In this document: piece by piece, positions 1 through 64,000 of the stretch | How the letters are laid out: each line of letters starts with the position of its first letter | Position numbering within the stretch: position 1 is the stretch's first letter | From: Ferroplasma acidiphilum | GTDB lineage: Archaea > Thermoplasmatota > Thermoplasmata > Thermoplasmatales > Thermoplasmataceae | Assembly (NCBI RefSeq): GCF_002078355.1 | Contig: NZ_CP015363.1 | Span: forward strand, 62,001 to 126,000 | Direction of reading: 5' to 3' | Length of the DNA stretch: 64,000 nt | The notes under the pieces: model-generated | What the model was told of the DNA's origin: nothing | Databases searched by the model: none | What the model saw: the letters and a program-made list of their open reading frames with translations, nothing else | Made by a program: the position numbers and the translations under genes

Positions 1-1
1 T

Positions 2-328
2 ATGAAAGTATTTTCCGTTGTTTCAATGTCACAGGAGTCATATCTCGACAATATTACAGAGGAACTCATAAAAATATCAATGGAGGCTGGCGTGTACGGG
101 CTGGTTGCACCCGGAAACCGCCCCTATTACCTTAAAAAAGTCAAAGAACTTTCAGAAGGATTAAAAATAATTTCCCCGGGTGTAGGTGCCCAGGGCGGTG
201 ATATAGTAAATGCAATGCTTTTGGGGTCTGACTATGTAATAATAGGAAGATCTATTTACAACTCCCCTGACCCGTTGGAAACCCTTGAAGGTTTTTCCAG
301 CAGTATTAACAATAAATTAAATAAATAG
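2..328 (+). CDS. pyrF: Orotidine 5'-phosphate decarboxylase, C-terminal part
   Basis: This is the last 108 residues of OMP decarboxylase, which makes UMP in the final step of pyrimidine synthesis. The reading frame is open at the left edge, so the start and the catalytic Lys/Asp cluster lie outside the window. The visible part has the phosphate-binding end of the TIM barrel: a loop reading SPGVGAQGGD near residue 60 and GRSIYNSPDP near residue 82, both typical of archaeal PyrF. The next gene starts 16 bp downstream on the same strand, so the two may be co-transcribed. Confidence 0.93.
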   Translation: MKVFSVVSMSQESYLDNITEELIKISMEAGVYGLVAPGNRPYYLKKVKELSEGLKIISPGVGAQGGDIVNAMLLGSDYVIIGRSIYNSPDPLETLEGFSSSINNKLNK

Positions 329-344
329 AGTCACATATTATTAT

Positions 345-1064
345 ATGTATATTGGCGTTTTAAATTTCAAAGGCACAATAACAGGGAGTTCGCCGGGCAC
401 CTATATGCCTGCCCTGCGTTATATAGAAAGGAAAAACAAGGTAAAAGCATTGCTTATTGTTATAAACTCCGGAGGCGGGGATGCCAACGCCACAGAAATA
501 CTCTATAATCAATTAATGAAAATATCCAGTAAAAAACCGGTTTATGCCCTGATAGAGGGAATAGGCGCATCCGGAGCCTACTGGCTTGCATGTTCAGCAG
601 AAAAAATATTTGCTATGCGGACATCGCTTGTGGGTTCAATCGGCGTTATAAGCATGTCACCTGACTTTTCAGAATTCCTTGATACCCTGGGCATAAAAAT
701 GAGGATAAATAAGGTTGGAAAATATAAGGATATAAATTCTCCATTCAGGCCAATGACGGAGGAGGAAAATACCATTTATAACAATATTATGAAGGACGTT
801 TACTCAGTATTCAGGGAAGAGGTCAAGAAGAGAAGAAACCTTGGTGAAGATATCATGGAAGATATTGCAACCGGGCTTGTATTTTCTGCAGAACAGGCAA
901 AGAAAAATGGGCTAATAGATGGAATAGCCAATCTGGAAACTGTGGTTGATGAATTAAAAGCAAAAACAGGAACAAATTCTATAAAAAATCTCACACCAAA
1001 AAGGCCATTTATTTCCCGTTTAATGTCCATGTCTTTCGAGGCTATATATAACGTTATAAAATAA
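345..1064 (+). CDS. sppA: Signal peptide peptidase SppA-like serine protease (S49)
   Basis: A 239-residue S49 family protease. These enzymes degrade leftover signal peptides in the membrane by a Ser/Lys dyad. The likely nucleophile is Ser76 in GASGAYW and the general base is Lys128 in GKYKD; the 52-residue spacing equals that known for archaeal SppA. SLVGSIGV, a family motif, follows the serine. Unlike most SppA proteins there is no clear N-terminal membrane anchor: the ATG at 345 leads directly into the first beta strand. It could be a soluble or peripherally attached form. It follows pyrF by 16 bp. Confidence 0.87.
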   Translation: MYIGVLNFKGTITGSSPGTYMPALRYIERKNKVKALLIVINSGGGDANATEILYNQLMKISSKKPVYALIEGIGASGAYWLACSAEKIFAMRTSLVGSIGVISMSPDFSEFLDTLGIKMRINKVGKYKDINSPFRPMTEEENTIYNNIMKDVYSVFREEVKKRRNLGEDIMEDIATGLVFSAEQAKKNGLIDGIANLETVVDELKAKTGTNSIKNLTPKRPFISRLMSMSFEAIYNVIK

Positions 1065-1105
1065 ATTTCCTGGAATTAGCTAGTGAATTCCATATTGCAA
1101 TAATA

Positions 1106-2116
1106 TCATTTCAGGAAGGACCTGTACACTTTTTTTATATTGCTGTATACTGGTGCAGTATTGCCGCCAAGGAGGTATGATATTCCGAAAGCCGCACCGA
1201 ATCCAGTGCCTTCTTTTACATATCCTTCATCGTAATATTTCAATCCAGTTATCCCGGAAAAATTCATGTTTGCATATAATACGCTTTGCCCGGCAAGCTT
1301 TCTCATAAGTTTTTCCTTATCTTTCATAATATAGCCTGTTGTGAAGACATACCGGTTATTATTGCCATTTATCAACCTGTCAAGGTAAAAAACTGTTGCC
1401 ATCTGGGTACCTCCTGCATAAAATAATGTTGATTTATTAATAACACTGCCAATACCCAGGGAAATTGCCATCATATAATCGCCGAATTCAGCCACGCTAT
1501 CATTATAACCTGGCAACTTTCCAGTCCTCTCCAGTGCACGGGCTGTAAATGATTCTTTTATTGCATCTGGAGAATTTTTCATTGAACTGCTTGTCATTTC
1601 ACCAATGCCAATAGAGGAAAGTACAGTGTGGGCAGTTGTGGTACCTCCAGGAACACTTTCTGCAAGAAATATAAATTTATACTTTCCATCAAGCAAATTC
1701 CCGAGATAACTCCCATAAGCCTTTGCCCTTTCATAAAATTGCAATGCCTTTTCCTTTGAGCCGTCACCCGCACTTCCCAGTGATGTTTTTATGAATGGAA
1801 CTGCAGGATCCTGGATAAATCCAGCATCCATAATTAAGGTATTTATGCCCGATATTTCATTGGCCCCCCTTGTTATTATTGATGGTGTAGGAATGCCCTC
1901 TTCTGTCATTGGAACAACATCATAGCTTATGCATTTCCCTGCTGATATTATTTCAGAATCCAGTACCGGTGTCAGTTTGGTAAGCTCCGGAGACGCACCT
2001 GCCGCAGAAATACCGGGAATTGTTGATACCTGAGTTGTACCTCCAAGAAGAATATAAAGTATATCATGCCTATCTGTAATTTTGTTATAAACATTATTGC
2101 CTTCAACTATTTCCAT
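1106..2116 (-). CDS. CobT-like nicotinate-nucleotide phosphoribosyltransferase family protein (UPF0284)
   Basis: A 336-residue protein of the archaeal CobT-like family, distant from bacterial CobT, the enzyme that activates the lower ligand base of cobalamin. Family signs are the N-terminal LLGGTTQVS segment, the PGISAAGASPELT region, a Gly-rich VPGGTTTAHTVLSSIG stretch and the C-terminal TGFGAAFGISYLLGG. It is the last gene of a four-gene minus-strand cobalamin cluster, which supports a role in nucleotide-loop assembly. The gap of 71 bp to the preceding cbiB-type gene may hold its own ribosome site. Which base it activates cannot be read from the sequence. Confidence 0.85.
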   Translation of the reverse strand: MEIVEGNNVYNKITDRHDILYILLGGTTQVSTIPGISAAGASPELTKLTPVLDSEIISAGKCISYDVVPMTEEGIPTPSIITRGANEISGINTLIMDAGFIQDPAVPFIKTSLGSAGDGSKEKALQFYERAKAYGSYLGNLLDGKYKFIFLAESVPGGTTTAHTVLSSIGIGEMTSSSMKNSPDAIKESFTARALERTGKLPGYNDSVAEFGDYMMAISLGIGSVINKSTLFYAGGTQMATVFYLDRLINGNNNRYVFTTGYIMKDKEKLMRKLAGQSVLYANMNFSGITGLKYYDEGYVKEGTGFGAAFGISYLLGGNTAPVYSNIKKVYRSFLK

Positions 2117-2187
2117 AAATTGCCATTGCCGCGATATTATAATACTTCTGCTGAAATCATGTTTAAATTCATTAAAGGAAATTTTAT

Positions 2188-3144
2188 TTAGAATAAGAGA
2201 AAGATATGCAACACAAACAGGACAAGCATTACTGGAATAACAAATATCAGCAGGGTTAAAACTGAGGAAAGGTAGTATATACGCATTGCTTTCTTTATAT
2301 CATTAACACCGGGGGATTTTGCATCAGGATTTATTATGTATTCACCGGATTTCTCAAGCCTGATGCCAAGCACTTTAGCCATTGCCCCCATGCTGTATCC
2401 TGCATTCAGGCTGTCTGTTGTATTTACTATCCTGGTTTTTGCGTATTTAATGCCCAGAAGGAAAGCACTGATGCCGAATATAAATGGTGCCATTCTTGAA
2501 GTGATAAAGTTTGTAATAGAATCTCCAATTGCAGTGCACCTCCCGAATTCATAGTGGATATTGTCACGATATGCTATATTGGAATCCATAGTATTGATAA
2601 CCCGGGCCACCATTGCACCAGCGATGCCAAAAAACGCATAGAAGAACATTGGAGTGAGATATCCATCTACAAAGCCTTCTGCAATAGTTTCTACTGCCGC
2701 AGATGCGATTTTGCCAGAATCCATACTGGAGGTGTCCCTCCGGACAACCAAGGATGTGTATTTTTTAGCAGAATCCAGATCACCTTTTTCCAGTGCATTT
2801 ATAATTCTGTTTACATGTGTTCCCATACCCCTTATAGAAAATGTACTTTTAAGGAAATATATATAGATAAAAGCGAAAAGAATAAGCAATATAGTATTTT
2901 TGGCTATGTATAATAAATACAGTACGGCAAGCAATGGAACCGTATTTATAAGTATAATAGAAATAAGAAAAAAACATCCGGCTGCTATTTTATTATTCTT
3001 TGAAATAAACCGTGTTTTTAGATTTGATATTGTAATGCCTATAAAAACTACGGGGTGTATCCTGTTTTGAGGCTCCCCTATAACAACATCAAATAAAATA
3101 GAAAAGAATAAAATTAATAATGCCAGGACAAGCAATTCAATCAT
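2188..3144 (-). CDS. cbiB: Adenosylcobinamide-phosphate synthase CbiB/CobD
   Basis: A 318-residue polytopic membrane protein that joins the aminopropanol (phosphate) arm to adenosylcobyric acid. The start of the family is easy to see: FDVVIGEPQNRIHPVVFIG near residues 18-36. A conserved block around residues 133-165 (VVRRDTSSMDSGKIASAAVETIAEG) matches CbiB, as does NTMDSNIAYRD further on. There are several hydrophobic segments, the last at the C-terminus. Its start overlaps the stop of the upstream cbiP gene by 4 bp (ATGA), which indicates translational coupling. Confidence 0.93.
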   Translation of the reverse strand: MIELLVLALLILFFSILFDVVIGEPQNRIHPVVFIGITISNLKTRFISKNNKIAAGCFFLISIILINTVPLLAVLYLLYIAKNTILLILFAFIYIYFLKSTFSIRGMGTHVNRIINALEKGDLDSAKKYTSLVVRRDTSSMDSGKIASAAVETIAEGFVDGYLTPMFFYAFFGIAGAMVARVINTMDSNIAYRDNIHYEFGRCTAIGDSITNFITSRMAPFIFGISAFLLGIKYAKTRIVNTTDSLNAGYSMGAMAKVLGIRLEKSGEYIINPDAKSPGVNDIKKAMRIYYLSSVLTLLIFVIPVMLVLFVLHIFLLF

Positions 3145-4562
3145 AATATCAAATCTTCTAGCAGTTCCATATTCATATTCCCGGTAAATAGCTTTGAGGT
3201 TGCAGCTATATTTTTAATCATGGTTTTTCTGTAATCTCCACTCTCAATATTCAGCAGGCGATTCAGTAATGCCCTATTCTCAAATATTCCGTGTATGTTT
3301 GTCCCATATATATTTCCACGCACAGACCCCTCAGGCTTTCCATCAATGTATGCCAGGGGCGGCTCCATATTCCTCACTATTGACCCATAATGTATTTCGT
3401 AACCTTCTCCATGAATTCCACCTGGAAAAATCTTATCATTCAGGGTGTAGTTCACAGCACCTGTAATCTTTTTATTTTTAAATTCTGTATCTATATCCAG
3501 TATTTCCAGGCATTTTATTTCCCTTTCCCCGGATTCCACATTATCATTATCTATGACCCGCTTGCCCAGCATCTGATACCCGCCACATATGCCAATTATT
3601 GTTTTCGTTGCCTGAAGTGATATCAATTTGCTGGCTATCCCATATTTTTCCATATAATGAAGATCCTCACCCACAAGTTTTGATCCTGGCAATATTATAA
3701 CATCGCATCTGTCCAGTGCATCAATGTTGTCCTTATCCACGAATGTGAATCCAATATTGAGCAGGTAAAATGGGTCAAAATCGCTGTAAACTTCCATATG
3801 TGGATATTTTATTATGCAGATTCTATGGTTCTGTATAGCCGGCTTATTATAATTCAATGAATCTTCACCTGGAAGGGAAATACCAGAATATGGGATAACC
3901 CCAATAACCTTCTTTCCTGTCAGTTCCTCCAGCTTTAATATTCCTGGAGAAAGCATATCAGAATTTCCCCTCATCCTGTTTATTACCAGGTATTTTACAA
4001 GATTACTATCAGGCATGAGTTTTACAGTGCCATAAAGGGATGCAAAGACGCCTCCCTTCTCAATATCTGAAATTAGAATTGCAGGGGTACCGTACATACT
4101 GGAAACATATGAATTTGCAAAATCACGATCCTGCATATTTATCTCTGCAGCTGAACCTGCACCTTCAGATATTATAATGTCATATTCACCGGAAAGCCTA
4201 TCTATTGCACCCTTTATTATTGCTTCAGCATTATTTTTCAGGTAACTGTAATACTCTTCTATTTTCATGCTTCCTATAGATTTCCCTTCTACTACAATCT
4301 GTGATTTTCCCATTCCTTCCGGTTTTATAAGAAACGGATTCATATATTTAGAAGGCTCTGCACCCGCAGCAATAGCCTGAAGCCACTGGGCCCTTGATAT
4401 TTCAGAAGAATCCTTTAAAGATATGGAGTTCAGGGACATATTTACTGCCTTAAACGGTGCAACTCTATAGCCTTTTCTGGAGAAATAATAACACAGGGAC
4501 ATAGCCAGTGTGCTTTTCCCTGAATCAGAGGAGGTTCCGAGAACCTGTATCATTTTAACCAT
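3141..4562 (-). CDS. cbiP: Adenosylcobyric acid synthase CbiP/CobQ
   Basis: This glutamine-dependent ATPase amidates four side chains of the corrin ring. The N-terminus carries a P-loop, GTSSDSGKS. The C-terminal half is a class I glutamine amidotransferase domain with the nucleophile Cys in GICGGYQMLG and the His of NIHGIFEN. The ATG at 4562 is preferred because GGTGA lies 5 bp before it. A GTG at 4571 and an ATG at 4553 are also in frame; the last begins exactly at the P-loop strand. It overlaps the end of the upstream aminotransferase gene by 8 bp. Length about 473 residues is normal for CobQ. Confidence 0.94.
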   Translation of the reverse strand: MVKMIQVLGTSSDSGKSTLAMSLCYYFSRKGYRVAPFKAVNMSLNSISLKDSSEISRAQWLQAIAAGAEPSKYMNPFLIKPEGMGKSQIVVEGKSIGSMKIEEYYSYLKNNAEAIIKGAIDRLSGEYDIIISEGAGSAAEINMQDRDFANSYVSSMYGTPAILISDIEKGGVFASLYGTVKLMPDSNLVKYLVINRMRGNSDMLSPGILKLEELTGKKVIGVIPYSGISLPGEDSLNYNKPAIQNHRICIIKYPHMEVYSDFDPFYLLNIGFTFVDKDNIDALDRCDVIILPGSKLVGEDLHYMEKYGIASKLISLQATKTIIGICGGYQMLGKRVIDNDNVESGEREIKCLEILDIDTEFKNKKITGAVNYTLNDKIFPGGIHGEGYEIHYGSIVRNMEPPLAYIDGKPEGSVRGNIYGTNIHGIFENRALLNRLLNIESGDYRKTMIKNIAATSKLFTGNMNMELLEDLIL

Positions 4563-5583
4563 GTATGTCACCGGTATAATAACTTAAGGCGTTAATTAAA
4601 ACTTTATTTTTAACCCTTTTTTTTACACTTATTCTCATATAGTTGCTTCCGAACTCATTGTAATCATCCAGTAGCCTTATCATTATATTTTTACCTGCTA
4701 GATAGGCTTTAAGCTGGGGGCCATCAATATTGCCTGGCAATTGAAATGTTATGTAGTTTGCCCTTGGCTTCCCTACAGTACGGAAACCCATATTTTTAAG
4801 AGATTTTATAAGATAATTTCTTTCTGTTTCTGTGCTCCTGGCCACATTGCTTAAATCCTGTATGTTCCCATCTATATATGCAAGGGCTGCCTGATTGATT
4901 CTCCAGGGTTCAAGCTTCTCTTCAATATTGTGTATTGTTGTACTGTTAGATGCAATATACCCTAGCCTTAATCCCGGAATGGAAAGTATTTTTGTCATGG
5001 ACCTGCCGATTATAACATTGTTATATTTTTCAATTAATTCTCTTTCTATTATTTCCCTATCATTTACAAACCATATGAATGACTCATCCAGAAATACTGT
5101 TGAATTTTTCTTCATTGCAATTTCTATTATAGTATAAATGCTGCTGGAACTCATCAACTGACCGGTAGGGCTATCAGGATATACAAGAAATAACGCTTCA
5201 AAATTGAAATTACTTAAAATCTCAGGATGGCCATTTAGAACATTAAAGGGAATAATTATTCTCTTTCCCTCAATTTGAGGTTTCAGATATTCTGTAAAGG
5301 AAGGAGAAATAATAATTACATTGCCTTTAATTGATGCCAGGAAAGTATGAATGAATGCTGTAAGCCCTGAAACCAGAGAAATATTAGCCGGATTAAACTC
5401 ATTGCTCGCCAGGATCTTTTTATACGCAGCCAGGTTTGTCTCCGGATAGTTTTCTATATATTCTTTTTTTATAATAAAATTTTTAATCCTGTTAAAATCA
5501 CTTATACTGGCTGAGAAATCCAGTATACTGGACAAACTTGCCTGATTTTCCCGGGCAAAGTCGTATATGTTGCCACCATGCAT
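4555..5583 (-). CDS. CobC/CobD-like PLP aminotransferase (threonine-phosphate decarboxylase type)
   Basis: A 342-residue fold-type I PLP enzyme. The N-terminal HGGNIYDFA and DFSASISDF motifs are those of L-threonine-O-3-phosphate decarboxylase and histidinol-phosphate aminotransferase relatives. A DES motif follows near residue 155, then the PLP-binding lysine in GRSMTKILSIPGLRLGY. In bacteria this enzyme makes the aminopropanol phosphate linker of cobalamin, and it leads a cobalamin operon here, so that is the likely role. Histidinol-phosphate aminotransferase is the alternative, but no his genes are nearby. A TATA box lies 20-28 bp before the ATG, so the mRNA is probably leaderless. Confidence 0.85.
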   Translation of the reverse strand: MHGGNIYDFARENQASLSSILDFSASISDFNRIKNFIIKKEYIENYPETNLAAYKKILASNEFNPANISLVSGLTAFIHTFLASIKGNVIIISPSFTEYLKPQIEGKRIIIPFNVLNGHPEILSNFNFEALFLVYPDSPTGQLMSSSSIYTIIEIAMKKNSTVFLDESFIWFVNDREIIERELIEKYNNVIIGRSMTKILSIPGLRLGYIASNSTTIHNIEEKLEPWRINQAALAYIDGNIQDLSNVARSTETERNYLIKSLKNMGFRTVGKPRANYITFQLPGNIDGPQLKAYLAGKNIMIRLLDDYNEFGSNYMRISVKKRVKNKVLINALSYYTGDIHG

Positions 5584-5602
5584 TTTTGTTTATCATTATT
5601 TG

Positions 5603-5610
5603 TTATATAA
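5603..5610 (-). promoter_or_regulatory. TATA box of the cobalamin operon
   Basis: TTATATAA centred about 24 bp before the ATG at 5583. A second copy of the same AT-rich block (5611-5620) lies just upstream. The spacing predicts a transcript beginning at or next to the start codon. Confidence 0.55.
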
Positions 5611-5669
5611 TTTTATATAATTTTAAAGCAAATTTATAATATTGTTGTATTTGTTAGTTAACAGTAATA

Positions 5670-5677
5670 CTTATATA
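5670..5677 (+). promoter_or_regulatory. TATA box of the coiled-coil gene
   Basis: CTTATATA about 28 bp before position 5701, in the divergent intergenic region shared with the cobalamin operon. If initiation is near 5700 the coiled-coil gene has a leader of about 73 nt, or else it uses the in-frame TTG at 5701. Confidence 0.45.
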
Positions 5678-5772
5678 GTCTTTTTAAATACAAATTTTAA
5701 TTGCAGATATATGTGAAATGGATTTTTACTAATCCTTCCGTATTATCTGAAATAAGATATCGAAGTGTTAGC

Positions 5773-6657
5773 ATGACAGACCTTTTGGAAGATTTTGAGA
5801 CAAAAAAAGAGGCAATCAGAGATGAAGTAGAACTCCATATTAAAAAGCGAGATGAAGCCAATGCAGAAGCCCAGAAGTACGCGAAGATCCGTGATGAGTT
5901 AAATCAGAAAACCCACGAAATGCGTGAACACGCAAAGGAAAAAATCGCTGAAAAAAATGAGTTAATTGAGAAAATTAAAACTTTGAGGGACGAAAAGGAA
6001 GTTCATTACAAAAATCTTTCTGAATTGAAAAAGCAGCTACGTGAGTACAGGTCAAGCCTTGGTACCAATATTGATATTAAGGACATTAAAGCTAAAGAGA
6101 AAGAGTTGCAGTACCTTGAGAGAAGGCAGCAGACAACCGAGTTGAAAAAGGACGAAGAAAATAAAATCATTGTTGAAATAAGAAGGTTAAACAATGAAAT
6201 AAAAAAGTCAAAAACACTCAGGGAGCAGGAACTTTTAAAGAATGGCGATGTAAAGGAACTTACTGACAAGATCAATGAAGAAAGGACTGTAGGAGAAGAA
6301 TATAAAAAGGAAATAGAAGATCTGTCAAACAGGATCTCACAGCTCAGTGATGAAATTAACGATGAACTCCAAAAGCTTGATGAGGTTCGCAAGGTCGCTG
6401 ACGAGAATCACGAAACATTTATTAAATATAGCCAGGAGTCCGAAGCAGAACACGCAGCTTTCCTGAAGGCAAAAATAGAGCTCAAGGACATGGAGAAGGC
6501 TATATATTCCATAAGGAATAAATCCAAGGTCACAAAGAGAAAGGAAAAGGAATCTGAACTCCAGGAAAAGGCTTCTGAACTTTATGAGAAATTCAAGGCC
6601 GGAGAGCAGCTAACTACCGAGGACCTTTTAATATTGCAGAAGGCAGGTTTCCTTTAA
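5773..6657 (+). CDS. Archaeal coiled-coil protein (COG1340 type)
   Basis: About 294 residues, almost wholly heptad-patterned and very rich in Glu, Lys and Arg, so a long soluble coiled coil. It fits the conserved archaeal COG1340 group, whose function is unknown. The ATG at 5773 begins with MTDLLEDFETKK, as charged as the rest. An in-frame TTG at 5701 would add 24 residues unlike the body, so ATG is preferred. The C-terminus ends in a short hydrophilic ELYEKFKAGEQLTTEDLLILQKAG segment that often closes these proteins. It is monocistronic. Confidence 0.8.
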   Translation: MTDLLEDFETKKEAIRDEVELHIKKRDEANAEAQKYAKIRDELNQKTHEMREHAKEKIAEKNELIEKIKTLRDEKEVHYKNLSELKKQLREYRSSLGTNIDIKDIKAKEKELQYLERRQQTTELKKDEENKIIVEIRRLNNEIKKSKTLREQELLKNGDVKELTDKINEERTVGEEYKKEIEDLSNRISQLSDEINDELQKLDEVRKVADENHETFIKYSQESEAEHAAFLKAKIELKDMEKAIYSIRNKSKVTKRKEKESELQEKASELYEKFKAGEQLTTEDLLILQKAGFL

Positions 6658-7153
6658 TCCTGTTTTTAGTTTGTATATTACATTTACCAGCAATTTTCCA
6701 TATTTTATAACTTATTTTAAGTGGAACAAGGATTTAGATTTATTAGCAATATGGGTTGCATACTCCTGGCTCCAGATTTCAAATTAAATTATAGAAATGT
6801 TGTTGATTGAACTATCTTAAACATAATATGGCAAAATTAAAATGATAGACTAAATAATGTACCGGCTATAAACTCAGGTGGCGGTATTAAAATGCAAGGG
6901 AAAAACGGCAGTTCAAATAGTTTATATGCAGGAATTCTCCTGATATTATCGGGATTTGCCATTCTTTTTACCCTAGCAGTAGAAGGACTCGCCAGGGCAG
7001 GTTTTTTGCTTTTCTTTCCCTTTATAGTTAGCAGCAGCCCTCTGGCATTTATCCCGTTTATCCTCATTTTCTCCGGAATCATTTTACTGTTTATCTCTTT
7101 TCCTTTAAATTTGAATAAAGAATACGATAGGGAATATGGTATATACACAGAAC

Positions 7154-7162
7154 CAGAACATG
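7154..7162. repeat. Target site duplication, left copy
   Basis: CAGAACATG directly before the left inverted repeat of the IS5-family element. The identical right copy is at 8203-8211. Confidence 0.92.
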
Positions 7163-7230
7163 TAGTGTGTTGCATAATTCATTCTAATTTAATAATTATT
7201 CCATAATAAATTTAAAACTTAAAAGGTAAA

Positions 7231-7254
7231 CCCCTATATAGTGAAATATAGGGG
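7231..7254 (+). promoter_or_regulatory. Hairpin before the IS5 transposase start
   Basis: CCCCTATAT and ATATAGGGG form a perfect 9-bp stem with a 6-nt loop, ending 9 bases before the TTG start codon. A stem this close to the start could hinder translation of read-through messages from outside the element, a known control strategy in several IS families. Its role here is inferred. Confidence 0.6.
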
Positions 7255-7263
7255 CGATTTGCT

Positions 7264-8187
7264 TTGACACCACAAATCAATAATAAAATAAATAGAAGTA
7301 TAAAAAGATACTGGATTGGTTCCAACAGAAGATGGGAAAAGTATAATGAATCACTTGTAGACAGGGTGGAATACCTTACAGATCTGTCATTTATAAAGGA
7401 TTATGATACTCTATTAGAGGAAAAGAATAGTGGAAAAATAGGCCATCCATACAAAGTACCCGATGCATTGATAATGTATTTAGCGAGATTAAGATCTATA
7501 TTTAATGTACCGTTCAGGTCACTTGAAGGGATATTGAGATCCTTAGCGATTATAACAGGAATAAAATCAATATCATACAGTGAAATATTCAGGAGGATAA
7601 GGAGAATTAAGCCTGAATTGAATAATATTAACAATAAACTGGATTGCATTATAGATTCTACTGGATATAAAATAACAATAAGGGGAGATTACTTAGGCCA
7701 TAAATGGCATAAGAAAAGGAAGGGGTGGCTCAAATTACATGTAATAATATCATTGAAGGATGTTAATGTATTATCATTCACTATAACAGATGAGCATACA
7801 CATGATTCTAAAGCTGCTAGAAAACTATTGAGTAAAATGAAAAATAATATTCTAAGAATATTTGGGGATAGGGGATATGATTCAAAATATATCTACAATA
7901 TGTTCGGATATAATGCAGTAATACCCCCCAGGAAAAATGCCTCTACTAAATCCAGAGGTTCATCCACAAGGGCCAAGATTGTAAGATTTATAAAAAAGAA
8001 TTCCATGGAACAGTGGAAGGAGAATAATAGCTATGGTAAAAGGTGGATTGTAGAAATATATTTTTCAGGATTAAAAAGAGTAATGACAGAGGTTATTAAA
8101 GCTAAGAAAATAGAGTATATTATACAGGAATTAGCTCTTAAGGTTGTTAATTACAATATTATGAGGGGGATGACACATGCCTATTAA
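7264..8187 (+). CDS. IS5-family DDE transposase
   Basis: A 307-residue transposase. The DDE triad is visible: Asp131 in DST, Asp202 in FGDRGYD and Glu264 in RWIVEIYFSGLKR, the last being the Y/R-E signature of the IS5 family. An N-terminal region of about 120 residues should bind the ends. It begins with TTG at 7264; the next Met is residue 71, well inside the protein, so TTG is the true start and probably keeps expression low. The stop codon TAA lies inside the right inverted repeat. The frame is intact. Confidence 0.93.
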   Translation: MTPQINNKINRSIKRYWIGSNRRWEKYNESLVDRVEYLTDLSFIKDYDTLLEEKNSGKIGHPYKVPDALIMYLARLRSIFNVPFRSLEGILRSLAIITGIKSISYSEIFRRIRRIKPELNNINNKLDCIIDSTGYKITIRGDYLGHKWHKKRKGWLKLHVIISLKDVNVLSFTITDEHTHDSKAARKLLSKMKNNILRIFGDRGYDSKYIYNMFGYNAVIPPRKNASTKSRGSSTRAKIVRFIKKNSMEQWKENNSYGKRWIVEIYFSGLKRVMTEVIKAKKIEYIIQELALKVVNYNIMRGMTHAY

Positions 8188-8202
8188 TTATGCAACACAC
8201 TA

Positions 8203-8211
8203 CAGAACATG
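8203..8211. repeat. Target site duplication, right copy
   Basis: CAGAACATG directly after the right inverted repeat. It matches 7154-7162 exactly. Confidence 0.92.
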
Positions 8212-8346
8212 AAAAAGAGGAAAAGGAATCACATTTTGGCGGTTTCCTGATGATAGGCCCGATTCCTGTAATATTCGGAAATGATAAAAAGATGGTTTAT
8301 ATATCAATTGCCGTGGCAATATTCATCATAGCATTATACCTATCAT

Positions 8347-9429
8347 TTACATTTCATCTTCTATAACTTTGGATGCAAGTGAAACATTATATATTCTCGA
8401 TTTTCCACGTAAATCCATATCCGGAGCAATTATGCTGTCCACGATTTCCGAGTTTTCACCTATTACACAATTTCTCATTATCACAGAATTCCTGATTTTG
8501 GTATTTTCCCTGACAGTAACATTATCCATCAACAGAGAATTTGTTATTTCAACATTATTTCCAATATTTTCGTTATCATAAAGGGCTGAATCTTTGATGT
8601 GAACATTATCACCTGCCTTTATGTTTCTTCCTATATAACATTTCTCTATCCCGGTATTATGGATTCCTGCCATATCAAGTATTATATTCTTCCCTTTTAT
8701 CAAATCCCCATCGCTTAATTTGCCATATTTCTCCACCATAATCTGGTTTGCAGTTATAAGGTCATTAGGCCTTCCAGTATCAAGCCACACACCCTTTCCC
8801 ATATAACCATATATATCTATGTTTCTCTTCATAAGTTCCGGAAACAGGTCCTTGGCAAAATCATAGGGCATTGTTGTTATATAATCCAGAATTTCCGGTT
8901 CTATAACGTAAATTCCCGTACTGGCAATATGGGAAAATGTCTGGTCCCTGTCCGGTTTTTCCAAAAATCTAACAATCCTGTTATTTTCCATTTCCACTAT
9001 TCCAAATTGCCTCGGATCTTCTACTTCAGTTAAGACTATTGTTACCATTGCCTTATTTTTTTTATGAAAATTTATTATATCTGAAATATTAAAATCAGAA
9101 AGTATGTCTCCGCTTCCAACAATTAAAGTATCATCTATAAAATTTGAGACCATTTTTACGCTTCCAGCTGTTCCTGCGGGTTCTTTCTCTACTGAGAAGA
9201 GTATAGCCTGGTCATTATGCCTGTTTTCTATAATGCTTGTTATCAGCGAACTGAATTTATATCCTGTTGTGATTATAACATCTTTTATTCCGGCATTGTA
9301 ATAAGAGTCCAGCAAATACAGCATGCATGGTTTGCCAGCAATTGGAACTACAGGCTTTGGAATTGAATATGTTATAGGCCTTAAGCGGGTACCCTTCCCG
9401 CCTGCCATAACAACAGCTTTAATACTCAT
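8347..9429 (-). CDS. NDP-sugar nucleotidyltransferase (mannose-1-phosphate guanylyltransferase / GlmU-like)
   Basis: About 360 residues. The N-terminal nucleotidyltransferase domain starts with AVVMAGGKGTRLRPIT and KPVVPIAGKPC, the sugar-nucleotide synthase signature. VGSGDILSDF holds the metal-binding Asp. From about residue 250 the protein turns into a left-handed beta helix with hexapeptide repeats such as NIGNNVEITNSLLMDNVTV. These enzymes activate sugars for glycans or glycoproteins; whether the sugar is mannose, glucose or GlcNAc is not clear. The ATG at 9429 is chosen over one at 9450 because MSIKAVV begins the first strand. The gene converges on the split DUF131 gene. Confidence 0.87.
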   Translation of the reverse strand: MSIKAVVMAGGKGTRLRPITYSIPKPVVPIAGKPCMLYLLDSYYNAGIKDVIITTGYKFSSLITSIIENRHNDQAILFSVEKEPAGTAGSVKMVSNFIDDTLIVGSGDILSDFNISDIINFHKKNKAMVTIVLTEVEDPRQFGIVEMENNRIVRFLEKPDRDQTFSHIASTGIYVIEPEILDYITTMPYDFAKDLFPELMKRNIDIYGYMGKGVWLDTGRPNDLITANQIMVEKYGKLSDGDLIKGKNIILDMAGIHNTGIEKCYIGRNIKAGDNVHIKDSALYDNENIGNNVEITNSLLMDNVTVRENTKIRNSVIMRNCVIGENSEIVDSIIAPDMDLRGKSRIYNVSLASKVIEDEM

Positions 9430-9450
9430 AAAATTGGATAATATAATCAT

Positions 9451-9753
9451 TTATATTATTTTGTATTATATATACTGGAATGCAGGTTTATGCAGCAATA
9501 TGCGAATAAGAATTTATTGTAAGGCGTATATAACCGGCATAAATAACATTAATTTCTTATATAACATAGTTGAACATATTATGGTCAGCTGGTTTATAAA
9601 ATAAATAATCATGATTATTATATTTTCCAGGTATCTGTAAAGCCACGCAACCTGATGTTAACGATATTATAGCATACAGCCGGTTTCTCCTCCTGCCTCT
9701 GTTAATTTATCCTGTGTACCCGGAGCCTTTGCCGGCCTTTTGGCCATGTATAT
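9451..9753. other. Intergenic region between divergent genes, no gene seen
   Basis: About 300 bp of AT-rich sequence between the nucleotidyltransferase and the solute-binding protein. It contains several TATA-like runs on both strands, and must hold both promoters, but I can not assign one with confidence. No RNA gene or coding frame stands out. Confidence 0.5.
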
Positions 9754-12165
9754 ATGCCACTATTAGAAAACCTTAATTATCCAATTTTAAATAACGTCTG
9801 CATGAAATCCAGCATGCCAGATCCCGAGACTTATCCAAAAAAACCAAGGTCTACAAGAAAAAAATGGTATGCTGTAATTATAGTTCTCGTACTTATAATA
9901 TCATCATTAGGGGTCCTTTCTCTATTACACCCTGAATCTAAATCTCCTGATATTTCTGTGGATACCGCTCCAAATTATCTGAAAACCGGGAGTAACTATA
10001 CCATATCACTGAAAGCAAATGAGCCCTATAAAACGCTGACAATTTTCTGGGGAGACGGCAACAGTACAGCATTAAATTATACACAGGAAACAGTATCAGT
10101 ATCGCACATGTATGATAGTCCTGGCATATACTATATATACTACATAGCAAATTTTACATCAGGGCCGGAGGAATTCAACACATACATCCCTGTTTATGTT
10201 GAAAGTGCAGGCACCGGCAATAGAACGGCGGAAGGGACACTCACAATCCTGAAAAGCTCTATTTCTCCTGTAGTCGCAAACTCTAATATATATAGCAATA
10301 ACACAACTATAGGAATGAATATCAGCAATGCAGGAAACCCCTCAAATTCAACATTTACAATAGTAAACCAGACATTGTATGTTTATAAAAATGGGGGTTT
10401 AAATAAAACACTTTCTCCTGGAAATAATGACACACTTACAGTTAATACCGGATATTATATGCTAAAACTTTCAACTATTACAGGCAATAAGGCCGGAACA
10501 AATTATACAACTTATTATTACATGGATATTCCGGTAAATCCAGCCGCGAAACTATATATTAATACCGTTAACAATTCAATAGTGATGGATAGCCTTACGC
10601 CATACGCAAATCTTAATCCCCAGGAAGCTTATACAACATCTGAACTTGAAATACTTGGCAATATAGAGGAAACCCTTGTGGGAAATGGCAGTTCCGGGTA
10701 CTTCCCTGAAATTGCTGCTTCCCTCCCATCCCCACATGGGAAGAGCTATACTTTCAATATAAGCAGCAAGGCTAAATTTTCTACAGGGCAACCGGTAACT
10801 GCTTACGATGTTTATTATTCACTTGTTATGGACCTCCTTCTGGAAAATAAAGAGCCACAGACCCCTGGATGGCTACTTGCCCAGTATCTCTTGCCTGGGA
10901 ATTACCATAGCACAGATAATTATACAAATATAAAGAATGCAATAGCATATAATAATTCCACACAGACTGTCACCCTGAATTTTACAGCAAAACTTCAACC
11001 AGATACAGTATTCAGCATACTTTCTTCTCCCGGGACATTTATATCTTCATATTCTTATTTAGTGCAGAACGGTGAAAATTTAACATTGTCGCCAGCAGGG
11101 GTTAGGGCGTTTGAGAACAGCAATAAAACATATGCAATGTCGGGTGCCATTTCAGATGGTCCCTATATGATATTATCTTCAGTTCCGGGTGAATACATCA
11201 CAATGGTAAGAAACCCGTTTTTCATTGGAAATGCCAATAACAGCGTTCCTACAATAAATTCAGTTACAATTGATTACATAAGCCAGTATTCATCTATTTA
11301 TCAGGATTTAAGATTTAATACTTCCCAGCTGGCTATTTTCCCTGATACATATCCATATACTTCATATTTAACAACTGTTAAACCATATAATAATTCCTAT
11401 AACGTTTCAACCATATACGACTTTAATGCCAATGTAAATAAAACTATTCTGGGAAAATATACAGACCAGGTAAATTTCCCCGCAAACTTATTTTCTAACA
11501 TAACTGTCAGAGAGGCTTTCATGGAAGCCTATCCTGGAAATAATTTAACATCCGCGGAGGCTTTGTGGAAGTCATTTATTAGCAATACAACTACCTCGAG
11601 CAGGTTCCATATTGATCCCTCCGGGAAGTATAATAACAAACCGCTGGAGATCCCTATATTTGCCATGCCGCTGGTTTCCGGTCCAAATCTGTCCCAATTT
11701 GCCGCGAACCTTAAGGAAATGACAAATAATAGCTCCAGTTTTTCCATTGTTACAGAGCCAGTGTCGTTCTTCAATGAATACACATATTCAGGATTGAACC
11801 CTATGCCTATATATGAAACTATAACTGCAGAAAACATGAATTTATCCGCATATTATAGTTACCTGGGCAGCACTATGAACTATACCCACGCCTACAATAA
11901 TGGATTCAGCAATTATTCATTTGCTGCAAGCCATATGAACCAGTCAATTATTATGAGCCAGTTAAATTCCAATATATCCAGCTTAGTTATGAATTATAAC
12001 CAGACCAATCTCAATAAAACAAAATCACTTATGAACAGCCTTTATCTGTACATAAATACCTCCAGGAGCATAAATACGAAGCTTTACCTGCAAAATTATA
12101 TAACTGCCGGGAACGGCACATTCGATAGCCAGGGAATTGTTATTTTCAACAGGCTTTCGATGTAG
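9754..12165 (+). CDS. Membrane-anchored ABC transporter substrate-binding protein, family 5, with PKD-like domain
   Basis: An 803-residue surface protein. A basic N-terminus is followed by one membrane helix (about residues 43-60) that anchors it outside. Residues about 70-150 look like a PKD domain (FWGDGNST, then HMYDSPGIYYIYY). From about residue 265 the protein follows the peptide-binding SBP family 5, with the AYDVYYSL block and the GPYMILSSVPGEYITMVRNP block typical of OppA/DppA. It is rich in Asn, Ser and Thr with many N-x-S/T sites, as in glycosylated archaeal surface proteins. It converges on the transporter operon 12168-15139. An ATG at 9802 is an alternative start. Confidence 0.87.
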   Translation: MPLLENLNYPILNNVCMKSSMPDPETYPKKPRSTRKKWYAVIIVLVLIISSLGVLSLLHPESKSPDISVDTAPNYLKTGSNYTISLKANEPYKTLTIFWGDGNSTALNYTQETVSVSHMYDSPGIYYIYYIANFTSGPEEFNTYIPVYVESAGTGNRTAEGTLTILKSSISPVVANSNIYSNNTTIGMNISNAGNPSNSTFTIVNQTLYVYKNGGLNKTLSPGNNDTLTVNTGYYMLKLSTITGNKAGTNYTTYYYMDIPVNPAAKLYINTVNNSIVMDSLTPYANLNPQEAYTTSELEILGNIEETLVGNGSSGYFPEIAASLPSPHGKSYTFNISSKAKFSTGQPVTAYDVYYSLVMDLLLENKEPQTPGWLLAQYLLPGNYHSTDNYTNIKNAIAYNNSTQTVTLNFTAKLQPDTVFSILSSPGTFISSYSYLVQNGENLTLSPAGVRAFENSNKTYAMSGAISDGPYMILSSVPGEYITMVRNPFFIGNANNSVPTINSVTIDYISQYSSIYQDLRFNTSQLAIFPDTYPYTSYLTTVKPYNNSYNVSTIYDFNANVNKTILGKYTDQVNFPANLFSNITVREAFMEAYPGNNLTSAEALWKSFISNTTTSSRFHIDPSGKYNNKPLEIPIFAMPLVSGPNLSQFAANLKEMTNNSSSFSIVTEPVSFFNEYTYSGLNPMPIYETITAENMNLSAYYSYLGSTMNYTHAYNNGFSNYSFAASHMNQSIIMSQLNSNISSLVMNYNQTNLNKTKSLMNSLYLYINTSRSINTKLYLQNYITAGNGTFDSQGIVIFNRLSM

Positions 12166-12167
12166 CC

Positions 12168-13325
12168 CTATGCCCTTATAACCCTGTCAAATATTCTATT
12201 TTTGTTTTCAGCAACTTCATCATCTGTACAGATATACAGGCATGCCATATTCTGTATCGATTTAAGCCGTTTTATGAATTCAACAATTTCTGTTGCATGA
12301 CCTGGATTAAGGGTAATATCGGCAATTATAACACTTTTTCCTGTTAGAAACGCAAGGCAGGTCAAAAGCTTGTAGAGGTCTGAAATATTTGCATCTGTGG
12401 GAAATATGTCATAGATGCCTTCTTCATATTGAATGCCTGTAATGTTCATATAACTTTTAACCAGATTAATAATTTCAATTTTTAAAATATTTTCACTGTA
12501 TGATTTTGCAACCTTAAAATTCATAAAATTGAAATCCTTCCTTCCCTTTTTCATAACGGACTCCCTCTTCTTATGGATTTTATGGCATGATTCTCCATTT
12601 ACGTTGCATTCACAAATTTCTCCATTAAGCCCGTCAAGAGTTAACCTGTATCTGTAATAATTCCTCAACATAACCATATCAGCCAGATTAACACCGGTTT
12701 TTTCACCTATCATCAGAGCTGCTAGCAAATTTTCCCTATCTTTCGATTCTGATTTAAGGATATTATACATTTCTGTATACTTTGGGAGAACGCCAAAATC
12801 CTGTGATTTTATAATTGCATAGGTAAGCTTATCTTCTGCAGCATCAAAATTTTTTATAATTTCCCTTATTTCAACAAGCTTAATCATTTCCCTCCTTATT
12901 ATGGCATTAAGTGCCTCAATCCTCGTCTGATATGGGACAAAATCAAGTATCTGGCTGGAAATCTTTATTCCGGGATCGAAAGCATCCAAGGGATCAGGCG
13001 GTATGGGAAATATATCGCCCAGTAAGCGCCCCAGGATCCCTATCCTGTTCCCGTTGACCCTGAACTTTTTTATTTTAGTTATAAGTTCAACCATGTCCCT
13101 TCCACCGTGCATCAATTTGCCACCCGGTTCCATATTGTTAAATATATCAAAAACAAAAAGCCCTGTTATTCTAGAAATATTCCTATTTCTGGAATATAAG
13201 AGCACATCGCAATCCCATCCCAGATCAATATTCAGGTTTTCTATCTCAGTGATTCCGTTTAATTTTATGCTAAATTCCCTGAAAGAAATAGAATTTTCAT
13301 TTTCCTGATTATCATATTGTGGCAT
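12168..13325 (-). CDS. Degenerate OppD/DppD-like ABC subunit lacking catalytic motifs
   Basis: A 385-residue protein at the place where a dipeptide-transporter ATPase is expected. Its order of elements follows OppD: an N-terminal strand set (residues 16-36), a Walker A position that reads SRNRNISRIT instead of GxxGxGKST, a Q-loop-like IFPIPPDPLDAFDPG (105-119) matching IFQDPxxSLNP but without Gln, and near the end SVIIADITLNPGHATEIVEF (331-350) at the Walker B place without the Glu. LSGGQ is absent. Between them is an unusual insert of about 150 residues with Cys238, 240 and 247. The frame is intact, so it is kept as a protein, but it can hardly hydrolyse ATP. It overlaps the permease gene by 14 bp. 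Confidence 0.72.
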   Translation of the reverse strand: MPQYDNQENENSISFREFSIKLNGITEIENLNIDLGWDCDVLLYSRNRNISRITGLFVFDIFNNMEPGGKLMHGGRDMVELITKIKKFRVNGNRIGILGRLLGDIFPIPPDPLDAFDPGIKISSQILDFVPYQTRIEALNAIIRREMIKLVEIREIIKNFDAAEDKLTYAIIKSQDFGVLPKYTEMYNILKSESKDRENLLAALMIGEKTGVNLADMVMLRNYYRYRLTLDGLNGEICECNVNGESCHKIHKKRESVMKKGRKDFNFMNFKVAKSYSENILKIEIINLVKSYMNITGIQYEEGIYDIFPTDANISDLYKLLTCLAFLTGKSVIIADITLNPGHATEIVEFIKRLKSIQNMACLYICTDDEVAENKNRIFDRVIRA

Positions 13326-14133
13326 CGTCCGTACCCCCGTTCAGTTCATAGCTTAAAAGCGCAGCAAATCCAATAAACACTGTAATAAACGCAAGTGGAA
13401 AAATTATTACCCACCAGACACCGGATTGGATAAAAGTGCTTATGTTTCCATTGAGGTACATTATATTGCCTATATCCACTATGAAAGGATTATGAAAATA
13501 GAACCCGAAATAGGTAATTATTGTAACCACACCTGTAATGGCACCTAAATCAGTAATAAAATACGGCGCAAAGCCAGCCAGAATTTTTTTATAACTGTAT
13601 TGTTGCCTGTTTCCAGTATTATCATCAAAAAATTTTATGGACCTTAAAATGTAGAATGGAGACCATCCGGTAGAAATTGCAATAATTATTCCGATCTCCA
13701 TGGGCCTGGCGACATAGAGCACCAGAAGCATAACCAGTATATATGGGGCACTGGAGAAAATCTTCGTTATATAAATTATGGCTTTTCTGTAACCCCCCCC
13801 AATTTTTGCTGCTGTAAAGCCAATTGCGATTCCTGCTACGGATGAAATCAATAATGACGCAAGCATCACCGTGAAATCAAATTTTAATGAACCAAGAAGG
13901 GCGGGCAATAGCATTATGCTGTCATATGTTGTTCCAAGGTATAATTCCCATCCAGAGGATAATGAAGGCGAGTGTGGTGCAATACCATTGCCGTATCTGA
14001 ATGAAAGGAGTGTGCTGAGATTATGGACACCAAGATACTCTGGATATACAATATCCAGAACAAAGACCAGCAAATAAAGAAAGATCACCAGAGAACTTAT
14101 AAATATCAAGGCCCGCCTTAAATTAATCCGCAT
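13312..14133 (-). CDS. Oligopeptide-type ABC permease, DppC-like
   Basis: A 273-residue membrane protein with about six hydrophobic segments, in the order of the DppC/OppC family. A short N-terminal helix is followed by an external loop, then the core domain. The coupling-helix area contains GWSPFYILRSIKFF, in place of the EAA loop, and SAGIAIGF-like glycine-rich helix segments precede it. It overlaps the other permease (stop at 14123) by 11 bp and the degenerate ATPase-like gene by 14 bp, so the three are translated as a unit. Confidence 0.82.
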   Translation of the reverse strand: MRINLRRALIFISSLVIFLYLLVFVLDIVYPEYLGVHNLSTLLSFRYGNGIAPHSPSLSSGWELYLGTTYDSIMLLPALLGSLKFDFTVMLASLLISSVAGIAIGFTAAKIGGGYRKAIIYITKIFSSAPYILVMLLVLYVARPMEIGIIIAISTGWSPFYILRSIKFFDDNTGNRQQYSYKKILAGFAPYFITDLGAITGVVTIITYFGFYFHNPFIVDIGNIMYLNGNISTFIQSGVWWVIIFPLAFITVFIGFAALLSYELNGGTDDATI

Positions 14134-15139
14134 GTTTGACCTCCCTGTTCAGCAAATCTATAATGGCATCAAATATAATTACTATTATAGCAAGCATAAA
14201 TACACTGTATAGCCCCCCCATAAACCCGAAATTATAATTCATAAACGAATAAACTGCAAACTCCCCGAGGTTCATATATGAGAAAACGAAACTTATAAGA
14301 ACCAGCCCGCCAATAAATATGAGGAATACCGGTTTTAATTCCTCAAGAAGCCTGGAACGAATGCCCCTTTTTACATATAATATGTAATTATCCCTGAACG
14401 CATCCCTTGTTGTTCCGGCCCTCATGAAACTGCTGTTGTACACTATAGATGCTTCATGGCTTATATATACACTAAGGTATATGGTGGTTGGCACTAACAG
14501 GGCTATAAATGGCATTACCATATGTTTCAGATAATCAAATAACACAACAGGTGAATGGTGTATAAGGCTATCCAGAATAATTATGTTTGTCGGGGATGTA
14601 ATAAATAGCCCCTGCCCGGAATATGAAATCCAGCTATGCCCTATAATTGAATGTATTGAGAGTATGCTACCTGAGGGAAACCACCCCATGATTCCTGCAA
14701 AGACAGTAACGAGCGTAAGCCCTGATACCATGTAAAGAAATAGCAGCGGAAATATGCTCATGCTTAACCTTCTTACCGTTCTGAATGCTGTTCCTGAGTA
14801 GAAACCAATCAGATAGGCAAGTGCATATGATATAAGGAATGTGATAACCAGGAAAAATATTGTTTCAGGAAGAATAATTGAGACTGCACTTTTTACTGTG
14901 CCTGAATAAATCAAAGTATTCACGTTTCCCATTTTTCCGGTGATAAGGGCATAAAGAAAATAAAAATACTGGAAAAAATCATTTTCATGCAATCCAAGGG
15001 CGTTGATGGAAGTTCCGGGATAATCTTTTTTTAATATGATGACCGGAACAAATTTATAAATAATAAACAGGAGTATAGTAAAACCTATAAATATGAAAAA
15101 GTATTTTGCAAGAATATTTACAGGTTTCTGATTTTCCAT
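14123..15139 (-). CDS. Oligopeptide-type ABC permease, DppB-like
   Basis: A 338-residue membrane protein of the DppB/OppB type. It has an N-terminal helix, a long external loop, then core helices beginning with ILPETIFFLVITFLISYALAYLIG. GWFPSG near the middle corresponds to the conserved GWxPxxG of this family, and SFMRAGTTRDAFRDNYILYVKRG is the coupling loop that docks onto the ATPase. It is the first gene of the minus-strand operon. Confidence 0.87.
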   Translation of the reverse strand: MENQKPVNILAKYFFIFIGFTILLFIIYKFVPVIILKKDYPGTSINALGLHENDFFQYFYFLYALITGKMGNVNTLIYSGTVKSAVSIILPETIFFLVITFLISYALAYLIGFYSGTAFRTVRRLSMSIFPLLFLYMVSGLTLVTVFAGIMGWFPSGSILSIHSIIGHSWISYSGQGLFITSPTNIIILDSLIHHSPVVLFDYLKHMVMPFIALLVPTTIYLSVYISHEASIVYNSSFMRAGTTRDAFRDNYILYVKRGIRSRLLEELKPVFLIFIGGLVLISFVFSYMNLGEFAVYSFMNYNFGFMGGLYSVFMLAIIVIIFDAIIDLLNREVKHAD

Positions 15140-15194
15140 TATAAATTGCTGATAAGATTGATAAATTTAAATGTTTATGTCAGACAGCATAAGC

Positions 15195-15725
15195 CTAATC
15201 TCCATTCCACCCAGATGTAAAATATGTCATCAGCACATCATCAACATACCTGTCGCCAATCAGAAATTGCCGCTTCCTTACACCTTCATACTGGAACCCG
15301 AGATTCCTGTAAGCCTGAATTGCGTGGACGTTACTGGAAAATACCTCAAGGTTTATTTTCTCTATACCCTGCTGCTTTGACCATGAAATTGCATCCCGTA
15401 TCATCCCTGTACCCATGCCCATATGCCGGTATTCTTTTCTTATTGCAATTCCCAGGGATGCAACGTGCCTGTTTTTCCTGTACATGCCCCTCTGGATTGT
15501 TGTCACCCCGGCAATTTTGCCATTCAACTCGCAGACAAGTGTCAGGTCATCCTTATTCTTTAGTCTTTCCCGTTCTCCCCGCTCTGTCAATAAATAATAT
15601 TCACTCACAAGGTAAATTTTTTCATCCATGACGCTTTGCATGCATTCTATAATTCCCTTGGCATCCTCAGGGACTCCTCTCCTTATGGCATAATTTTCAA
15701 CTGCCCCGTCTCTTTTTAATATCAT
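15195..15725 (-). CDS. GNAT family N-acetyltransferase
   Basis: A 176-residue acetyltransferase. The acetyl-CoA pyrophosphate loop is RKEYRHMGMGTGMI around residues 96-109, followed by the NVHAIQAYRNLGFQYEG motif typical of RimJ/RimL or phosphinothricin-type members. The substrate is unknown. Its start overlaps the stop of the upstream winged-helix gene by 4 bp, so the two form an operon. Confidence 0.88.
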   Translation of the reverse strand: MILKRDGAVENYAIRRGVPEDAKGIIECMQSVMDEKIYLVSEYYLLTERGERERLKNKDDLTLVCELNGKIAGVTTIQRGMYRKNRHVASLGIAIRKEYRHMGMGTGMIRDAISWSKQQGIEKINLEVFSSNVHAIQAYRNLGFQYEGVRKRQFLIGDRYVDDVLMTYFTSGWNGD

Positions 15726-16045
15726 GATGATTCTAAAATGTTTTTCAATTCCCTGTAAATCTTCTCTATGTCCTCGGAACTTTCCCTTGCAGCTTTCAGT
15801 ATCTGATCCTTATTACCCAGGAAATCAGAGGTCAGAATAGCGCCCTCCCTTGATGCCTCAATAATTCCCTCGTGTTCCAGAATTCTGAGGGAATACCTGA
15901 TTTTATGTTCCGGTATCCCCGTCTGCTGGGACATTTTAATTATACCCAATGGCTGTTCCATAAGCAATGTTTTAATTATAGTCATATGCCGTTCCAGGGT
16001 TTCTATATTTTCCCGGATTTCCTTAAAAATCGAATAGTCATTCAT
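15722..16045 (-). CDS. Small winged-helix regulator-like protein
   Basis: About 107 residues. Residues 20-75 look like a winged helix: helices with IIKMSQQTGIPEHKIRYSLRILEHEGIIEAS, then a wing strand. A helical C-terminal tail could dimerise. The ATG at 16045 is preferred over a TTG at 16060. It is likely to be a local regulator, coupled to the acetyltransferase gene by a 4-bp overlap. No target is apparent. Confidence 0.7.
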   Translation of the reverse strand: MNDYSIFKEIRENIETLERHMTIIKTLLMEQPLGIIKMSQQTGIPEHKIRYSLRILEHEGIIEASREGAILTSDFLGNKDQILKAARESSEDIEKIYRELKNILESS

Positions 16046-16093
16046 GGTAACAAATAACAAGGCATTATTTATTACTTTTTAAAATAACCAAAT

Positions 16094-16336
16094 TTAGGAA
16101 TTTTTGATGGTTTCAGAGCTATAAATAACCTTATCCTTGTCTGTTATTGTAAACTTTGCTGTGGTATCAACAAGGGCACGTATCTTCTCAATCCTTTCCT
16201 CAATATACTCATCATATTTGTCAGGGTTTTTTGAATTTGCCTTAATTTTCAGCGTGTTATGCAGCAACGCAATCTGCAGTCGTATTTCGAATTGCTTCCG
16301 TTCATTAAAATTATTTATGTCAAAAGCCTTAACCAT
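16094..16336 (-). CDS. Small hypothetical protein (80 aa)
   Basis: An 80-residue charged protein with two predicted helices and a short beta end (TAKFTITDKDKVIYSS). No family is recognised. It starts 95 bp from the divergent rtcB gene and lies 49 bp upstream of the winged-helix gene, so it may be the first gene of that small operon. Confidence 0.6.
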   Translation of the reverse strand: MVKAFDINNFNERKQFEIRLQIALLHNTLKIKANSKNPDKYDEYIEERIEKIRALVDTTAKFTITDKDKVIYSSETIKNS

Positions 16337-16431
16337 TTAGCCCTTATTACTTTATTATTTTATTAATTTTTCCTATTTACGATTATCTGATGCTGGAAAA
16401 CAGTTATGTTTGATAATGTAATTTAGCATAA

Positions 16432-17859
16432 ATGGTACAGGTAAAAAAAATTGATGATTACCGGTATGAAATACCAAGAACCGGCAATATGCGTGTTCCA
16501 GGAACTATTTATATCAGTCAGGATCTTCTTGGAAATTTTACCGACGATGAACCCATAAAACAGGTAATGCATGTGGCATCCCTTCCCGGTATAGTAAAAA
16601 GCTCAATGGCAATGCCGGATATACATTTAGGTTATGGTTTCCCAATAGGTGGCGTGGCTGCCTTCGATTACGATGATGGGATAATATCCCCCGGTGGCGT
16701 TGGCTATGATATAAATTGTGGTGTTTCGCTTATAACTACTAACATAGATTATGATGAAGCCCGCGATAAAATAAATATCCTTCTGGATGAAATAAATAAA
16801 ACTGTACCGGCAGGAATTGATTATAAATCCAGTTTCCGTATAAGTATTGATGATGAAAATGAAATTCTGTCATCCGGAATTGAATGGGCATACAATAATG
16901 GGTATGCAACCAGGGAAGATATAGAAAGAACGGAAGAAAATGGAAAAATGCTTTCAGACATATCGGGCGTAAGTGAAAAGGCAATAAAAAGGGGCAAAAA
17001 TGAACTGGGAACACTGGGGGCAGGAAACCACTTTCTTGAAATGGACCGCATAGAGAGTATAATGGATGAAGCAAAGGCAAAGAAATTCGGGATTAATAAT
17101 AAAAATAACCTTGCCATAATGGTACATACCGGATCCCGCGGGCTTGGGCATCAGGTGGCTACTGACTATTTAATGCGCCTGAATGAGGAGGACAGCAGCA
17201 TTAAAAGCGAAGATGACCGGCAGCTCATATCTGCATACATACATAGCAGGACCGGGCAGGATTATATAAATGCAATGAATGCAGCTGCAAATTTCGGGTT
17301 TGTAAACAGGCAGATTATTACATATAAAATCAGAAAAGCCTTCGAAAAAATATTCGGTGAAGATTTCGAACATCTTGGAATAGAAACACTATATAGCCTG
17401 GCACATAACATGGCTAAGGCAGAAATGCATAATGTAGATGGCAATAAGAGAAAGTTAATGGTGCACAGGAAAGGCGCAACACGTGCTCTGCCAGCCTATG
17501 CCTCTTCAGGATATTTTAACGAAACAGGCCATCCGGTTATAATTCCAGGCAACATGGGTGGCCCATCCTATGTGATGGTAGGCATGCCAGGAAATGAGGA
17601 AATAACATTTTCCAGTTCATGCCACGGAGCCGGAAGAGTTTTGAGCAGAAAAAGGGCTAATGAGCAGTTCAATGCAGAAGATGTTGAAATGGAATTAAAA
17701 TCACGTGGAATATACCTGCGCGCTACAACAAAAAAAGCTATAATTGAGGAATCCCCTGGAAGCTATAAAAACATTGATGAGGTGGTGAGGGTAATTAACG
17801 GTGCAAAAATAGCTGCGCCCGTAGCAAGGCTAATGCCTGTAGCGGTCATGAAAGGATAG
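16432..17859 (+). CDS. rtcB: tRNA-splicing ligase RtcB
   Basis: A 475-residue RNA ligase that joins tRNA exon halves with a 2',3'-cyclic phosphate, using GTP and Mn. The metal ligands are visible: Asp93 and Cys96 in GYDINCG, His200 in GAGNHFLE and His232 in HTGSRG, with His325 in the AHN motif. The guanylylated histidine is His398 in SCHGAGR. Length is normal for an inteinless archaeal RtcB. It is monocistronic and starts with ATG at 16432. Confidence 0.96.
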   Translation: MVQVKKIDDYRYEIPRTGNMRVPGTIYISQDLLGNFTDDEPIKQVMHVASLPGIVKSSMAMPDIHLGYGFPIGGVAAFDYDDGIISPGGVGYDINCGVSLITTNIDYDEARDKINILLDEINKTVPAGIDYKSSFRISIDDENEILSSGIEWAYNNGYATREDIERTEENGKMLSDISGVSEKAIKRGKNELGTLGAGNHFLEMDRIESIMDEAKAKKFGINNKNNLAIMVHTGSRGLGHQVATDYLMRLNEEDSSIKSEDDRQLISAYIHSRTGQDYINAMNAAANFGFVNRQIITYKIRKAFEKIFGEDFEHLGIETLYSLAHNMAKAEMHNVDGNKRKLMVHRKGATRALPAYASSGYFNETGHPVIIPGNMGGPSYVMVGMPGNEEITFSSSCHGAGRVLSRKRANEQFNAEDVEMELKSRGIYLRATTKKAIIEESPGSYKNIDEVVRVINGAKIAAPVARLMPVAVMKG

Positions 17860-17887
17860 GATTATCGTTGTAACAATTATATATTTC

Positions 17888-18670
17888 TCATATTACTGTT
17901 TTCCCTAGAACTGCATTTATATTCTTTACCTTTGTATATAAATTCTGGAATTGCGGGACGGTAAGTTGCTGGGCTGAATCACTGAGTGCCTTTGGTGGGT
18001 CAGGATGGACTTCTATCATCAGGCCATCAGCGCCTGCGGCTGTACCACCCAGTGCCAGTGGTTCTACATATCTGTTAACCCCTGCCGGGTGGCTCGGATC
18101 TATTATCACCGGGTATTCAGTTTTTTCATGCAGGACAGGAATGGCTGAGATATCAAGTGTAAACCTTGTCGATTGTTCAAATGTCCTTATTCCACGTTCT
18201 GAAAACATAATCCTCTTATTGCCATTCATGGAAAGATACTTTGAAGATGATATCAGTTCATCAACAGTATTCCCGAACCCTCTCTTCAACAGTACCGGTT
18301 TATCGTACCTGCTAATCTTTTTAAGGAGTGAAAAATTCTGTGAATTTCTTGATCCTACCTGGAGAATATCTGCATATTCTGCAACAAGTGGCAATTCATC
18401 CATGTCCATAACCTCGGTTATAATTGCCATTCCTGTGGCATCCCTTGCCTTAGCCAGCAATTTTAGCCCTTCTTCTCCAAGGCCCTGGAAGGAATCAGGG
18501 CATGTTCTTGGTTTGAATGCGCCTCCTCTCAGCACATTGACCCCAATTTTCCTTAATTGCGTGGCAACCCTGATAATCTGTTCCTCACTTTCAACGGAGC
18601 ATGGCCCTGCTATCATGAGAAATTTATCATCTGTAAGCCTGATTTCGTCATTTATTTTTATGTCAACCAT
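17888..18670 (-). CDS. aroF: 3-deoxy-7-phosphoheptulonate synthase (AroF/AroA-beta type)
   Basis: A 260-residue type I-beta DAHP synthase, which condenses phosphoenolpyruvate and erythrose 4-phosphate at the head of the shikimate pathway. Motifs are AGPCSVESEEQI near residue 21, GGAFKPRTCPDSFQGLG near residue 50, LKRG and the metal-binding IDPSHPAG and EVHPDPPKALSD. It lacks an added regulatory domain. It is the last gene of the trp operon, placed after trpC with a GGTGG ribosome site, so tryptophan supply is tied to entry of carbon into the shikimate pathway. Confidence 0.94.
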   Translation of the reverse strand: MVDIKINDEIRLTDDKFLMIAGPCSVESEEQIIRVATQLRKIGVNVLRGGAFKPRTCPDSFQGLGEEGLKLLAKARDATGMAIITEVMDMDELPLVAEYADILQVGSRNSQNFSLLKKISRYDKPVLLKRGFGNTVDELISSSKYLSMNGNKRIMFSERGIRTFEQSTRFTLDISAIPVLHEKTEYPVIIDPSHPAGVNRYVEPLALGGTAAGADGLMIEVHPDPPKALSDSAQQLTVPQFQNLYTKVKNINAVLGKTVI

Positions 18671-18671
18671 A

Positions 18672-19385
18672 TTACCACCTTATCGTATCGCCGGAAAGTA
18701 ATGATGACCCTATGAGCAGCCCCTGGTATTTTTCTATATGGAGCTTATTTATGTTTTCATGGTTTATGCCGCTTTCCAGTACTACTGGAAGCCCGTATGA
18801 TTTAAGGTTATCATACATTTCCTCTGAGTTATCCTCCATTTTCAATGTTTTCAGGTTTCTTCTATTATATCCCAGTATTACATTCTCATCCGGGAATATG
18901 TTTTTTGCACTGGCAGGATCATGTACTTCCACCAGGGCATCCATCCCTATTTTTTTTCCATACTGCACCAGCTTTTTTATTCTGTTGTAATCAAGGAAAT
19001 CGCATATAAGCAGGAAGGCATCTCCACCTGACATATATGAGGATTTTATCATGGATTCACTGGAGATAAAATCCTTAATGAGGATTGGTTTGTTATAGCA
19101 TTGCACGGCTTCCGCATCTAACGGTGTTCCACCAAAGTATTGAGCTTCCGTTAAAATACTGATTCCAGCGATGATTCTCTGTATACCATCAAAGTATTTA
19201 AGTATGTCAGTATTTGATTTATTGCTGAAACCTGATGGTGATTTCCTCTTGTACTCAGCTATGATCCCGGGACCGTTTTGATTTTTCTCCAGGGCGTCTT
19301 TAAGGCTTATAATGCCCCTCTCCCTCATATTAAATTCCTGTAGTTTTCTTTCACTATTCTTGCTGTATATTTCATCAACTATCAT
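18672..19385 (-). CDS. trpC: Indole-3-glycerol phosphate synthase
   Basis: A 237-residue TIM-barrel enzyme that closes the indole ring. Visible motifs are IIAEYKRKSPSGF, containing a catalytic Lys, ILTEAQYFGG, PILIKDFI with the second Lys, and VLESGINHEN near the phosphate site. Its ATG overlaps the trpG stop (ATGA). Confidence 0.93.
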   Translation of the reverse strand: MIVDEIYSKNSERKLQEFNMRERGIISLKDALEKNQNGPGIIAEYKRKSPSGFSNKSNTDILKYFDGIQRIIAGISILTEAQYFGGTPLDAEAVQCYNKPILIKDFISSESMIKSSYMSGGDAFLLICDFLDYNRIKKLVQYGKKIGMDALVEVHDPASAKNIFPDENVILGYNRRNLKTLKMEDNSEEMYDNLKSYGLPVVLESGINHENINKLHIEKYQGLLIGSSLLSGDTIRW

Positions 19386-19942
19386 ATGGCATCAACAAAA
19401 TTTTTGAATATCTGCTTTCCATATTCAGAATAATAGCTCTCTGGATGGTACTGGACCCCAAAAAATCTCCCATCCTTAGAATGAAATCCCATAATCTCCC
19501 CATCTGTTTCAGAAACCGCATCCACTATGATATTGCTTCCCGGCTCCAGTACAAGTGAGTGGTAACGTATTGCAGTAAACTTTTCCGGTACGTCCCTGTA
19601 TAATGGTGAATCTCCGTGGGATATAGTGTCCGGCTGGCCATGCATCAACCTTTTTGACAGTGTAATATCAGAACCCAGATAGTATCCCAGTATCTGGTTG
19701 CCGAAGCATACTCCAAGGAATTTAGCTTCTTTATTCCTATCTATGAATTCATAAAGCCCTCCACGATCTTCACTATTCTTTGGATTTCCTGGTCCCGGAG
19801 AAATTATATATCCATCATAGGGTTCAAGGTCTGCTAAGTTATCGTTTGTCTTAATATCCACATGTATTTCAGGGGAACTTATATACTGGTATATATTATA
19901 AACAAAGGAATCGTAATTATCAATAATTAATATTTTTTTCAT
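19382..19942 (-). CDS. trpG: Anthranilate synthase glutamine amidotransferase subunit
   Basis: A 186-residue class I glutaminase that feeds ammonia to TrpE. It begins with [14 protein letters not shown], has the GPGNP oxyanion motif, the nucleophile Cys in LGVCFGNQILG, and the His-Glu pair in GVQYHPES. The ATG at 19942 is preceded by AGGTGG, so it is preferred over the GTG at 19951. It overlaps trpE by 23 bp. Confidence 0.95.
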   Translation of the reverse strand: MKKILIIDNYDSFVYNIYQYISSPEIHVDIKTNDNLADLEPYDGYIISPGPGNPKNSEDRGGLYEFIDRNKEAKFLGVCFGNQILGYYLGSDITLSKRLMHGQPDTISHGDSPLYRDVPEKFTAIRYHSLVLEPGSNIIVDAVSETDGEIMGFHSKDGRFFGVQYHPESYYSEYGKQIFKNFVDAI

Positions 19943-21071
19943 ATAAACCACCTGTTACAGTTAAAATCTTTGAGTACATCTCTGCAATCTCACTGGAGGG
20001 GACAGAATCCTTAACTATTCCAGCACCTGCCTGTGTATAGTTTTCATTTTTTGATTTGAAAAGGCTTCTGATTAAAAGGGCAAGGTCCATCCCATTATTT
20101 CCTATTATTCCGAGTGCCCCTGCATATGCACCCCTCGGCATATCTTCATATCCATTGATCAGGGTTATAGCTTTTTTTTTCGGTGCCCCGCTTACTGTTC
20201 CAGCAGGGAATACCGACCGTAAAATATTTCCCGGTGCATACTCTTCAAGTTTTCCTGATACCGTGCTTACTATATGCATTACACTGGCAAATTTCCTTAT
20301 TTCCATTGAACTTAATACATCAACCGATCCGGGATAGCATATTCTTCCAAGGTCATTTCTTGCAAGGTCAACAAGCATCCTGTGTTCTAAAAGCTCCTTC
20401 TGGTCATTTTTCAGGTCATTTTCAAGGTCTTTATCTTCAGATTCTGATTTGCCCCTTTTCCTCGTGCCAGCCACCGGATATATGGTTATTGTCCCGTTTT
20501 GAACTGAAAGTAGGTTTTCCGGTGAGCTTCCTATTACCTCAAGGTCACCGAATTTATAATAATAAACATAGAGTGATTTATCATTTTTCAGGAATTTTTT
20601 TGCCACATATAATGGGTCATAATTATCAAGGTCAAATCTCCTGGACAATACAATCTGGAGAAGATCGCCATTTTTTATCCTTTTTATTGCATCTCCTATT
20701 TTTCCCTCCAGCTCATTATCATCGAGGACACCATTTGCTATGGTTGTCTGTTCTTTTTCCCTGATATATGTACCGCTAAATTCCTCTTCCGGTATTATGT
20801 AGGAAACCTCTGGCCATGAAGATCTCTTCAATTTAATATCTGGATATATATCATCAATGAAGTCGTATGATACAATCACCGGAATATTTTTTCCAGATTT
20901 TATTATCCCAGCAAACTCATTGTTCATATGGTTGATGGCATCATTGTATACATTTACCGGTTCCTCGCCAGAAACAAAAAGCGTTTCGGTTCCAGTACGC
21001 CTTTCATCATCAAATTTGCAGAAATATGCAAAGTTTTTTCCTTTGAATTCATTGATTCTGTCTAACAGCAT
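19920..21071 (-). CDS. trpE: Anthranilate synthase component I
   Basis: About 383 residues, short for TrpE. It makes anthranilate from chorismate. The chorismate-binding half is clear: [44 protein letters not shown] and [14 protein letters not shown]. The small size comes from a reduced N-terminal domain. The ATG at 21071 follows GGTGAG; a longer start at 21101 is possible. The start overlaps the end of trpF by 23 bp. Confidence 0.94.
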
Positions 21072-21648
21072 AATACTCACCAATTTTATTGAAAAACTCA
21101 TCTATTTTTTTAAATGATTTTTTGCCTGTGTACTCTTCCAGAGAACTGCTTACATCAACAAGATACGGATCTGTTGCAAGAAGCTTCTGCACATTGTTTG
21201 AATCAATTTTTCCTGCTATTCCCAACCTGTCTCCGGGCAATTCCTTTACCTGGTCTATCCTGTTTATAATCCCGGACCTGTCCTCAAGAAGTATGATTTC
21301 AGCGCCGGACTTCATGTGTGAATCCACCTTATCAGCTATTCCATCCACATGGAAATCTATAACAGAGATAATTTTCTTATTAAATGCCTTTTTAGCTGCA
21401 ATAATATCTTCTTCCGAATGGTTGAAATGGAGCTGAATGTAATCCTCATAACCTGAATGTTCAGGCATAGATGTGTATACACCGGCAACAGGGGTAGAAG
21501 GGTATTTTGTTTTTATCTCCCTTATCAACGCCTGGCTTCCATGCCGCCCGACTTCAGGGTCCAGTATAACACCGATTAAATCTGCACCCATTTTGATTGC
21601 ATATTCAGCATCTTCAATTCTGGTTATGCCGCAAACTTTTACTTTCAT
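21049..21648 (-). CDS. trpF: Phosphoribosylanthranilate isomerase
   Basis: About 199 residues. It isomerises phosphoribosylanthranilate. The N-terminus VKVCGITRIEDAEYA holds the catalytic Cys, GVILDPEVGRHGS follows, and the C-terminal part reads GIAGKIDSNNV and VDVSSSLEE with the acid residue. The ATG at 21648 has GGAGGT 6 bp before it and overlaps the trpD stop as ATGA; the ATG at 21654 lacks spacing to that site. Confidence 0.92.
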   Translation of the reverse strand: MKVKVCGITRIEDAEYAIKMGADLIGVILDPEVGRHGSQALIREIKTKYPSTPVAGVYTSMPEHSGYEDYIQLHFNHSEEDIIAAKKAFNKKIISVIDFHVDGIADKVDSHMKSGAEIILLEDRSGIINRIDQVKELPGDRLGIAGKIDSNNVQKLLATDPYLVDVSSSLEEYTGKKSFKKIDEFFNKIGEYYAVRQNQ

Positions 21649-22619
21649 CTGCATACCTCCTTTAATTTTTCAATGGCCTTCCCCCTCTGTATAAAATCAA
21701 CGGAAAGATCGTATGCTTCTTCAAAACTGTCTGCTTTCTGGTTTAAAAGTACAGCCGGCAAAGCGTTAATGGCAATAAATTCCATGACATTCTTATTTCT
21801 CCCTGAAAGCCCATCCAGCAGCATTTCAAAACTTTTTATGGAATCAGTGGTGGAAACATCCTCAGGGTTTATGCTATGCCCTATCAGTTTTTCAGGGTCT
21901 ATTGTAATTTTATCCAAATGGCCATCCACCCTGTACAGTGTACTTTTGCTGGAGGGAGATATCTCATCCATGCCATCTGAGCCATGCACGATAAAACCTT
22001 TCTTTTTCTCTTCTTTTATTACCTTTGCATATAATTCTGCCAGATCTTCACTGTATGTTCCAAGAACAACACGGGCTGGATTAAGCGGGTTTGTCAGGGG
22101 CCCGAGTATATTGAACACAGTTCTGAAACTGATCTGTTTCCTGGCTGCTGAAAATTTTGCAAAACTTTTGTTATACTCTGGAGCTAGAATATATACATAA
22201 TTTTTCCTTGATATATTTTCAATAATTGTGTTTTTATCCATTTTAAAATTATAATTCATATATTTCATGAAGTCAGCACTGCCATGGTGCCCGGTGACCC
22301 CAAAATTTCCATGTTTGGCTGTTTTAATTCCCATGGATGCAAGCAATATGCTCACTCCTGTGCTTACATTGACAGTATTTTTTCCATCACCGCCTGTCCC
22401 TACCACATCTGTTAATTCAGGATAATTTAAGTTTAACGATGAAAGTTCCCTCAATGCCATGGCAAATCCAGCAATCTCTGCAGGTGTTTCACCTCTATTG
22501 TGGATATCTGTAAGAAATGAAATTTTTGCAGAATCAGGGCTGTCTACAAGTTCCATCATGGTATCCCTTGCTTTTATTATCTCATTTCCTGTTGCGGCAT
22601 AGTTGATATCATTATTCAT
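21645..22619 (-). CDS. trpD: Anthranilate phosphoribosyltransferase
   Basis: About 324 residues. It adds phosphoribosyl to anthranilate. The PRPP site reads VVGTGGDGKNTVNVSTGVS, followed by KHGNFGVTGHHGSADFM and the FNILGPLTNPLNPA block. The ATG at 22619 follows GAGGGGTG and is preferred over the GTG at 22628. It overlaps trpA by 8 bp. Confidence 0.95.
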   Translation of the reverse strand: MNNDINYAATGNEIIKARDTMMELVDSPDSAKISFLTDIHNRGETPAEIAGFAMALRELSSLNLNYPELTDVVGTGGDGKNTVNVSTGVSILLASMGIKTAKHGNFGVTGHHGSADFMKYMNYNFKMDKNTIIENISRKNYVYILAPEYNKSFAKFSAARKQISFRTVFNILGPLTNPLNPARVVLGTYSEDLAELYAKVIKEEKKKGFIVHGSDGMDEISPSSKSTLYRVDGHLDKITIDPEKLIGHSINPEDVSTTDSIKSFEMLLDGLSGRNKNVMEFIAINALPAVLLNQKADSFEEAYDLSVDFIQRGKAIEKLKEVCR

Positions 22620-23346
22620 CAAGCACACCCCTCATTTTATTGATATAGTCTATAAATCCATTCTCGTCGCCTGCTTCTGTCATCTTAATAAGGTAAGTTC
22701 CTATGGCTACTCCTGACCCTCCATTTTTCATAAGGTTTCTAATATCATCATCCGTTTTAATTCCGAATCCGTATGTAATTTCCCTGCCTGGAAGCAATTC
22801 ATTAATTCTCTCTGTTGTATAGTCAAGTTCGTAGGGTATATCAATGCCAGTGGAAGGCTGGAGGCCGTAGTAAATCCATGATTTTGTCATGGAAGACACA
22901 TTCTTTATTATGGAGTCCGGAGTAGATGGTGAAAAAAATGGTATATATTCGAAACCACGATCGTTCAATTTATTAATTATTTCCTTGCCTTCACTGTAAT
23001 AATCAATAATCAGGTCAGGTATTATTATTCCTGAAAAATTTCTTTTCTGGAGGTAATCAATGAAATCATCAAATCGAGCCTTTATGTCAGAATAATAGGA
23101 TAAGGAATACATTTTTACATGGTTTTTATGGAAGTAGTCAAAATATTTCTTATAAAAATCATCTGAGAAATTTATGTTGCCAACATTATGTGTTTTTCTT
23201 ATAACAGGCCCATCATATCTCGGGTCATTCGAGGGAAAACCGAATTCAATATAATTTATTTTATCAACCGGGATGAGGTCAAGAAAATGTGAAAGTGTTT
23301 CATTATCCGGATATCCAAGTGTAAAATATGGTATAAGGTTCTTCAT
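22612..23346 (-). CDS. trpA: Tryptophan synthase alpha subunit
   Basis: A 244-residue TIM barrel that splits indole-3-glycerol phosphate. It has [10 protein letters not shown] at the N-terminus, [17 protein letters not shown] with the catalytic Glu, IIPDL with the catalytic Asp, [12 protein letters not shown] and [10 protein letters not shown] at the phosphate site. At 244 residues it is a little shorter than usual. ATGA overlap with trpB. Confidence 0.94.
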
Positions 23347-24584
23347 TTTTTCTCACCGAATATTGAAAGGTCCAGATACCCATGTCCGCTGACATTGACA
23401 ACGATAGTTTTTTTCTCATTTATATGGGCTTTTACATACTTTATCGCGCTTGCAATTGCGTGCCCAGATTCAGGTGCAGCAATTATCCCCTGTGTATTTG
23501 CAAACGTTCTTAAAGCTTCTTTTACCTCTTCCTCAGTGACCTCATCGCTTTTAATTCTGCCTTTATTGATCAGAAGTGATAGTGATGGTGATGCACCATG
23601 GTATCTCAGTCCTCCAGCATAAATTGTAGGTGGCACAAAATCCGCACCCAGTGAATACATTCTTACCTGTGGCAGAATGCCTGCAGAATCCATAAGGTCA
23701 TATTTATAATCACCTTTGGAAAACTTCGGTACTTCATTTGCGGTAGTTGCTATTATCTCTGTATCATCCCCATCAGGTATAAATGGGAATGTAAAACCAC
23801 CGAAATTGCTTCCTCCCCCTACACATCCTATCAATACATCTGCATGCTCTCCAATGAGTTCAAGCTGTTTCTTCGTTTCCTGGCCTATAACACTCTGGTG
23901 TGTAAGTGATACATTCATTACACTGGCAACCATATATCTGTAATCATTATCAAGTGCATATTCCACTGCTTCGCTAATTCCAATTCCTAGAGTTCCCGGC
24001 GTGTCCGGATGTTCTTTTAATATTTTCCTTCCGTATGCAGTTAAAGTAGAAGGGCTAGCCACAACATTTCCATTATAAAGGTTCATAACGGTTTTTCTCA
24101 ATGGTTTCTGCTCAAAACTAATTTTTACCATAAAAATCTGTGAAGGAAGCCCGTAGAGTGATGCTGCAAGTGCAGTTGCTGATCCCCATTGCCCGGCACC
24201 TGTTTCTGTGGTAACTCCTTTTACTCCTTCCTTCATAGCATAATATGCCTGTGGTATGGCTGTATTTATTTTATGGGAACCTGTAGCAGTAGCCCCTTCG
24301 TATTTATAGTATATTTTTCCGGAATAGCCAAGTTTTTTTTCAAGATTCTTGGCTCTTATGAGAGGTGTAGGTCTACCTATCTGTTCATATGCTTCCATTA
24401 CCTCATCGGGAATTTTTTCATATCTTTTGAATGTAAATTCCTGTTTCAAAACTTCCTTTGGCAAAATTTTATTGAGCAAATTGATTGATGATATATCACT
24501 CTTTGAATCCCTTGGTGGTGCCAGGGGTTCTGGAAGGTCAGGAACTACATTGTACCAGTTATCAGGTATTATTTCTTTATTCAT
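23343..24584 (-). CDS. trpB: Tryptophan synthase beta chain, TrpB2 type
   Basis: About 413 residues. It joins indole and serine with PLP. The PLP lysine is Lys105 in [21 protein letters not shown] and the Gly-rich [11 protein letters not shown] follow. The long N-terminus with [13 protein letters not shown] and the RPTPL start of the core mark the TrpB2 class. TrpB2 enzymes often act alone on free indole or phosphoserine, yet here the gene is the only trpB and is coupled to trpA, so it should serve as the partner subunit. The ATG at 24584 is preferred over a longer start at 24617 because of a TATA box at 24618-24625. Confidence 0.93.
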
Positions 24585-24617
24585 TGCTGTTATCATAATC
24601 TGTATATTAATACACAT

Positions 24618-24625
24618 TATTTAAA
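24618..24625 (-). promoter_or_regulatory. TATA box of the trp operon
   Basis: TTTAAATA on the minus strand, about 37 bp before the trpB ATG at 24584. It predicts a start near 24595 and a leader of about 10 nt, too short for an attenuator peptide. Confidence 0.5.
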
Positions 24626-24790
24626 CATTATTGATTATTATTATTGTGTAAATATAAATTATATATACAATTCTATAGAAATGCAGGAAACATGACATAC
24701 AGGCAATTTATTCAAAAAAGATATGTAGCATAGTTTTTCCGTTAAATAACCAATGTTATAATATTATATTTTAGTGCGTGATATGGCATT

Positions 24791-25441
24791 ATGGAACCTG
24801 AGATATTTATAAATTTTAAACATTATAACAATGCTGTTGGAACCAATTCGGAAAAACTTTTAGCTGATTTTAAGTCAATAAAAAATCAAGACAGTCTCTA
24901 CTATTGCGTGGCAGAGACAGACCTATACCTTCAAAAATCATTCCCTGAATTGCACATTTATGGCCAGCATGTAGATTCAAATGGATATGGTGCATTTACA
25001 GGTTCAGTTTCTATGGAATCCTTGCTTGACCTGGGTGTTAAAGGATCGCTTCTGAACCATTCTGAAAAAAGGGTTGATAGTTCAATAATCGAGTCTATAG
25101 TTAAAAAATCAAAAGAATTGGGTTTTAAAATCATACTCTGCGTGGAGAACCTCGATGAAGCTGAAAAATATTCCAAACTGGAACCAGCATATATAGCATA
25201 CGAACCCCCTGAACTTATTGGCGGAGACATATCTGTTTCAACGGCCAGGCCGGAAATAATAGGACAGGCAGCAGAGATATGCAAAGGTAGAACAAAACTG
25301 CTTGTGGGTGCAGGCGTGAAAACAAAGGAGGATGTAGATACATCTATGGCTCTGGGAGCTGCTGGAGTTCTAATTGCTTCAGGAATTATTAAAAATGCGA
25401 AACCAATAAATAGGTTAGTTTCATTAATGGGTAATAGGTAA
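24791..25441 (+). CDS. tpiA: Triosephosphate isomerase, archaeal type
   Basis: A 216-residue archaeal TIM, shorter than the bacterial form of about 250. It interconverts dihydroxyacetone phosphate and glyceraldehyde 3-phosphate. Visible are NFKHYN with the catalytic Lys, LLNHSEKR with the catalytic His, AYEPPELIGG with the catalytic Glu and loop 6 region, and GAGVKTKEDV at the phosphate site. The next gene begins 4 bp downstream, so they are probably co-transcribed. Confidence 0.95.
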   Translation: MEPEIFINFKHYNNAVGTNSEKLLADFKSIKNQDSLYYCVAETDLYLQKSFPELHIYGQHVDSNGYGAFTGSVSMESLLDLGVKGSLLNHSEKRVDSSIIESIVKKSKELGFKIILCVENLDEAEKYSKLEPAYIAYEPPELIGGDISVSTARPEIIGQAAEICKGRTKLLVGAGVKTKEDVDTSMALGAAGVLIASGIIKNAKPINRLVSLMGNR

Positions 25442-25445
25442 ATTT

Positions 25446-26126
25446 ATGGCAAATCCCGGTCAAAATCCACGGCAAAATCCCAAAAAAAATGAAGAACCAT
25501 TGTTTGAGGAACCGAAATTCGATAAAAGGCAGTACCTCACATATGAGAGGGAAAGGGCAAAAGCTATAATATCCGTCTTTATAACAGGAGCGTTAATAGG
25601 GCTTCTTTCCGGGGAACTTGAAATTTATGGATACTGGTATATTTCAATAATACTAATTATAGTAGTTATATACTTCCTGAGGAGTATTATAACATTATTC
25701 AAAATAGCGATACCGAAACAGACAACACATAAATTATTAATGTACCTTGAGTTGATTATTACATGGCTGGTATTCTGGATAATCGCCCTGAACCCACCAT
25801 TACATGTTGTTTCGGGCCCTGAGGTAATAGACCTCGAATATATGCATAATGGGAACTGGACTAAATTAAGTGAAACTGATAAACAATACGAACTTTTAGG
25901 AGGACACAGTTTCCAGTTAAGATACTTCACCAACTATAAGTACAATATAACCGGCATAACAATACAGGAACATGGGAAACTTATAAACAATACATATGAT
26001 CGTAGTACGGGATATGTGTCCTTTAACTTAACGGCGCCTACAGCCAAGTCAACCGAATCTATTAACATCACTGAAAATTCACGTGTAACAACCCATGAAA
26101 CTATAACGTTCTTAGGTATATCTTAA
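25446..26126 (+). CDS. Hypothetical membrane protein with extracytoplasmic domain
   Basis: A 226-residue protein. The first 40 residues are hydrophilic and rich in Asn, Pro and Glu. Three hydrophobic segments follow (about 40-55, 62-82 and 96-117), then an outer beta-rich domain with several N-x-S/T sites (GNWTKL, YKYNITG, NNTYD, SINITENS). No family is recognised. It follows tpiA by 4 bp. Confidence 0.7.
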   Translation: MANPGQNPRQNPKKNEEPLFEEPKFDKRQYLTYERERAKAIISVFITGALIGLLSGELEIYGYWYISIILIIVVIYFLRSIITLFKIAIPKQTTHKLLMYLELIITWLVFWIIALNPPLHVVSGPEVIDLEYMHNGNWTKLSETDKQYELLGGHSFQLRYFTNYKYNITGITIQEHGKLINNTYDRSTGYVSFNLTAPTAKSTESINITENSRVTTHETITFLGIS

Positions 26127-26185
26127 TAATATTAATTGTGGTTAAAATAGAAAAATAAATAAATACATTTGCCCTTATGGATTAA

Positions 26186-26258
26186 GCAGGTGTGGTGTAG
26201 CCTGGTAGCACGGAAGCCTTCCAAGCTTTCGACTCGGGTTCAAATCCCGGCACCTGCA
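26186..26258 (+). tRNA. tRNA-Gly (TCC)
   Basis: A 73-nt cloverleaf. The acceptor stem GCAGGTG pairs with CACCTGC; the anticodon stem GAAGC/GCTTT holds the loop CTTCCAA with anticodon TCC; the T arm is GGGTTCAAATCCC. The discriminator base is A and CCA is not encoded. A T-run just after position 26258 could end transcription. No intron. Confidence 0.96.
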
Positions 26259-26310
26259 TTTTTATAGATATCCAGTCTTTTTTCATTGTAAATAAAAAAA
26301 TAAAACTTTC

Positions 26311-26646
26311 TTATAATTGGAGATAAAAATATCCCTCAGCCTGTTTCCTTACAATTTCCTCTACCGCAGCTGTAACTATGCCAATTCCAGATCCTTTATC
26401 CACATCATCTTCGCTCAACTTCATTTCTTTCAGCGTGTTTTTGCATGCATTTATCTTAACGCCTGAATCTATAATTTCTTTGATTTTCGGCATAAATTCA
26501 TCCCCTTTAAGCAAAGCTTTAACTGCAGACCTGTTAAATACAACTTCTATGTTGGCATCAGGCATAGAATTCTTCAAGTTTCCAATTTGCTTTAAAATTG
26601 TCTTCATAATGGAATAATCATTCCCGCAAACTATAACATTGTACAT
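26311..26646 (-). CDS. DsrE/DsrF-like family protein
   Basis: A 111-residue protein of the DsrE-like family (COG1416 type). It shows the strand-helix pattern of the fold: IEVVFNRSAVKALLKGDE, INACKNTLKEMKLSEDDV with a conserved Cys, then GIGIVTAAVEEIVRKQAEGYFYLQL at the end. DsrE proteins carry sulfur, but single members like this have no proven role. It is flanked by tRNA-Gly and thrS on the other strand. Confidence 0.8.
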   Translation of the reverse strand: MYNVIVCGNDYSIMKTILKQIGNLKNSMPDANIEVVFNRSAVKALLKGDEFMPKIKEIIDSGVKINACKNTLKEMKLSEDDVDKGSGIGIVTAAVEEIVRKQAEGYFYLQL

Positions 26647-26738
26647 ATATAAAAATTACATTACCGTATTTACCTTTTATTATTGAAAATAGCAGGAGAG
26701 TAAAAATAAATTAATATACGTATGAAATATTGCATATA

Positions 26739-28745
26739 ATGGATTCAAAGCAACTTTTTAATATACATAAGGGTAAACAGTTTCAGGATGCAGTTCCTGA
26801 AAAATCGGGGCACAGCATTGTGGCTGCAAGATTTCTAAACAAATTATATGATCTCAGCGACGTGGCTCCGGATAATGGCGAGGTAGAATTTATTCAAATT
26901 AATTCGCCTGAGGGGGAAAAAATACTGCTTCATAGCACCGCCCATTTACTTGCCAATGCTATCGTTAAATTATATCCCAACGCACTACCAAATACCAGCA
27001 ACGAAAGTGAAGATACATTTTATTACGATTTCAATATGAAGCCCGTATCCATAGAAGATTTTCCTTTAATAGAGGAGAAAATGCAGGAACTGGTGCAGGC
27101 AAATATACCTATTACGAGAAAAATACTGCCGAAGAACGAAATTATTAAAGAATTTAGCCATAATAAATATAAACTTGACAAGATAAATGAAAATGTTCCG
27201 GATGGAGAAAACTCAAGCATATATATCCAAGGAAATTATAAAGAGTTCTGCAGGGGGCCACACGTACCATCAACAGGATATATTGGTGCTTTTAAATTGC
27301 TGTCAATATCAAGTACCAACTACGAAGGTGACGTAAACAAGGATAAAATGATCCGGATATACGGAACCGCTTTCCCGGATAAAAAACAGTTAAAAGCATT
27401 TTTGCTGCGCAGGGAGGAAGCTATTAAGAGGGACCACAGGAAAATAGGCCAGGAAATGGATCTATTTACATTTGATAATGAACGTGCACCCGGAATGCCT
27501 TTTTACGCCCCTAACGGTGCAATAATCAGGAATGAATTGATAAATTATATGAAAGAACTGAACGAAAAAAGTGGGTGGGAAGAGGTATGGACCGCACATG
27601 CGTTCAAAGACATTATATGGAAACAATCTGGCCATTATTATAAGTATAAGGATGATATGTTTCTTTTTACCCTCCCGAATGGTGACAATTACGGGTTAAA
27701 GCCTATGAACTGCCCAGGGCATATAGCAATATTCCAGAGAAGTGTTTACAGCTACCGTGATATGCCTGTTAAATATTCAGAAGCAGGCACAGTTTACAGA
27801 TATGAAAAATCGGGAGAAATGGGGGGATTGACAAGACCCAGGGGCTTTACCATAGATGATGGGCATGGCTTTGTAAGGGAAGACCAGATATTTGATGAAA
27901 CCATATCTTTGCTTAAAATTATCCCATCAATATTCAAAACTATACTTGGCACAGAGGAAATTACATACGATCTCAGTGTAATGGACAAACAGCATCCTGA
28001 GAACTATCTAATGTCATATGAATGTTCCAGTTGTGGAGAAAAATTCATGCTAAGGGCAGCGGCACAGGAATATAAATGCCCGGCATGCGGGTCTGAACAA
28101 TTAAATTCCGATTTTTCAATGTGGGATAATGCCACTGAAAACCTCAGGAAAGCACTTGAAGAATTGAAATTAAAATATACCGAATATCCAGGCGAAGCTG
28201 CGTTTTATGGCCCGAAAATAGATGTACATATAAAGGATGCCCTTGGCCGCCTGTGGCAGCTATCTACCATACAGATAGACTTCTTTATGCCAGCCAATTT
28301 TGACCTCTATTATATAGACAAAAATGACACTAAGGTAAGGCCGGTAATAATACACCGTGCTATATACGGAAGCTACGAAAGATTCATAGCCATACTTCTG
28401 GAGCATTTCAATGGGAAACTTCCATTATGGCTAACCCCGTTACAGGCATACATAATACCAGTGTCAGAGGCATATAACGAATATGCAACGGAAATAAATA
28501 AGAAAATGAGAGAAAAAGGCATCAGATCAAAGGTTGACATATCCGACGGGACAATATCAAAGAAGATAAAGCTTATCAGAACTATGAGGCCATCATATAT
28601 TCTGGTAGTGGGAGAAAAAGAACTTGCAAATAATACACTTTCAGTGAGAAACAGAAAGGATAAGACCAGGGAATATGGCATGGATGAATTTATGGGCATA
28701 ATGGCAGAAGAAATAAGGGAAAAGAAAATAGACCAGGCATTTTAA
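26739..28745 (+). CDS. thrS: Threonyl-tRNA synthetase, bacterial-type editing domain, with zinc-ribbon insert
   Basis: About 668 residues. An N-terminal TGS-like part is followed by an N2 editing domain with HSTAH (about residues 70-74) and the second site CRGPH. These mark the bacterial/eukaryotic type rather than the usual archaeal DTD-like editing domain. The class II core has motif 2 TVYRYEKSGE, the zinc ligand Cys in PMNCPGH, and motif 3 HRAIYGSYERF. Between motif 2 and the MWD segment sits a CxxC...CxxC zinc ribbon (Cys429, 432, 447, 450) that typical bacterial ThrRS lacks. The C-terminal anticodon domain is complete. The ATG at 26739 is preferred to an upstream TTG. Confidence 0.95.
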   Translation: MDSKQLFNIHKGKQFQDAVPEKSGHSIVAARFLNKLYDLSDVAPDNGEVEFIQINSPEGEKILLHSTAHLLANAIVKLYPNALPNTSNESEDTFYYDFNMKPVSIEDFPLIEEKMQELVQANIPITRKILPKNEIIKEFSHNKYKLDKINENVPDGENSSIYIQGNYKEFCRGPHVPSTGYIGAFKLLSISSTNYEGDVNKDKMIRIYGTAFPDKKQLKAFLLRREEAIKRDHRKIGQEMDLFTFDNERAPGMPFYAPNGAIIRNELINYMKELNEKSGWEEVWTAHAFKDIIWKQSGHYYKYKDDMFLFTLPNGDNYGLKPMNCPGHIAIFQRSVYSYRDMPVKYSEAGTVYRYEKSGEMGGLTRPRGFTIDDGHGFVREDQIFDETISLLKIIPSIFKTILGTEEITYDLSVMDKQHPENYLMSYECSSCGEKFMLRAAAQEYKCPACGSEQLNSDFSMWDNATENLRKALEELKLKYTEYPGEAAFYGPKIDVHIKDALGRLWQLSTIQIDFFMPANFDLYYIDKNDTKVRPVIIHRAIYGSYERFIAILLEHFNGKLPLWLTPLQAYIIPVSEAYNEYATEINKKMREKGIRSKVDISDGTISKKIKLIRTMRPSYILVVGEKELANNTLSVRNRKDKTREYGMDEFMGIMAEEIREKKIDQAF

Positions 28746-28793
28746 TCCGCAATACTGCCTATGCATTTTTATATTTAATATTTATACAGTATT

Positions 28794-29168
28794 ATGTCTA
28801 AAATACCGGAAAATTTAAAATATACCAAATCACACGAATGGTTTAAAATTGATGGAGATGTGGCTACCGTTGGCATCACAGATTTTGCACAGCATCAACT
28901 TACAGATATAGTTTATGTTGATATGCCTAAGAAAGGCACTGTAAAAAAGGCAGGAGAGACCCTTTTAACAATAGAATCAGTAAAATCCGCAGAGGATGTA
29001 TTTTTCCCCGTCACTGGAGAGGTAATAGAAACAAATGAAGAACTGGATAAAAAGCCCGAACTGGTAAATTCTGATTGCTATACAAACTGGCTTGTTAAAA
29101 TAAAGTTAACCGATAATAAATACGATTCCATGACTGCGGCAGAATATAAATCATACATAGGAGAATAA
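28794..29168 (+). CDS. gcvH: Glycine cleavage system H protein
   Basis: A 124-residue lipoyl carrier. The lipoylated lysine is Lys64 in TIESVKSAEDVF, within the family pattern; HEWFKIDGDVATVGITDFAQ is the N-terminal signature. It shuttles the aminomethyl group between P, T and L proteins. No other gcv gene is in the window. rlmE follows by 8 bp on the same strand. Confidence 0.95.
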   Translation: MSKIPENLKYTKSHEWFKIDGDVATVGITDFAQHQLTDIVYVDMPKKGTVKKAGETLLTIESVKSAEDVFFPVTGEVIETNEELDKKPELVNSDCYTNWLVKIKLTDNKYDSMTAAEYKSYIGE

Positions 29169-29176
29169 AATTAAGC

Positions 29177-29761
29177 ATGAATAGAAAAGACAGATATTAT
29201 ACCAGGGCAAAAAAGGATAATTTCAGGAGCCGCGCCTCATATAAGCTTCTGGAAATACAATCCAAGTTTAATGTAATATGGAAAACCGATTATGTGATTG
29301 AATTCGGTTCATCTCCAGGTGGATGGACCCAGGTAGTCCAGAAATTAACGGAAAAGCCTGTAATAGCAATTGACATTAGCCCCATGGATCCTATTGAAAA
29401 TGTGACATTTGTGCAGGGCAATATAAATGATCCAGAATTATCAGAAAAAATTAAAATTGCTATGGATTCCCTTGGTATAAGCTCAGTATCAACAGTTCTA
29501 TCCGATGCTATGATCAAAACCAGCGGCAATTATGACCGGGACCATATGGGATCTTATCTTCTGTGCGATAATGTCATGAACCTTTCAATAGATCTGTTGT
29601 CACCGGGTGGAAATGTTGTTTTAAAGCAGTTTCAGGGGGACTCAACTATGGCATTTGTAAATAAGTGGAAGGTTTATTTTAACTATTACAAGGTTACAAA
29701 GCCGAATGCATCAAGGCAGCATAGCAGGGAAGTTTACATAATATTCAAGGATAAAATTTAA
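29177..29761 (+). CDS. rlmE: rRNA 2'-O-ribose methyltransferase RlmE/FtsJ
   Basis: A 194-residue SAM-dependent methyltransferase that modifies a uridine of 23S rRNA in the peptidyl transferase centre. The N-terminus SRASYKLLEIQ has the catalytic Lys23. The SAM site is IEFGSSPGGWTQV, where family members usually read LGxxPGGW. VLSDAM holds the Asp and VVLKQFQG the second Lys. The end converges on the next gene with a 4-bp overlap. Confidence 0.93.
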   Translation: MNRKDRYYTRAKKDNFRSRASYKLLEIQSKFNVIWKTDYVIEFGSSPGGWTQVVQKLTEKPVIAIDISPMDPIENVTFVQGNINDPELSEKIKIAMDSLGISSVSTVLSDAMIKTSGNYDRDHMGSYLLCDNVMNLSIDLLSPGGNVVLKQFQGDSTMAFVNKWKVYFNYYKVTKPNASRQHSREVYIIFKDKI

Positions 29762-30375
29762 TATCTATTTTCAAAATGGTTTAAAACATCCTTATAATAA
29801 TCATAATCGACTATACAGAATATATTTCTGTCACTGTATTCCTTTTGCAGGCTGTCTATTCTTTCTATTATGTATTTTTTCCTTTCAGCATTTACTTTTT
29901 TAAAGGATTTTAAATCTACCACATTATTCCAGGATTCCACAAATTCCTCTGGAGTTTCAGCGTCGAATTTATACTTGCTTACCTTTTTCTTTCGCATAGA
30001 ATGCCTGAGAAGGTCTGTTGTTTTTACATATTTGCTGTAAATTATCTGGTATTCTCCTTCATCCATGTCAAGCCCGATCATTTCTATATCGTTCTCCTTG
30101 CAATATCTTGTAGCCTCTATATAGACAGGTGATGGGGTCATTACCTCACCGTATCTGGAAAGATTGATTCCATACAAAATCTCGTAATCTGAGAGATTCA
30201 TTTCAAATGGGTCTTCCAGGAACTCTTTCATACCATCTACCTGTTCAGGTGCTATTGTAATAAAAACTATATCCGGACGCTTTTCTAAAAGTTCTTTCCT
30301 TAGCTCATCGCCATCCCTCACCAATCCTTTTACTCCACCGAATATGTAAAATCTATCATTAATTTTATGCATCAT
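29758..30375 (-). CDS. Hypothetical protein, weak TraB-like resemblance
   Basis: A 205-residue soluble protein. The opening YIFGGVKGLVRDGDELRKELLEKRPDIVFI and the late ERKKYIIERIDSL recall the TraB/PrgY fold, but the resemblance is weak and the histidine motif is absent. It starts 2 bp after the stop of the upstream HTH regulator gene, so the two are one operon. The function is unknown. Confidence 0.65.
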   Translation of the reverse strand: MMHKINDRFYIFGGVKGLVRDGDELRKELLEKRPDIVFITIAPEQVDGMKEFLEDPFEMNLSDYEILYGINLSRYGEVMTPSPVYIEATRYCKENDIEMIGLDMDEGEYQIIYSKYVKTTDLLRHSMRKKKVSKYKFDAETPEEFVESWNNVVDLKSFKKVNAERKKYIIERIDSLQKEYSDRNIFCIVDYDYYKDVLNHFENRY

Positions 30376-30377
30376 TT

Positions 30378-31298
30378 TTATTTTTCTAGGAATTCATTAA
30401 AGCTATCAACATCATAAATTTTTCTAAGCTCATTGAAACTTATTATTGTGCATCCATGTATATTGCGTTTGTTAGAGTTCTCCTTATTAATCAATACAGG
30501 TATATCTCCAAGGACCTCGCTGATTTTCTTTATGGATACTATTCTATTTGTATTTTCATTTACACTATTGAATGCCCCTATGATTAGATGCGAATCTGAA
30601 TTGTATGAAAGCCCATCAAAGGGATTCCTGCTTATATATTCGGAAATATAGCCTATATTATTCATTACTGTAAGCACTTCGTTTATAAAGCCACTTGCTG
30701 CATTAACCGGCATTGGCTCCTCGTTTGAAATAGACACATCCACGTTTCTGCTTATATCTCCTCTCAATATAGACTCGAGCTTCAAATAAATATCAATTGT
30801 TGCTGAACTGCCAGATTCATAAAGTGATACAGACCTTCTTGATACACCAAGCTTCTGTGCTATATATCCTATGGAATAATTGTTCTGTTCACGCAATATT
30901 CTCATTTTCTGCCCATTAATCCCGACATAAAATCCTCCCGGTGCAGAATATATAAATGGGGGCTCACCTGCGATATAATCCTTAAAGCTTTCAAATGAAA
31001 GTATTGGTACTCCGTGCCTGAAATACAGTACGCCCCTTTCAAGCATATTGTTCCCTGCCTTTTCTCCTATTATGAGTGTTTTCGACCCTGTCATTGCACT
31101 CATTTTGATAAGTGGAACAACTCCGATTCTGCTGAATGTATTCACATTATACAGGATTTTAAGAATATACCGTTCATCTCCTATCCTGCAAATTAAATCA
31201 AATGTGACAAGGCCATATAGATCTGGCTCTGACACTACAAAATCATTTCTTTTAAGGAAATCGTATATGTCCCTGATTAACTGCTGTCTCTGGTCCAC
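30378..31298 (-). CDS. Archaeal HTH-type transcriptional regulator (COG1395)
   Basis: A 306-residue protein of a conserved euryarchaeal group of predicted regulators. The N-terminal part (about 1-110) resembles a nuclease-like restriction fold without an obvious active site. Residues about 130-180 form a lambda-repressor type HTH: MRILREQNNYSIGYIAQKLGVSRRSVSLYESG. The C-terminal part is unassigned. Targets are unknown. It is the first gene of a two-gene operon. Confidence 0.82.
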   Translation of the reverse strand: MDQRQQLIRDIYDFLKRNDFVVSEPDLYGLVTFDLICRIGDERYILKILYNVNTFSRIGVVPLIKMSAMTGSKTLIIGEKAGNNMLERGVLYFRHGVPILSFESFKDYIAGEPPFIYSAPGGFYVGINGQKMRILREQNNYSIGYIAQKLGVSRRSVSLYESGSSATIDIYLKLESILRGDISRNVDVSISNEEPMPVNAASGFINEVLTVMNNIGYISEYISRNPFDGLSYNSDSHLIIGAFNSVNENTNRIVSIKKISEVLGDIPVLINKENSNKRNIHGCTIISFNELRKIYDVDSFNEFLEK

Positions 31299-31354
31299 GA
31301 TATAACAAAATACGTCTGTATATATAATTTTCTATTATACAGCCATTTATATAA

Positions 31355-31948
31355 TTATTTATATATACTATGCTCTTTAAAACTTGTTGATATCTTATGC
31401 GGGCATATTTTTATTTCACATTTATCACAGATAACATCTATTTCCCGGGGGGAGTCAATTAGAATTTTATTAATGCCAGTTACATTGTTAAACTTCTTGA
31501 ATACCTCCTCTTCAACCTCATTGTAAAAAATTAGCCTGATAAAACTTGTTTCATAATCTGAATTTATCGAATATATCTCTTTGATATTTGACATTTGCTT
31601 TTCCAGTATTCTCATTATTTCAGGTACCACTTTGAAATACATTCCCTTATCAATGAAAATGGTAACCACTTCATTTTTCATTAGAAGGGAGATTTTTTTT
31701 GTGTCCGGCAACACTGAAACGTTTTCCATAATTTCTTTAACTACAGGATTCTTATTTACGAATTTTATTGTCTCATATAATGTACGCCTGTTAACCTTTA
31801 ATGTAGTGGCAATGCTACTAAGGGGAATTTCAATATTATTTAAGTAAAATTTTTCGTTTACTATGGAAATTCCACTGGCATACAGCCCCTCAACTATTCT
31901 TTTTTTAACCGGATAGATTTTAAAATATTCGTCGAATACAAGCTGCAT
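31355..31948 (-). CDS. HTH and ACT-domain regulator with C-terminal cysteine cluster
   Basis: A 197-residue protein. The first 70 residues contain a helix-turn-helix (PLSSIATTLKVNRRTLYETIKFV). About residues 90-150 fit an ACT domain, a small-molecule sensor often for amino acids. The end carries CDKCEIKICPH, a likely metal site. This fits COG2150, predicted regulators of amino acid metabolism. It is divergent from serA, so serine biosynthesis is a plausible target. Confidence 0.78.
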   Translation of the reverse strand: MQLVFDEYFKIYPVKKRIVEGLYASGISIVNEKFYLNNIEIPLSSIATTLKVNRRTLYETIKFVNKNPVVKEIMENVSVLPDTKKISLLMKNEVVTIFIDKGMYFKVVPEIMRILEKQMSNIKEIYSINSDYETSFIRLIFYNEVEEEVFKKFNNVTGINKILIDSPREIDVICDKCEIKICPHKISTSFKEHSIYK

Positions 31949-32181
31949 AGATGTTCAATCCTGCATAATATAAATACTTTATATAGAATTTTATAATTTC
32001 CAGGAACTGAACATATTTTTATTTTGCTGGAAGTCTAGCAGGTTGTTGTAGAATATAGAACTTCTTCCCACTGTTAACATATAGCTGCATTTCCAAAGAT
32101 TTAACTTATATGTCAATTAACTGGCAAAAATTAACGCTGTATGAAAATTTTATAACGAGAAAGAAATTGTTATAAATAATA

Positions 32182-33099
32182 ATGGCATTCTCTTCTATGT
32201 ACGGAAAGGTACTGATATGTGACCCTGTCGACAATGTTATGACAGACAAGTTAAAGGATAAATTTGAAATAGATTATAAACCAAAAATATCTCCACAGGA
32301 GCTCCTTGAAGTTATAAAGGATTATGATGTCGTTGTTGTCAGGAGCCGGACAAAAATCACAAAGGATGTAATATCCAATGGAAAAAAACTAAAAATAATT
32401 GCCAGGGCAGGAATTGGCGTCGATAACATAGATACAGATTATGCAGAGGAAAAACATATAAAAGTTGTATATGCACCCGGTTCTTCCACTGAAAGTGTGG
32501 TTGAAATTACACTTGCTATGATGGTAATAGGTGCCAGATCACTTTACAAAGGAATGGAAAACACAAGGAAGAATGATTTTACAAAGTTAAAGGGCATGGA
32601 ACTGGAGGGAAAAACCCTAGGAATTTTAGGATTTGGAAGAATAGGAAAAGCAATAGTTGATGCTTCCAGGACATTCAAAATGAAATTTATTGCATACGAT
32701 CCTATGCCGGTAGAATACCCTGAATATGTCAAGAAAGTCTCACTTGATGAATTACTGGAACAATCCGATGTTATATCTATAAATGTTACAATGAGAAAAG
32801 ATTCTCCTTACATATTAAATGACAATGAACTATCAAAATTAAAGGAAGGAGTAATCATAGTCAATACATCCAGGGCGAGGGCAATAAATGGCAAGGATAT
32901 GTTAAAATATCTAAAAAATGGTAAAATTTCAGCTTTCGTAAGCGATGTTTTCTGGAATGAACCTGCAAAGGAAGACTATGAATTGGAAATGCTAAAGCTG
33001 GACAATGTCATGATCACACCACATCTTGGTGCACAGACAAAGGAAGCACAGAAGCGGATTGCTATTATGACCGCTGACAATATAATTAACGAGTGGTAA
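32182..33099 (+). CDS. serA: D-3-phosphoglycerate dehydrogenase, short form
   Basis: A 305-residue NAD-dependent dehydrogenase that starts serine synthesis. The Rossmann motif is TLGILGFGRIGKAI (residues 145-158). The catalytic set is Arg231 in NTSRAR, Glu260 in NEP and His281 in TPHLGAQT. It ends after the catalytic domain, so it lacks the C-terminal ACT/ASB regulatory domains of long SerA. Control may instead come from the divergent ACT-domain regulator. The aminotransferase gene overlaps its end by 7 bp. Confidence 0.93.
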   Translation: MAFSSMYGKVLICDPVDNVMTDKLKDKFEIDYKPKISPQELLEVIKDYDVVVVRSRTKITKDVISNGKKLKIIARAGIGVDNIDTDYAEEKHIKVVYAPGSSTESVVEITLAMMVIGARSLYKGMENTRKNDFTKLKGMELEGKTLGILGFGRIGKAIVDASRTFKMKFIAYDPMPVEYPEYVKKVSLDELLEQSDVISINVTMRKDSPYILNDNELSKLKEGVIIVNTSRARAINGKDMLKYLKNGKISAFVSDVFWNEPAKEDYELEMLKLDNVMITPHLGAQTKEAQKRIAIMTADNIINEW

Positions 33100-34217
33100 A
33101 AGTGCTTCTAATACCTGGCCCGGTAGAAGTCCCATATTCAGTTTCAAATGCTGGGTCCATTGTTTCAAACCATCGTTCTCCAGAATTTAAGAATGTTGTC
33201 AAAGAAAATGAATCATTACTCAACAAATTTTCAGGAGCGTATAAAACAGTAATGGTTACCGGATCCGGAACACTGGCCGTAGAGACCATGGTTTTCTCCC
33301 TGATAAACAATAATGACCGTGTATTGTCCATAAGCTATGGAAACTTTGGAGAAAGGCTTATAGATTCAATAGCTAAAAAAACCACAAACACTCAGTTTAT
33401 CAGATATGACCAGCTTAATATTGACACCCTTCTTGAAGAAATACGCAGCAGGGACTTTGATAAATTGTTCCTTGTCCACAATGAAACTTCCAATGGCACC
33501 GCAATAAGAGACCTTACAGAAATCATTAAAATAGTTAAAGAAAAAGGTGCTAAACTGCTTGTTGACGATGTATCCGGTTTCGCCGGTTATAATATGGATA
33601 TGAATGGAATTTATGCTATGGTAACAGGCAGCCAGAAAAACCTGGCTTCTATCCCTGGAATTGGAATAATATTCCTCTCTATTGAAGCGTATAATGATGT
33701 GATGTCGCAAGCTTCAACAAATACGCCATTTTATCTTGACCTGAAAACTTCACTAAATTTTCTTGAAAAAAACGAAACGGCCTACACACCATCAACCGGT
33801 GCCTTTATCTCACTGAATTATGCCCTGAAAATACTTGAAAAAGAAGGGTTTGCCAGCAGGGTAAAAAGGATAACATCATCTGCCGATTTCATAAGGTCTT
33901 CCCTTGCTGATAAGGGTGTTGAAATATTCGGAACTAAAGACACATACTCCAGCACAGTTGTGTGTTTCTACAACAATGATCCGGATATGGTAAAAAAATT
34001 GGCTGAACATGGAATAACTGTTTCTAAGGGAATGGGAAAACTTGCAAATACAACATTGAGGATAGGTACAATGGGGATGATAAACAACCACTACATAGAA
34101 AAATTCCTGAACAGCTATTTCAAAATCTCAGGAAAAAATATTATTATAAAGGAAAGCGACATACCACCATCTACCAGATTGCCTGATTTTTTAGTTGATG
34201 ATGTTAGTCTAGCTTAA
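33093..34217 (+). CDS. Class V aminotransferase (serine-pyruvate / phosphoserine aminotransferase type)
   Basis: A 374-residue PLP enzyme. It begins LLIPGPVEVP, typical of the alanine-glyoxylate/serine-pyruvate group, has LLVDDVSG with the PLP-contacting Asp, and the PLP lysine is Lys182 in GSQKNLASIPG. Coupling to serA by overlap suggests it makes phosphoserine from 3-phosphohydroxypyruvate in place of a classical SerC. The start is GTG at 33093, inside the end of serA. The C-terminus overlaps the convergent alaX gene by 14 bp. Confidence 0.9.
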   Translation: MVKVLLIPGPVEVPYSVSNAGSIVSNHRSPEFKNVVKENESLLNKFSGAYKTVMVTGSGTLAVETMVFSLINNNDRVLSISYGNFGERLIDSIAKKTTNTQFIRYDQLNIDTLLEEIRSRDFDKLFLVHNETSNGTAIRDLTEIIKIVKEKGAKLLVDDVSGFAGYNMDMNGIYAMVTGSQKNLASIPGIGIIFLSIEAYNDVMSQASTNTPFYLDLKTSLNFLEKNETAYTPSTGAFISLNYALKILEKEGFASRVKRITSSADFIRSSLADKGVEIFGTKDTYSSTVVCFYNNDPDMVKKLAEHGITVSKGMGKLANTTLRIGTMGMINNHYIEKFLNSYFKISGKNIIIKESDIPPSTRLPDFLVDDVSLA

Positions 34218-34920
34218 AGCTAAGCCTCTTGTGCCCCTTTCCTTTATTTTCAATTTTTAGCATTTCTATTTTTCCAACTTCTTCAGTATTTTTTACATGT
34301 GTCCCGCCGTCAGCCTGGAAATCGAAATTCTCAATTTCTATAATACGCACAACAGGCAATTTTTCTATTAACTGCCTGCCTGGTTCTGTCCTGGCAAGCC
34401 CGGGTATTTTCAGTGCTTCTTCACTGCTGATCTCACGGGCAAAAACTTTGCGCCCTGAATTTATAACATCCTGCGCCTTTGAGATAATCTGCGTTATAAG
34501 GTCGCGGTCAATTATATCGAAACTGAAATCTACCCTCGCATGGTCATCATATATCTGCCCCCCGGTTAGAAGCCCATTTTTATAATCATTATTCACCACA
34601 CCGTCTATTATATGCACTGCTGTGTGGTATCTCATATGTATATACCTATTATCCCAGTCTATCACGCCATGTACATGGGCTCCGGGTGTAACATTCTCTA
34701 TTCTGTCAGCTATATGCCTTATTTCTCCATCTTCCTGGATAACATCTATTATCTTCATTTCACCATTAGAAGTTTTGAGTATACCCGTATCGTTTGGCTG
34801 GCCTCCACTTGTAGGATAAAATAATGTTTTATCCAGTACCACATAGTTATCCTCAACCGAAATCACGGAGGCATCAAATTCCCGTCCGTACATGTCATTA
34901 TAATACAGTTTTTCAGTCAT
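34204..34920 (-). CDS. alaX: Alanyl-tRNA editing protein AlaX-M
   Basis: A 238-residue free-standing editing protein that hydrolyses Ser- or Gly-charged tRNA-Ala. It shows the small N-terminal glycine-rich part (FYPTSGGQPND), the zinc motif HTAVH (His99, His103) and, near the end, ADGGTHVKNTEEVG with the third His. The usual Cys before GGTHV is Asp, as in some AlaX proteins. Length fits the medium AlaX class. Confidence 0.92.
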   Translation of the reverse strand: MTEKLYYNDMYGREFDASVISVEDNYVVLDKTLFYPTSGGQPNDTGILKTSNGEMKIIDVIQEDGEIRHIADRIENVTPGAHVHGVIDWDNRYIHMRYHTAVHIIDGVVNNDYKNGLLTGGQIYDDHARVDFSFDIIDRDLITQIISKAQDVINSGRKVFAREISSEEALKIPGLARTEPGRQLIEKLPVVRIIEIENFDFQADGGTHVKNTEEVGKIEMLKIENKGKGHKRLSFKLD

Positions 34921-35226
34921 ATGTGTGATAATATTATTTATTATATTAATTTAAAGGAAATGAAGAAGGAAGATCTGCATTTTCAGGTTATGATTTCCGT
35001 TTACTTAATCTCAGGATATTATTATTTATTTAATGCTAAAACTTCCGGGCATAACCCACTTTGTCTATCCTTCATGGAGCGCCCACTATAAGACTTCTAA
35101 ATATGGACAGAATAATGTATAAACTGGAAAGCATAGATAATGTGCATTAACCAGTTAATCCCGCACTTTATGGGAGAATAACTGCCGGTACATTATTATA
35201 TCACTATACATATTTGTGCAGTAAAG
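34921..35226. other. Intergenic region, no gene seen
   Basis: About 300 bp between alaX and the disulfide oxidoreductase gene. It is AT-rich with a short stretch of more balanced composition around 35040-35095. No coding frame, tRNA or clear hairpin was found; the balanced part may be a remnant of something decayed. Confidence 0.4.
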
Positions 35227-35236
35227 TTTTTATAAC
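35227..35236 (+). promoter_or_regulatory. TATA box of the disulfide oxidoreductase gene
   Basis: TTTTTATAAC centred about 30 bp before the ATG at 35262. The transcript is probably nearly leaderless. Confidence 0.55.
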
Positions 35237-35261
35237 TTAATAAAATATCAAAAAGATAATT

Positions 35262-35924
35262 ATGAGTTTAATAAGAGACGAGGATGCAAAATTCCTTAGG
35301 GAAGATTTCGATAAAAAATTAAAAAATACTGTTGATCTGGTTGTATTTACATCGGAAAGTAGCGATTGCAAGTATTGCAAGGACACCATTTCCCTTGTTG
35401 ATGAAGTTGGCGCATTATCTGACAAAATTAACATTGTTAAATATGTCTACGAAAAAGATAAGGAAATGGTAGAGAAATATGGTGTTGAGAAATATCCTGC
35501 AACAATAGTAGCCAGGCATGATGATAAGGATGGAAGGATAATATACTATGGAATTCCATCAGGGTATGAATTCGGGTCATTGATTGAGGACCTTGAAAAT
35601 GTATCTGTTGGAGAAGCCGACGTTTCCAAAAAAGCTGTTGACCTTATATCAAAAATAGACAAACCTATTACAATTAAGGTTTACGTGACTCCCACATGCC
35701 AGTATTGCCCGAAGGCTGTTATAACCGCTCATAAATTTGCTCTGATGAACAAAAACATAAAGAGTGAGATGATAGAATCCCTGGAATTTGACAAGGAAGC
35801 CTCAGATGCTGGAGTATCTGCTGTCCCACACATAGTAATAAATGATGATGTGACTTTTCCAGGCGCATATCCTGATGACCAGTTCGCTGAATATGTAATG
35901 GAAGCATACAACCACCAGGAATAA
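35262..35924 (+). CDS. Protein disulfide oxidoreductase (two glutaredoxin-like domains)
   Basis: A 220-residue PDO-type protein of thermophilic archaea made of two thioredoxin-fold units. The first active site is CKYC (Cys36, Cys39) and the second CQYC (Cys146, Cys149). Each unit has the cis-Pro loop, KYPAT and SAVPH. PDO forms or isomerises disulfides in intracellular proteins. It is monocistronic and followed by tRNA-Thr. Confidence 0.92.
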   Translation: MSLIRDEDAKFLREDFDKKLKNTVDLVVFTSESSDCKYCKDTISLVDEVGALSDKINIVKYVYEKDKEMVEKYGVEKYPATIVARHDDKDGRIIYYGIPSGYEFGSLIEDLENVSVGEADVSKKAVDLISKIDKPITIKVYVTPTCQYCPKAVITAHKFALMNKNIKSEMIESLEFDKEASDAGVSAVPHIVINDDVTFPGAYPDDQFAEYVMEAYNHQE

Positions 35925-35960
35925 AATTTTAATTTTATTTTTCGAATAAATAGAAATTTT

Positions 35961-35968
35961 ATATAATA
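35961..35968 (+). promoter_or_regulatory. TATA box of tRNA-Thr
   Basis: ATATAATA about 25 bp before the first base of tRNA-Thr, the usual spacing of an archaeal core promoter. Confidence 0.55.
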
Positions 35969-35988
35969 ATTTTTAATACACTAATTAC

Positions 35989-36062
35989 GCCATCGTAGCT
36001 CAGCATGGTAGAGCGGCTGATTTGTAATCAGCAGGTCGGGGGATCGAATCCCTCCGATGGCT
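35989..36062 (+). tRNA. tRNA-Thr (TGT)
   Basis: A 74-nt cloverleaf. Acceptor GCCATCG pairs with CGATGGC, the anticodon arm GCTGA-TTTGTAA-TCAGC shows anticodon TGT, and the T arm contains GGATCGAATCC. The discriminator is T, CCA is not encoded and there is no intron. Confidence 0.96.
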
Positions 36063-36103
36063 TACCTAATATAATAATAATCATGGTTTTGTTCTCTATA
36101 AAG

Positions 36104-37312
36104 TTAATATATTGTACCTATCCCTGAATACATAGATTTAATGGGTTTTTTACTTTTAAATCTGCTTGCAGAGAAGTTACGCCAGTCAAACAATGCTTTT
36201 TCCGGTTCATTCACCGTCAACATATCTGCCACTATCCTCCCATAGGCAGGTGATAATTTAAATCCGTGTCCGCTCAGGCCAGCACATACATATACATTAT
36301 CCAGCCCTACTCCTGCCAATGAATCTATTATTGCCTGCCCATCTGGTGACATATCATATAACCCGGAAACGGTTGAGATTACAGAAGCATTAGCCATTCC
36401 AGGCAGCCTATCAGTTAATTTTCCGAGATACTGTTCTATATACTCATCTGTTATGTGGTTTTCAATATCTCCATCCGGGTCAAATTCTCTTGTGTCTATA
36501 GCAGGGTCAAGGCTTCCTATAGCAGTTATGGAAGCCCCCTCCATCTTGTAATATGATGAATTTTGCGGATCCCATAATGTAGGCTTTATTCCTGTATATT
36601 CTTCAGGCCTTCTGAGATATATTGTGTCATGTACCGAAGCATATATAGGCAAAAGGTCTGCACTGGAAACACCTGACCTCTGGAGCAAGTCATTTGTCCA
36701 TGTATTAGTTGCGAGAACTATGGCATCCGCAGAGTATTTCTCCCCCTTATAGGTTTCCACATAAGCCCCACTATTATCAGAAGAAACGGTTTTGACTGAT
36801 TTACCGGTAACTATCTCTGCACCAAGGTTCTTTGCAGCCGATGCATATGCATTGGAAGTGGCAACCGGGTCAGCATACCCACTATCCGGTTCGTATAAAA
36901 TATAATCATAACCTTCTGTACTTATATCCGGAAAAAACTCTTTAACTTCTTTCAGAGAAATTTCTTTTTCATTAATTCCAAGGGATTTCAACATTTTAAA
37001 ATTCTTGCTGGCTTCCAAAGCATTTGAGCCCTTAAACGGGAATACCATGCCTGTCTTTGTAAAACCAGAATATCCAGTATTGCCAAAATTCATAAATTCC
37101 CTGATAGAATAAAGTGCAAGTGATGAAATTAATTCATTGCTGTAATGTGTTCTCACAAGGGCACTTGATTTTCCCGTATTGCCGGAAGCTATATTCCCTC
37201 TTTCAATTAACCTTACCTTTTTTCCGCGGTTTGCGAGATTATACGCAATACTGGTTCCGGAACTGCCCCCGCCTATAACTATTACAGAATTAATATGTCT
37301 ATCACTGGCCAT
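36104..37312 (-). CDS. FAD-dependent oxidoreductase (sarcosine oxidase / D-amino acid dehydrogenase type)
   Basis: A 402-residue DAO-superfamily flavoprotein. The dinucleotide site is SVIVIGGGSSGTSIAYNLANRG at the N-terminus, followed by GNTGKSSALVRTHYS near the flavin. The C-terminal GLYDMSPDGQAIID and GLSGHGFKLSPAYG match the sarcosine oxidase beta group. It oxidises an amino or imino acid, which one is unknown. No heterotetramer partners (soxA/G/D) lie nearby, so it is probably a stand-alone dehydrogenase or oxidase. Confidence 0.87.
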   Translation of the reverse strand: MASDRHINSVIVIGGGSSGTSIAYNLANRGKKVRLIERGNIASGNTGKSSALVRTHYSNELISSLALYSIREFMNFGNTGYSGFTKTGMVFPFKGSNALEASKNFKMLKSLGINEKEISLKEVKEFFPDISTEGYDYILYEPDSGYADPVATSNAYASAAKNLGAEIVTGKSVKTVSSDNSGAYVETYKGEKYSADAIVLATNTWTNDLLQRSGVSSADLLPIYASVHDTIYLRRPEEYTGIKPTLWDPQNSSYYKMEGASITAIGSLDPAIDTREFDPDGDIENHITDEYIEQYLGKLTDRLPGMANASVISTVSGLYDMSPDGQAIIDSLAGVGLDNVYVCAGLSGHGFKLSPAYGRIVADMLTVNEPEKALFDWRNFSASRFKSKKPIKSMYSGIGTIY

Positions 37313-37507
37313 ATTATTTCATGTTTAATATGTATAAAAATATTGTTTAAGGGCTATAATTCAGTGTTTTGAAATCAAAGCTATTGATTTCAAAGTGTTA
37401 TAAGGATACATATGATTTTTCTCATTCATTCTGCGTGGGTGTATGATGTTCATCCATTACTCTAAAATAAGGGTTCATGGAAGAATTTATCATGCTATTT
37501 TAAAAAT

Positions 37508-37774
37508 TTAATTAAAATATGTTGTTTTCCCTTTGTCATCTTCCTTATTCTTTGACACTATATTCTCTTCATCGAATTCGATATATGATATTGTTCCAAC
37601 AGGTATAAGCCTTAATTTTGACTTGCCCTCCGAGCTTACTCTTAAAACCAGGGAACCTTCCTCACCAAGTATTGCATATCCCACGTATTCGCCTTCAGTA
37701 ATCATCGGCTTGTCATCACCGCTTGATGAAACAACTGTGTACACACCGCCTTTTTTAATTTCTATCATATCCAT
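37508..37774 (-). CDS. Small conserved hypothetical protein (88 aa)
   Basis: An 88-residue beta-rich protein, with strands separated by glycines (EGEYVGYAILGEEGSLVLRV, LIPVGTISYIEF) and an acidic, charged tail. The pattern suggests a small barrel, such as an Sm-like or OB fold, but no family is named with confidence. The IS256-family element is inserted 27 bp before its start codon and may have separated it from its promoter. Confidence 0.65.
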   Translation of the reverse strand: MDMIEIKKGGVYTVVSSSGDDKPMITEGEYVGYAILGEEGSLVLRVSSEGKSKLRLIPVGTISYIEFDEENIVSKNKEDDKGKTTYFN

Positions 37775-37794
37775 ATTCTGGTATAGTATTCTAT

Positions 37795-37801
37795 GTAAAA
37801 A
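37795..37801. repeat. Target site duplication, left copy (IS256)
   Basis: GTAAAAA next to the left end. It matches 39095-39101. The match extends further into the ends, so the true duplication could be 8 or 9 bp. Confidence 0.7.
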
Positions 37802-37835
37802 GGTTGTGTATGTAATTATGTGTAAATATAAACTC

Positions 37836-37872
37836 TCCTGTTACTAATGAATTTAATCATTAAATAACAGGA
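37836..37872 (+). promoter_or_regulatory. Long hairpin in the IS256 leader
   Basis: TCCTGTTA (37836-37843) pairs with TAACAGGA (37865-37872), and inside it AATGA pairs with TCATT. The hairpin ends 37 bp before the transposase ATG and 21 bp before a strong ribosome site. It could stop read-through transcription into the transposase gene; that is inferred. Confidence 0.55.
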
Positions 37873-37893
37873 AAGTATACCTCTTTTGAACAC

Positions 37894-37901
37894 AAGGAGG
37901 T
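37894..37901 (+). promoter_or_regulatory. Strong ribosome binding site of the IS256 transposase
   Basis: AAGGAGGT, a near-perfect Shine-Dalgarno match, ends 8 bp before the ATG at 37910. It is much stronger than sites of neighbouring host genes, many of which look leaderless. Confidence 0.75.
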
Positions 37902-37909
37902 AATAAAAT

Positions 37910-39070
37910 ATGGAAAATACAGATATAAACATATCGGCTCTTGAGAATGTAGATATAGATAGAATATTAAAGGAAGCAATAAAGGAAAGAATAGAGAAAT
38001 TAATGGAAATAGAATTAAATGCATATTTAGAAGATAATCCAGGAATAAAGAATGGGAAATATAAAAGAGATTTAAAGACAAAGTATGGTGAAATAAAACA
38101 GTTAAATATCCCCAGAGACAGGGATAGCAATTTCCATACAAAGGTAATAGAGCCCTATAGCAGGTCGATAGGTATAGAGGATCTTATAGTATCAATGTAT
38201 TCCAATGGCATATCTACAAGGAGAATAGCAGGTATAATGGAGGATATTTTAGGAAATAAATATTCTAAATCTACTATATCAAGAATAACAGATTTAACTA
38301 TAGAAGAGGTTTATAAGTTTATTAACAGGCCATTAGATAAACGTTATATAGCAATATTCCTGGATGGATTATTCTTCTATTTAAGAAGAGGGAATGTAGA
38401 CAAGGAGCCAGTTATATTTGCTTTAGGAATTAAAGAAACAGGAGAATACGAAGTATTAGGATTCTATTTAACAGTTAAAGAATCACATAATACATATAAA
38501 GATGTATTAGAAGACCTATATAATAGAGGATTAAAGGAGCCATTACTAATAGTAGCAGATGGAATAAAGAATATGGATGAGGAAGTAATGGAAATATATC
38601 CCAGATCAGAGTTCCAGCTATGTACAATACACTATGCAAGGGGATTAAAATCCAATGTAAGGGAGAAAGATATTGATGAAATAACTATAGACGCAAATAA
38701 GATGTTTAAATGTGATAATAAAGAAGAAGCTATAATAAAGTTCAATGATTTTAAATATAAATGGGAGAGTAAGTATCCCAAGGTAATATACAATACTGAA
38801 AAGAATCTGGGAAAATTATTAAGATTCTATAATTATCCTTCCAGTATATGGAGATCATTGAAATCTACCAATGCTATAGAAAGGCTAAACGGAGAGGTAA
38901 GGAGAAGGGTAAAAACAATATCATCATTCCCTGATGAGGATTCAGCAATGAAGGTATTTTACTATAAGTCAATAGAATACAATTCAAAGCATGCATTCAG
39001 GAAAATGAACGGATACTATAAATGCAATGATGAAATAAAAGAAATGTTTCAGAAGAGGTATCCTTTATAA
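37910..39070 (+). CDS. IS256-family (mutator type) transposase
   Basis: A 386-residue DDE transposase. The triad is Asp152 in LDGLFFYLR, Asp217 in VADGIKNM and Glu324 in STNAIERLNGEVRRR; the last is the IS256/MULE hallmark. CTIHYAR, the conserved C/H block, lies at residues 238-244. The N-terminal 130 residues contain the helical DNA-binding part. The frame is complete and ends 24 bp before the right terminus. Confidence 0.95.
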   Translation: MENTDINISALENVDIDRILKEAIKERIEKLMEIELNAYLEDNPGIKNGKYKRDLKTKYGEIKQLNIPRDRDSNFHTKVIEPYSRSIGIEDLIVSMYSNGISTRRIAGIMEDILGNKYSKSTISRITDLTIEEVYKFINRPLDKRYIAIFLDGLFFYLRRGNVDKEPVIFALGIKETGEYEVLGFYLTVKESHNTYKDVLEDLYNRGLKEPLLIVADGIKNMDEEVMEIYPRSEFQLCTIHYARGLKSNVREKDIDEITIDANKMFKCDNKEEAIIKFNDFKYKWESKYPKVIYNTEKNLGKLLRFYNYPSSIWRSLKSTNAIERLNGEVRRRVKTISSFPDEDSAMKVFYYKSIEYNSKHAFRKMNGYYKCNDEIKEMFQKRYPL

Positions 39071-39094
39071 ATACACAAAATTATGGACACAATC

Positions 39095-39101
39095 GTAAAA
39101 A
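39095..39101. repeat. Target site duplication, right copy (IS256)
   Basis: GTAAAAA next to the right end, the partner of 37795-37801. Confidence 0.7.
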
Positions 39102-39135
39102 GGTTTATCGTACTATGCATTATATATAATTTTAT

Positions 39136-39825
39136 ATGAGTGTTGTATATTCAATTATGCCTGAAAATTCATGCATTATATATACGTCAATGTTTTTTCC
39201 TGACTCCCGCCAGATGAAACTGGAATTTGACAAAAATAAAGATAATTTCAAGGGCCATTATGAAATCAGATACGACCTTTTTAATGATAAGAGCCTGAAA
39301 AATCTAGAAGATATGCTTATGTATTTAAATTCACATAAGGTTGATTATATATTCACATTCAGGTCTGCAGATAAAAATGAAATAGAGAAAGTATATGGTA
39401 CTGCATTAAAATTCAACCCGCCGGTTATTGACATTGATATTAAATCATTTATATTCAATAAAAATATATTTAACAACTCAAAGCTAATGATATCGTTCCA
39501 CGGAGATAATAATGATGATGTTCCAGCCCTGTTAGAAGATATGTCAGAATTCAACCCTGACATTTACAAGATCGCACTCGCATATACTGACATAGAAAAA
39601 TTTCTCAAGGACCTCAATTACCTTTATGCTTACAGAAAAAAGAACGGGATAAAATTAGCTTACATACCTATGGGCTCGGAAAATAGTTTTTTAAGAGTAG
39701 TATCTGCATATCTAGTTTCCGATTATTCCTACGCATCATATACACAACCTACAGCTCCCGGGCAAATATCGAAGGAACAATTTCAAGCTGTTCTGGAAAT
39801 GTTCCGTCCAGACACCCCCGTATGA
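39136..39825 (+). CDS. aroD: 3-dehydroquinate dehydratase type I
   Basis: A 229-residue shikimate enzyme. The Schiff-base lysine is Lys145 in DIYKIALAY and the catalytic His is His122 in MISFHGDN. HYEIRYDLF at residues 41-49 and TAPGQISKEQ near the end are type I signatures. The IS256-family element ends 41 bp upstream, so the promoter left to this gene is at most the short stretch 39095-39135, with a TATA-like AAGGTTTAT near 39100. It is apart from the trp/aroF operon. Confidence 0.87.
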   Translation: MSVVYSIMPENSCIIYTSMFFPDSRQMKLEFDKNKDNFKGHYEIRYDLFNDKSLKNLEDMLMYLNSHKVDYIFTFRSADKNEIEKVYGTALKFNPPVIDIDIKSFIFNKNIFNNSKLMISFHGDNNDDVPALLEDMSEFNPDIYKIALAYTDIEKFLKDLNYLYAYRKKNGIKLAYIPMGSENSFLRVVSAYLVSDYSYASYTQPTAPGQISKEQFQAVLEMFRPDTPV

Positions 39826-39985
39826 GAAACGCCGTATGTTGCTATGCCATAGCATCTATATATGAGTTTATAGAAATTATTGACTATAGTATATCAAATA
39901 GCAGGGGATAATTAAAACCGGTACAACTCAGCCATTAACTAAGGCATCACGGAATTAAGTTATGCCTTCTATTCCAGAAAATTTA

Positions 39986-40615
39986 TCACACATGAAAAAT
40001 ATGGATGATACCTGTTGTAATAAGGTCAATAGCTATAGCAGTAAGCAACAATCCCATTATCCTTGATATTACTATTGATCCGGTCTTCCCGATTTTCTGG
40101 AATATGGGAAGGGAATACCTGAGAATAATAAACGCCAGTATCAATACAAGTATTACTGCTAGAACTACCATCAGCCTGGAAAATATGTCTATTCCAGCTC
40201 TGTTGAAGTAAATAATTGCTGTGGTTATAGTTCCTGGCCCTGCCAGTAGAGGCGTTCCTATCGGTGCTATAGCTATGCCTTCCCGATCAGCTGAATCCTG
40301 CTGTTCTGCATTTGTTATCTTTGTGGTTGATGTTTTCCCCTGAAGCATATCAAAACCAACCTTGAAAAGAAGTATGCCTCCAGCTATTTCAAAATCGTAT
40401 ATGCTAATTCCAAGTATATCAAAAATATAAACTCCCAGAAACATAAATCCGAAAACCATGCCGGAAGCCATGTACACACTTCTACGTATAACTTCCTTCC
40501 GTTCTTTCAGACTGTATCCATCTGTAAGCGTTATCAGTATAGGAACCGCACCTATTGGATTCATTATTGCGAATAATGCCACGAATACAGTGATAAACAA
40601 AAGTAGAATTGCCAT
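39986..40615 (-). CDS. MarC family integral membrane protein
   Basis: A 209-residue protein with six hydrophobic helices. The start LFITVFVALFAIMNPIGAVPILITLT and the AGGILLFKVGFDMLQG and PIGTPLLAGPGTITTAI blocks are clear MarC family signs. The role of the family is unproven; an export or transport function is often assumed. Confidence 0.92.
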   Translation of the reverse strand: MAILLLFITVFVALFAIMNPIGAVPILITLTDGYSLKERKEVIRRSVYMASGMVFGFMFLGVYIFDILGISIYDFEIAGGILLFKVGFDMLQGKTSTTKITNAEQQDSADREGIAIAPIGTPLLAGPGTITTAIIYFNRAGIDIFSRLMVVLAVILVLILAFIILRYSLPIFQKIGKTGSIVISRIMGLLLTAIAIDLITTGIIHIFHV

Positions 40616-40850
40616 TTAATGTGCATAAGTAAAATGTATTAATGCTTTTGGTTTAAAAAATTACAAATCATTCTACCAGAAAGAAAGCCACTGAGTTTAC
40701 GATGTGGATGAATTTCTGGAATTGTTCAACATCTCATAATTAATTAATATTTAAACAATTTTAAAATACCACGAATGGAATAATTTTTAAAATAACAATA
40801 AATTAAACATTTTTGAGATAATTATGATGTATCGCAAGCCTTATACAATA
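40616..40850. other. AT-rich intergenic region, no gene seen
   Basis: About 235 bp upstream of the MarC gene. It has one inverted repeat (CCAGAAA at 40676-40682 with TTTCTGG at 40713-40719) of uncertain meaning, and otherwise low-complexity A/T runs. Confidence 0.4.
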
Positions 40851-41057
40851 ATATCAAACCCATAGATATAGGTGGAATAACCGGTGCACTTAAACATAAG
40901 GCATCAACACCTATATTGTACCTGAGGATGGCAGGGAATTTACGCCTGTGGAGATTATTGCCTCCGGCTTTGAATGGCTTAGTATTAGCTCCTATGTGAA
41001 GTTAAAGTATGGTCAATGAAGCAGGAAGTCTCTATGCTTTAGCATGAGGTAGTTCAC
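40851..41057 (+). mobile_element. Decayed right end of an IS605-family element (tnpB 3' end)
   Basis: The last part of a tnpB gene in broken frames: PEDGREFTPVEIIASGFEW is readable at 40921-40977, a TGA stops that frame at 41017-41019, and the next frame reads NEAGSLYALA with a TGA at 41045-41047. TnpB proteins commonly end in such TPVE... and EAGS motifs. The end then follows the usual right-end pattern: a hairpin ATGCT-TT-AGCAT (41033-41044), GAGGTAGTTCAC, with the last bases at the expected cleavage site. The front of tnpB and the left end are absent. Confidence 0.75.
41028..41057 (+). ncRNA. Remnant of the TnpB guide RNA (omega/reRNA) scaffold end
   Basis: In IS605-family elements the RNA that guides TnpB covers the right end and finishes with a hairpin and GTAGTTCAC-like tail before the guide. 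This stretch keeps that tail. With tnpB broken it is probably not functional, so only the remnant is claimed. Confidence 0.45.
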
Positions 41058-42535
41058 TGGTATGACCGGTCCTCACTGTTGTTGTAGTAATTATAGTATT
41101 CCCCACGCTGGGAACCTGTCGCTTCCTCACCCAGTGCGTTATTCATGCTGCCGTAGTACTTCTTTATTTTTTCCTCAACCGGGACATAAAGCGATAATGC
41201 CTCTTTAACATCGGATTTTTCTATGAGTTTGTGCCCATTTTCAATTGACATATCACCGGAGGCGCGAATCAGGCCGCCAAGTTCTCTCAATTTAAGTGTC
41301 AAAGCATTGCTTTTATGCTCTTCCAATGCCCTGCGCCTGCCTTCATTTATAATCAAATCAGCAGCATCCATAGTCATATGTGGAATCTTGCCATCTACAT
41401 TTATTTCCTGTGCTATGAATTGGAGATATTTCATACGGTTTTCCTTGGTATCAGGTATGGAATTTTCCATTAATACCTCATATCCATTACCCACAATTCT
41501 GGATCGTAATGGGCTGAGTATATATTGCAAGTCCTGAATATTGCAAGCAGCTACCAGAATAAAATCTGTGGGCACATCATCAACCTTGACGCTGGCTCCA
41601 GCACTCTGTGGATTTCTTCCGACTATTGGGAATTTCCTCTCCTGCATTGCTGTCAGGATAAAACGCTGTAGATTGCCCAGGTGTGTGATTTCATCAATGA
41701 AAAGAACACCCTCGTGGGCCATATGCACTGAACCGGCAACAATCCTCTCATATGGCATAGTCCCCAGCTGGGGGTGCCCGCCATAGGGATCATGCCTTAC
41801 ATCTCCTAAAAGTTCTGTTTCACTGGCTCCAGTTGCCAGCACAAATGGATTCCTATCAATTGGCACAATAACCTTACTCGGGCTCTTTTTCTCAAGCTTC
41901 CGCCTGCGTTCCAGAGTTTTTTCATCCAGGACACGTATTTTGTCACCGTATTTTTCGTATACAACTATCTGCTCTTTATCTCCCACTTTTCTTGTCTGGG
42001 TTACCCTGTCATTGTTGTTGTTTACACCAAAAGCAACTCCTATTACATTGAAAACATCATTAAATGGGCCCTGTGTGTTGTTTACAACCTTCGGGTTGTT
42101 GCAGTTCGGGCAAACACTTTCCGTAGGAGATGAGTAAAAACCACAGTGCGGGCATTTATAACCCAGCCTCTGTGCAACATTATCAGGTGCATCTTTTGGT
42201 TCTATAATCTCTCCCTCTATCGAATTCATTTCGTGTTTTTCATTTTCAATTTCGGCAATTGTCCTGACCTCAATAAACGGCCGTTCAGGATACGAAGGAT
42301 TGTGGACAACCCTTATTTCTTCCTCAGGCCTGCTAATGTAAAATGACATTGCCTGGGCTATCATTGATTTTCCAACACCGGGTGGACCTACAAGTAAAAG
42401 ATTCCTTCTCTGTTTTGCGGCAATCAATGCCAGGCGAACAGCCTCTTCCTGCCCTATTACTCTATCAAGGGGGTTAGATGGGATTTTTATGAATGATGTA
42501 TCGGGGTATTCTGTATAATTTACATATGTTCCCAT
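41054..42535 (-). CDS. LonB-like AAA+ ATPase with zinc ribbon, no protease domain
   Basis: A 493-residue ATPase of the archaeal LonB group. Walker A is GPPGVGKS (50-57) and Walker B VLFIDE (277-282), with the sensor region FILVAACNIQDL. Between them is a zinc ribbon, Cys128, 131, 142 and 145. The LLGDVRHDPYGG and LTAMQERKFPIVGR blocks are typical of LonB, but the Ser/Lys protease domain and the LonB membrane helices are absent. The last 30 residues are low-complexity (Tyr, Asn, Ser). The TGA stop lies inside the right end of the IS605 remnant. The start overlaps dnaG by 16 bp and follows GGTGG. Confidence 0.83.
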   Translation of the reverse strand: MGTYVNYTEYPDTSFIKIPSNPLDRVIGQEEAVRLALIAAKQRRNLLLVGPPGVGKSMIAQAMSFYISRPEEEIRVVHNPSYPERPFIEVRTIAEIENEKHEMNSIEGEIIEPKDAPDNVAQRLGYKCPHCGFYSSPTESVCPNCNNPKVVNNTQGPFNDVFNVIGVAFGVNNNNDRVTQTRKVGDKEQIVVYEKYGDKIRVLDEKTLERRRKLEKKSPSKVIVPIDRNPFVLATGASETELLGDVRHDPYGGHPQLGTMPYERIVAGSVHMAHEGVLFIDEITHLGNLQRFILTAMQERKFPIVGRNPQSAGASVKVDDVPTDFILVAACNIQDLQYILSPLRSRIVGNGYEVLMENSIPDTKENRMKYLQFIAQEINVDGKIPHMTMDAADLIINEGRRRALEEHKSNALTLKLRELGGLIRASGDMSIENGHKLIEKSDVKEALSLYVPVEEKIKKYYGSMNNALGEEATGSQRGEYYNYYNNSEDRSYQ

Positions 42536-43806
42536 GTAACCACCCTTATCTCATCCGGTTTTTTTGTCACATGTCCGATTTTCATGCCATAAATAGATTT
42601 TACGCCCATGCTGAAAGCAATATCAACAAATCTCTGGGATATTACTCCGCCACTGATAATTGTTGTTCCGTTTTTTACGCTCTGCATCAATTCAGCTGCA
42701 TCGGATACTGGATATCTTGCTATGGGATTTCCCGCATCATCATAAATTTCAACGGCTTTGCTTTCAAATAACTCGTTCAATTTATTTCTCACAAATCTTG
42801 GATCGTTTATATCGTTGATTTCCTCTATTACCGGTGCTTCCACTTCAGCGGTTTCCACGTGTTTAGGCTCTTTCTCTTGTTTCTTCTGTTGGGGCTCCTC
42901 CTTAACTGTAGTATTTACGTTCATATCTGCTATGGCTTTATTGTTTTTCTCGGTAAATTCCTTCAGTTCCTCAATCATTCCGTGGGATTCAAGATACTGG
43001 TTTACAGGTGCTTTGTATTTAAGTGCTTTTACTATCTGCTTATATGTAAGCTCCTCAACCTCTGTTCCTGGTGGAGCCCTGGCTATAAAGTCAACATCAG
43101 CAACCTGGAGCATTTCCTTTATTATTAGTTCGCCCCCATGGTCACCATCAACAAATAATGTTACAGTCCTTGCTTTGGAAAGCTCTTTAACCGTTTTTGG
43201 AACACTTGTTCCCTGTACAGCTATGGTATTTTTTATGCCATACCTTAAAAGATTAAGGACATCATTTCTGCCTTCAACAACTATAATAGAATCTGAAGTT
43301 CCAACAGCCGGTCCAGCAGGGAGGTGTTCCTCTCCATAGGAAAGAATCTCCTTTTTTTCGACTTCTTCCCTTACAGATTGGATAATACTTTCACTGAGGC
43401 TTTTCCCGTTTGTACCCATTTTTTTATACAATTCCTCGGCTCTCTGTATAACCTTATCTCTTTTGTTAATTCTTACGTCTTCCACGTCTTCTATATCAAC
43501 CTTCGCCTTACAGGGCCCTATTCTGTCTATAGTTTCAAGAGCAGCAGCAAGAATTGAACTCTCAACCTGGTCAAGCCCGGACGGAATAAGGACAAAGCCC
43601 TCTGTTCTGCCTTTTTTAGTATCTATCTCAACTTCAATTCTTCCAATTTTCCCACTTTTTTGCAAATCCCTTAAATCTAATTCTTCACCCAATAATCCTT
43701 CAGTTTGACCAAATATTGCACCAACAACATCTGGTTTTTCAACAACTCCGTCAGTTACTATCTTTGCTTTGATAACATATTTCGTTATGTTTGGATCGAC
43801 ATTCAT
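42520..43806 (-). CDS. dnaG: Archaeal DnaG-like primase
   Basis: About 428 residues. The archaeal DnaG has a TOPRIM domain, visible as DSIIVVEGRNDVLNLL with the metal-binding Glu and VTLFVDGDHGG with the DxD-like pair. The N-terminal TKYVIKAKIVTDGVVEKPDVVGAIFGQTEGLLG is the family signature. A charged linker (about 295-330) leads to a C-terminal domain. Archaeal DnaG is also tied to the exosome. The ATG at 43806 follows GGTGAT, so it is preferred to the GTG at 43815. It heads an operon with the AAA+ gene. Confidence 0.95.
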   Translation of the reverse strand: MNVDPNITKYVIKAKIVTDGVVEKPDVVGAIFGQTEGLLGEELDLRDLQKSGKIGRIEVEIDTKKGRTEGFVLIPSGLDQVESSILAAALETIDRIGPCKAKVDIEDVEDVRINKRDKVIQRAEELYKKMGTNGKSLSESIIQSVREEVEKKEILSYGEEHLPAGPAVGTSDSIIVVEGRNDVLNLLRYGIKNTIAVQGTSVPKTVKELSKARTVTLFVDGDHGGELIIKEMLQVADVDFIARAPPGTEVEELTYKQIVKALKYKAPVNQYLESHGMIEELKEFTEKNNKAIADMNVNTTVKEEPQQKKQEKEPKHVETAEVEAPVIEEINDINDPRFVRNKLNELFESKAVEIYDDAGNPIARYPVSDAAELMQSVKNGTTIISGGVISQRFVDIAFSMGVKSIYGMKIGHVTKKPDEIRVVTWEHM

Positions 43807-44130
43807 TATTATCACCGTTATTTGTGTTAATTAAGTTATTATGATAATTTTTACTTACCATTAAATTGTTATGTATAAAATGTATATAATCTATTCGTTA
43901 TCATTTCTGGCATAAATTAATAATTAAAGCAATATGCAGTGTCGATTCCTGCAGAAAATTGGCATATAATTCAATTTTCAAAATTTCTATAACTATAATT
44001 AGTACCTCAATCTGGAGATAAAATATAAAGAATATTTTCCGTATGGGTAATTTATAATGCTTCCTCAATTCGTAGAGAATATGCAGGAATTTTCAAAAGG
44101 TTAAAATAAGTAAGATATATCATTAAAAGA
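43807..44130. other. Divergent intergenic region, no gene seen
   Basis: About 320 bp, very AT-rich, between dnaG and the endonuclease IV-like gene. It must contain both promoters. Several TATA-like runs exist (for example around 43868-43885) but none can be assigned. No RNA gene was recognised. Confidence 0.45.
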
Positions 44131-45144
44131 ATGATAAAGTTTGGTGTTGCTGGAATACCACTTACCAGTAAGGGAAGAACGTATATGGATTCAATTCAGG
44201 AAGTGGCAAATCTCGGCTTAAATTCTCTTGAAGTTCAACTTTTAAGGGTAAATGTGAGTGAAGACCCGGCAATTGAATATGTTGATATGTATCCTAAGGA
44301 TGTTACAGACTCCATCATTGTTGACGTTTTAAGGCCTGATGACACCGGTAACTATAGAAGCATAGGCACTGAAAAGGAAATAGAAGAAGATGACATAGTG
44401 CAGGAAATTTTCTGGAATATGGCACGCAATTATGATGAATTGAAAGAGGGAAGTGAAATAGCCAGGGAACTTGATGTGGATATATCAATGCATGCTCCAT
44501 ATTATATGGATCTATTAAATGGCGGGGAAATGGCAGAGAAGTCACTTAACCATTTGCGATGGTCGCTTTTAATAGGAAAGGCCATGGGGGCTAAAAGAAT
44601 AATTACCCATACAGGATTTTATACCAGAAAAAAATCTGAAAGCCTCAAAAACGCCCTTGATATTTATGCAGACGTTGCAAAAAAATTTTCACATGAAAAT
44701 GGATATCCATATATTGGCGTAGAAGCTTCCGGCAAAAAAGACCTGTTCGGGACACAGAAAGAACTGTTTTATCTTGCGGATCGGATACCGGAGGTGGAAC
44801 CCATACTTAACTTCCCACACATCCACTCCATAAATAATGGTTCACTTATAGACGCGAAGAACTTTGAAGATGTGGTTGCTGCATTTGCGAAATATGCAAA
44901 GTATGATCTGTATTCAGAATTTGGTGGAGTAGAATACGATAACGGGAACGAATTAAAGATAACTGCAATAAAACACGGAGACCTCAAATTTGAAACTCTT
45001 GCAGAGGTAATATCTACCAGTGACAGGGATATGGATATTATATCCATGTCTCCCCTGCTTGAGCATGATGCCCAGTATATGGAGTTAATGTACTGGAGGG
45101 CACTTTCAAAAAAATATCAGAAAAAACTCGCAAAGAAAATATAG
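44131..45144 (+). CDS. Endonuclease IV-like TIM-barrel protein (AP endonuclease 2 superfamily)
   Basis: A 337-residue protein of the xylose isomerase-like/endonuclease IV superfamily. Metal-ligand positions are seen in ISMHAPYYMDLL, RIITHTGFY, GVEASGKKDLFG and NFPHIHS. These match the zinc sites of Nfo, so a role at abasic sites is likely, though family members of this archaeal type are not well studied. The insert at about residues 45-95 is not in bacterial Nfo. The next gene starts 8 bp downstream. Confidence 0.8.
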   Translation: MIKFGVAGIPLTSKGRTYMDSIQEVANLGLNSLEVQLLRVNVSEDPAIEYVDMYPKDVTDSIIVDVLRPDDTGNYRSIGTEKEIEEDDIVQEIFWNMARNYDELKEGSEIARELDVDISMHAPYYMDLLNGGEMAEKSLNHLRWSLLIGKAMGAKRIITHTGFYTRKKSESLKNALDIYADVAKKFSHENGYPYIGVEASGKKDLFGTQKELFYLADRIPEVEPILNFPHIHSINNGSLIDAKNFEDVVAAFAKYAKYDLYSEFGGVEYDNGNELKITAIKHGDLKFETLAEVISTSDRDMDIISMSPLLEHDAQYMELMYWRALSKKYQKKLAKKI

Positions 45145-45152
45145 GTGAAAAA

Positions 45153-45440
45153 ATGAGAACATATCCTGTTAAAAAAACAATTAAAATTAATGAAACGTAT
45201 GTAATGGAAACCCTGAAATCTAGAAACCTTGAATTTCAACAGGAAGGAGACCATATAATTTCTTCATATCCCGGACTAAAAAAAATTGAACTATGGACAG
45301 ACGGGAAGAAATTATATGTTGAAACAGAAACAGATACCCAGTACAGTAATCCAGGGGAAACAATAAAATTCTTTAACAATTTGCTTGAAGCCCTCACCGG
45401 ATATACAACAAAGGAAAGGAAGAAGCTAATATCTAAATAG
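45153..45440 (+). CDS. Small conserved protein (DUF5611-like)
   Basis: A 95-residue alpha/beta protein (RTYPVKKTIKINETYVMETLK, then several strands, then a helix and KERKKLISK). It looks like a Thermoplasmatales-specific family, possibly DUF5611, with unknown function. It is coupled to the endonuclease IV-like gene. Confidence 0.65.
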   Translation: MRTYPVKKTIKINETYVMETLKSRNLEFQQEGDHIISSYPGLKKIELWTDGKKLYVETETDTQYSNPGETIKFFNNLLEALTGYTTKERKKLISK

Positions 45441-45462
45441 TTTATCTTATTACCATTAGTAA

Positions 45463-45828
45463 ATGTACAGGGATAAATTATATATAGTATATATTATAAT
45501 AAGCATTGTATCACTACTTTTTCTTATAATCTCTCTAAACGGTTTGCTATTCCATAATCAATATTTGATAAACCTGATCCCGTTAAAGTCACTTGGCAAC
45601 TGGCAGTACTGGATATTGATAGCCTCAACAATTGTATTCATATATTTTGCTTATTTGACATATTCAATACTTAATGATATATACACATTTAAAAAATTAT
45701 TAAAGAGCAGCAGCAAAAAAACTTTTATTGATAATATGCCCAGCCTGGAAAGAATTTCAAAGAGGCTTGGGAAAAACTATGATGAGCTGCTTAAGCAGGC
45801 AAAACATAAATGGGGAATAAAAAAATAA
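45463..45828 (+). CDS. Small membrane protein (DUF3198-like)
   Basis: A 121-residue protein with two membrane helices (about 8-28 and 49-68) and a basic cytosolic tail of about 45 residues (SLERISKRLGKNYDELLKQ). It may match DUF3198, a family of Thermoplasma-group membrane proteins. No function is known. It is probably the last gene of the operon and abuts the convergent speE gene. Confidence 0.65.
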   Translation: MYRDKLYIVYIIISIVSLLFLIISLNGLLFHNQYLINLIPLKSLGNWQYWILIASTIVFIYFAYLTYSILNDIYTFKKLLKSSSKKTFIDNMPSLERISKRLGKNYDELLKQAKHKWGIKK

Positions 45829-46650
45829 TTATTTTAGTATATTTTTAACAAATTCCGGAAGATAAAATGAACCGGTCAATATATCACTATTGAAATATTT
45901 GCCAGACTTTGCTTTTTCATCCCTCAGTTTCATTTCTCCGGAAGATGCCATTGTAAATGACCATAGTCCGCTTGGATATGTGGGTATAAATGCACAGTAT
46001 GTCTTTACGCTTTTAAATACCTCTGACATGCCTTTATGTGCCATAGCCAGGGCAGCTGGCTGATAGTATGGAGAACCCGATTGTGTTACCACTATTCCAT
46101 CATCTGTTAAATGTGCCTTTATGTCCTCATAGAAATCTCTGGAGAATAATCCCTCGGCCGGGCCAACAGGATCCGTGGAATCTATTATTATCCTGTCAAA
46201 TTTATTCTCTGTTTCTTTTATGTATTTTATTCCATCCCCTACAATTAATTTTACCCTGCTATCCTTGAAAGATGACGATATATCTGGAAAATATTTTTTT
46301 GCAATCTCTACAACATTTCCATCAATTTCAACATTTGTAATCTTATCTGTCCCAAGGTCCAGCAACCTTCTGGCTGCTCCACCGTCCCCGCCGCCTATTA
46401 TTAATACATTTGATGGCCTGGAGTTGAAATAATGGGGAACCATAGTTATCATTTCATGGTAAACGTATTCATCTTTTTCAGTTAATTGCACGGTTCCATC
46501 TATGGATAATAACTTTCCAAAATCATAGGTATCGAAAAGGTCTATTCTCTGGTAGTCCGTTTTAACGGAAAGTAGCTGGTCCTTTACCCTGAAGGATAGT
46601 TGCAAATTGTCCGAGTATCTTTCCGAAAACCAATTTTCTATTAATCTCAT
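45829..46650 (-). CDS. speE: Polyamine aminopropyltransferase (spermidine synthase)
   Basis: A 273-residue enzyme that moves an aminopropyl group from decarboxylated SAM to a polyamine. It has [22 protein letters not shown], the SAM-binding [16 protein letters not shown], and [21 protein letters not shown] with the catalytic Asp. Substrate preference can not be read from this. Polyamines stabilise nucleic acids in thermophiles. Confidence 0.94.
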
Positions 46651-46895
46651 GTAAGTTTATATTTATTGCGTATATAATTCTTATCGGAACCCGTATAAAT
46701 TTTATTCCATAGCAGGAAATGCCTGGAAATTATTTGAGTTATAAATCCTTACCATATTTAAAGGCAGAATAGAGTGAACATTCCTTATATTTCAATTGGC
46801 ACTCCATGAATAAGTGTAATAAATGTATGCATTCCAGTTCAAATCTAAAGCAAATTCAGTAATTTTAAGGTTTTATTGGATTTTTTAGAGAAAAG

Positions 46896-46906
46896 TTTTT
46901 ATATTA
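46896..46906 (+). promoter_or_regulatory. TATA box of the HTa gene
   Basis: TTTTTATATTA centred about 33 bp before the ATG at 46934. A GGTGA ribosome site at 46925-46929 precedes the start by 4 bp, so a short leader is expected. Confidence 0.55.
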
Positions 46907-46933
46907 CAAATTATATTATGTATTGGTGAAATA

Positions 46934-47206
46934 ATGGTAGGTATAAGTGAATTATCAAAGAAGGTTGCCAGCACTACAAACACGACCCAGAAGAAGACAG
47001 CAGAGATAATAACGGCATTCCTTAAGGAAACAGTAGAATCAGTCAATGCAGGAAACAAAGTCAACCTTGCTGATTTCGGAATCTTTGAAAGAAAGGAACA
47101 GAAGGAAAGAGTTGCAAGAAACCCTAAAACCAGAGAAGAAATCAAAGTTCCAGCTAAAGACAAATTTGTATTCAGGGCATCTTCTGCTATAAAATACAAA
47201 GATTAA
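46934..47206 (+). CDS. HU-family histone-like DNA-binding protein HTa
   Basis: A 90-residue HU homologue. The N-terminal helices (ISELSKKVASTTNTTQKKTAEII) are followed by GNKVNLADFGIFERKEQKERVARNPKTREEIKVPA, the DNA-binding beta arm with the conserved RNP, and a C-terminal FRASSAIK. HTa was taken from bacteria by the ancestor of the Thermoplasmatales, where it serves as the main chromatin protein in place of archaeal histones. It has its own TATA box and a GGTGA site. Confidence 0.95.
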   Translation: MVGISELSKKVASTTNTTQKKTAEIITAFLKETVESVNAGNKVNLADFGIFERKEQKERVARNPKTREEIKVPAKDKFVFRASSAIKYKD

Positions 47207-47296
47207 TCCAAAATTTTTAGATTTTTATACATAACAATAATTTTTCTATTAATTAAATAACTATAATGGTAAAATAATAAATGGTAATAATGTACT

Positions 47297-48892
47297 ATGA
47301 AAGTCCTGGGGCTTGAGGGCACAGCTCATACAATAAGTGCCGGTATCGTAGACGATAATAGAATCATTTCAAATTTCTCATCAACTTACATACCAAAAAA
47401 TGGTGGCATACATCCAAGGGAAGCAGCAATCCACCACGCCGATAACATATTGCCTGTTATGAAGAAAGCATTTGAAGAAAGTGGCCTATCACCTGGCCAG
47501 ATAAACCTGGTGGCTTTTTCCATGGGCCCCGGCCTAGGGCCGTGTTTGAGGGTTGTAGCTACAGCTGCCAGGGCATTTTCAATTAAATACGGGATTCCAT
47601 TAATAGGTGTTAACCACCCGCTCGGGCATGTGGAAATAGGAAGGAAACTTTCCGGGGCAAAGGATCCTATAATGTTATATATTTCCGGGGGGAATACACA
47701 GATTATAGCACATGAAGAAAATTCCTATAAAGTTCTTGGGGAGACCATGGATATTGGGCTGGGAAATCTGCTGGACAAACTGGCAAGGGATGTAGGCATA
47801 CCATTTCCAGGAGGACCAAAAATAGAGGAATTTGCTTTAAAAGGTGATAAATTGCTGGATTTGCCATACTCTGTAAAGGGAATGGATACATCATTTTCAG
47901 GAATTTATACAGCAGCCAGGAATTATATAGGAAGGGAATCCATAGAAAATATATGCTATAGCGTCCAGGAAACAACCTTTTCCATGCTGGTAGAGGTTTT
48001 AGAACGGGCATTATATTATACAGATAAAAGGGAGATTTTACTTGCAGGAGGGGTAGCCAGAAACGATCGGCTCCGTTCAATGGTTTCACATATGGCAAAG
48101 TCATCTGGATATGTTGCCTATCTTACAGATAAAAAATACTGTATGGATAATGGTGCCATGATCGCACAGGCAGGCATGTTAATGTATCTTTCTGGGCAGA
48201 GGCAGCATATAATGGATACAAAGGTAAATCAAAGTTTCAGGATCGATGAAGTCAAGGTTCCCTGGATTAACTCAAAAAAGCCTGTTATAAGCAATAACAG
48301 GGGGGCAGAAGCATTGATTTCAGAATCGCAGTTTTATGGTAGGAAAACTATTACAAAACAGCGCGTAGAAAAAGAATACAGAAATCAGGAACTGGATCGC
48401 AAAATAAGAACAGAAAGAATGAAAAATGAGTTTAACCTTATATTCAGGCTAAAAAGCAATGGAATAAATTCTCCTATTCTGTATGATTTTGATAAGTATA
48501 ATTTCACATTAGTTATGCAAAAACTTGATGGTATAACACTCAATAAACTAATCAGGTCTGGGGATAACTATATGGCGGTTATAAATAAACTTGGCCAGAT
48601 AATAGGAGAAATGCATAACCTATTAATCTCACATGGCGATCTGAACCCCAACAATATCATGGTTGTTGGGCCAGATATATATCTAATAGACCCCAGCATG
48701 GGAAAATTTAATTGTGAAATAGAAGATATGGCAGATGACATTTTCCTCCTCACAGAATCATTTAAAAATCTGTATTCAAACTATGATGTGCTTGAAAATC
48801 ATTTTATAAGTTCTTATAAGGAAAAATCCACCAATTATGTAGAAATTATAAAAACGCTGGATGAAATAAAGCAAAGAAGGAGATATGTTTGA
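47297..48892 (+). CDS. Kae1-Bud32 fusion (KEOPS complex tRNA t6A synthase and kinase)
   Basis: A 531-residue fusion. Residues 1-325 are Kae1/TsaD, which makes t6A37 on tRNA; the metal ligands are His108 and His112 in NHPLGH, with SGGNTQI and [12 protein letters not shown] further on. From about residue 337 comes the Bud32 kinase, with Lys351 in GRKTITK, the RxxE-type helix near 372-379, the catalytic HGDLNPNN (447-454) and the metal site IDPSMG (465-470). The fusion is known from several Euryarchaeota including Thermoplasma. The frame is intact. Confidence 0.96.
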
Positions 48893-49046
48893 TATAAAAC
48901 AATATATACAATTTCTGTAATATGTTATACCTGGAAGTGCCCTGTTTAATCGTGTGTTGTTCCGTGAGTATATTTAACTATGGGTATTAAAATTATTATT
49001 AACATCACAGCATAATTAATAAATTATAATATGATTCCTGTATTAT

Positions 49047-49595
49047 ATGATAAAATTTGTTACCAGCAATAGCCATAAATACGAAGAGGCAAAGGCATTA
49101 TTTAAAAGCAAAAATATAGAGCTTTCATGGGTTAAAATGGAATATGAGGAAATCCAGGCAGAGGATAATGAATTAATATGCAGGGATAGCTGCATGAAGT
49201 TAACAGAAAAAATTGATTCTCCATTTTTTATTGATGATACTGGGCTCTATATAAAATCTTTAAACGGCTTCCCGGGCCCATACGCCTCATACGTACAGTC
49301 TACATTAGGGAATTCAAGAATCATGGAAATTGGGGCAGGTTCAGAGGCACACTTCAAAACTGTGATAGGATTTAGCATGGAAAGTGAAATCTACACATTT
49401 ACAGGAATATTAAATGGCCATATTGCAAAGAAGGAATCCGGAACTAACAAATTCGGTTATGACCCCATATTTATACCAGAAGGCTATGATAAAACACTGG
49501 CAGAGCTTTCGACAGAGGAAAAAAATATTATTTCACATCGTGGCAGAGCACTCGATAAATTCATGGATTTCCTATCTTCCAGAGGTATAAAATAA
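49047..49595 (+). CDS. XTP/dITP diphosphatase (RdgB/HAM1)
   Basis: A 182-residue house-cleaning nucleotidase that removes inosine and xanthosine triphosphates. Signatures are FVTSNSHKYEEAK at the N-terminus, FIDDTGLYIKSLNGFPGPYASYV, and NKFGYDPIFIPEGYDKTLAEL with SHRGRALDKF. Length is typical. Confidence 0.95.
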   Translation: MIKFVTSNSHKYEEAKALFKSKNIELSWVKMEYEEIQAEDNELICRDSCMKLTEKIDSPFFIDDTGLYIKSLNGFPGPYASYVQSTLGNSRIMEIGAGSEAHFKTVIGFSMESEIYTFTGILNGHIAKKESGTNKFGYDPIFIPEGYDKTLAELSTEEKNIISHRGRALDKFMDFLSSRGIK

Positions 49596-49675
49596 TAGTT
49601 TTTCAGAACTATTTTAATCTATAATTTTATTAATGAGCATATAATTAGGAATAAATAAAGTTTAAGGTGTATATT

Positions 49676-50065
49676 ATGGTTGTTGCAGTAATTGCGGATA
49701 GGAATAGTGGTAAAACATACAAGAAGGACATCTCAGAGGATGTTCTTGGTTCTCTAGCTGGCAGAAAAATAGGAGAAGAGATAGACGGTATATTTTTTGA
49801 AATGCCCGGTTATAAGATGAAGTTAACCGGTGGAAGCGCAAATGACGGGTTTCCTATGAAGAAAGACCTTTCAATTATGGGCAAAAAGAGGATACTTATA
49901 ACCTATAATAAAGGCAGAAAGGGGAAAAATGGTGTTAGGAAAAGAGTAACATTCAGGGGGAATACAATAGGTTCAGATATATCCCAGCTTAATCTTGTTA
50001 TTACACAGTACGGTACAAAACCACTTGATGCTAAGGAAGAAACAGAAGAAAAAGGAGAACAATAA
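49676..50065 (+). CDS. rps6e: Ribosomal protein eS6
   Basis: About 129 residues of the archaeal small-subunit protein S6e. It opens with VAVIADRNSGKTYKKDI and contains GGSANDGFPMKKDL and KKGRKGKNGVRKRVTFRGNTI-like basic segments. The acidic C-terminus is an archaeal trait. The ATG at 49676 is preferred to the GTG at 49667. The last base of its stop codon is the first of the aIF2-gamma start (TAATG). Confidence 0.94.
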   Translation: MVVAVIADRNSGKTYKKDISEDVLGSLAGRKIGEEIDGIFFEMPGYKMKLTGGSANDGFPMKKDLSIMGKKRILITYNKGRKGKNGVRKRVTFRGNTIGSDISQLNLVITQYGTKPLDAKEETEEKGEQ

Positions 50066-51285
50066 TGGAGCAGCCATCTGTTAATATAGGTATGGTTGGT
50101 CATGTTGACCATGGAAAAAGCACCCTGACTTTTGCTTTAACCGGCAAAAAAACAGATGTGCATTCTGAGGAAGTTAAGCGTGGGATATCAATTAAACTTG
50201 GATACGCTGATACACCCATATACAGGTGCACAGATGAAACAGGAAAAGAATTTTACAGCAATAAGAAAAATTCTGATAATTGCCAGCTTTCCCGCGTAAT
50301 ATCGATTGTGGATGCACCTGGCCATGAAACATTAATGGCTACAATGCTCGCAGGTTCTGCCATCATGAACGGTGCTATCCTTGTAATAGCAGCAAATGAA
50401 GAATGCCCACAACCACAGACAAGGGAACATTTAACTGCCCTGGAAATAATGGGAATAAAGGAAATCATAGTTGTACAGAATAAAATTGACCTTGTAACCA
50501 GAGAAAGGGCTATGGAAAGCTACAAGGAAATAAAGGATTTTCTTAAGGGCAGCATTGCAGAAAATGCACCGGTTATCCCTGTAAGTGCATATCATAACAC
50601 AAATATTGACGTAGTTTTTGAAGCCATAGAGAAAATAATTAAAACTCCACCATTCAATGATAATGATGCACCTATGATGTATATAGCCCGCTCATTTGAT
50701 ATTAACAAACCGGGAACCAAACCCTCAAAATTGAAAGGGGGCGTACTCGGCGGTGCTTTAATTAGAGGCAAACTTACAGTAGGAGATGAAATTGAAATTG
50801 CTCCGGGAGTTCAGATTACTAAAGGAAATAAAACTACATGGGATAATGTCACAACAAAAATTACGTCCTTGATGGCAGGTTCGTCTTCATATGAATCTAT
50901 TTTGCCAGGTGGATTGGCAGCAGTTGGAACTGAACTTGACCCATTCCTTACAAAAGGAGATTCATTTACAGGCAGAATAATCGGATTAAAGGGCAATGTT
51001 CCGAAAACCGTATTTAACATGGAGATGGATATACATCTGCTTAACCGTGTTGTCGGCTTTGACGAAGAAGTTAATGTTGAACCATTAAAATCAAATGAAA
51101 TGATCATGTTAACTGTAGGGACTGCAAATACAATAGGAACTGTGACTTCAATTAAAGACAAACGTGTCGGTGTCTCATTGAAATATCCCGTAGCTGCCAG
51201 TATAAATGACCGAATGGCGATAGGAAGGCGTATATCCAACAGATGGAGACTTATTGGATACGGCTCTATACTGACTATATATTAA
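50065..51285 (+). CDS. Translation initiation factor aIF2 gamma subunit
   Basis: A 406-residue GTPase that brings initiator tRNA to the ribosome. G1 is GHVDHGKST, G2 falls in RGISIKLGYA, G3 is VDAPGHE and G4 is NKID; domains II and III follow. The zinc-knuckle part has only two Cys (YRC and DNC, near residues 54 and 72) where family members usually have four. AGGAG lies upstream of the ATG and the start overlaps the eS6 stop, so both are made together. Confidence 0.95.
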   Translation: MEQPSVNIGMVGHVDHGKSTLTFALTGKKTDVHSEEVKRGISIKLGYADTPIYRCTDETGKEFYSNKKNSDNCQLSRVISIVDAPGHETLMATMLAGSAIMNGAILVIAANEECPQPQTREHLTALEIMGIKEIIVVQNKIDLVTRERAMESYKEIKDFLKGSIAENAPVIPVSAYHNTNIDVVFEAIEKIIKTPPFNDNDAPMMYIARSFDINKPGTKPSKLKGGVLGGALIRGKLTVGDEIEIAPGVQITKGNKTTWDNVTTKITSLMAGSSSYESILPGGLAAVGTELDPFLTKGDSFTGRIIGLKGNVPKTVFNMEMDIHLLNRVVGFDEEVNVEPLKSNEMIMLTVGTANTIGTVTSIKDKRVGVSLKYPVAASINDRMAIGRRISNRWRLIGYGSILTIY

Positions 51286-51336
51286 TTTTTCAAACCATTA
51301 TAAAATTAAATAAATATCATCATTATATTCTGGAAT

Positions 51337-51621
51337 ATGGAATTGAAGGAAAAGGTTGAGAAATATTTTGAAATTGAAAAAGCTGCACTTGACAAGATCC
51401 GTATAATAGCTCCTGTAGACTCATACATATACGGAATAGCCAAAGATCATATGGACATGGTTTTAAATTATTATAATGATGCAAAATACTTCTACAGCAA
51501 AAATGATTTTATTAACGCCTTTGCGGCTCTTAATTATTCATATGGGTGGATAGATTCGGCAATCCGCATAGGGCTGTTCGATGGAAACTCAGATCACAGG
51601 CTCTTCACTCATTTTAAATAA
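51337..51621 (+). CDS. DUF357 family protein
   Basis: A 94-residue helical protein of the archaeal DUF357 family. The helix pair AKDHMDMVLNYYNDAKYFYSKNDFINAFAALNYSYGWIDSAIRIGLF is its usual core. The function is unknown. It lies 51 bp after aIF2-gamma and overlaps the convergent rmuC gene by 13 bp. Confidence 0.88.
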   Translation: MELKEKVEKYFEIEKAALDKIRIIAPVDSYIYGIAKDHMDMVLNYYNDAKYFYSKNDFINAFAALNYSYGWIDSAIRIGLFDGNSDHRLFTHFK

Positions 51622-52763
51622 CTATCATAGTCATCTGGACTTTTCTCAACTCCATGCAAATCCATATTTGCACCGTTATTTGCCACATCTGTCTTTATTA
51701 AATTCTCAATAACCGGTTCAAGCTTATTTTTAATATCCCTTGTCATCCTATTGAATGAATCTATTGATTTTGAAAGGTTTTTTGATGTTTCATTTAAATC
51801 TCCCACAAAGGTTTGCATATTGTTGTAAAACTCCTTGATTTTTGCTATCAGGCCATTAAAATTTTCCACAGTATTGATGTCTTTCCATCCCATGTGCACG
51901 GTAAGCAATAGAGATATCAATGTTACCGGCGTTGCTATAATTACCTTCTTTGATATTGCATCTTCTATAATTTCCGGTTTATTTGACATAACAAGGCTTA
52001 ACAATGATTCCATGGGGAGAAACATAACGACAAAATCAACAGACCCATCGAATTTTTCCCAGTATTTTTTTGATGCAAGGTCCCTCACATGGCTATTGAA
52101 AGCAAGCATATACTTATCCAGGAAAGTTTTGTCCTCTTCACCATTCATATGTTCAAAATATCCGGATAGGGGGACCTTTGAATCAACAACTATTGTTCTG
52201 CGGTTTGGGAGCTTTATAATCATGTCTGGCTTAGTTAACCGGTCTTCAGAAACTGCCTGTTCGATAAAATCACAATATGGCGTCATGCCTGCTATCTCTA
52301 CGGTTCGCCTTAATGTGATCTCACCCCATTTGCCTCTTATAGACGGATTTTTGAGGGCGCCTGATAATTTTATAGTATCATGTTCAAGGTCTGTTATTTT
52401 CCGTGATAGTGTATCCAGATTATCTTTCAATGCACCTGATTCGGATTTGCGTTCACGCTCTATATTCTCTATGTATGTCTGGTAGGTTTTCAAAGAATCT
52501 TTTAATGGCTCTATCAGGCCATTCAATTTTAATCCGGTATTTTCACGCTCGCTCCTCTCAATTTCCAGTGCATTTTTAAAAGCAATTGTGCCGGTATTCA
52601 GAAGGTTCCTGCTCTCAGATTCAATAAATTCATGCATGGAAGCTTTTAACTTATCCTCAACATTGCCGGACATTTTTCTATTTATCATTGAGTATATTAC
52701 TATAGCAAGTGCAAATCCAGAAATGAATCCTGCAATAATTCCTATTACAAGCACAAAAAACAT
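51609..52763 (-). CDS. rmuC: RmuC family DNA recombination protein
   Basis: A 384-residue protein. An N-terminal membrane helix (about 3-25) is followed by a coiled-coil region (about 35-140) and a PD-(D/E)xK nuclease-like domain: RGKWGEITLRRTVEIAGM, then KPDMIIKLPNRRTIVVDSKVPLSGYF with the Asp and Lys. RmuC limits inversions at short repeats in bacteria. It is not common in archaea and may have been gained by transfer. Confidence 0.93.
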   Translation of the reverse strand: MFFVLVIGIIAGFISGFALAIVIYSMINRKMSGNVEDKLKASMHEFIESESRNLLNTGTIAFKNALEIERSERENTGLKLNGLIEPLKDSLKTYQTYIENIERERKSESGALKDNLDTLSRKITDLEHDTIKLSGALKNPSIRGKWGEITLRRTVEIAGMTPYCDFIEQAVSEDRLTKPDMIIKLPNRRTIVVDSKVPLSGYFEHMNGEEDKTFLDKYMLAFNSHVRDLASKKYWEKFDGSVDFVVMFLPMESLLSLVMSNKPEIIEDAISKKVIIATPVTLISLLLTVHMGWKDINTVENFNGLIAKIKEFYNNMQTFVGDLNETSKNLSKSIDSFNRMTRDIKNKLEPVIENLIKTDVANNGANMDLHGVEKSPDDYDSYLK

Positions 52764-52812
52764 ATTTACAATATACTAAACAAATAAAATAAATTTGTCA
52801 TACAAATTGTGT

Positions 52813-53208
52813 TTATTGTATGCCAAGATCTATCTGGTTTTCTATATATTTCCAGAATTTATCCTCGATTTCAAATCCCCATAATGATTCAGGGACTTCG
52901 AAAAATGCCAGTTCAGGAGTTAAAAGAAAACTTTCTATTGCTGCCACCCCCAGATTCTGTAGCCATTTGCCCATTCCAATACTTATTTTTACATTATCCG
53001 GTGTTCCGGAAATAGTAATAGAATATGATCTGTCCATACCGGCTATGCTTCTTAGCAACCCTTCCTTTGTTGCCTGGATAAGGGTTCCATTTGGATGTTT
53101 TCCTAGCTGGGTTTTAAACTTCTCATTCTGAAAATACTGCTCTACAACATTTGATAATTTATCCAGGTCTATGTTCTTTCCGTTAAATTCTCTGTCCTTT
53201 GTCTTCAT
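52813..53208 (-). CDS. Hypothetical protein (131 aa)
   Basis: A 131-residue protein with an N-terminal helix, a beta-rich middle (SYSITISGTPDNVKISIGMGKWLQNLG) and a hydrophobic-helical end. No family is recognised. It has no membrane segment and might be a small lipid- or nucleotide-binding protein, but this is only a guess. It stands between rmuC and tRNA-Lys on the minus strand. Confidence 0.65.
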   Translation of the reverse strand: MKTKDREFNGKNIDLDKLSNVVEQYFQNEKFKTQLGKHPNGTLIQATKEGLLRSIAGMDRSYSITISGTPDNVKISIGMGKWLQNLGVAAIESFLLTPELAFFEVPESLWGFEIEDKFWKYIENQIDLGIQ

Positions 53209-53301
53209 AGTCCCTGATTGGAATATTTATATATAATCTTTTTTGAAAAAGATACGATATTGGATAACTAGAAACCGGATTTTAAACAATTTTATATTAT
53301 G

Positions 53302-53375
53302 CGGGTCCGAAGGGATTTGAACCCTTGACCGATGGATTAAGAGTCCATCGCTCTACCTAGCTGAGCTACGGACCC
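53302..53375 (-). tRNA. tRNA-Lys (CTT)
   Basis: A 74-nt cloverleaf on the minus strand. The acceptor stem is GGGTCCG with CGGACCC, the anticodon arm has the loop CTCTTAA with anticodon CTT, and the T arm holds GGTTCAAATCC. The discriminator is G and CCA is not encoded. There is no intron. Confidence 0.96.
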
Positions 53376-53437
53376 AGTTAGTTAAATAAGGTTATAACAA
53401 AATACTATTTTAACTTTTTAAATATTTAGTTGACAAT

Positions 53438-53935
53438 TTAAAAGTCCCTTAATCTAAATTTGTTGTTCAGCAGAATACCAGCAATTGCTACTATAATACC
53501 GATCAATATGAGGAATGTGGAAAAATCTGCAACATACCCGATATAAACCAGATATCCAGTCGGCCCGTATGTTATGGAAGTAGCCGGATGTGATCCTGTA
53601 AATTCTATGAAAGCATAACTTCCTTCAGTCATGTTCCTATACTCTTTTATGTTCCCGAAACTTGTATAGGTAGGGAGGCTTAAAGCGGATAAATCCGTGG
53701 TATTAGTAACATTTCCTATATCTTTAGATGGAACAAGTCCCGAACTGGTTACGGGGTTGGTAATAGATATTATAAAATGTTTGGAATCAACTGATATGTT
53801 CTTTGATATGTACTCATTTCCCTTAACTGTAAAATTATTTTCGCTAATTTTTGGTTTTTCCATGCCACTGTATACGTACATAGAAACACCAACTATCAAC
53901 ATCACCACGCCAAGTACAAGAATCCATTTTTTCAT
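53438..53935 (-). CDS. Hypothetical membrane protein with extracellular loop
   Basis: A 165-residue protein with one membrane helix at each end (about 3-23 and 136-156) and a Ser/Thr/Asn-rich domain between them that should lie outside, with several N-x-S/T sites. No family is recognised. It is probably monocistronic. Confidence 0.7.
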   Translation of the reverse strand: MKKWILVLGVVMLIVGVSMYVYSGMEKPKISENNFTVKGNEYISKNISVDSKHFIISITNPVTSSGLVPSKDIGNVTNTTDLSALSLPTYTSFGNIKEYRNMTEGSYAFIEFTGSHPATSITYGPTGYLVYIGYVADFSTFLILIGIIVAIAGILLNNKFRLRDF

Positions 53936-54012
53936 AAATATTTCTAATAGGGCTTTATAACTTAAATTTCATATTGGTTAATATATTCTACAAAATAGCT
54001 TAAATAATATAT

Positions 54013-55185
54013 CTATTCCACATTGTTGCTCAAATATATCTCCCTGAATTGCGTAATAAAGTAAAGCAGTACTATGCTAAATACGAATAGTGTAAAGATA
54101 ATAATCATTATAGGTATATCATGATTGACCTTGATTATAAGCAATCCACCTACAACTGCACCGAAGAACACACCAGCATGTTGCATTGAGGTATAAAATC
54201 CAAGGTTCCCACCGTAGCTGTTTTTCGGAGCCAATCTGGTTATAAGTGTTGGAAAAACTGTTTCACTAATTATATACCCGGAATAGAAGCCTGCAACACT
54301 TAAAGCGAAGTATGTAACATCAGTTACGTGCGTATTAAGGAAGAACAACGGCACGCTTATCAGTAACACAATGAGCGATACAAGTGAAAATAGCACTGTT
54401 TTATTTTTATCTGCCGGCCTTGCTATAGCAAGCCCTATTATACCAGCAATGAAAACTACAGGAATAAGGAATTCATAGAATCTACTAACAGGGAAATACT
54501 TCAATGAAAATACTGGAAGATAAAGATAAAACACAATCATATAAAAATAAATGAAAAAACTGATTATTGATATAACTGCCAATTTTGAATCTATGTGCGC
54601 CTTTATTTTAAACATTTTTTCCTTCTTTGTTTCTTTAACTTTCCATAGAGGGATAAAAGATATGGCACCTATGATAGCCGCTATAACAAAAATTGAAGAA
54701 TAATTGAAAATAGTTGCAAGCAAAGGCCCTACTATAACCCCAAGCATAAATGATAACCCGATTGCAACTCCTATAATTGCATCTGATATGTTCCGCCTGT
54801 TTACAGGAACGCTTTCATGTACAAGGGCAATTCCTGCAGAACTTACTGCTCCTGCCCCCTCTACAAGCCTTCCCAGTATGAGGCCATAAATATTGATCGG
54901 ATCAGCACATATAAGATTGCCTATAATAAATGTCGCAATTCCTATAGAGATAATTAACTTCCTGCCATACCTATCAGAAAGCCGCCCAAGGGAAGTCTGG
55001 AATAAAGCCATTGTGATGCCGTAAGCTCCTAGTGCTGTTCCAATTAATAAGTATGATCCTGTGAATTTTTCTCCATATAATGTAAATATAGGCAATACCA
55101 TAAATAATCCCAGTGTTCTCAACCCAATTGTAACTGAAACGAGTGAAAGGATTCTAAATTGATTCTTATCAAAAGCGCGCATCAT
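54013..55185 (-). CDS. Major facilitator superfamily transporter
   Basis: About 390 residues with twelve hydrophobic helices. The loop 2-3 signature of MFS is GRLSDRYGRKLIISIG, and GRLVEGAGAVSSAG follows in helix 4. The substrate is not known; the sequence resembles drug or metabolite exporters. The ATG at 55185 (MMRAFDKNQF) is preferred because the additional residues from 55224 are hydrophobic and irregular. Confidence 0.9.
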   Translation of the reverse strand: MMRAFDKNQFRILSLVSVTIGLRTLGLFMVLPIFTLYGEKFTGSYLLIGTALGAYGITMALFQTSLGRLSDRYGRKLIISIGIATFIIGNLICADPINIYGLILGRLVEGAGAVSSAGIALVHESVPVNRRNISDAIIGVAIGLSFMLGVIVGPLLATIFNYSSIFVIAAIIGAISFIPLWKVKETKKEKMFKIKAHIDSKLAVISIISFFIYFYMIVFYLYLPVFSLKYFPVSRFYEFLIPVVFIAGIIGLAIARPADKNKTVLFSLVSLIVLLISVPLFFLNTHVTDVTYFALSVAGFYSGYIISETVFPTLITRLAPKNSYGGNLGFYTSMQHAGVFFGAVVGGLLIIKVNHDIPIMIIIFTLFVFSIVLLYFITQFREIYLSNNVE

Positions 55186-55360
55186 GTATCCACAAATAGC
55201 GCCATTTATTATATTATTTTGCATGCTATATTGTACTATATCATTAATTAAGTGCTATTTTTTGACAAAATATGACTATAATAATTTTATAAAAACTGTT
55301 TCATATTTGTTATCTAACAAATGGTAAGAAAAAATGAAAATCTTTAATAATTAGGTGGTT

Positions 55361-56005
55361 ATGTTTGTTCGATGTTGCATGCAAATATTATACTCATTTA
55401 AATACGAAAATTGTTTTGCTTCAAAACTTATAAATGACTTTAAGATCAGAATCAAAATAGTTGAGCAGGAATTTCGCGACAAATATATCTATGAAACATT
55501 ATCATTATATTCAGAATCTGAAGATATTCTCAAAAAAACAATTGATTACCTTGAAAACTATAAACATTCAGAAGATGTGACTATCGTAGAGAAAGGCGCC
55601 AATTTTGTAACGCTTAACGTTGTTGCTAAAAGCTGCCCGCTTGTCGAAGTTATGAAGAAAAAGTTAATGAATTCAGATAGTAAAATTAAACTTGAACGGA
55701 TAGACTACTCCGGCAACCTATTCTGGGAATTAAATGTTAGCAATTACAATAAAATCAGGCATATTGACGATACCTTAAGGGAAATATACGATATAAAAGA
55801 TAGTAATATAAAGACCTTCAATGGTAGGCGTATAAGCATTAAATCGGAGTATATTTTAAAAGAAGCATTCGAAAGGGGATATTTTGATGTTCCGAAAAAG
55901 ATAGGATTAAAAGAGTTGTCATCTACGCTTGATATCCCACCAACTACGCTTGATTTATTATTAAGAAGGCAGTTAAGGCAGGTTATACAACAAACAATAA
56001 AATAA
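55361..56005 (+). CDS. Bat-type HTH-10 transcriptional regulator
   Basis: About 214 residues. The C-terminal 60 residues match the bacterio-opsin activator HTH (HTH-10): LKEAFERGYFDVPKKIGLKELSSTLDIPPTTLDLLLRRQLRQV. The N-terminal part has a Cys at ENCFAS and one at KSCPLVEV and may sense a redox or metal signal. The start is not certain (ATG 55361 or 55379, GTG 55355). It converges on ctaA with 2 bp between the stops and could regulate that cluster. Confidence 0.8.
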   Translation: MFVRCCMQILYSFKYENCFASKLINDFKIRIKIVEQEFRDKYIYETLSLYSESEDILKKTIDYLENYKHSEDVTIVEKGANFVTLNVVAKSCPLVEVMKKKLMNSDSKIKLERIDYSGNLFWELNVSNYNKIRHIDDTLREIYDIKDSNIKTFNGRRISIKSEYILKEAFERGYFDVPKKIGLKELSSTLDIPPTTLDLLLRRQLRQVIQQTIK

Positions 56006-56007
56006 AT

Positions 56008-56784
56008 TTATTTAAAAATACTTAGCTGGAATACTATTGAAAGAACAATCAATATTGTAAAAAACTGATGCATAGGAATTATAAATCCCGGCCTCGATGC
56101 TGATTTGTTTACCGATATGAAAACAATTATTCCCACTATAATCTGTACTCCTATTATTATTAAAGCAACGTTGTAAGTGAAGAAGAATAATATCAGGGTA
56201 AATAGGAATAACAATACCGCCAGCCCGTGTATAGTCCATATCCATTGTGCCCTTGTTTTAGGTATTTTGAAATACCCGATTGCTTTTTGATATCCACGCT
56301 CGCCTGTTGTCATTCCCCCCATGTAAATTACTGCAAAGAAAAAGTATAATGGAATGTTATGGATCACAAGATCCAGCACATTTCCAGCTACAGGATATAT
56401 TATCAACAGGTAAGTTAATGCTGTTGAGTAGGCCAGTATGTCATGAAGGCCCTGAACAACTGATGGTGCTTTGCCAGCAAGGGTATACAATGTTGCCATC
56501 CCCAGGAGCGCTGTTAATACTACAAGAATTAGCCCTGTAATTTCCAGTGCCCCATGTATAAGCACAACCATAATCACAGCGTCAACCCCGAGCAATGTGG
56601 CCAGTATCCTATGCCATACTTCAGGGTCACCTGCCTTCGCTTTCAGAGGCATATCTTTGGTATATGGCCACTTTGTCCCGAGTGATAATCCATACCCATA
56701 TCCCTCTACAGTTCCGCCAACTATAACTATTCCAAATGCAAGAATTACCTGAAATACAAAATAATAGTATAAAATCACATTCAT
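56008..56784 (-). CDS. ctaA: Heme A synthase-like protein (CtaA/COX15 family)
   Basis: About 258 residues with some seven membrane helices. The first outer loop reads VGGTVEGYGYGLSLGTKWPY, matching the CtaA hallmark (GGxVRxTGSGLxCPDWPxC) without its cysteines. Then PEVWHRILA corresponds to ExxHR. Four conserved histidines are placed as in CtaA: His58, His114, His186 and His239. Two four-helix halves are recognisable. The enzyme makes heme A from heme O for terminal oxidases. The ATG at 56784 follows GGTGA. It lies just downstream of the iron-sulfur protein gene, in the same operon. Confidence 0.82.
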   Translation of the reverse strand: MNVILYYYFVFQVILAFGIVIVGGTVEGYGYGLSLGTKWPYTKDMPLKAKAGDPEVWHRILATLLGVDAVIMVVLIHGALEITGLILVVLTALLGMATLYTLAGKAPSVVQGLHDILAYSTALTYLLIIYPVAGNVLDLVIHNIPLYFFFAVIYMGGMTTGERGYQKAIGYFKIPKTRAQWIWTIHGLAVLLFLFTLILFFFTYNVALIIIGVQIIVGIIVFISVNKSASRPGFIIPMHQFFTILIVLSIVFQLSIFK

Positions 56785-56795
56785 TAAATTCACCT

Positions 56796-59024
56796 TTATT
56801 TTTTAAACCCCGAATTTTTCTTTACCATTACGATATCACTACTATAATCTTTATTTTTTCTCCCTGTTCCTAATCTCTCTCTAAGAAAATTTCTGACATC
56901 ATAAAAGTATATATTGTCGTATGGGCATGCTCTCTTGCAATCTCCAGCTCCAACACATTTAACACTTTTAAACGACCCTTTCTCTATAAACTGGCCAGGC
57001 AAAGTAGATATTCCAACCTCACAGGAAGTGGCACATGCCTTTGTTTCACAGGTTCTGCAAACATTTTTGTCCTTTACTTTAAGTTTGAAGAAACCCAGTA
57101 CACTGAAGAAACCAACCAGCGTACCTGTGGAGCACCACCCATACTTTCTGCATGGGCTCATACCCACAAACGGGATGGAAAAGAAGAATACATACCACAG
57201 AATATTCCATATAAAATAGGAATAAAACACGGATGGATCTATTCCATAAATGCTAAAACTAAGGCTCCCAGTTGCCGTATACATATATGAGAATAGGGAT
57301 GCCAGGATAGCCCATATCCATGCCCCACTGGCTATAAACAGTATTGAATCGGTAAAATGGCTTGATCTCATTTTGCGGCTGGGTTTTGCTTCCCAGTTAT
57401 ACCTCCCCATTGCCTGCCCGAGTGTTCCACCATACATTACTGCTGATGGGCATAAGGTTGAACAATAGGACCTCCTGCCGAAAAGGAGGGCAAGGAATGC
57501 ATATAATGCATATGAACCCAGAAGTGGTATAACAAGGTAAGGGTATAGTGCAGCCTGTGCTCCAGTATTGGCCCAGAATGGGAGTTTATTATAATATAGG
57601 GGGTTTAAAAAATTAGGCCCCACTGTCGTATAGAGAATATATGCTGTTATGGCAAAGGCCAGATTTATTTTCTTTCCTCTATCCTTTAAAACTCTCATCC
57701 GGGCTATAACAAGAGCTATCATTTCCGTTCCCATAATTATAAGAAATGTTGGTGAATCCGTTATGTAACCTATTATGTAAAGAATTTCAATAAATGTGGA
57801 TACCGGTGTAAATTTATAAACACCACCCACCATTCCATAAAACATCAAAAAATTATAAGTCCCGGTAGATGCAGGCACAAATGGTGAAACAAACTCTCTT
57901 AAAACATCATGCGCATAAAAGCCCGCCACAGATACTCCATGAAATGATGGCAATGTGTCTATTGCCCTGAAAAATGGGAGGTAATTGTACGTTGCAAAAT
58001 CCATTGAACCCGCCATAAACAATTCTGATACAAAGGATGCAACAAGCACAAAAAATATTAATCTGGCTGGTTTATTAATTATCTTTTTCCTTTTAATTAC
58101 GACATTATTCTCTGTTTTTGTCACGTTAATAGATGGCGTTTTCACAGAAAACATACTGCTAAAGTAATACCACATGCCAAACAGTATTGCCACTGCAAAG
58201 AATATCCAGGCAAACCCGAAAGGTTTCAAGATTATAGTTCCGATGAAGGTGCCGATACCCATTAAGAGATAATCAATGAATATCATCTTAATATGATACG
58301 CATCATCTTTGGGTAAAATGAGTTTGTGTTTTGCTATGAACTCAAAAAATATAATCATAAATATTATCATGATAGCCGTTTCCCCAACACCTCCTATAAA
58401 GACGAATTTATCATTACCCAGAAGCGTTGGTGCGAAAAGATCCATGGTGAATATAGATATTGCAGCATATCTGTGCATACCCTTTGGCTTGTATACAAGG
58501 AAAAGGGCAAACATTTCTATACTCATTGGAACAATGAAATATATCGTGTTTATTCCATTGCTAAGTGCGCTTACAAAATCAAATGAATAGATAGCATGAT
58601 AATAATCGAAATGTATTATAGTGGGGTTAAACAGGTAAAACAAGAACAGCCCCATCGAAACTTCATTCCATATAATTAAGCCAGTAAACGCTGTTGCATT
58701 TGCCTTTGTAAGGCCCTTTCTATCCAAACCTCCATGCATTACACCTACAAAAACTGCAACTATGGGCTGTGACATTAATATCATGCCAAACGTAAATGCC
58801 AGCCCCGTGTCCAGAAAATTGTGGACTGTGGTTATATAAAGCAGGAACGCATCCAGCATACTTGCCATCATGGCTGTGAAAATTCCTATTGCTGCGATTC
58901 TAAGAAACGATATATCATTCTTATGCTTGAGTATATATGAAAAGACAAAAATAATGTAAGTTACCATAAAAATAATTGTCATAATTCCAATCAAAAATAT
59001 CGTATCAAACATGTGGCTGTGCAT
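56796..59024 (-). CDS. Large polytopic membrane protein with NapH/NosR-like iron-sulfur domain
   Basis: A 742-residue protein with about 14-16 membrane helices. Residues 1-295 are an unfamiliar helical domain with several histidines (His2, 4, 68, 97). From about residue 500 it follows NapH/NosR/CcoG: CSTLCP (Cys521, 525) and CRKYGWC (Cys625, 631), then a soluble ferredoxin-like end with Cys656, 659, 664, 668 and Cys690, 696, 700 before Pro, enough for two [4Fe-4S] clusters. Such proteins pass electrons across the membrane. It is the first gene of an operon with ctaA (12 bp gap). It is divergent from the 512-residue membrane protein. The electron donor and acceptor are unknown. Confidence 0.75.
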   Translation of the reverse strand: MHSHMFDTIFLIGIMTIIFMVTYIIFVFSYILKHKNDISFLRIAAIGIFTAMMASMLDAFLLYITTVHNFLDTGLAFTFGMILMSQPIVAVFVGVMHGGLDRKGLTKANATAFTGLIIWNEVSMGLFLFYLFNPTIIHFDYYHAIYSFDFVSALSNGINTIYFIVPMSIEMFALFLVYKPKGMHRYAAISIFTMDLFAPTLLGNDKFVFIGGVGETAIMIIFMIIFFEFIAKHKLILPKDDAYHIKMIFIDYLLMGIGTFIGTIILKPFGFAWIFFAVAILFGMWYYFSSMFSVKTPSINVTKTENNVVIKRKKIINKPARLIFFVLVASFVSELFMAGSMDFATYNYLPFFRAIDTLPSFHGVSVAGFYAHDVLREFVSPFVPASTGTYNFLMFYGMVGGVYKFTPVSTFIEILYIIGYITDSPTFLIIMGTEMIALVIARMRVLKDRGKKINLAFAITAYILYTTVGPNFLNPLYYNKLPFWANTGAQAALYPYLVIPLLGSYALYAFLALLFGRRSYCSTLCPSAVMYGGTLGQAMGRYNWEAKPSRKMRSSHFTDSILFIASGAWIWAILASLFSYMYTATGSLSFSIYGIDPSVFYSYFIWNILWYVFFFSIPFVGMSPCRKYGWCSTGTLVGFFSVLGFFKLKVKDKNVCRTCETKACATSCEVGISTLPGQFIEKGSFKSVKCVGAGDCKRACPYDNIYFYDVRNFLRERLGTGRKNKDYSSDIVMVKKNSGFKK

Positions 59025-59105
59025 TAAGTGATTTTATTATTAATTAATTGTAGATATTATTCTATAATTAAACTTATCTTTATCAAGAAATATTCAAAGG
59101 ATAAA

Positions 59106-60644
59106 ATGAAGCGAGAAATAGTTGAAAGTCTAATAATTTCGGTTTTTACACTTTATCTGTTTATATACTCCGCGATTACGGGGGTATTTGTAGTTTATAA
59201 TACAAGATTATATCCATCAATATACCAATTTCTTGCTTTTCTATTGCCTTATGTTGTACTTCCTCTTCTGGTTTTCTTCAGAAAAAACTCGGTGATTAAC
59301 AGGATATATCTATATTTCTTATTTATAGGGCTATTTTCATTTATTGTACTCTTATTCACATACATAGTTTACCCGTTGATGGAGATAATGGTATTGCTTA
59401 CAATAGCATTTTACACAGATATTATAGACAATTTATATTATAAGGAAAATAAGCCACTATTTTACCGTGGTGCAACATTTGTGCTTATCCTATTTGTAAT
59501 GTTGCTGGTGTCCAGGTTCTTTGTCATATCTGTACCGGTTGAACCAACGAAAATAGTTGTTGATTCTATATACGCCGATTTCTCACATTCACAGGTGCCA
59601 TTCCTATTCTATTATGGCATTATAATGAGGGTAAATTATATTGACTTTACAATGGGAATCCAATCAATTATTCTCTATTTGATATTAGCAGCGCTGTTAA
59701 CCGAGAACTACTTCCTTATATTCAGTATAGTAAATATTAACGGCGGGATTTCGAGAAAAAAATCAAATGGAAGAAGAGGGGCAAGTGCAATGGTAACACC
59801 TGCAATAAGTGGTGCTGTATCTGCACTGAGTTGCCAGTGTGAAGGACTGACGGCAATATTGCCGACTATTGCTGCCGTTGTTGCCTCGGCCATTTCCACG
59901 GCATTGCTGTCAGAAAGTATATTATTGCTATTAATCAGCAACTTTATGCTTACGGTGTTTTTCAACCGGCGGGCAAGAGTTAAACTCATATCACACATTA
60001 AAGATCTTAGAAATAGTAATTATTTCCCTCTCCTTGCAATATTTTTTGTTATGTTAATTCCAATCATGGAGGTAATAGGAATATTCTATCACCTTCAATT
60101 AACTTCGTTAACATTCTTTTATGGAGTTAACATACTGATGTTTGTATCAGGTATATTTTTGATGTATGCTATTACAAAGATCGGGATGAAGCCATTTATC
60201 AAGACCGTTAAGATAAAGGCAATACTTGCGGCTATTGCCTCTATTTTGATGTTTATCTGGTTTATACCCCCGATAGCATATTTTGCATATACAAATTATT
60301 ATTACTATTTTCTCATGAATATAATGGGTGTAATTTCAGGGCTTTTAACCTATCTGGTGTACTTTAACATAGCTAAATTTAAGGCCGCTTATATAGAGTT
60401 TAACTCTATGATGTTCAGTATGACTGCTCTTGTACTTTTCTACATATCCATAATATCACTTGATGATCTTTTCCCATTTTATGGTATAAAGCAACAGTTG
60501 TATTTTTCCGCTATCCTATGGGGAATAACACTTCCATTTATGTGGTTGAGTACAATTGAAACAATGTACAGGCATTCTATAGTTGATACACCAATATTGC
60601 AAAAAGCCCACCACCAGGGAAAAGCAATACATGCCGGTAAATAA
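59106..60644 (+). CDS. Multi-pass membrane protein with SCQC motif, unknown function
   Basis: About 512 residues and 12-14 membrane helices. A conserved-looking segment, SNGRRGASAMVTPAISGAVSALSC, then QCEG (Cys243 and Cys245), lies near the middle, next to a basic loop. The CxC in a glycine/serine-rich setting suggests a metal or redox site. No family is recognised. The ATG at 59106 has AAAGGA upstream; a longer frame from 59028 adds 26 residues that do not look natural. It ends in a His-rich tail (AHHQGKAIHAGK). It is divergent from the iron-sulfur protein and probably shares its promoter region. Confidence 0.7.
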   Translation: MKREIVESLIISVFTLYLFIYSAITGVFVVYNTRLYPSIYQFLAFLLPYVVLPLLVFFRKNSVINRIYLYFLFIGLFSFIVLLFTYIVYPLMEIMVLLTIAFYTDIIDNLYYKENKPLFYRGATFVLILFVMLLVSRFFVISVPVEPTKIVVDSIYADFSHSQVPFLFYYGIIMRVNYIDFTMGIQSIILYLILAALLTENYFLIFSIVNINGGISRKKSNGRRGASAMVTPAISGAVSALSCQCEGLTAILPTIAAVVASAISTALLSESILLLLISNFMLTVFFNRRARVKLISHIKDLRNSNYFPLLAIFFVMLIPIMEVIGIFYHLQLTSLTFFYGVNILMFVSGIFLMYAITKIGMKPFIKTVKIKAILAAIASILMFIWFIPPIAYFAYTNYYYYFLMNIMGVISGLLTYLVYFNIAKFKAAYIEFNSMMFSMTALVLFYISIISLDDLFPFYGIKQQLYFSAILWGITLPFMWLSTIETMYRHSIVDTPILQKAHHQGKAIHAGK

Positions 60645-60748
60645 TTGTAATATTTTTAAAATTAACTAATTTTTATAAAATCATAATATTCCAAGAGATA
60701 ATCAAAAAGATTTAAAAAGAGTTATTAAAATATAAAGGTAACTTGAAT

Positions 60749-60904
60749 TTATTTCCTTAAAATAAATTCTTTTACGAAAATAGTCGCACCTATCGTAATC
60801 GCAGCACACATTCCCATTATAACCTCTAAAAAGAAAGTCTCGGTATTGGGATTATAAGCTGCCGGATGAAGAGTAATCATCGCTGTTAATATATCTGGTA
60901 TCAT
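60749..60904 (-). CDS. Small single-pass membrane protein (51 aa)
   Basis: A complete 51-residue frame: a short outer part with LHPAAYNPNTE, then one membrane helix (FFLEVIMGMCAAITIGATIF) and a basic end (VKEFILRK). Composition and codon use look coding. The TATA box TTTATATG (60923-60930) stands about 23 bp before the ATG, as for a leaderless gene. Size and place next to a heme A synthase cluster fit a small subunit of a respiratory complex, but this is inferred. It converges on the 512-residue membrane protein gene. Confidence 0.6.
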   Translation of the reverse strand: MIPDILTAMITLHPAAYNPNTETFFLEVIMGMCAAITIGATIFVKEFILRK

Positions 60905-60922
60905 AGTAATTTATTACATATA

Positions 60923-60930
60923 CATATAAA
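60923..60930 (-). promoter_or_regulatory. TATA box of the 51-aa membrane protein gene
   Basis: TTTATATG on the minus strand, centred about 23 bp before the ATG at 60904. Confidence 0.5.
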
Positions 60931-60940
60931 ATACTTATTA

Positions 60941-61520
60941 ATGAATATATTCAACTATTCACTTCCAAACATGTCTCACCACATATGATAAGTTCCACAA
61001 ATTATAAGGCTGGTGATTAGGTTAGGCACCTGTATTAAACTTGAAAATAATATCCTGGAAAAAAGATACGGAATATAATAGTCTCTTTATGCAATATAGT
61101 TTTGAAGTCTCTTATCATGTTCTATTCTGTATTCCCCGGAAAGGATGCAGTATTAATTTGGCAGTGTTTTATGTATTTTCAACCGAAATTATTTTCTATT
61201 GGCAAATATTTCTATGTTCATTGGAATACAAAAGGAAGATAAACTGGGCCAAAAAATTATCGCAAAAACTGGAATAAAAATCTCAATAATAACACTATAG
61301 TAATCTTATCTACCAATATTGACGCAAACTTTCACTATACTTATGATGGCTAGAATAAAAATCAACTTATGGTAATTAAGTATTCTACCGCTGTCTCATT
61401 TCAATTAAACCGGAACACCTGAGAAAATCATATTTGCCGTCTCTAATGTGATAATATATATCAAAACAGTACCTCACTAACTAAATTCTATAATAAATAT
61501 TAAATATAATTAGTTTATAC
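60941..61520. other. Intergenic region with possible IS200-like tnpA remnant
   Basis: About 580 bp. An open frame at 61041-61277 (78 codons) reads SYHVLFCIPRKGC, faintly like the YHLVFxxKYRR start of IS200 transposases, but the rest does not follow the family and the upstream lacks signals. I do not call it a gene. The remainder is AT-rich without clear features. Confidence 0.3.
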
Positions 61521-61527
61521 TTATACG

Positions 61528-61749
61528 GTGATAGACATAAAAATAGGTGGAGTTAAACTATTAGCTACAGGTATGGGGCTGTTACTAGGCGGATTCGGAA
61601 CTGCTATACTTTCTATATATTCCCTTTTGCCATTCGCAGCTTATACTGCAATATTGGGTGTGGCAGTTTTTATCATAGGACTAGGAATTACAGCATTGGC
61701 ATCAACTAAAATTTCTCTGAATGCCGGAAATGATAATAAAATAGATTAG
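61528..61749 (+). CDS. Small membrane protein (73 aa)
   Basis: A 73-residue protein with two membrane helices rich in Gly, Ala and Leu (about 9-30 and 36-58) and a short polar tail. The start is GTG at 61528; TTTATACTTATAC lies just upstream and may contain the promoter. No family is recognised. Confidence 0.55.
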   Translation: MIDIKIGGVKLLATGMGLLLGGFGTAILSIYSLLPFAAYTAILGVAVFIIGLGITALASTKISLNAGNDNKID

Positions 61750-61831
61750 ATATTCATTCATTAATGATATATTTAAATTATAAATATATTTTACAATTAC
61801 TTTTAAGTATAATACAAAATTATAGAAATAC

Positions 61832-62050
61832 ATGACAGTAAAATTAGAAAATCTTAATAAAAAATTATTCTCAATGCCCCTATTGGGAATGTTTGCGTTG
61901 TTGCTTGCATTCAATCCAGATTCAACGGGTTCCATTGTGTCCGGATTTTATGCTGATGGGTATGCAGTGGATTTATTCATGCTGGCTGTTGCTATTGCCT
62001 TTATTGCAGCTCTGATTATCTTGAAATTCAAGGGCAAGTTTAAATCCTAA
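61832..62050 (+). CDS. Small membrane protein (72 aa)
   Basis: A 72-residue protein with two membrane helices (about 15-30 and 46-64), a NPDSTGSIVSGFYADGYAVD loop between them and a basic end. It follows the other small membrane protein by 82 bp on the same strand, with its own AT-rich promoter-like stretch. Function unknown. Confidence 0.55.
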   Translation: MTVKLENLNKKLFSMPLLGMFALLLAFNPDSTGSIVSGFYADGYAVDLFMLAVAIAFIAALIILKFKGKFKS

Positions 62051-62828
62051 TTTGATGCACGGGACCATATAAAATTATGCCATGTATTTTATCGAACCAA
62101 TATCTATTTTTGCCATATGTATCACTTTTATTGAAGTATTATAATCAAAGCATATAGTTATAGTTAACTTATATGTCTTATAACCTTTGCAAGTGAATTG
62201 TTCCATATTATATTTTAGAAGACCCCTATAACTTTTCCTTTTTAATTTTTCACTTTTTTGCTACCTTCTTTTCTGCCCTCACAACTTTTAGATTTTCTCA
62301 TAAAATTAAACATTCCATATACCATCTGTGTTTATTGCATTGAACTCCACCTATCCTCTGTCTACATGCTTTGCATGTTCTATTGTGCAGTGGAATTCAA
62401 CCATTGGAAGCATCATTTTAAATTCTTCGACTAGGAGCATAGCGTTTTCTCTCTACTAGTGGCGAATCTCTGTACTTTCCAGTTGTCTAGCCACCTGATT
62501 ATTATGTATGGTATCTTAGCAGCACAATTAATAAGTCGTTTCTTTATATGATGATAATGTTATGATCCACTTCCAGGATACAAACAGTCTTATACTCGGC
62601 CTTCTGTTAGTTTGCCTGGATATGTATCGCGGTCCCTTTTACTTTCCAGGATACTAGCTTAACTTTCTTAAAAAAATTAACAGGTTAGGATTTGAACGTT
62701 ATATCAACTCAATTTTAAGTTGCTTGTCGTTGTCAATATACATAATATAAATTGTCATAAAATCAAGTTATAATGTAACGGGATATTTGATAATAAAGAG
62801 TTTAATAGAAACAAAAATTTTTGCACAA
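62051..62828. other. Long non-coding stretch, probably decayed sequence
   Basis: Almost 780 bp with no open frame of useful length on either strand. The part from about 62220 to 62660 is less AT-rich than true spacers here. On the minus strand short coding-like pieces such as EEFKMMLPMVEFHCTIEHAKHVDRG can be read between stops. It probably is a degraded gene or mobile element, but I could not name it. Confidence 0.4.
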
Positions 62829-63584
62829 TCACCTGACATCTTTGATAGTTGCTTCCAAACCTTCCATGCCCGTATTTATTCCATAATCATGAATATTCTG
62901 ATTTACATCTTGTAGTACTTTTTCTGGTGTGGCATTCCCATAATCAGGCTTAACTATATATCCATTCAAAAGGTATGCTCCGGATGGTCCAGTAATAAGG
63001 GTAACTGAGTTTATATGTGGTATACTGCTGATATTATCACTAGGCATACATGGCCCATTAACTATTGCCTCTGTAGTATATCCTTTTATTACGCTGTATA
63101 CAGATGGAGGAACATCTGCCTTTAAAGCTTTTAAGCCAGCTTCAGGTGTAGTATTCTTTGATAAATTTTCTCCATAAAGATATACTGGAACTATGATGGT
63201 GTTTCTATGATCATATGTAACGCTATACGTATAGCTGGTATTAAAGATAAGCCCGGGAGTATTATTGTACTGGTAACCACTCATGGATTGAGTTTCAATG
63301 AATTTCCCAGTCATATTAAACCCGGTACTATTAAGGAAATCATACACGGCCCATGAACCTGCGTCCCCTGTAGGGCTTCCATCCCAGGTAATATAGTAAA
63401 CAAACGTGCTGGTATTATCTTTAATCAGGTCGCTGTCTGAAACTTTACAATATTGTTCTAGTTCTATAGTTTCGTCATGAGCATCATAATGTTCCGCCCC
63501 ATAAATAGCAAGAAATGCTATTACAACAAAAAATACGATAAAAAATGCCAGTAATTTTCTGTTATTTTTTCTCTCTTCGGTCAT
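62829..63584 (-). CDS. Membrane-anchored extracytoplasmic protein, possibly DUF929-like
   Basis: A 251-residue protein. A basic start is followed by one membrane helix (about 10-29), then an outer domain with many N-x-S/T sites. The part YYITWDGSPTGDAGSWAVYDFLNSTG has the spacing of the DUF929 thioredoxin-like start (xGAxxCPyCAaeSWAlyxAL), but the CxxC is absent. The relation to DUF929 is therefore weak. Cys46 and Cys183 might form a disulfide. Confidence 0.6.
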   Translation of the reverse strand: MTEERKNNRKLLAFFIVFFVVIAFLAIYGAEHYDAHDETIELEQYCKVSDSDLIKDNTSTFVYYITWDGSPTGDAGSWAVYDFLNSTGFNMTGKFIETQSMSGYQYNNTPGLIFNTSYTYSVTYDHRNTIIVPVYLYGENLSKNTTPEAGLKALKADVPPSVYSVIKGYTTEAIVNGPCMPSDNISSIPHINSVTLITGPSGAYLLNGYIVKPDYGNATPEKVLQDVNQNIHDYGINTGMEGLEATIKDVR

Positions 63585-63913
63585 TTTGGATAATAAGTTT
63601 AATAAGATATTTAGATATTTTTATAGAACTGATGTGCGACAATATGAGTAACAAGAGAAGGGCGTACCTATTAACCAGACATGATTTCGCCACATTTTAA
63701 GGTGTGTTAGCGACCTCACACACCAAACCCTTTTAACAAATAAAGTTTCATCACGTTTATTCATTTAGAGCACCTTTATTTATGGGCAGGTATATAAAAA
63801 AGTACACAATTTAACATGTAATATATGTTAACCGATATTTGTATGCAAAAATAAAAATTTTTGAGTTTCACGGTGTGGTAATTTTTGAATTAAATAATTT
63901 ACAGGATAACAAT
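63585..63913. other. Intergenic region with one inverted repeat
   Basis: About 330 bp. GGTGTG (63701-63706) and CACACC (63719-63724) could form a 6-bp hairpin with a 12-nt loop. The part around 63640-63730 is less AT-rich than its surroundings. No gene was recognised. Confidence 0.35.
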
Positions 63914-64000
63914 ATGGAAAAACGCAATAAAGAAGTTCTGCAAATCGTAAGCAATCAAAATATACGCATAAATTATCCACGAAAATATTCTATAATTAGT
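63914..64000 (+). CDS. Start of a gene cut by the window edge
   Basis: An ATG at 63914 opens a frame of 29 codons that runs to the right edge without a stop (MEKRNKEVLQIVSNQNIRIN...). A TTAAATAA box lies about 20 bp before the ATG, which fits a leaderless start. Too little is visible to name it; the helical, polar start would suit a small regulator. Confidence 0.4.
   Translation, partial: MEKRNKEVLQIVSNQNIRINYPRKYSIIS

Follow-up and report, generated by a model that had tools for sequence, protein, structure and literature searches.

An iron-sulfur/CQCE membrane protein pair linked to the heme-copper oxidases of Thermoplasmatales: a candidate module for copper maturation

What does the membrane redox cluster beside the oxidase genes of Ferroplasma acidiphilum do? 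We have found that two of its products, an iron-sulfur (Fe-S) membrane protein and a membrane protein with a conserved CQCE motif, accompany nearly every surveyed heme-copper oxidase in this order of iron- and metal-cycling acidophiles, which corrects a tempting but wrong link to heme A synthesis. To our knowledge, no route has been established by which archaea at pH 0-2 put copper into their cytochrome oxidases and blue-copper proteins, and the Fe-S/CQCE pair is a concrete candidate.

Setting of the locus

All four open reading frames (ORFs) of the cluster are real and present in the window, the 64,000-nucleotide stretch of DNA that was analysed. A CtaA-like gene (56008..56793, minus strand, 261 aa) and the Fe-S gene (56796..59024, minus strand, 742 aa) are divergent, as an earlier note had described, from the gene of the CQCE membrane protein (59106..60644, plus strand, 512 aa), and a small gene follows. 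The longest ORF of the CQCE gene runs from a GTG at 59028; the conserved start is the ATG at 59106, and the divergent intergenic region (59025..59105) spans 81 bp. The same layout occurs in Ferroplasma, Acidiplasma and Picrophilus-like genomes, with 79-111 bp between the aligned ends. In the window the Fe-S and ctaA genes lie 2-11 bp apart, and they are probably co-transcribed in these three groups.

coxAC lies approximately 30 bp past the end of the window, so the cluster makes up the left-hand edge of the sulfocyanin/heme-copper oxidase locus in Ferroplasma and is not free-standing: COX1-COX3, a 73-aa ORF, sulfocyanin, COX2 and CtaB come directly outside the window. The locus is the one known in Ferroplasma and Acidiplasma as the sulfocyanin/coxAC cluster (PMC5473848, PMC12524180), beside which 'Fd' and 'COX15' have been drawn (PMC12524180); a NapH-superfamily polyferredoxin has also been mentioned in an oxidase cluster (PMC11349054). 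The text consulted in PMC5473848 and PMC12524180 gives no role for 'Fd' or the hypothetical protein, and nothing on the pairing of the two, on Met/Glu and CQCE conservation or on occurrence without CtaA. The cluster had thus been described in part, as regards Fd/COX15, the polyferredoxin and type 0 CtaA (PMC12524180, PMC11349054, PMC8239418).

Two membrane proteins with invariant residues

The Fe-S protein consists of an N-domain (residues ~1-345), linker helices (~346-500) and a NapH/MauN-like C-domain (~500-710). Its cysteine region (56925..57465) contains a CxxxCP motif (C521/C525), a CxxxxxC motif (C625/C631) and a ferredoxin-like end with seven Cys (656, 659, 664, 668, 690, 696 and 700), arranged as C656-x2-C-x4-C-x3-C668 and C690-x5-C-x3-C700-P, the second motif being one Cys short. 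All 11 Cys are invariant in 29 family members and four paralogues, and 26 of the 29 members have no further Cys, which bears out the NapH-like motifs and seven-Cys end first noticed in the window protein.

NapH and MauN are defined by two CxxxCP motifs and two [4Fe-4S] motifs with eight Cys. The corresponding NCBIfam model, TIGR02163, matches 29/29 members weakly over residues 500-706 (best E 7.4e-12; window protein 4.5e-07), and the C-terminal ~210 residues, with their membrane helices, CxxxCP and two-motif ferredoxin end, cover nearly the whole model. The window protein nevertheless scores 29.7 bits against a cut-off of 213, and it differs from NapH/MauN in having one CxxxCP, one CxxxxxC, seven ferredoxin Cys and 500 additional residues of membrane sequence. 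Near the Fe-S gene there were no nap, NapG/nitrate reductase or mau genes, the neighbours being oxidase, CtaB, CQCE, CtaA and Rieske/cytochrome b genes. Unlike NosR, the protein has no FMN_bind match, and its N-domain is made of membrane helices instead of a periplasmic flavin-binding domain. PDB sequence searches, run for all three families, returned generic ferredoxins only, for the Fe-S protein, and a Foldseek search of the PDB with the AF2 model (pLDDT 67; N-domain mostly 70-94) gave no fold match.

The eight-helix N-domain (57990..59024) is an undescribed domain, over which Pfam gave no match. Its 20 near-invariant positions include 11 Met and 4 Glu (hypergeometric 1e-9 for the Met share), among them M52, M53, M56, M81, M84, N120, E121, M124, M167, E170, M171, M219, M223, E228, M284 and E334, and most of the near-invariant residues are retained both in a second paralogue and where the domain occurs as a stand-alone protein. 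The pairs M167-x3-M171 and M219-x3-M223 recall the MxxxM of CcoA and the Met motifs in membrane helices of CTR-type proteins, but here the Met residues occur with invariant Glu/Asn and are fused to an Fe-S reductase-like domain, and no Pfam, PDB sequence or fold match connects the domain to that group. No His of the N-domain is conserved among the 29 aligned homologues, and heme binding by N-domain histidines was rejected for this reason; the earlier note was right in calling the fused membrane domain new, but wrong in making histidines its mark.

The C-domain invites a respiratory explanation, in which the Fe-S protein would be a NapH/NosR-like quinol:acceptor or ferredoxin:quinone oxidoreductase subunit of the oxidase or of a Rieske/cytochrome b complex, with the CQCE protein as membrane partner. 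The match of NapH/MauN models to every family member and the proximity to Rieske/cytochrome b genes in Thermoplasma and some f3 MAGs fit this explanation, but the most conserved N-domain residues, Met and Glu, are atypical as quinone or heme ligands, there is no conserved His for heme b, and it is the CQCE protein that regularly accompanies the Fe-S protein and COX1 that usually lies nearby, not Rieske/cytochrome b. We regard a respiratory subunit as possible but rather improbable.

In the CQCE protein, C243-Q-C245-E246 is found in 24/24 homologues, 22 of which have no other Cys; the CQC cysteines are the sole invariant ones, and E200-N201 is also conserved. AF2 (pLDDT 78) places the CQCE motif inside a predicted helix (230-251), and no Pfam, PDB-sequence or PDB-fold (Foldseek) match was obtained. 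The Met/Glu domain and the CQCE protein thus define two protein families that have neither a Pfam model nor a known fold. The CQC pair could belong to a thiol-redox module, a functional analogue of DsbD/CcdA plus Sco/TlpA, in which the Fe-S protein would send electrons across the membrane to CQC and so keep the Cys of CuA or cupredoxins reduced. The uniqueness of these cysteines and their predicted helix, the CxxxC pair in CuA-type targets and the lack of a convincing Sco in 14 sampled genomes speak for such a module. It would leave the conserved Met/Glu set unexplained, CxC is an unusual redox pair and no thioredoxin-fold partner has been established, which makes it an unlikely account.

Distribution and the link to heme A

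Our survey covered 101 relatives, 65 with COX1 and 36 without. The CQCE protein was found in ~72 of them (65/65 COX1 genomes and 7/36 COX1-less genomes) and the Fe-S protein or a paralogue in ~68, including 62 of the 65 COX1 genomes. Pairs lie within 15 kb of each other in 33 genomes for Fe-S and CQCE, 27 for Fe-S and COX1 and 44 for CQCE and COX1, although common ancestry inflates these linkage figures, as missing contigs also do for joint absences. The gene-neighbour and co-occurrence check in relatives thus favours oxidase assembly, which had been offered as a fall-back. In three genomes a second Fe-S paralogue and a CQCE paralogue are paired away from the oxidase, 1.0-1.3 kb apart, and the pair is also present in I-plasma and in plastocyanin-type clusters. 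In Thermoplasma, which has neither COX1 nor CtaA, the Fe-S and CQCE genes share an operon with a gene for a secreted protein with conserved H, CxxxCG and M, as in CuA or cupredoxins. By these motifs the companion appears to be CuA/cupredoxin-like; profile searches gave it marginal scores (E 0.04-0.07; hhalign 1.7%), and we do not take it to be a proven CuA protein. One Thermoplasma genome has frameshifted Fe-S and CQCE genes beside an intact cupredoxin-like gene.

The CtaA-like protein is far rarer (13/101 relatives, plus one marginal match). Pfam PF02628 (cut-off 29.9) does not match it, and no protein of its own genome or of the relatives exceeds the cut-off. We therefore checked the identification with a home-made CtaA profile of the N-half and by residue conservation. 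The profile placed all 12 homologues ahead of 381 background ORFs and of 500 shuffles (E 1.7e-4 to 3.5e-3); all 12 keep E58-x-x-H61-R62, H117, H189 and H242, the four His corresponding to the heme ligands of CtaA, and contain no Cys; an hhalign comparison of this family with CtaA of other Thermoplasmatota, using shallow profiles, gave 1.5% probability. Type 0 CtaA, which lacks cysteine pairs in its loops, has been described in Thermoplasmatales (Degli Esposti et al. 2021, PMC8239418). The window gene shares with it the missing cysteine pairs, compact size, essential E/H/R set, acidophilic host and adjoining oxidase genes, with no difference noted, and is, as judged from its sequence, a divergent type 0 CtaA (heme A synthase) of a kind already known. 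CtaA co-occurs with the A-family oxidase: it was found only in genomes with a COX1-COX3 fusion (829-861 aa) or, in two, truncated COX1 contigs, and is absent where COX1 is 560-600 aa.

The earlier note had proposed that heme A synthase could get its electrons from the Fe-S protein, an idea that probable co-transcription with ctaA in Ferroplasma, Acidiplasma and Picrophilus-like genomes makes attractive. The Fe-S protein occurs without CtaA in at least 27 genomes, the very situation named there as refuting, and the proposal therefore fails. At least 10 of the genomes with the Fe-S protein and without CtaA are nearly complete, including four of the genus Thermoplasma without a heme-copper oxidase, and most COX1 genomes also lack CtaA; we consider a heme A donor very improbable. 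A carrier specific to iron oxidation, as its place beside sulfocyanin in Ferroplasma might suggest, has almost no chance of being correct, and an iron-oxidation-only role is ruled out by distribution, since the pair also occurs in plastocyanin-type clusters and in Thermoplasma and I-plasma, which do not oxidize iron, and Picrophilus has a similar cluster without oxidizing iron, according to PMC12524180.

A candidate copper-maturation module

The explanation we prefer, at a probability of about 0.5, is that the Fe-S and CQCE proteins together serve the maturation of copper sites outside the cytoplasm, mainly CuA and CuB of the neighbouring heme-copper oxidase. From the observed gene pairing, linkage, distribution and invariant residues we infer the metal, the direction of electrons, the topology and the transfer steps as follows. 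The NapH-like C-domain would face the cytoplasm and be supplied with electrons by quinol or by a donor in the cytoplasm. It would pass them through the Fe-S clusters of its seven-Cys ferredoxin part and the CxxxCP/CxxxxxC cysteines at the membrane border, with Cu(II), a thiol partner or both as the species reduced, Cu(II) yielding Cu(I). Cu(I) may be held or conducted by the membrane domain with its Met/Glu lining, because Met remains a functional Cu(I) ligand even when the external pH is very low. The CQCE protein would then take over metal or electrons for delivery to oxidase or cupredoxin sites, and CtaA would be an added neighbor, present only in lineages with a heme A oxidase.

Copper maturation is favored by the CQCE protein in 65/65 COX1 genomes and the Fe-S protein or a paralogue in 62/65, the linkage, the paralogue pairs away from the oxidase, the Met/Glu conservation, the CQC cysteines as the sole invariant ones of their protein and the cupredoxin-like operon of Thermoplasma, and likewise by the survey of copper-insertion factors and the precedents given below. 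Against it count the resemblance of the C-domain to NapH, a quinol dehydrogenase, the failure of the CcoG model to match, the Thermoplasma frameshifts, the marginal cupredoxin scores and the lack of a known fold in either AF2 model. The usual bacterial copper-insertion factors were missing or unconvincing where we looked: in 14 sampled genomes, Cox11 (PF04442) and PCuAC (PF04314) were each found in 0/14, Caa3_CtaG (PF09678) exceeded its cut-off in none, and Sco (PF02630) gave one marginal match and none that was convincing. More tentatively, the pair may constitute an unrecognized two-protein copper-insertion system of Thermoplasmatales, in which an Fe-S cupric/thiol reductase carrying a fused Cu(I) membrane domain of the Met/Glu type and a CQCE transfer protein would replace Sco, Cox11 and PCuAC for oxidases and cupredoxins.

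There are precedents for such a module. CcoG is a two-cluster Fe-S membrane protein and cupric reductase encoded beside cbb3 oxidase, and MxxxM/HxxxM motifs serve in the copper importer CcoA (PMC7558416, PMC5829832); among archaea, according to PMC7558416, Cu(II) reduction is known only for Archaeoglobus CopZ. The Fe-S protein shares with CcoG/RdxA/FixG its membrane location, its two Cys motifs of the ferredoxin type and a gene within a cluster for a heme-copper oxidase, and Cu(II) reduction is proposed for it here by analogy. It differs in accompanying A/B-type rather than cbb3 oxidases, in its fused Met/Glu domain and in having the CQCE protein, not CcoHIS, as partner; the CcoG model was absent from the full set of its NCBIfam matches at E<=1, and no FixG-type Pfam match was found. 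The Fe-S protein may thus work like CcoG, yet it is not a member of that family.

Other genes at the locus

The 51-aa ORF (60749..60904, minus strand), a predicted single-helix protein, has homologues in 16 fetched loci, some from the same genomes, with E values of 4e-8 to 1e-31. These are Ferroplasma, Acidiplasma-like and Picrophilus-like loci, and the ORF is a genuine small gene conserved at this locus. On the other side of the cluster, an HTH_10 (PF04967) regulator gene (55355..56005, plus strand; Pfam E 3.2e-11) adjoins the CtaA gene, and in Thermoplasma the Fe-S gene has a related HTH_10 regulator as its neighbour (phmmer 9e-8).

Gene order on the left flank of the oxidase locus

The four ORFs singled out in the earlier note are all real. 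The gene for a 261-aa CtaA-like protein (56008-56793, minus strand) follows within 2-11 bp that for a 742-aa Fe-S protein (56796-59024, minus strand). Divergent from the latter, across 81 bp, is the gene for a 512-aa membrane protein, termed here the CQCE protein (59106-60644, plus strand), and a 51-aa ORF (60749-60904, minus strand) is a genuine, conserved small gene. The genome is a single contig of 1,826,943 bp, of which the window covers bases 62001-126000. A COX1-COX3 fusion begins approximately 30 bp beyond the window end (genome positions 126030-128537) and is followed by a 73-aa ORF, sulfocyanin, COX2 and CtaB. The genes had been taken for an undescribed redox cluster; given this position, they form instead the left flank of the sulfocyanin/heme-copper oxidase locus. 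A genomic island is listed at 126,000-156,681 within that locus (PMC5473848), the locus is drawn with its "Fd" and "COX15" (PMC12524180), and a NapH polyferredoxin is mentioned in an oxidase cluster (PMC11349054). The portions of the literature compared contain no mention of the Met/Glu domain described below, the CQCE family, their pairing, or their independence from CtaA.

Between the CQCE gene and COX1 lies a gene (62829-63584, minus strand) for a DUF929 (PF06053) protein that carries a membrane anchor at its N terminus. All four syntenic loci compared (Ferroplasma, Acidiplasma-like and Picrophilus-like) have a homologue in this position, and the protein could be a further oxidase-linked factor. 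The module is bordered in Ferroplasma (55355-56005, plus strand) and in Thermoplasma (L081:11925-12554, in a locus from that genus) by HTH_10 (Bat-type) regulators that are related to each other; they are candidates for its regulation by copper or oxygen.

The CtaA-like protein

Pfam COX15-CtaA matched neither the CtaA-like protein nor any of 12 aligned family members, and profile-profile comparison of the family with sixteen CtaA of other Thermoplasmatota was uninformative. With a profile of the CtaA N-terminal half, all 12 members outranked 381 ORFs used as background as well as 500 shuffled sequences (E-values 1.7e-4 to 3.5e-3) in the correct register (GGTV..G.S..WP). E58-x-x-H61-R62, H117, H189 and H242 are invariant and cysteines are absent, which fits "type 0" CtaA, a known kind reported for Thermoplasmatales in PMC8239418. 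Half-size CtaA domains, apparently fused to a CtaB-like prenyltransferase region, occur in three loci of other Thermoplasmatota (L175, L178 and L179).

Of 101 relatives, 13 carry the family and one more gives a marginal match. Its bearers have COX1 as an 829-861 aa fusion, apart from two with truncated COX1 contigs, and relatives with a COX1 of 560-600 aa are without it. PMC8239418 also reports COX1 without CtaA in Cuniculiplasmataceae.

Co-occurrence with COX1 and the Thermoplasma exception

Among these 101 relatives, the CQCE family occurs in 65/65 COX1 genomes versus 7/36 others (four of the genus Thermoplasma, one with a contig-edge COX1 fragment and two partial MAGs), and the Fe-S protein or a paralogue in 62/65 versus 6/36. 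Linkage within 15 kb was seen for Fe-S with CQCE genes in 33 genomes, for Fe-S with COX1 in 27 and for CQCE with COX1 in 44. The Fisher p-values, 2e-16 and 5e-19, are inflated by relatedness. Two genomes of oxidase-bearing genera (G003 and G053) lack all these genes together, a pattern that a missing contig would also produce. In a 243-genome sample of the phylum, the CQCE family was confined to 26 genomes of Ferroplasma's own family of the order; the closer survey adds one sister family.

Thermoplasma has neither COX1 nor CtaA, yet it retains an operon in which the gene of a secreted protein (L081:7069-7785) is followed at once by the CQCE and Fe-S genes; Rieske and cytochrome b genes lie approximately 2 kb away. 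The secreted protein has an upstream H and the ending ...GTY.WQC..PCG...M.G.V.V (CxxxCG plus M), which looks like the CuA/cupredoxin ligand pattern, maybe a relic without its oxidase; as the profile match is marginal (E 0.04-0.07), this identity is put forward from the motif. The pair therefore seems to go with extracytoplasmic copper proteins rather than with heme A, and the proposal that the Fe-S protein supplies electrons to heme A synthase is not supported by a genus that keeps the pair without CtaA or COX1. One Thermoplasma genome of 1,564,906 bp has frameshifts in both genes of the pair, mid-gene in the Fe-S gene and close to the start of the CQCE gene (L082:6661-8576 and L082:8566-10030), beside an intact cupredoxin-like gene; in related Thermoplasma genomes the pair is intact.

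A candidate copper-maturation pair

Cys-Gln-Cys-Glu is invariant in 24 diverse CQCE sequences (20-79% identity to the Ferroplasma protein), and provides the sole cysteines in 22 of them. The AF2 model (pLDDT 78) places it inside a helix (230-251) that is preceded by a K/R-rich loop of low confidence; the protein had no Pfam, PDB-sequence or fold match.

In the AF2 model, the N-terminal 345 residues of the Fe-S protein fold into a domain of eight helices (pLDDT mostly 70-94). It has no Pfam match, and a fold search with the whole model returned none. Described earlier as histidine-bearing, this domain does contain histidines, but they are not conserved among homologues; its 20 near-invariant positions include 11 Met, 4 Glu and 1 Asn (hypergeometric probability of the Met enrichment, 1e-9). 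Most of these residues are shared by a second paralogue family, 35-40% identical, and by copies in which the domain stands alone. The protein has eleven invariant cysteines, with no others in 26/29 homologues, in the pattern CxxxCP, CxxxxxC and a seven-Cys ferredoxin-like end; the second motif of this end is one Cys short and could accommodate a [3Fe-4S] cluster or one with a different ligand.

We think that the Fe-S/CQCE pair is a candidate maturation module for extracytoplasmic copper sites. Electrons from the Fe-S clusters would reduce Cu(II) or thiols, the Met/Glu domain would hold Cu(I), and hand-over would involve the CQCE protein. There are precedents in CcoG, a cupric reductase of the Fe-S type that is linked to an oxidase, and in CcoA, with Met motifs in copper import (PMC7558416, PMC5829832). 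A sample of 14 genomes yielded no Cox11 or PCuAC and nothing above the cut-off for Caa3_CtaG; its one Sco match was marginal and of a type that may reflect thioredoxin-like proteins. The strongest rival is that the Fe-S protein is a NapH-like respiratory electron-transfer subunit: the NapH/MauN model matches residues ~500-706 in 29/29 homologues (best 7.4e-12), the Ferroplasma protein at 4.5e-07, well under the family cut-off. It falls outside NapH, CcoG and NosR by their membership tests, and is thus taken as a putative factor working like CcoG without being one. Possibly the pair acts as a thiol reductant. With strong sequence signals, the proposed copper module would bear on how archaea load copper into the oxidase.

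The second Fe-S paralogue is mostly distant from the oxidase, and a CQCE paralogue lies 1.0-1.3 kb from it in three genomes. Away from the oxidase, it stands beside a stand-alone Met/Glu domain in loci L088, L091, L092, L094 and also L093; in L088, this is next to an ArsB arsenite pump gene.
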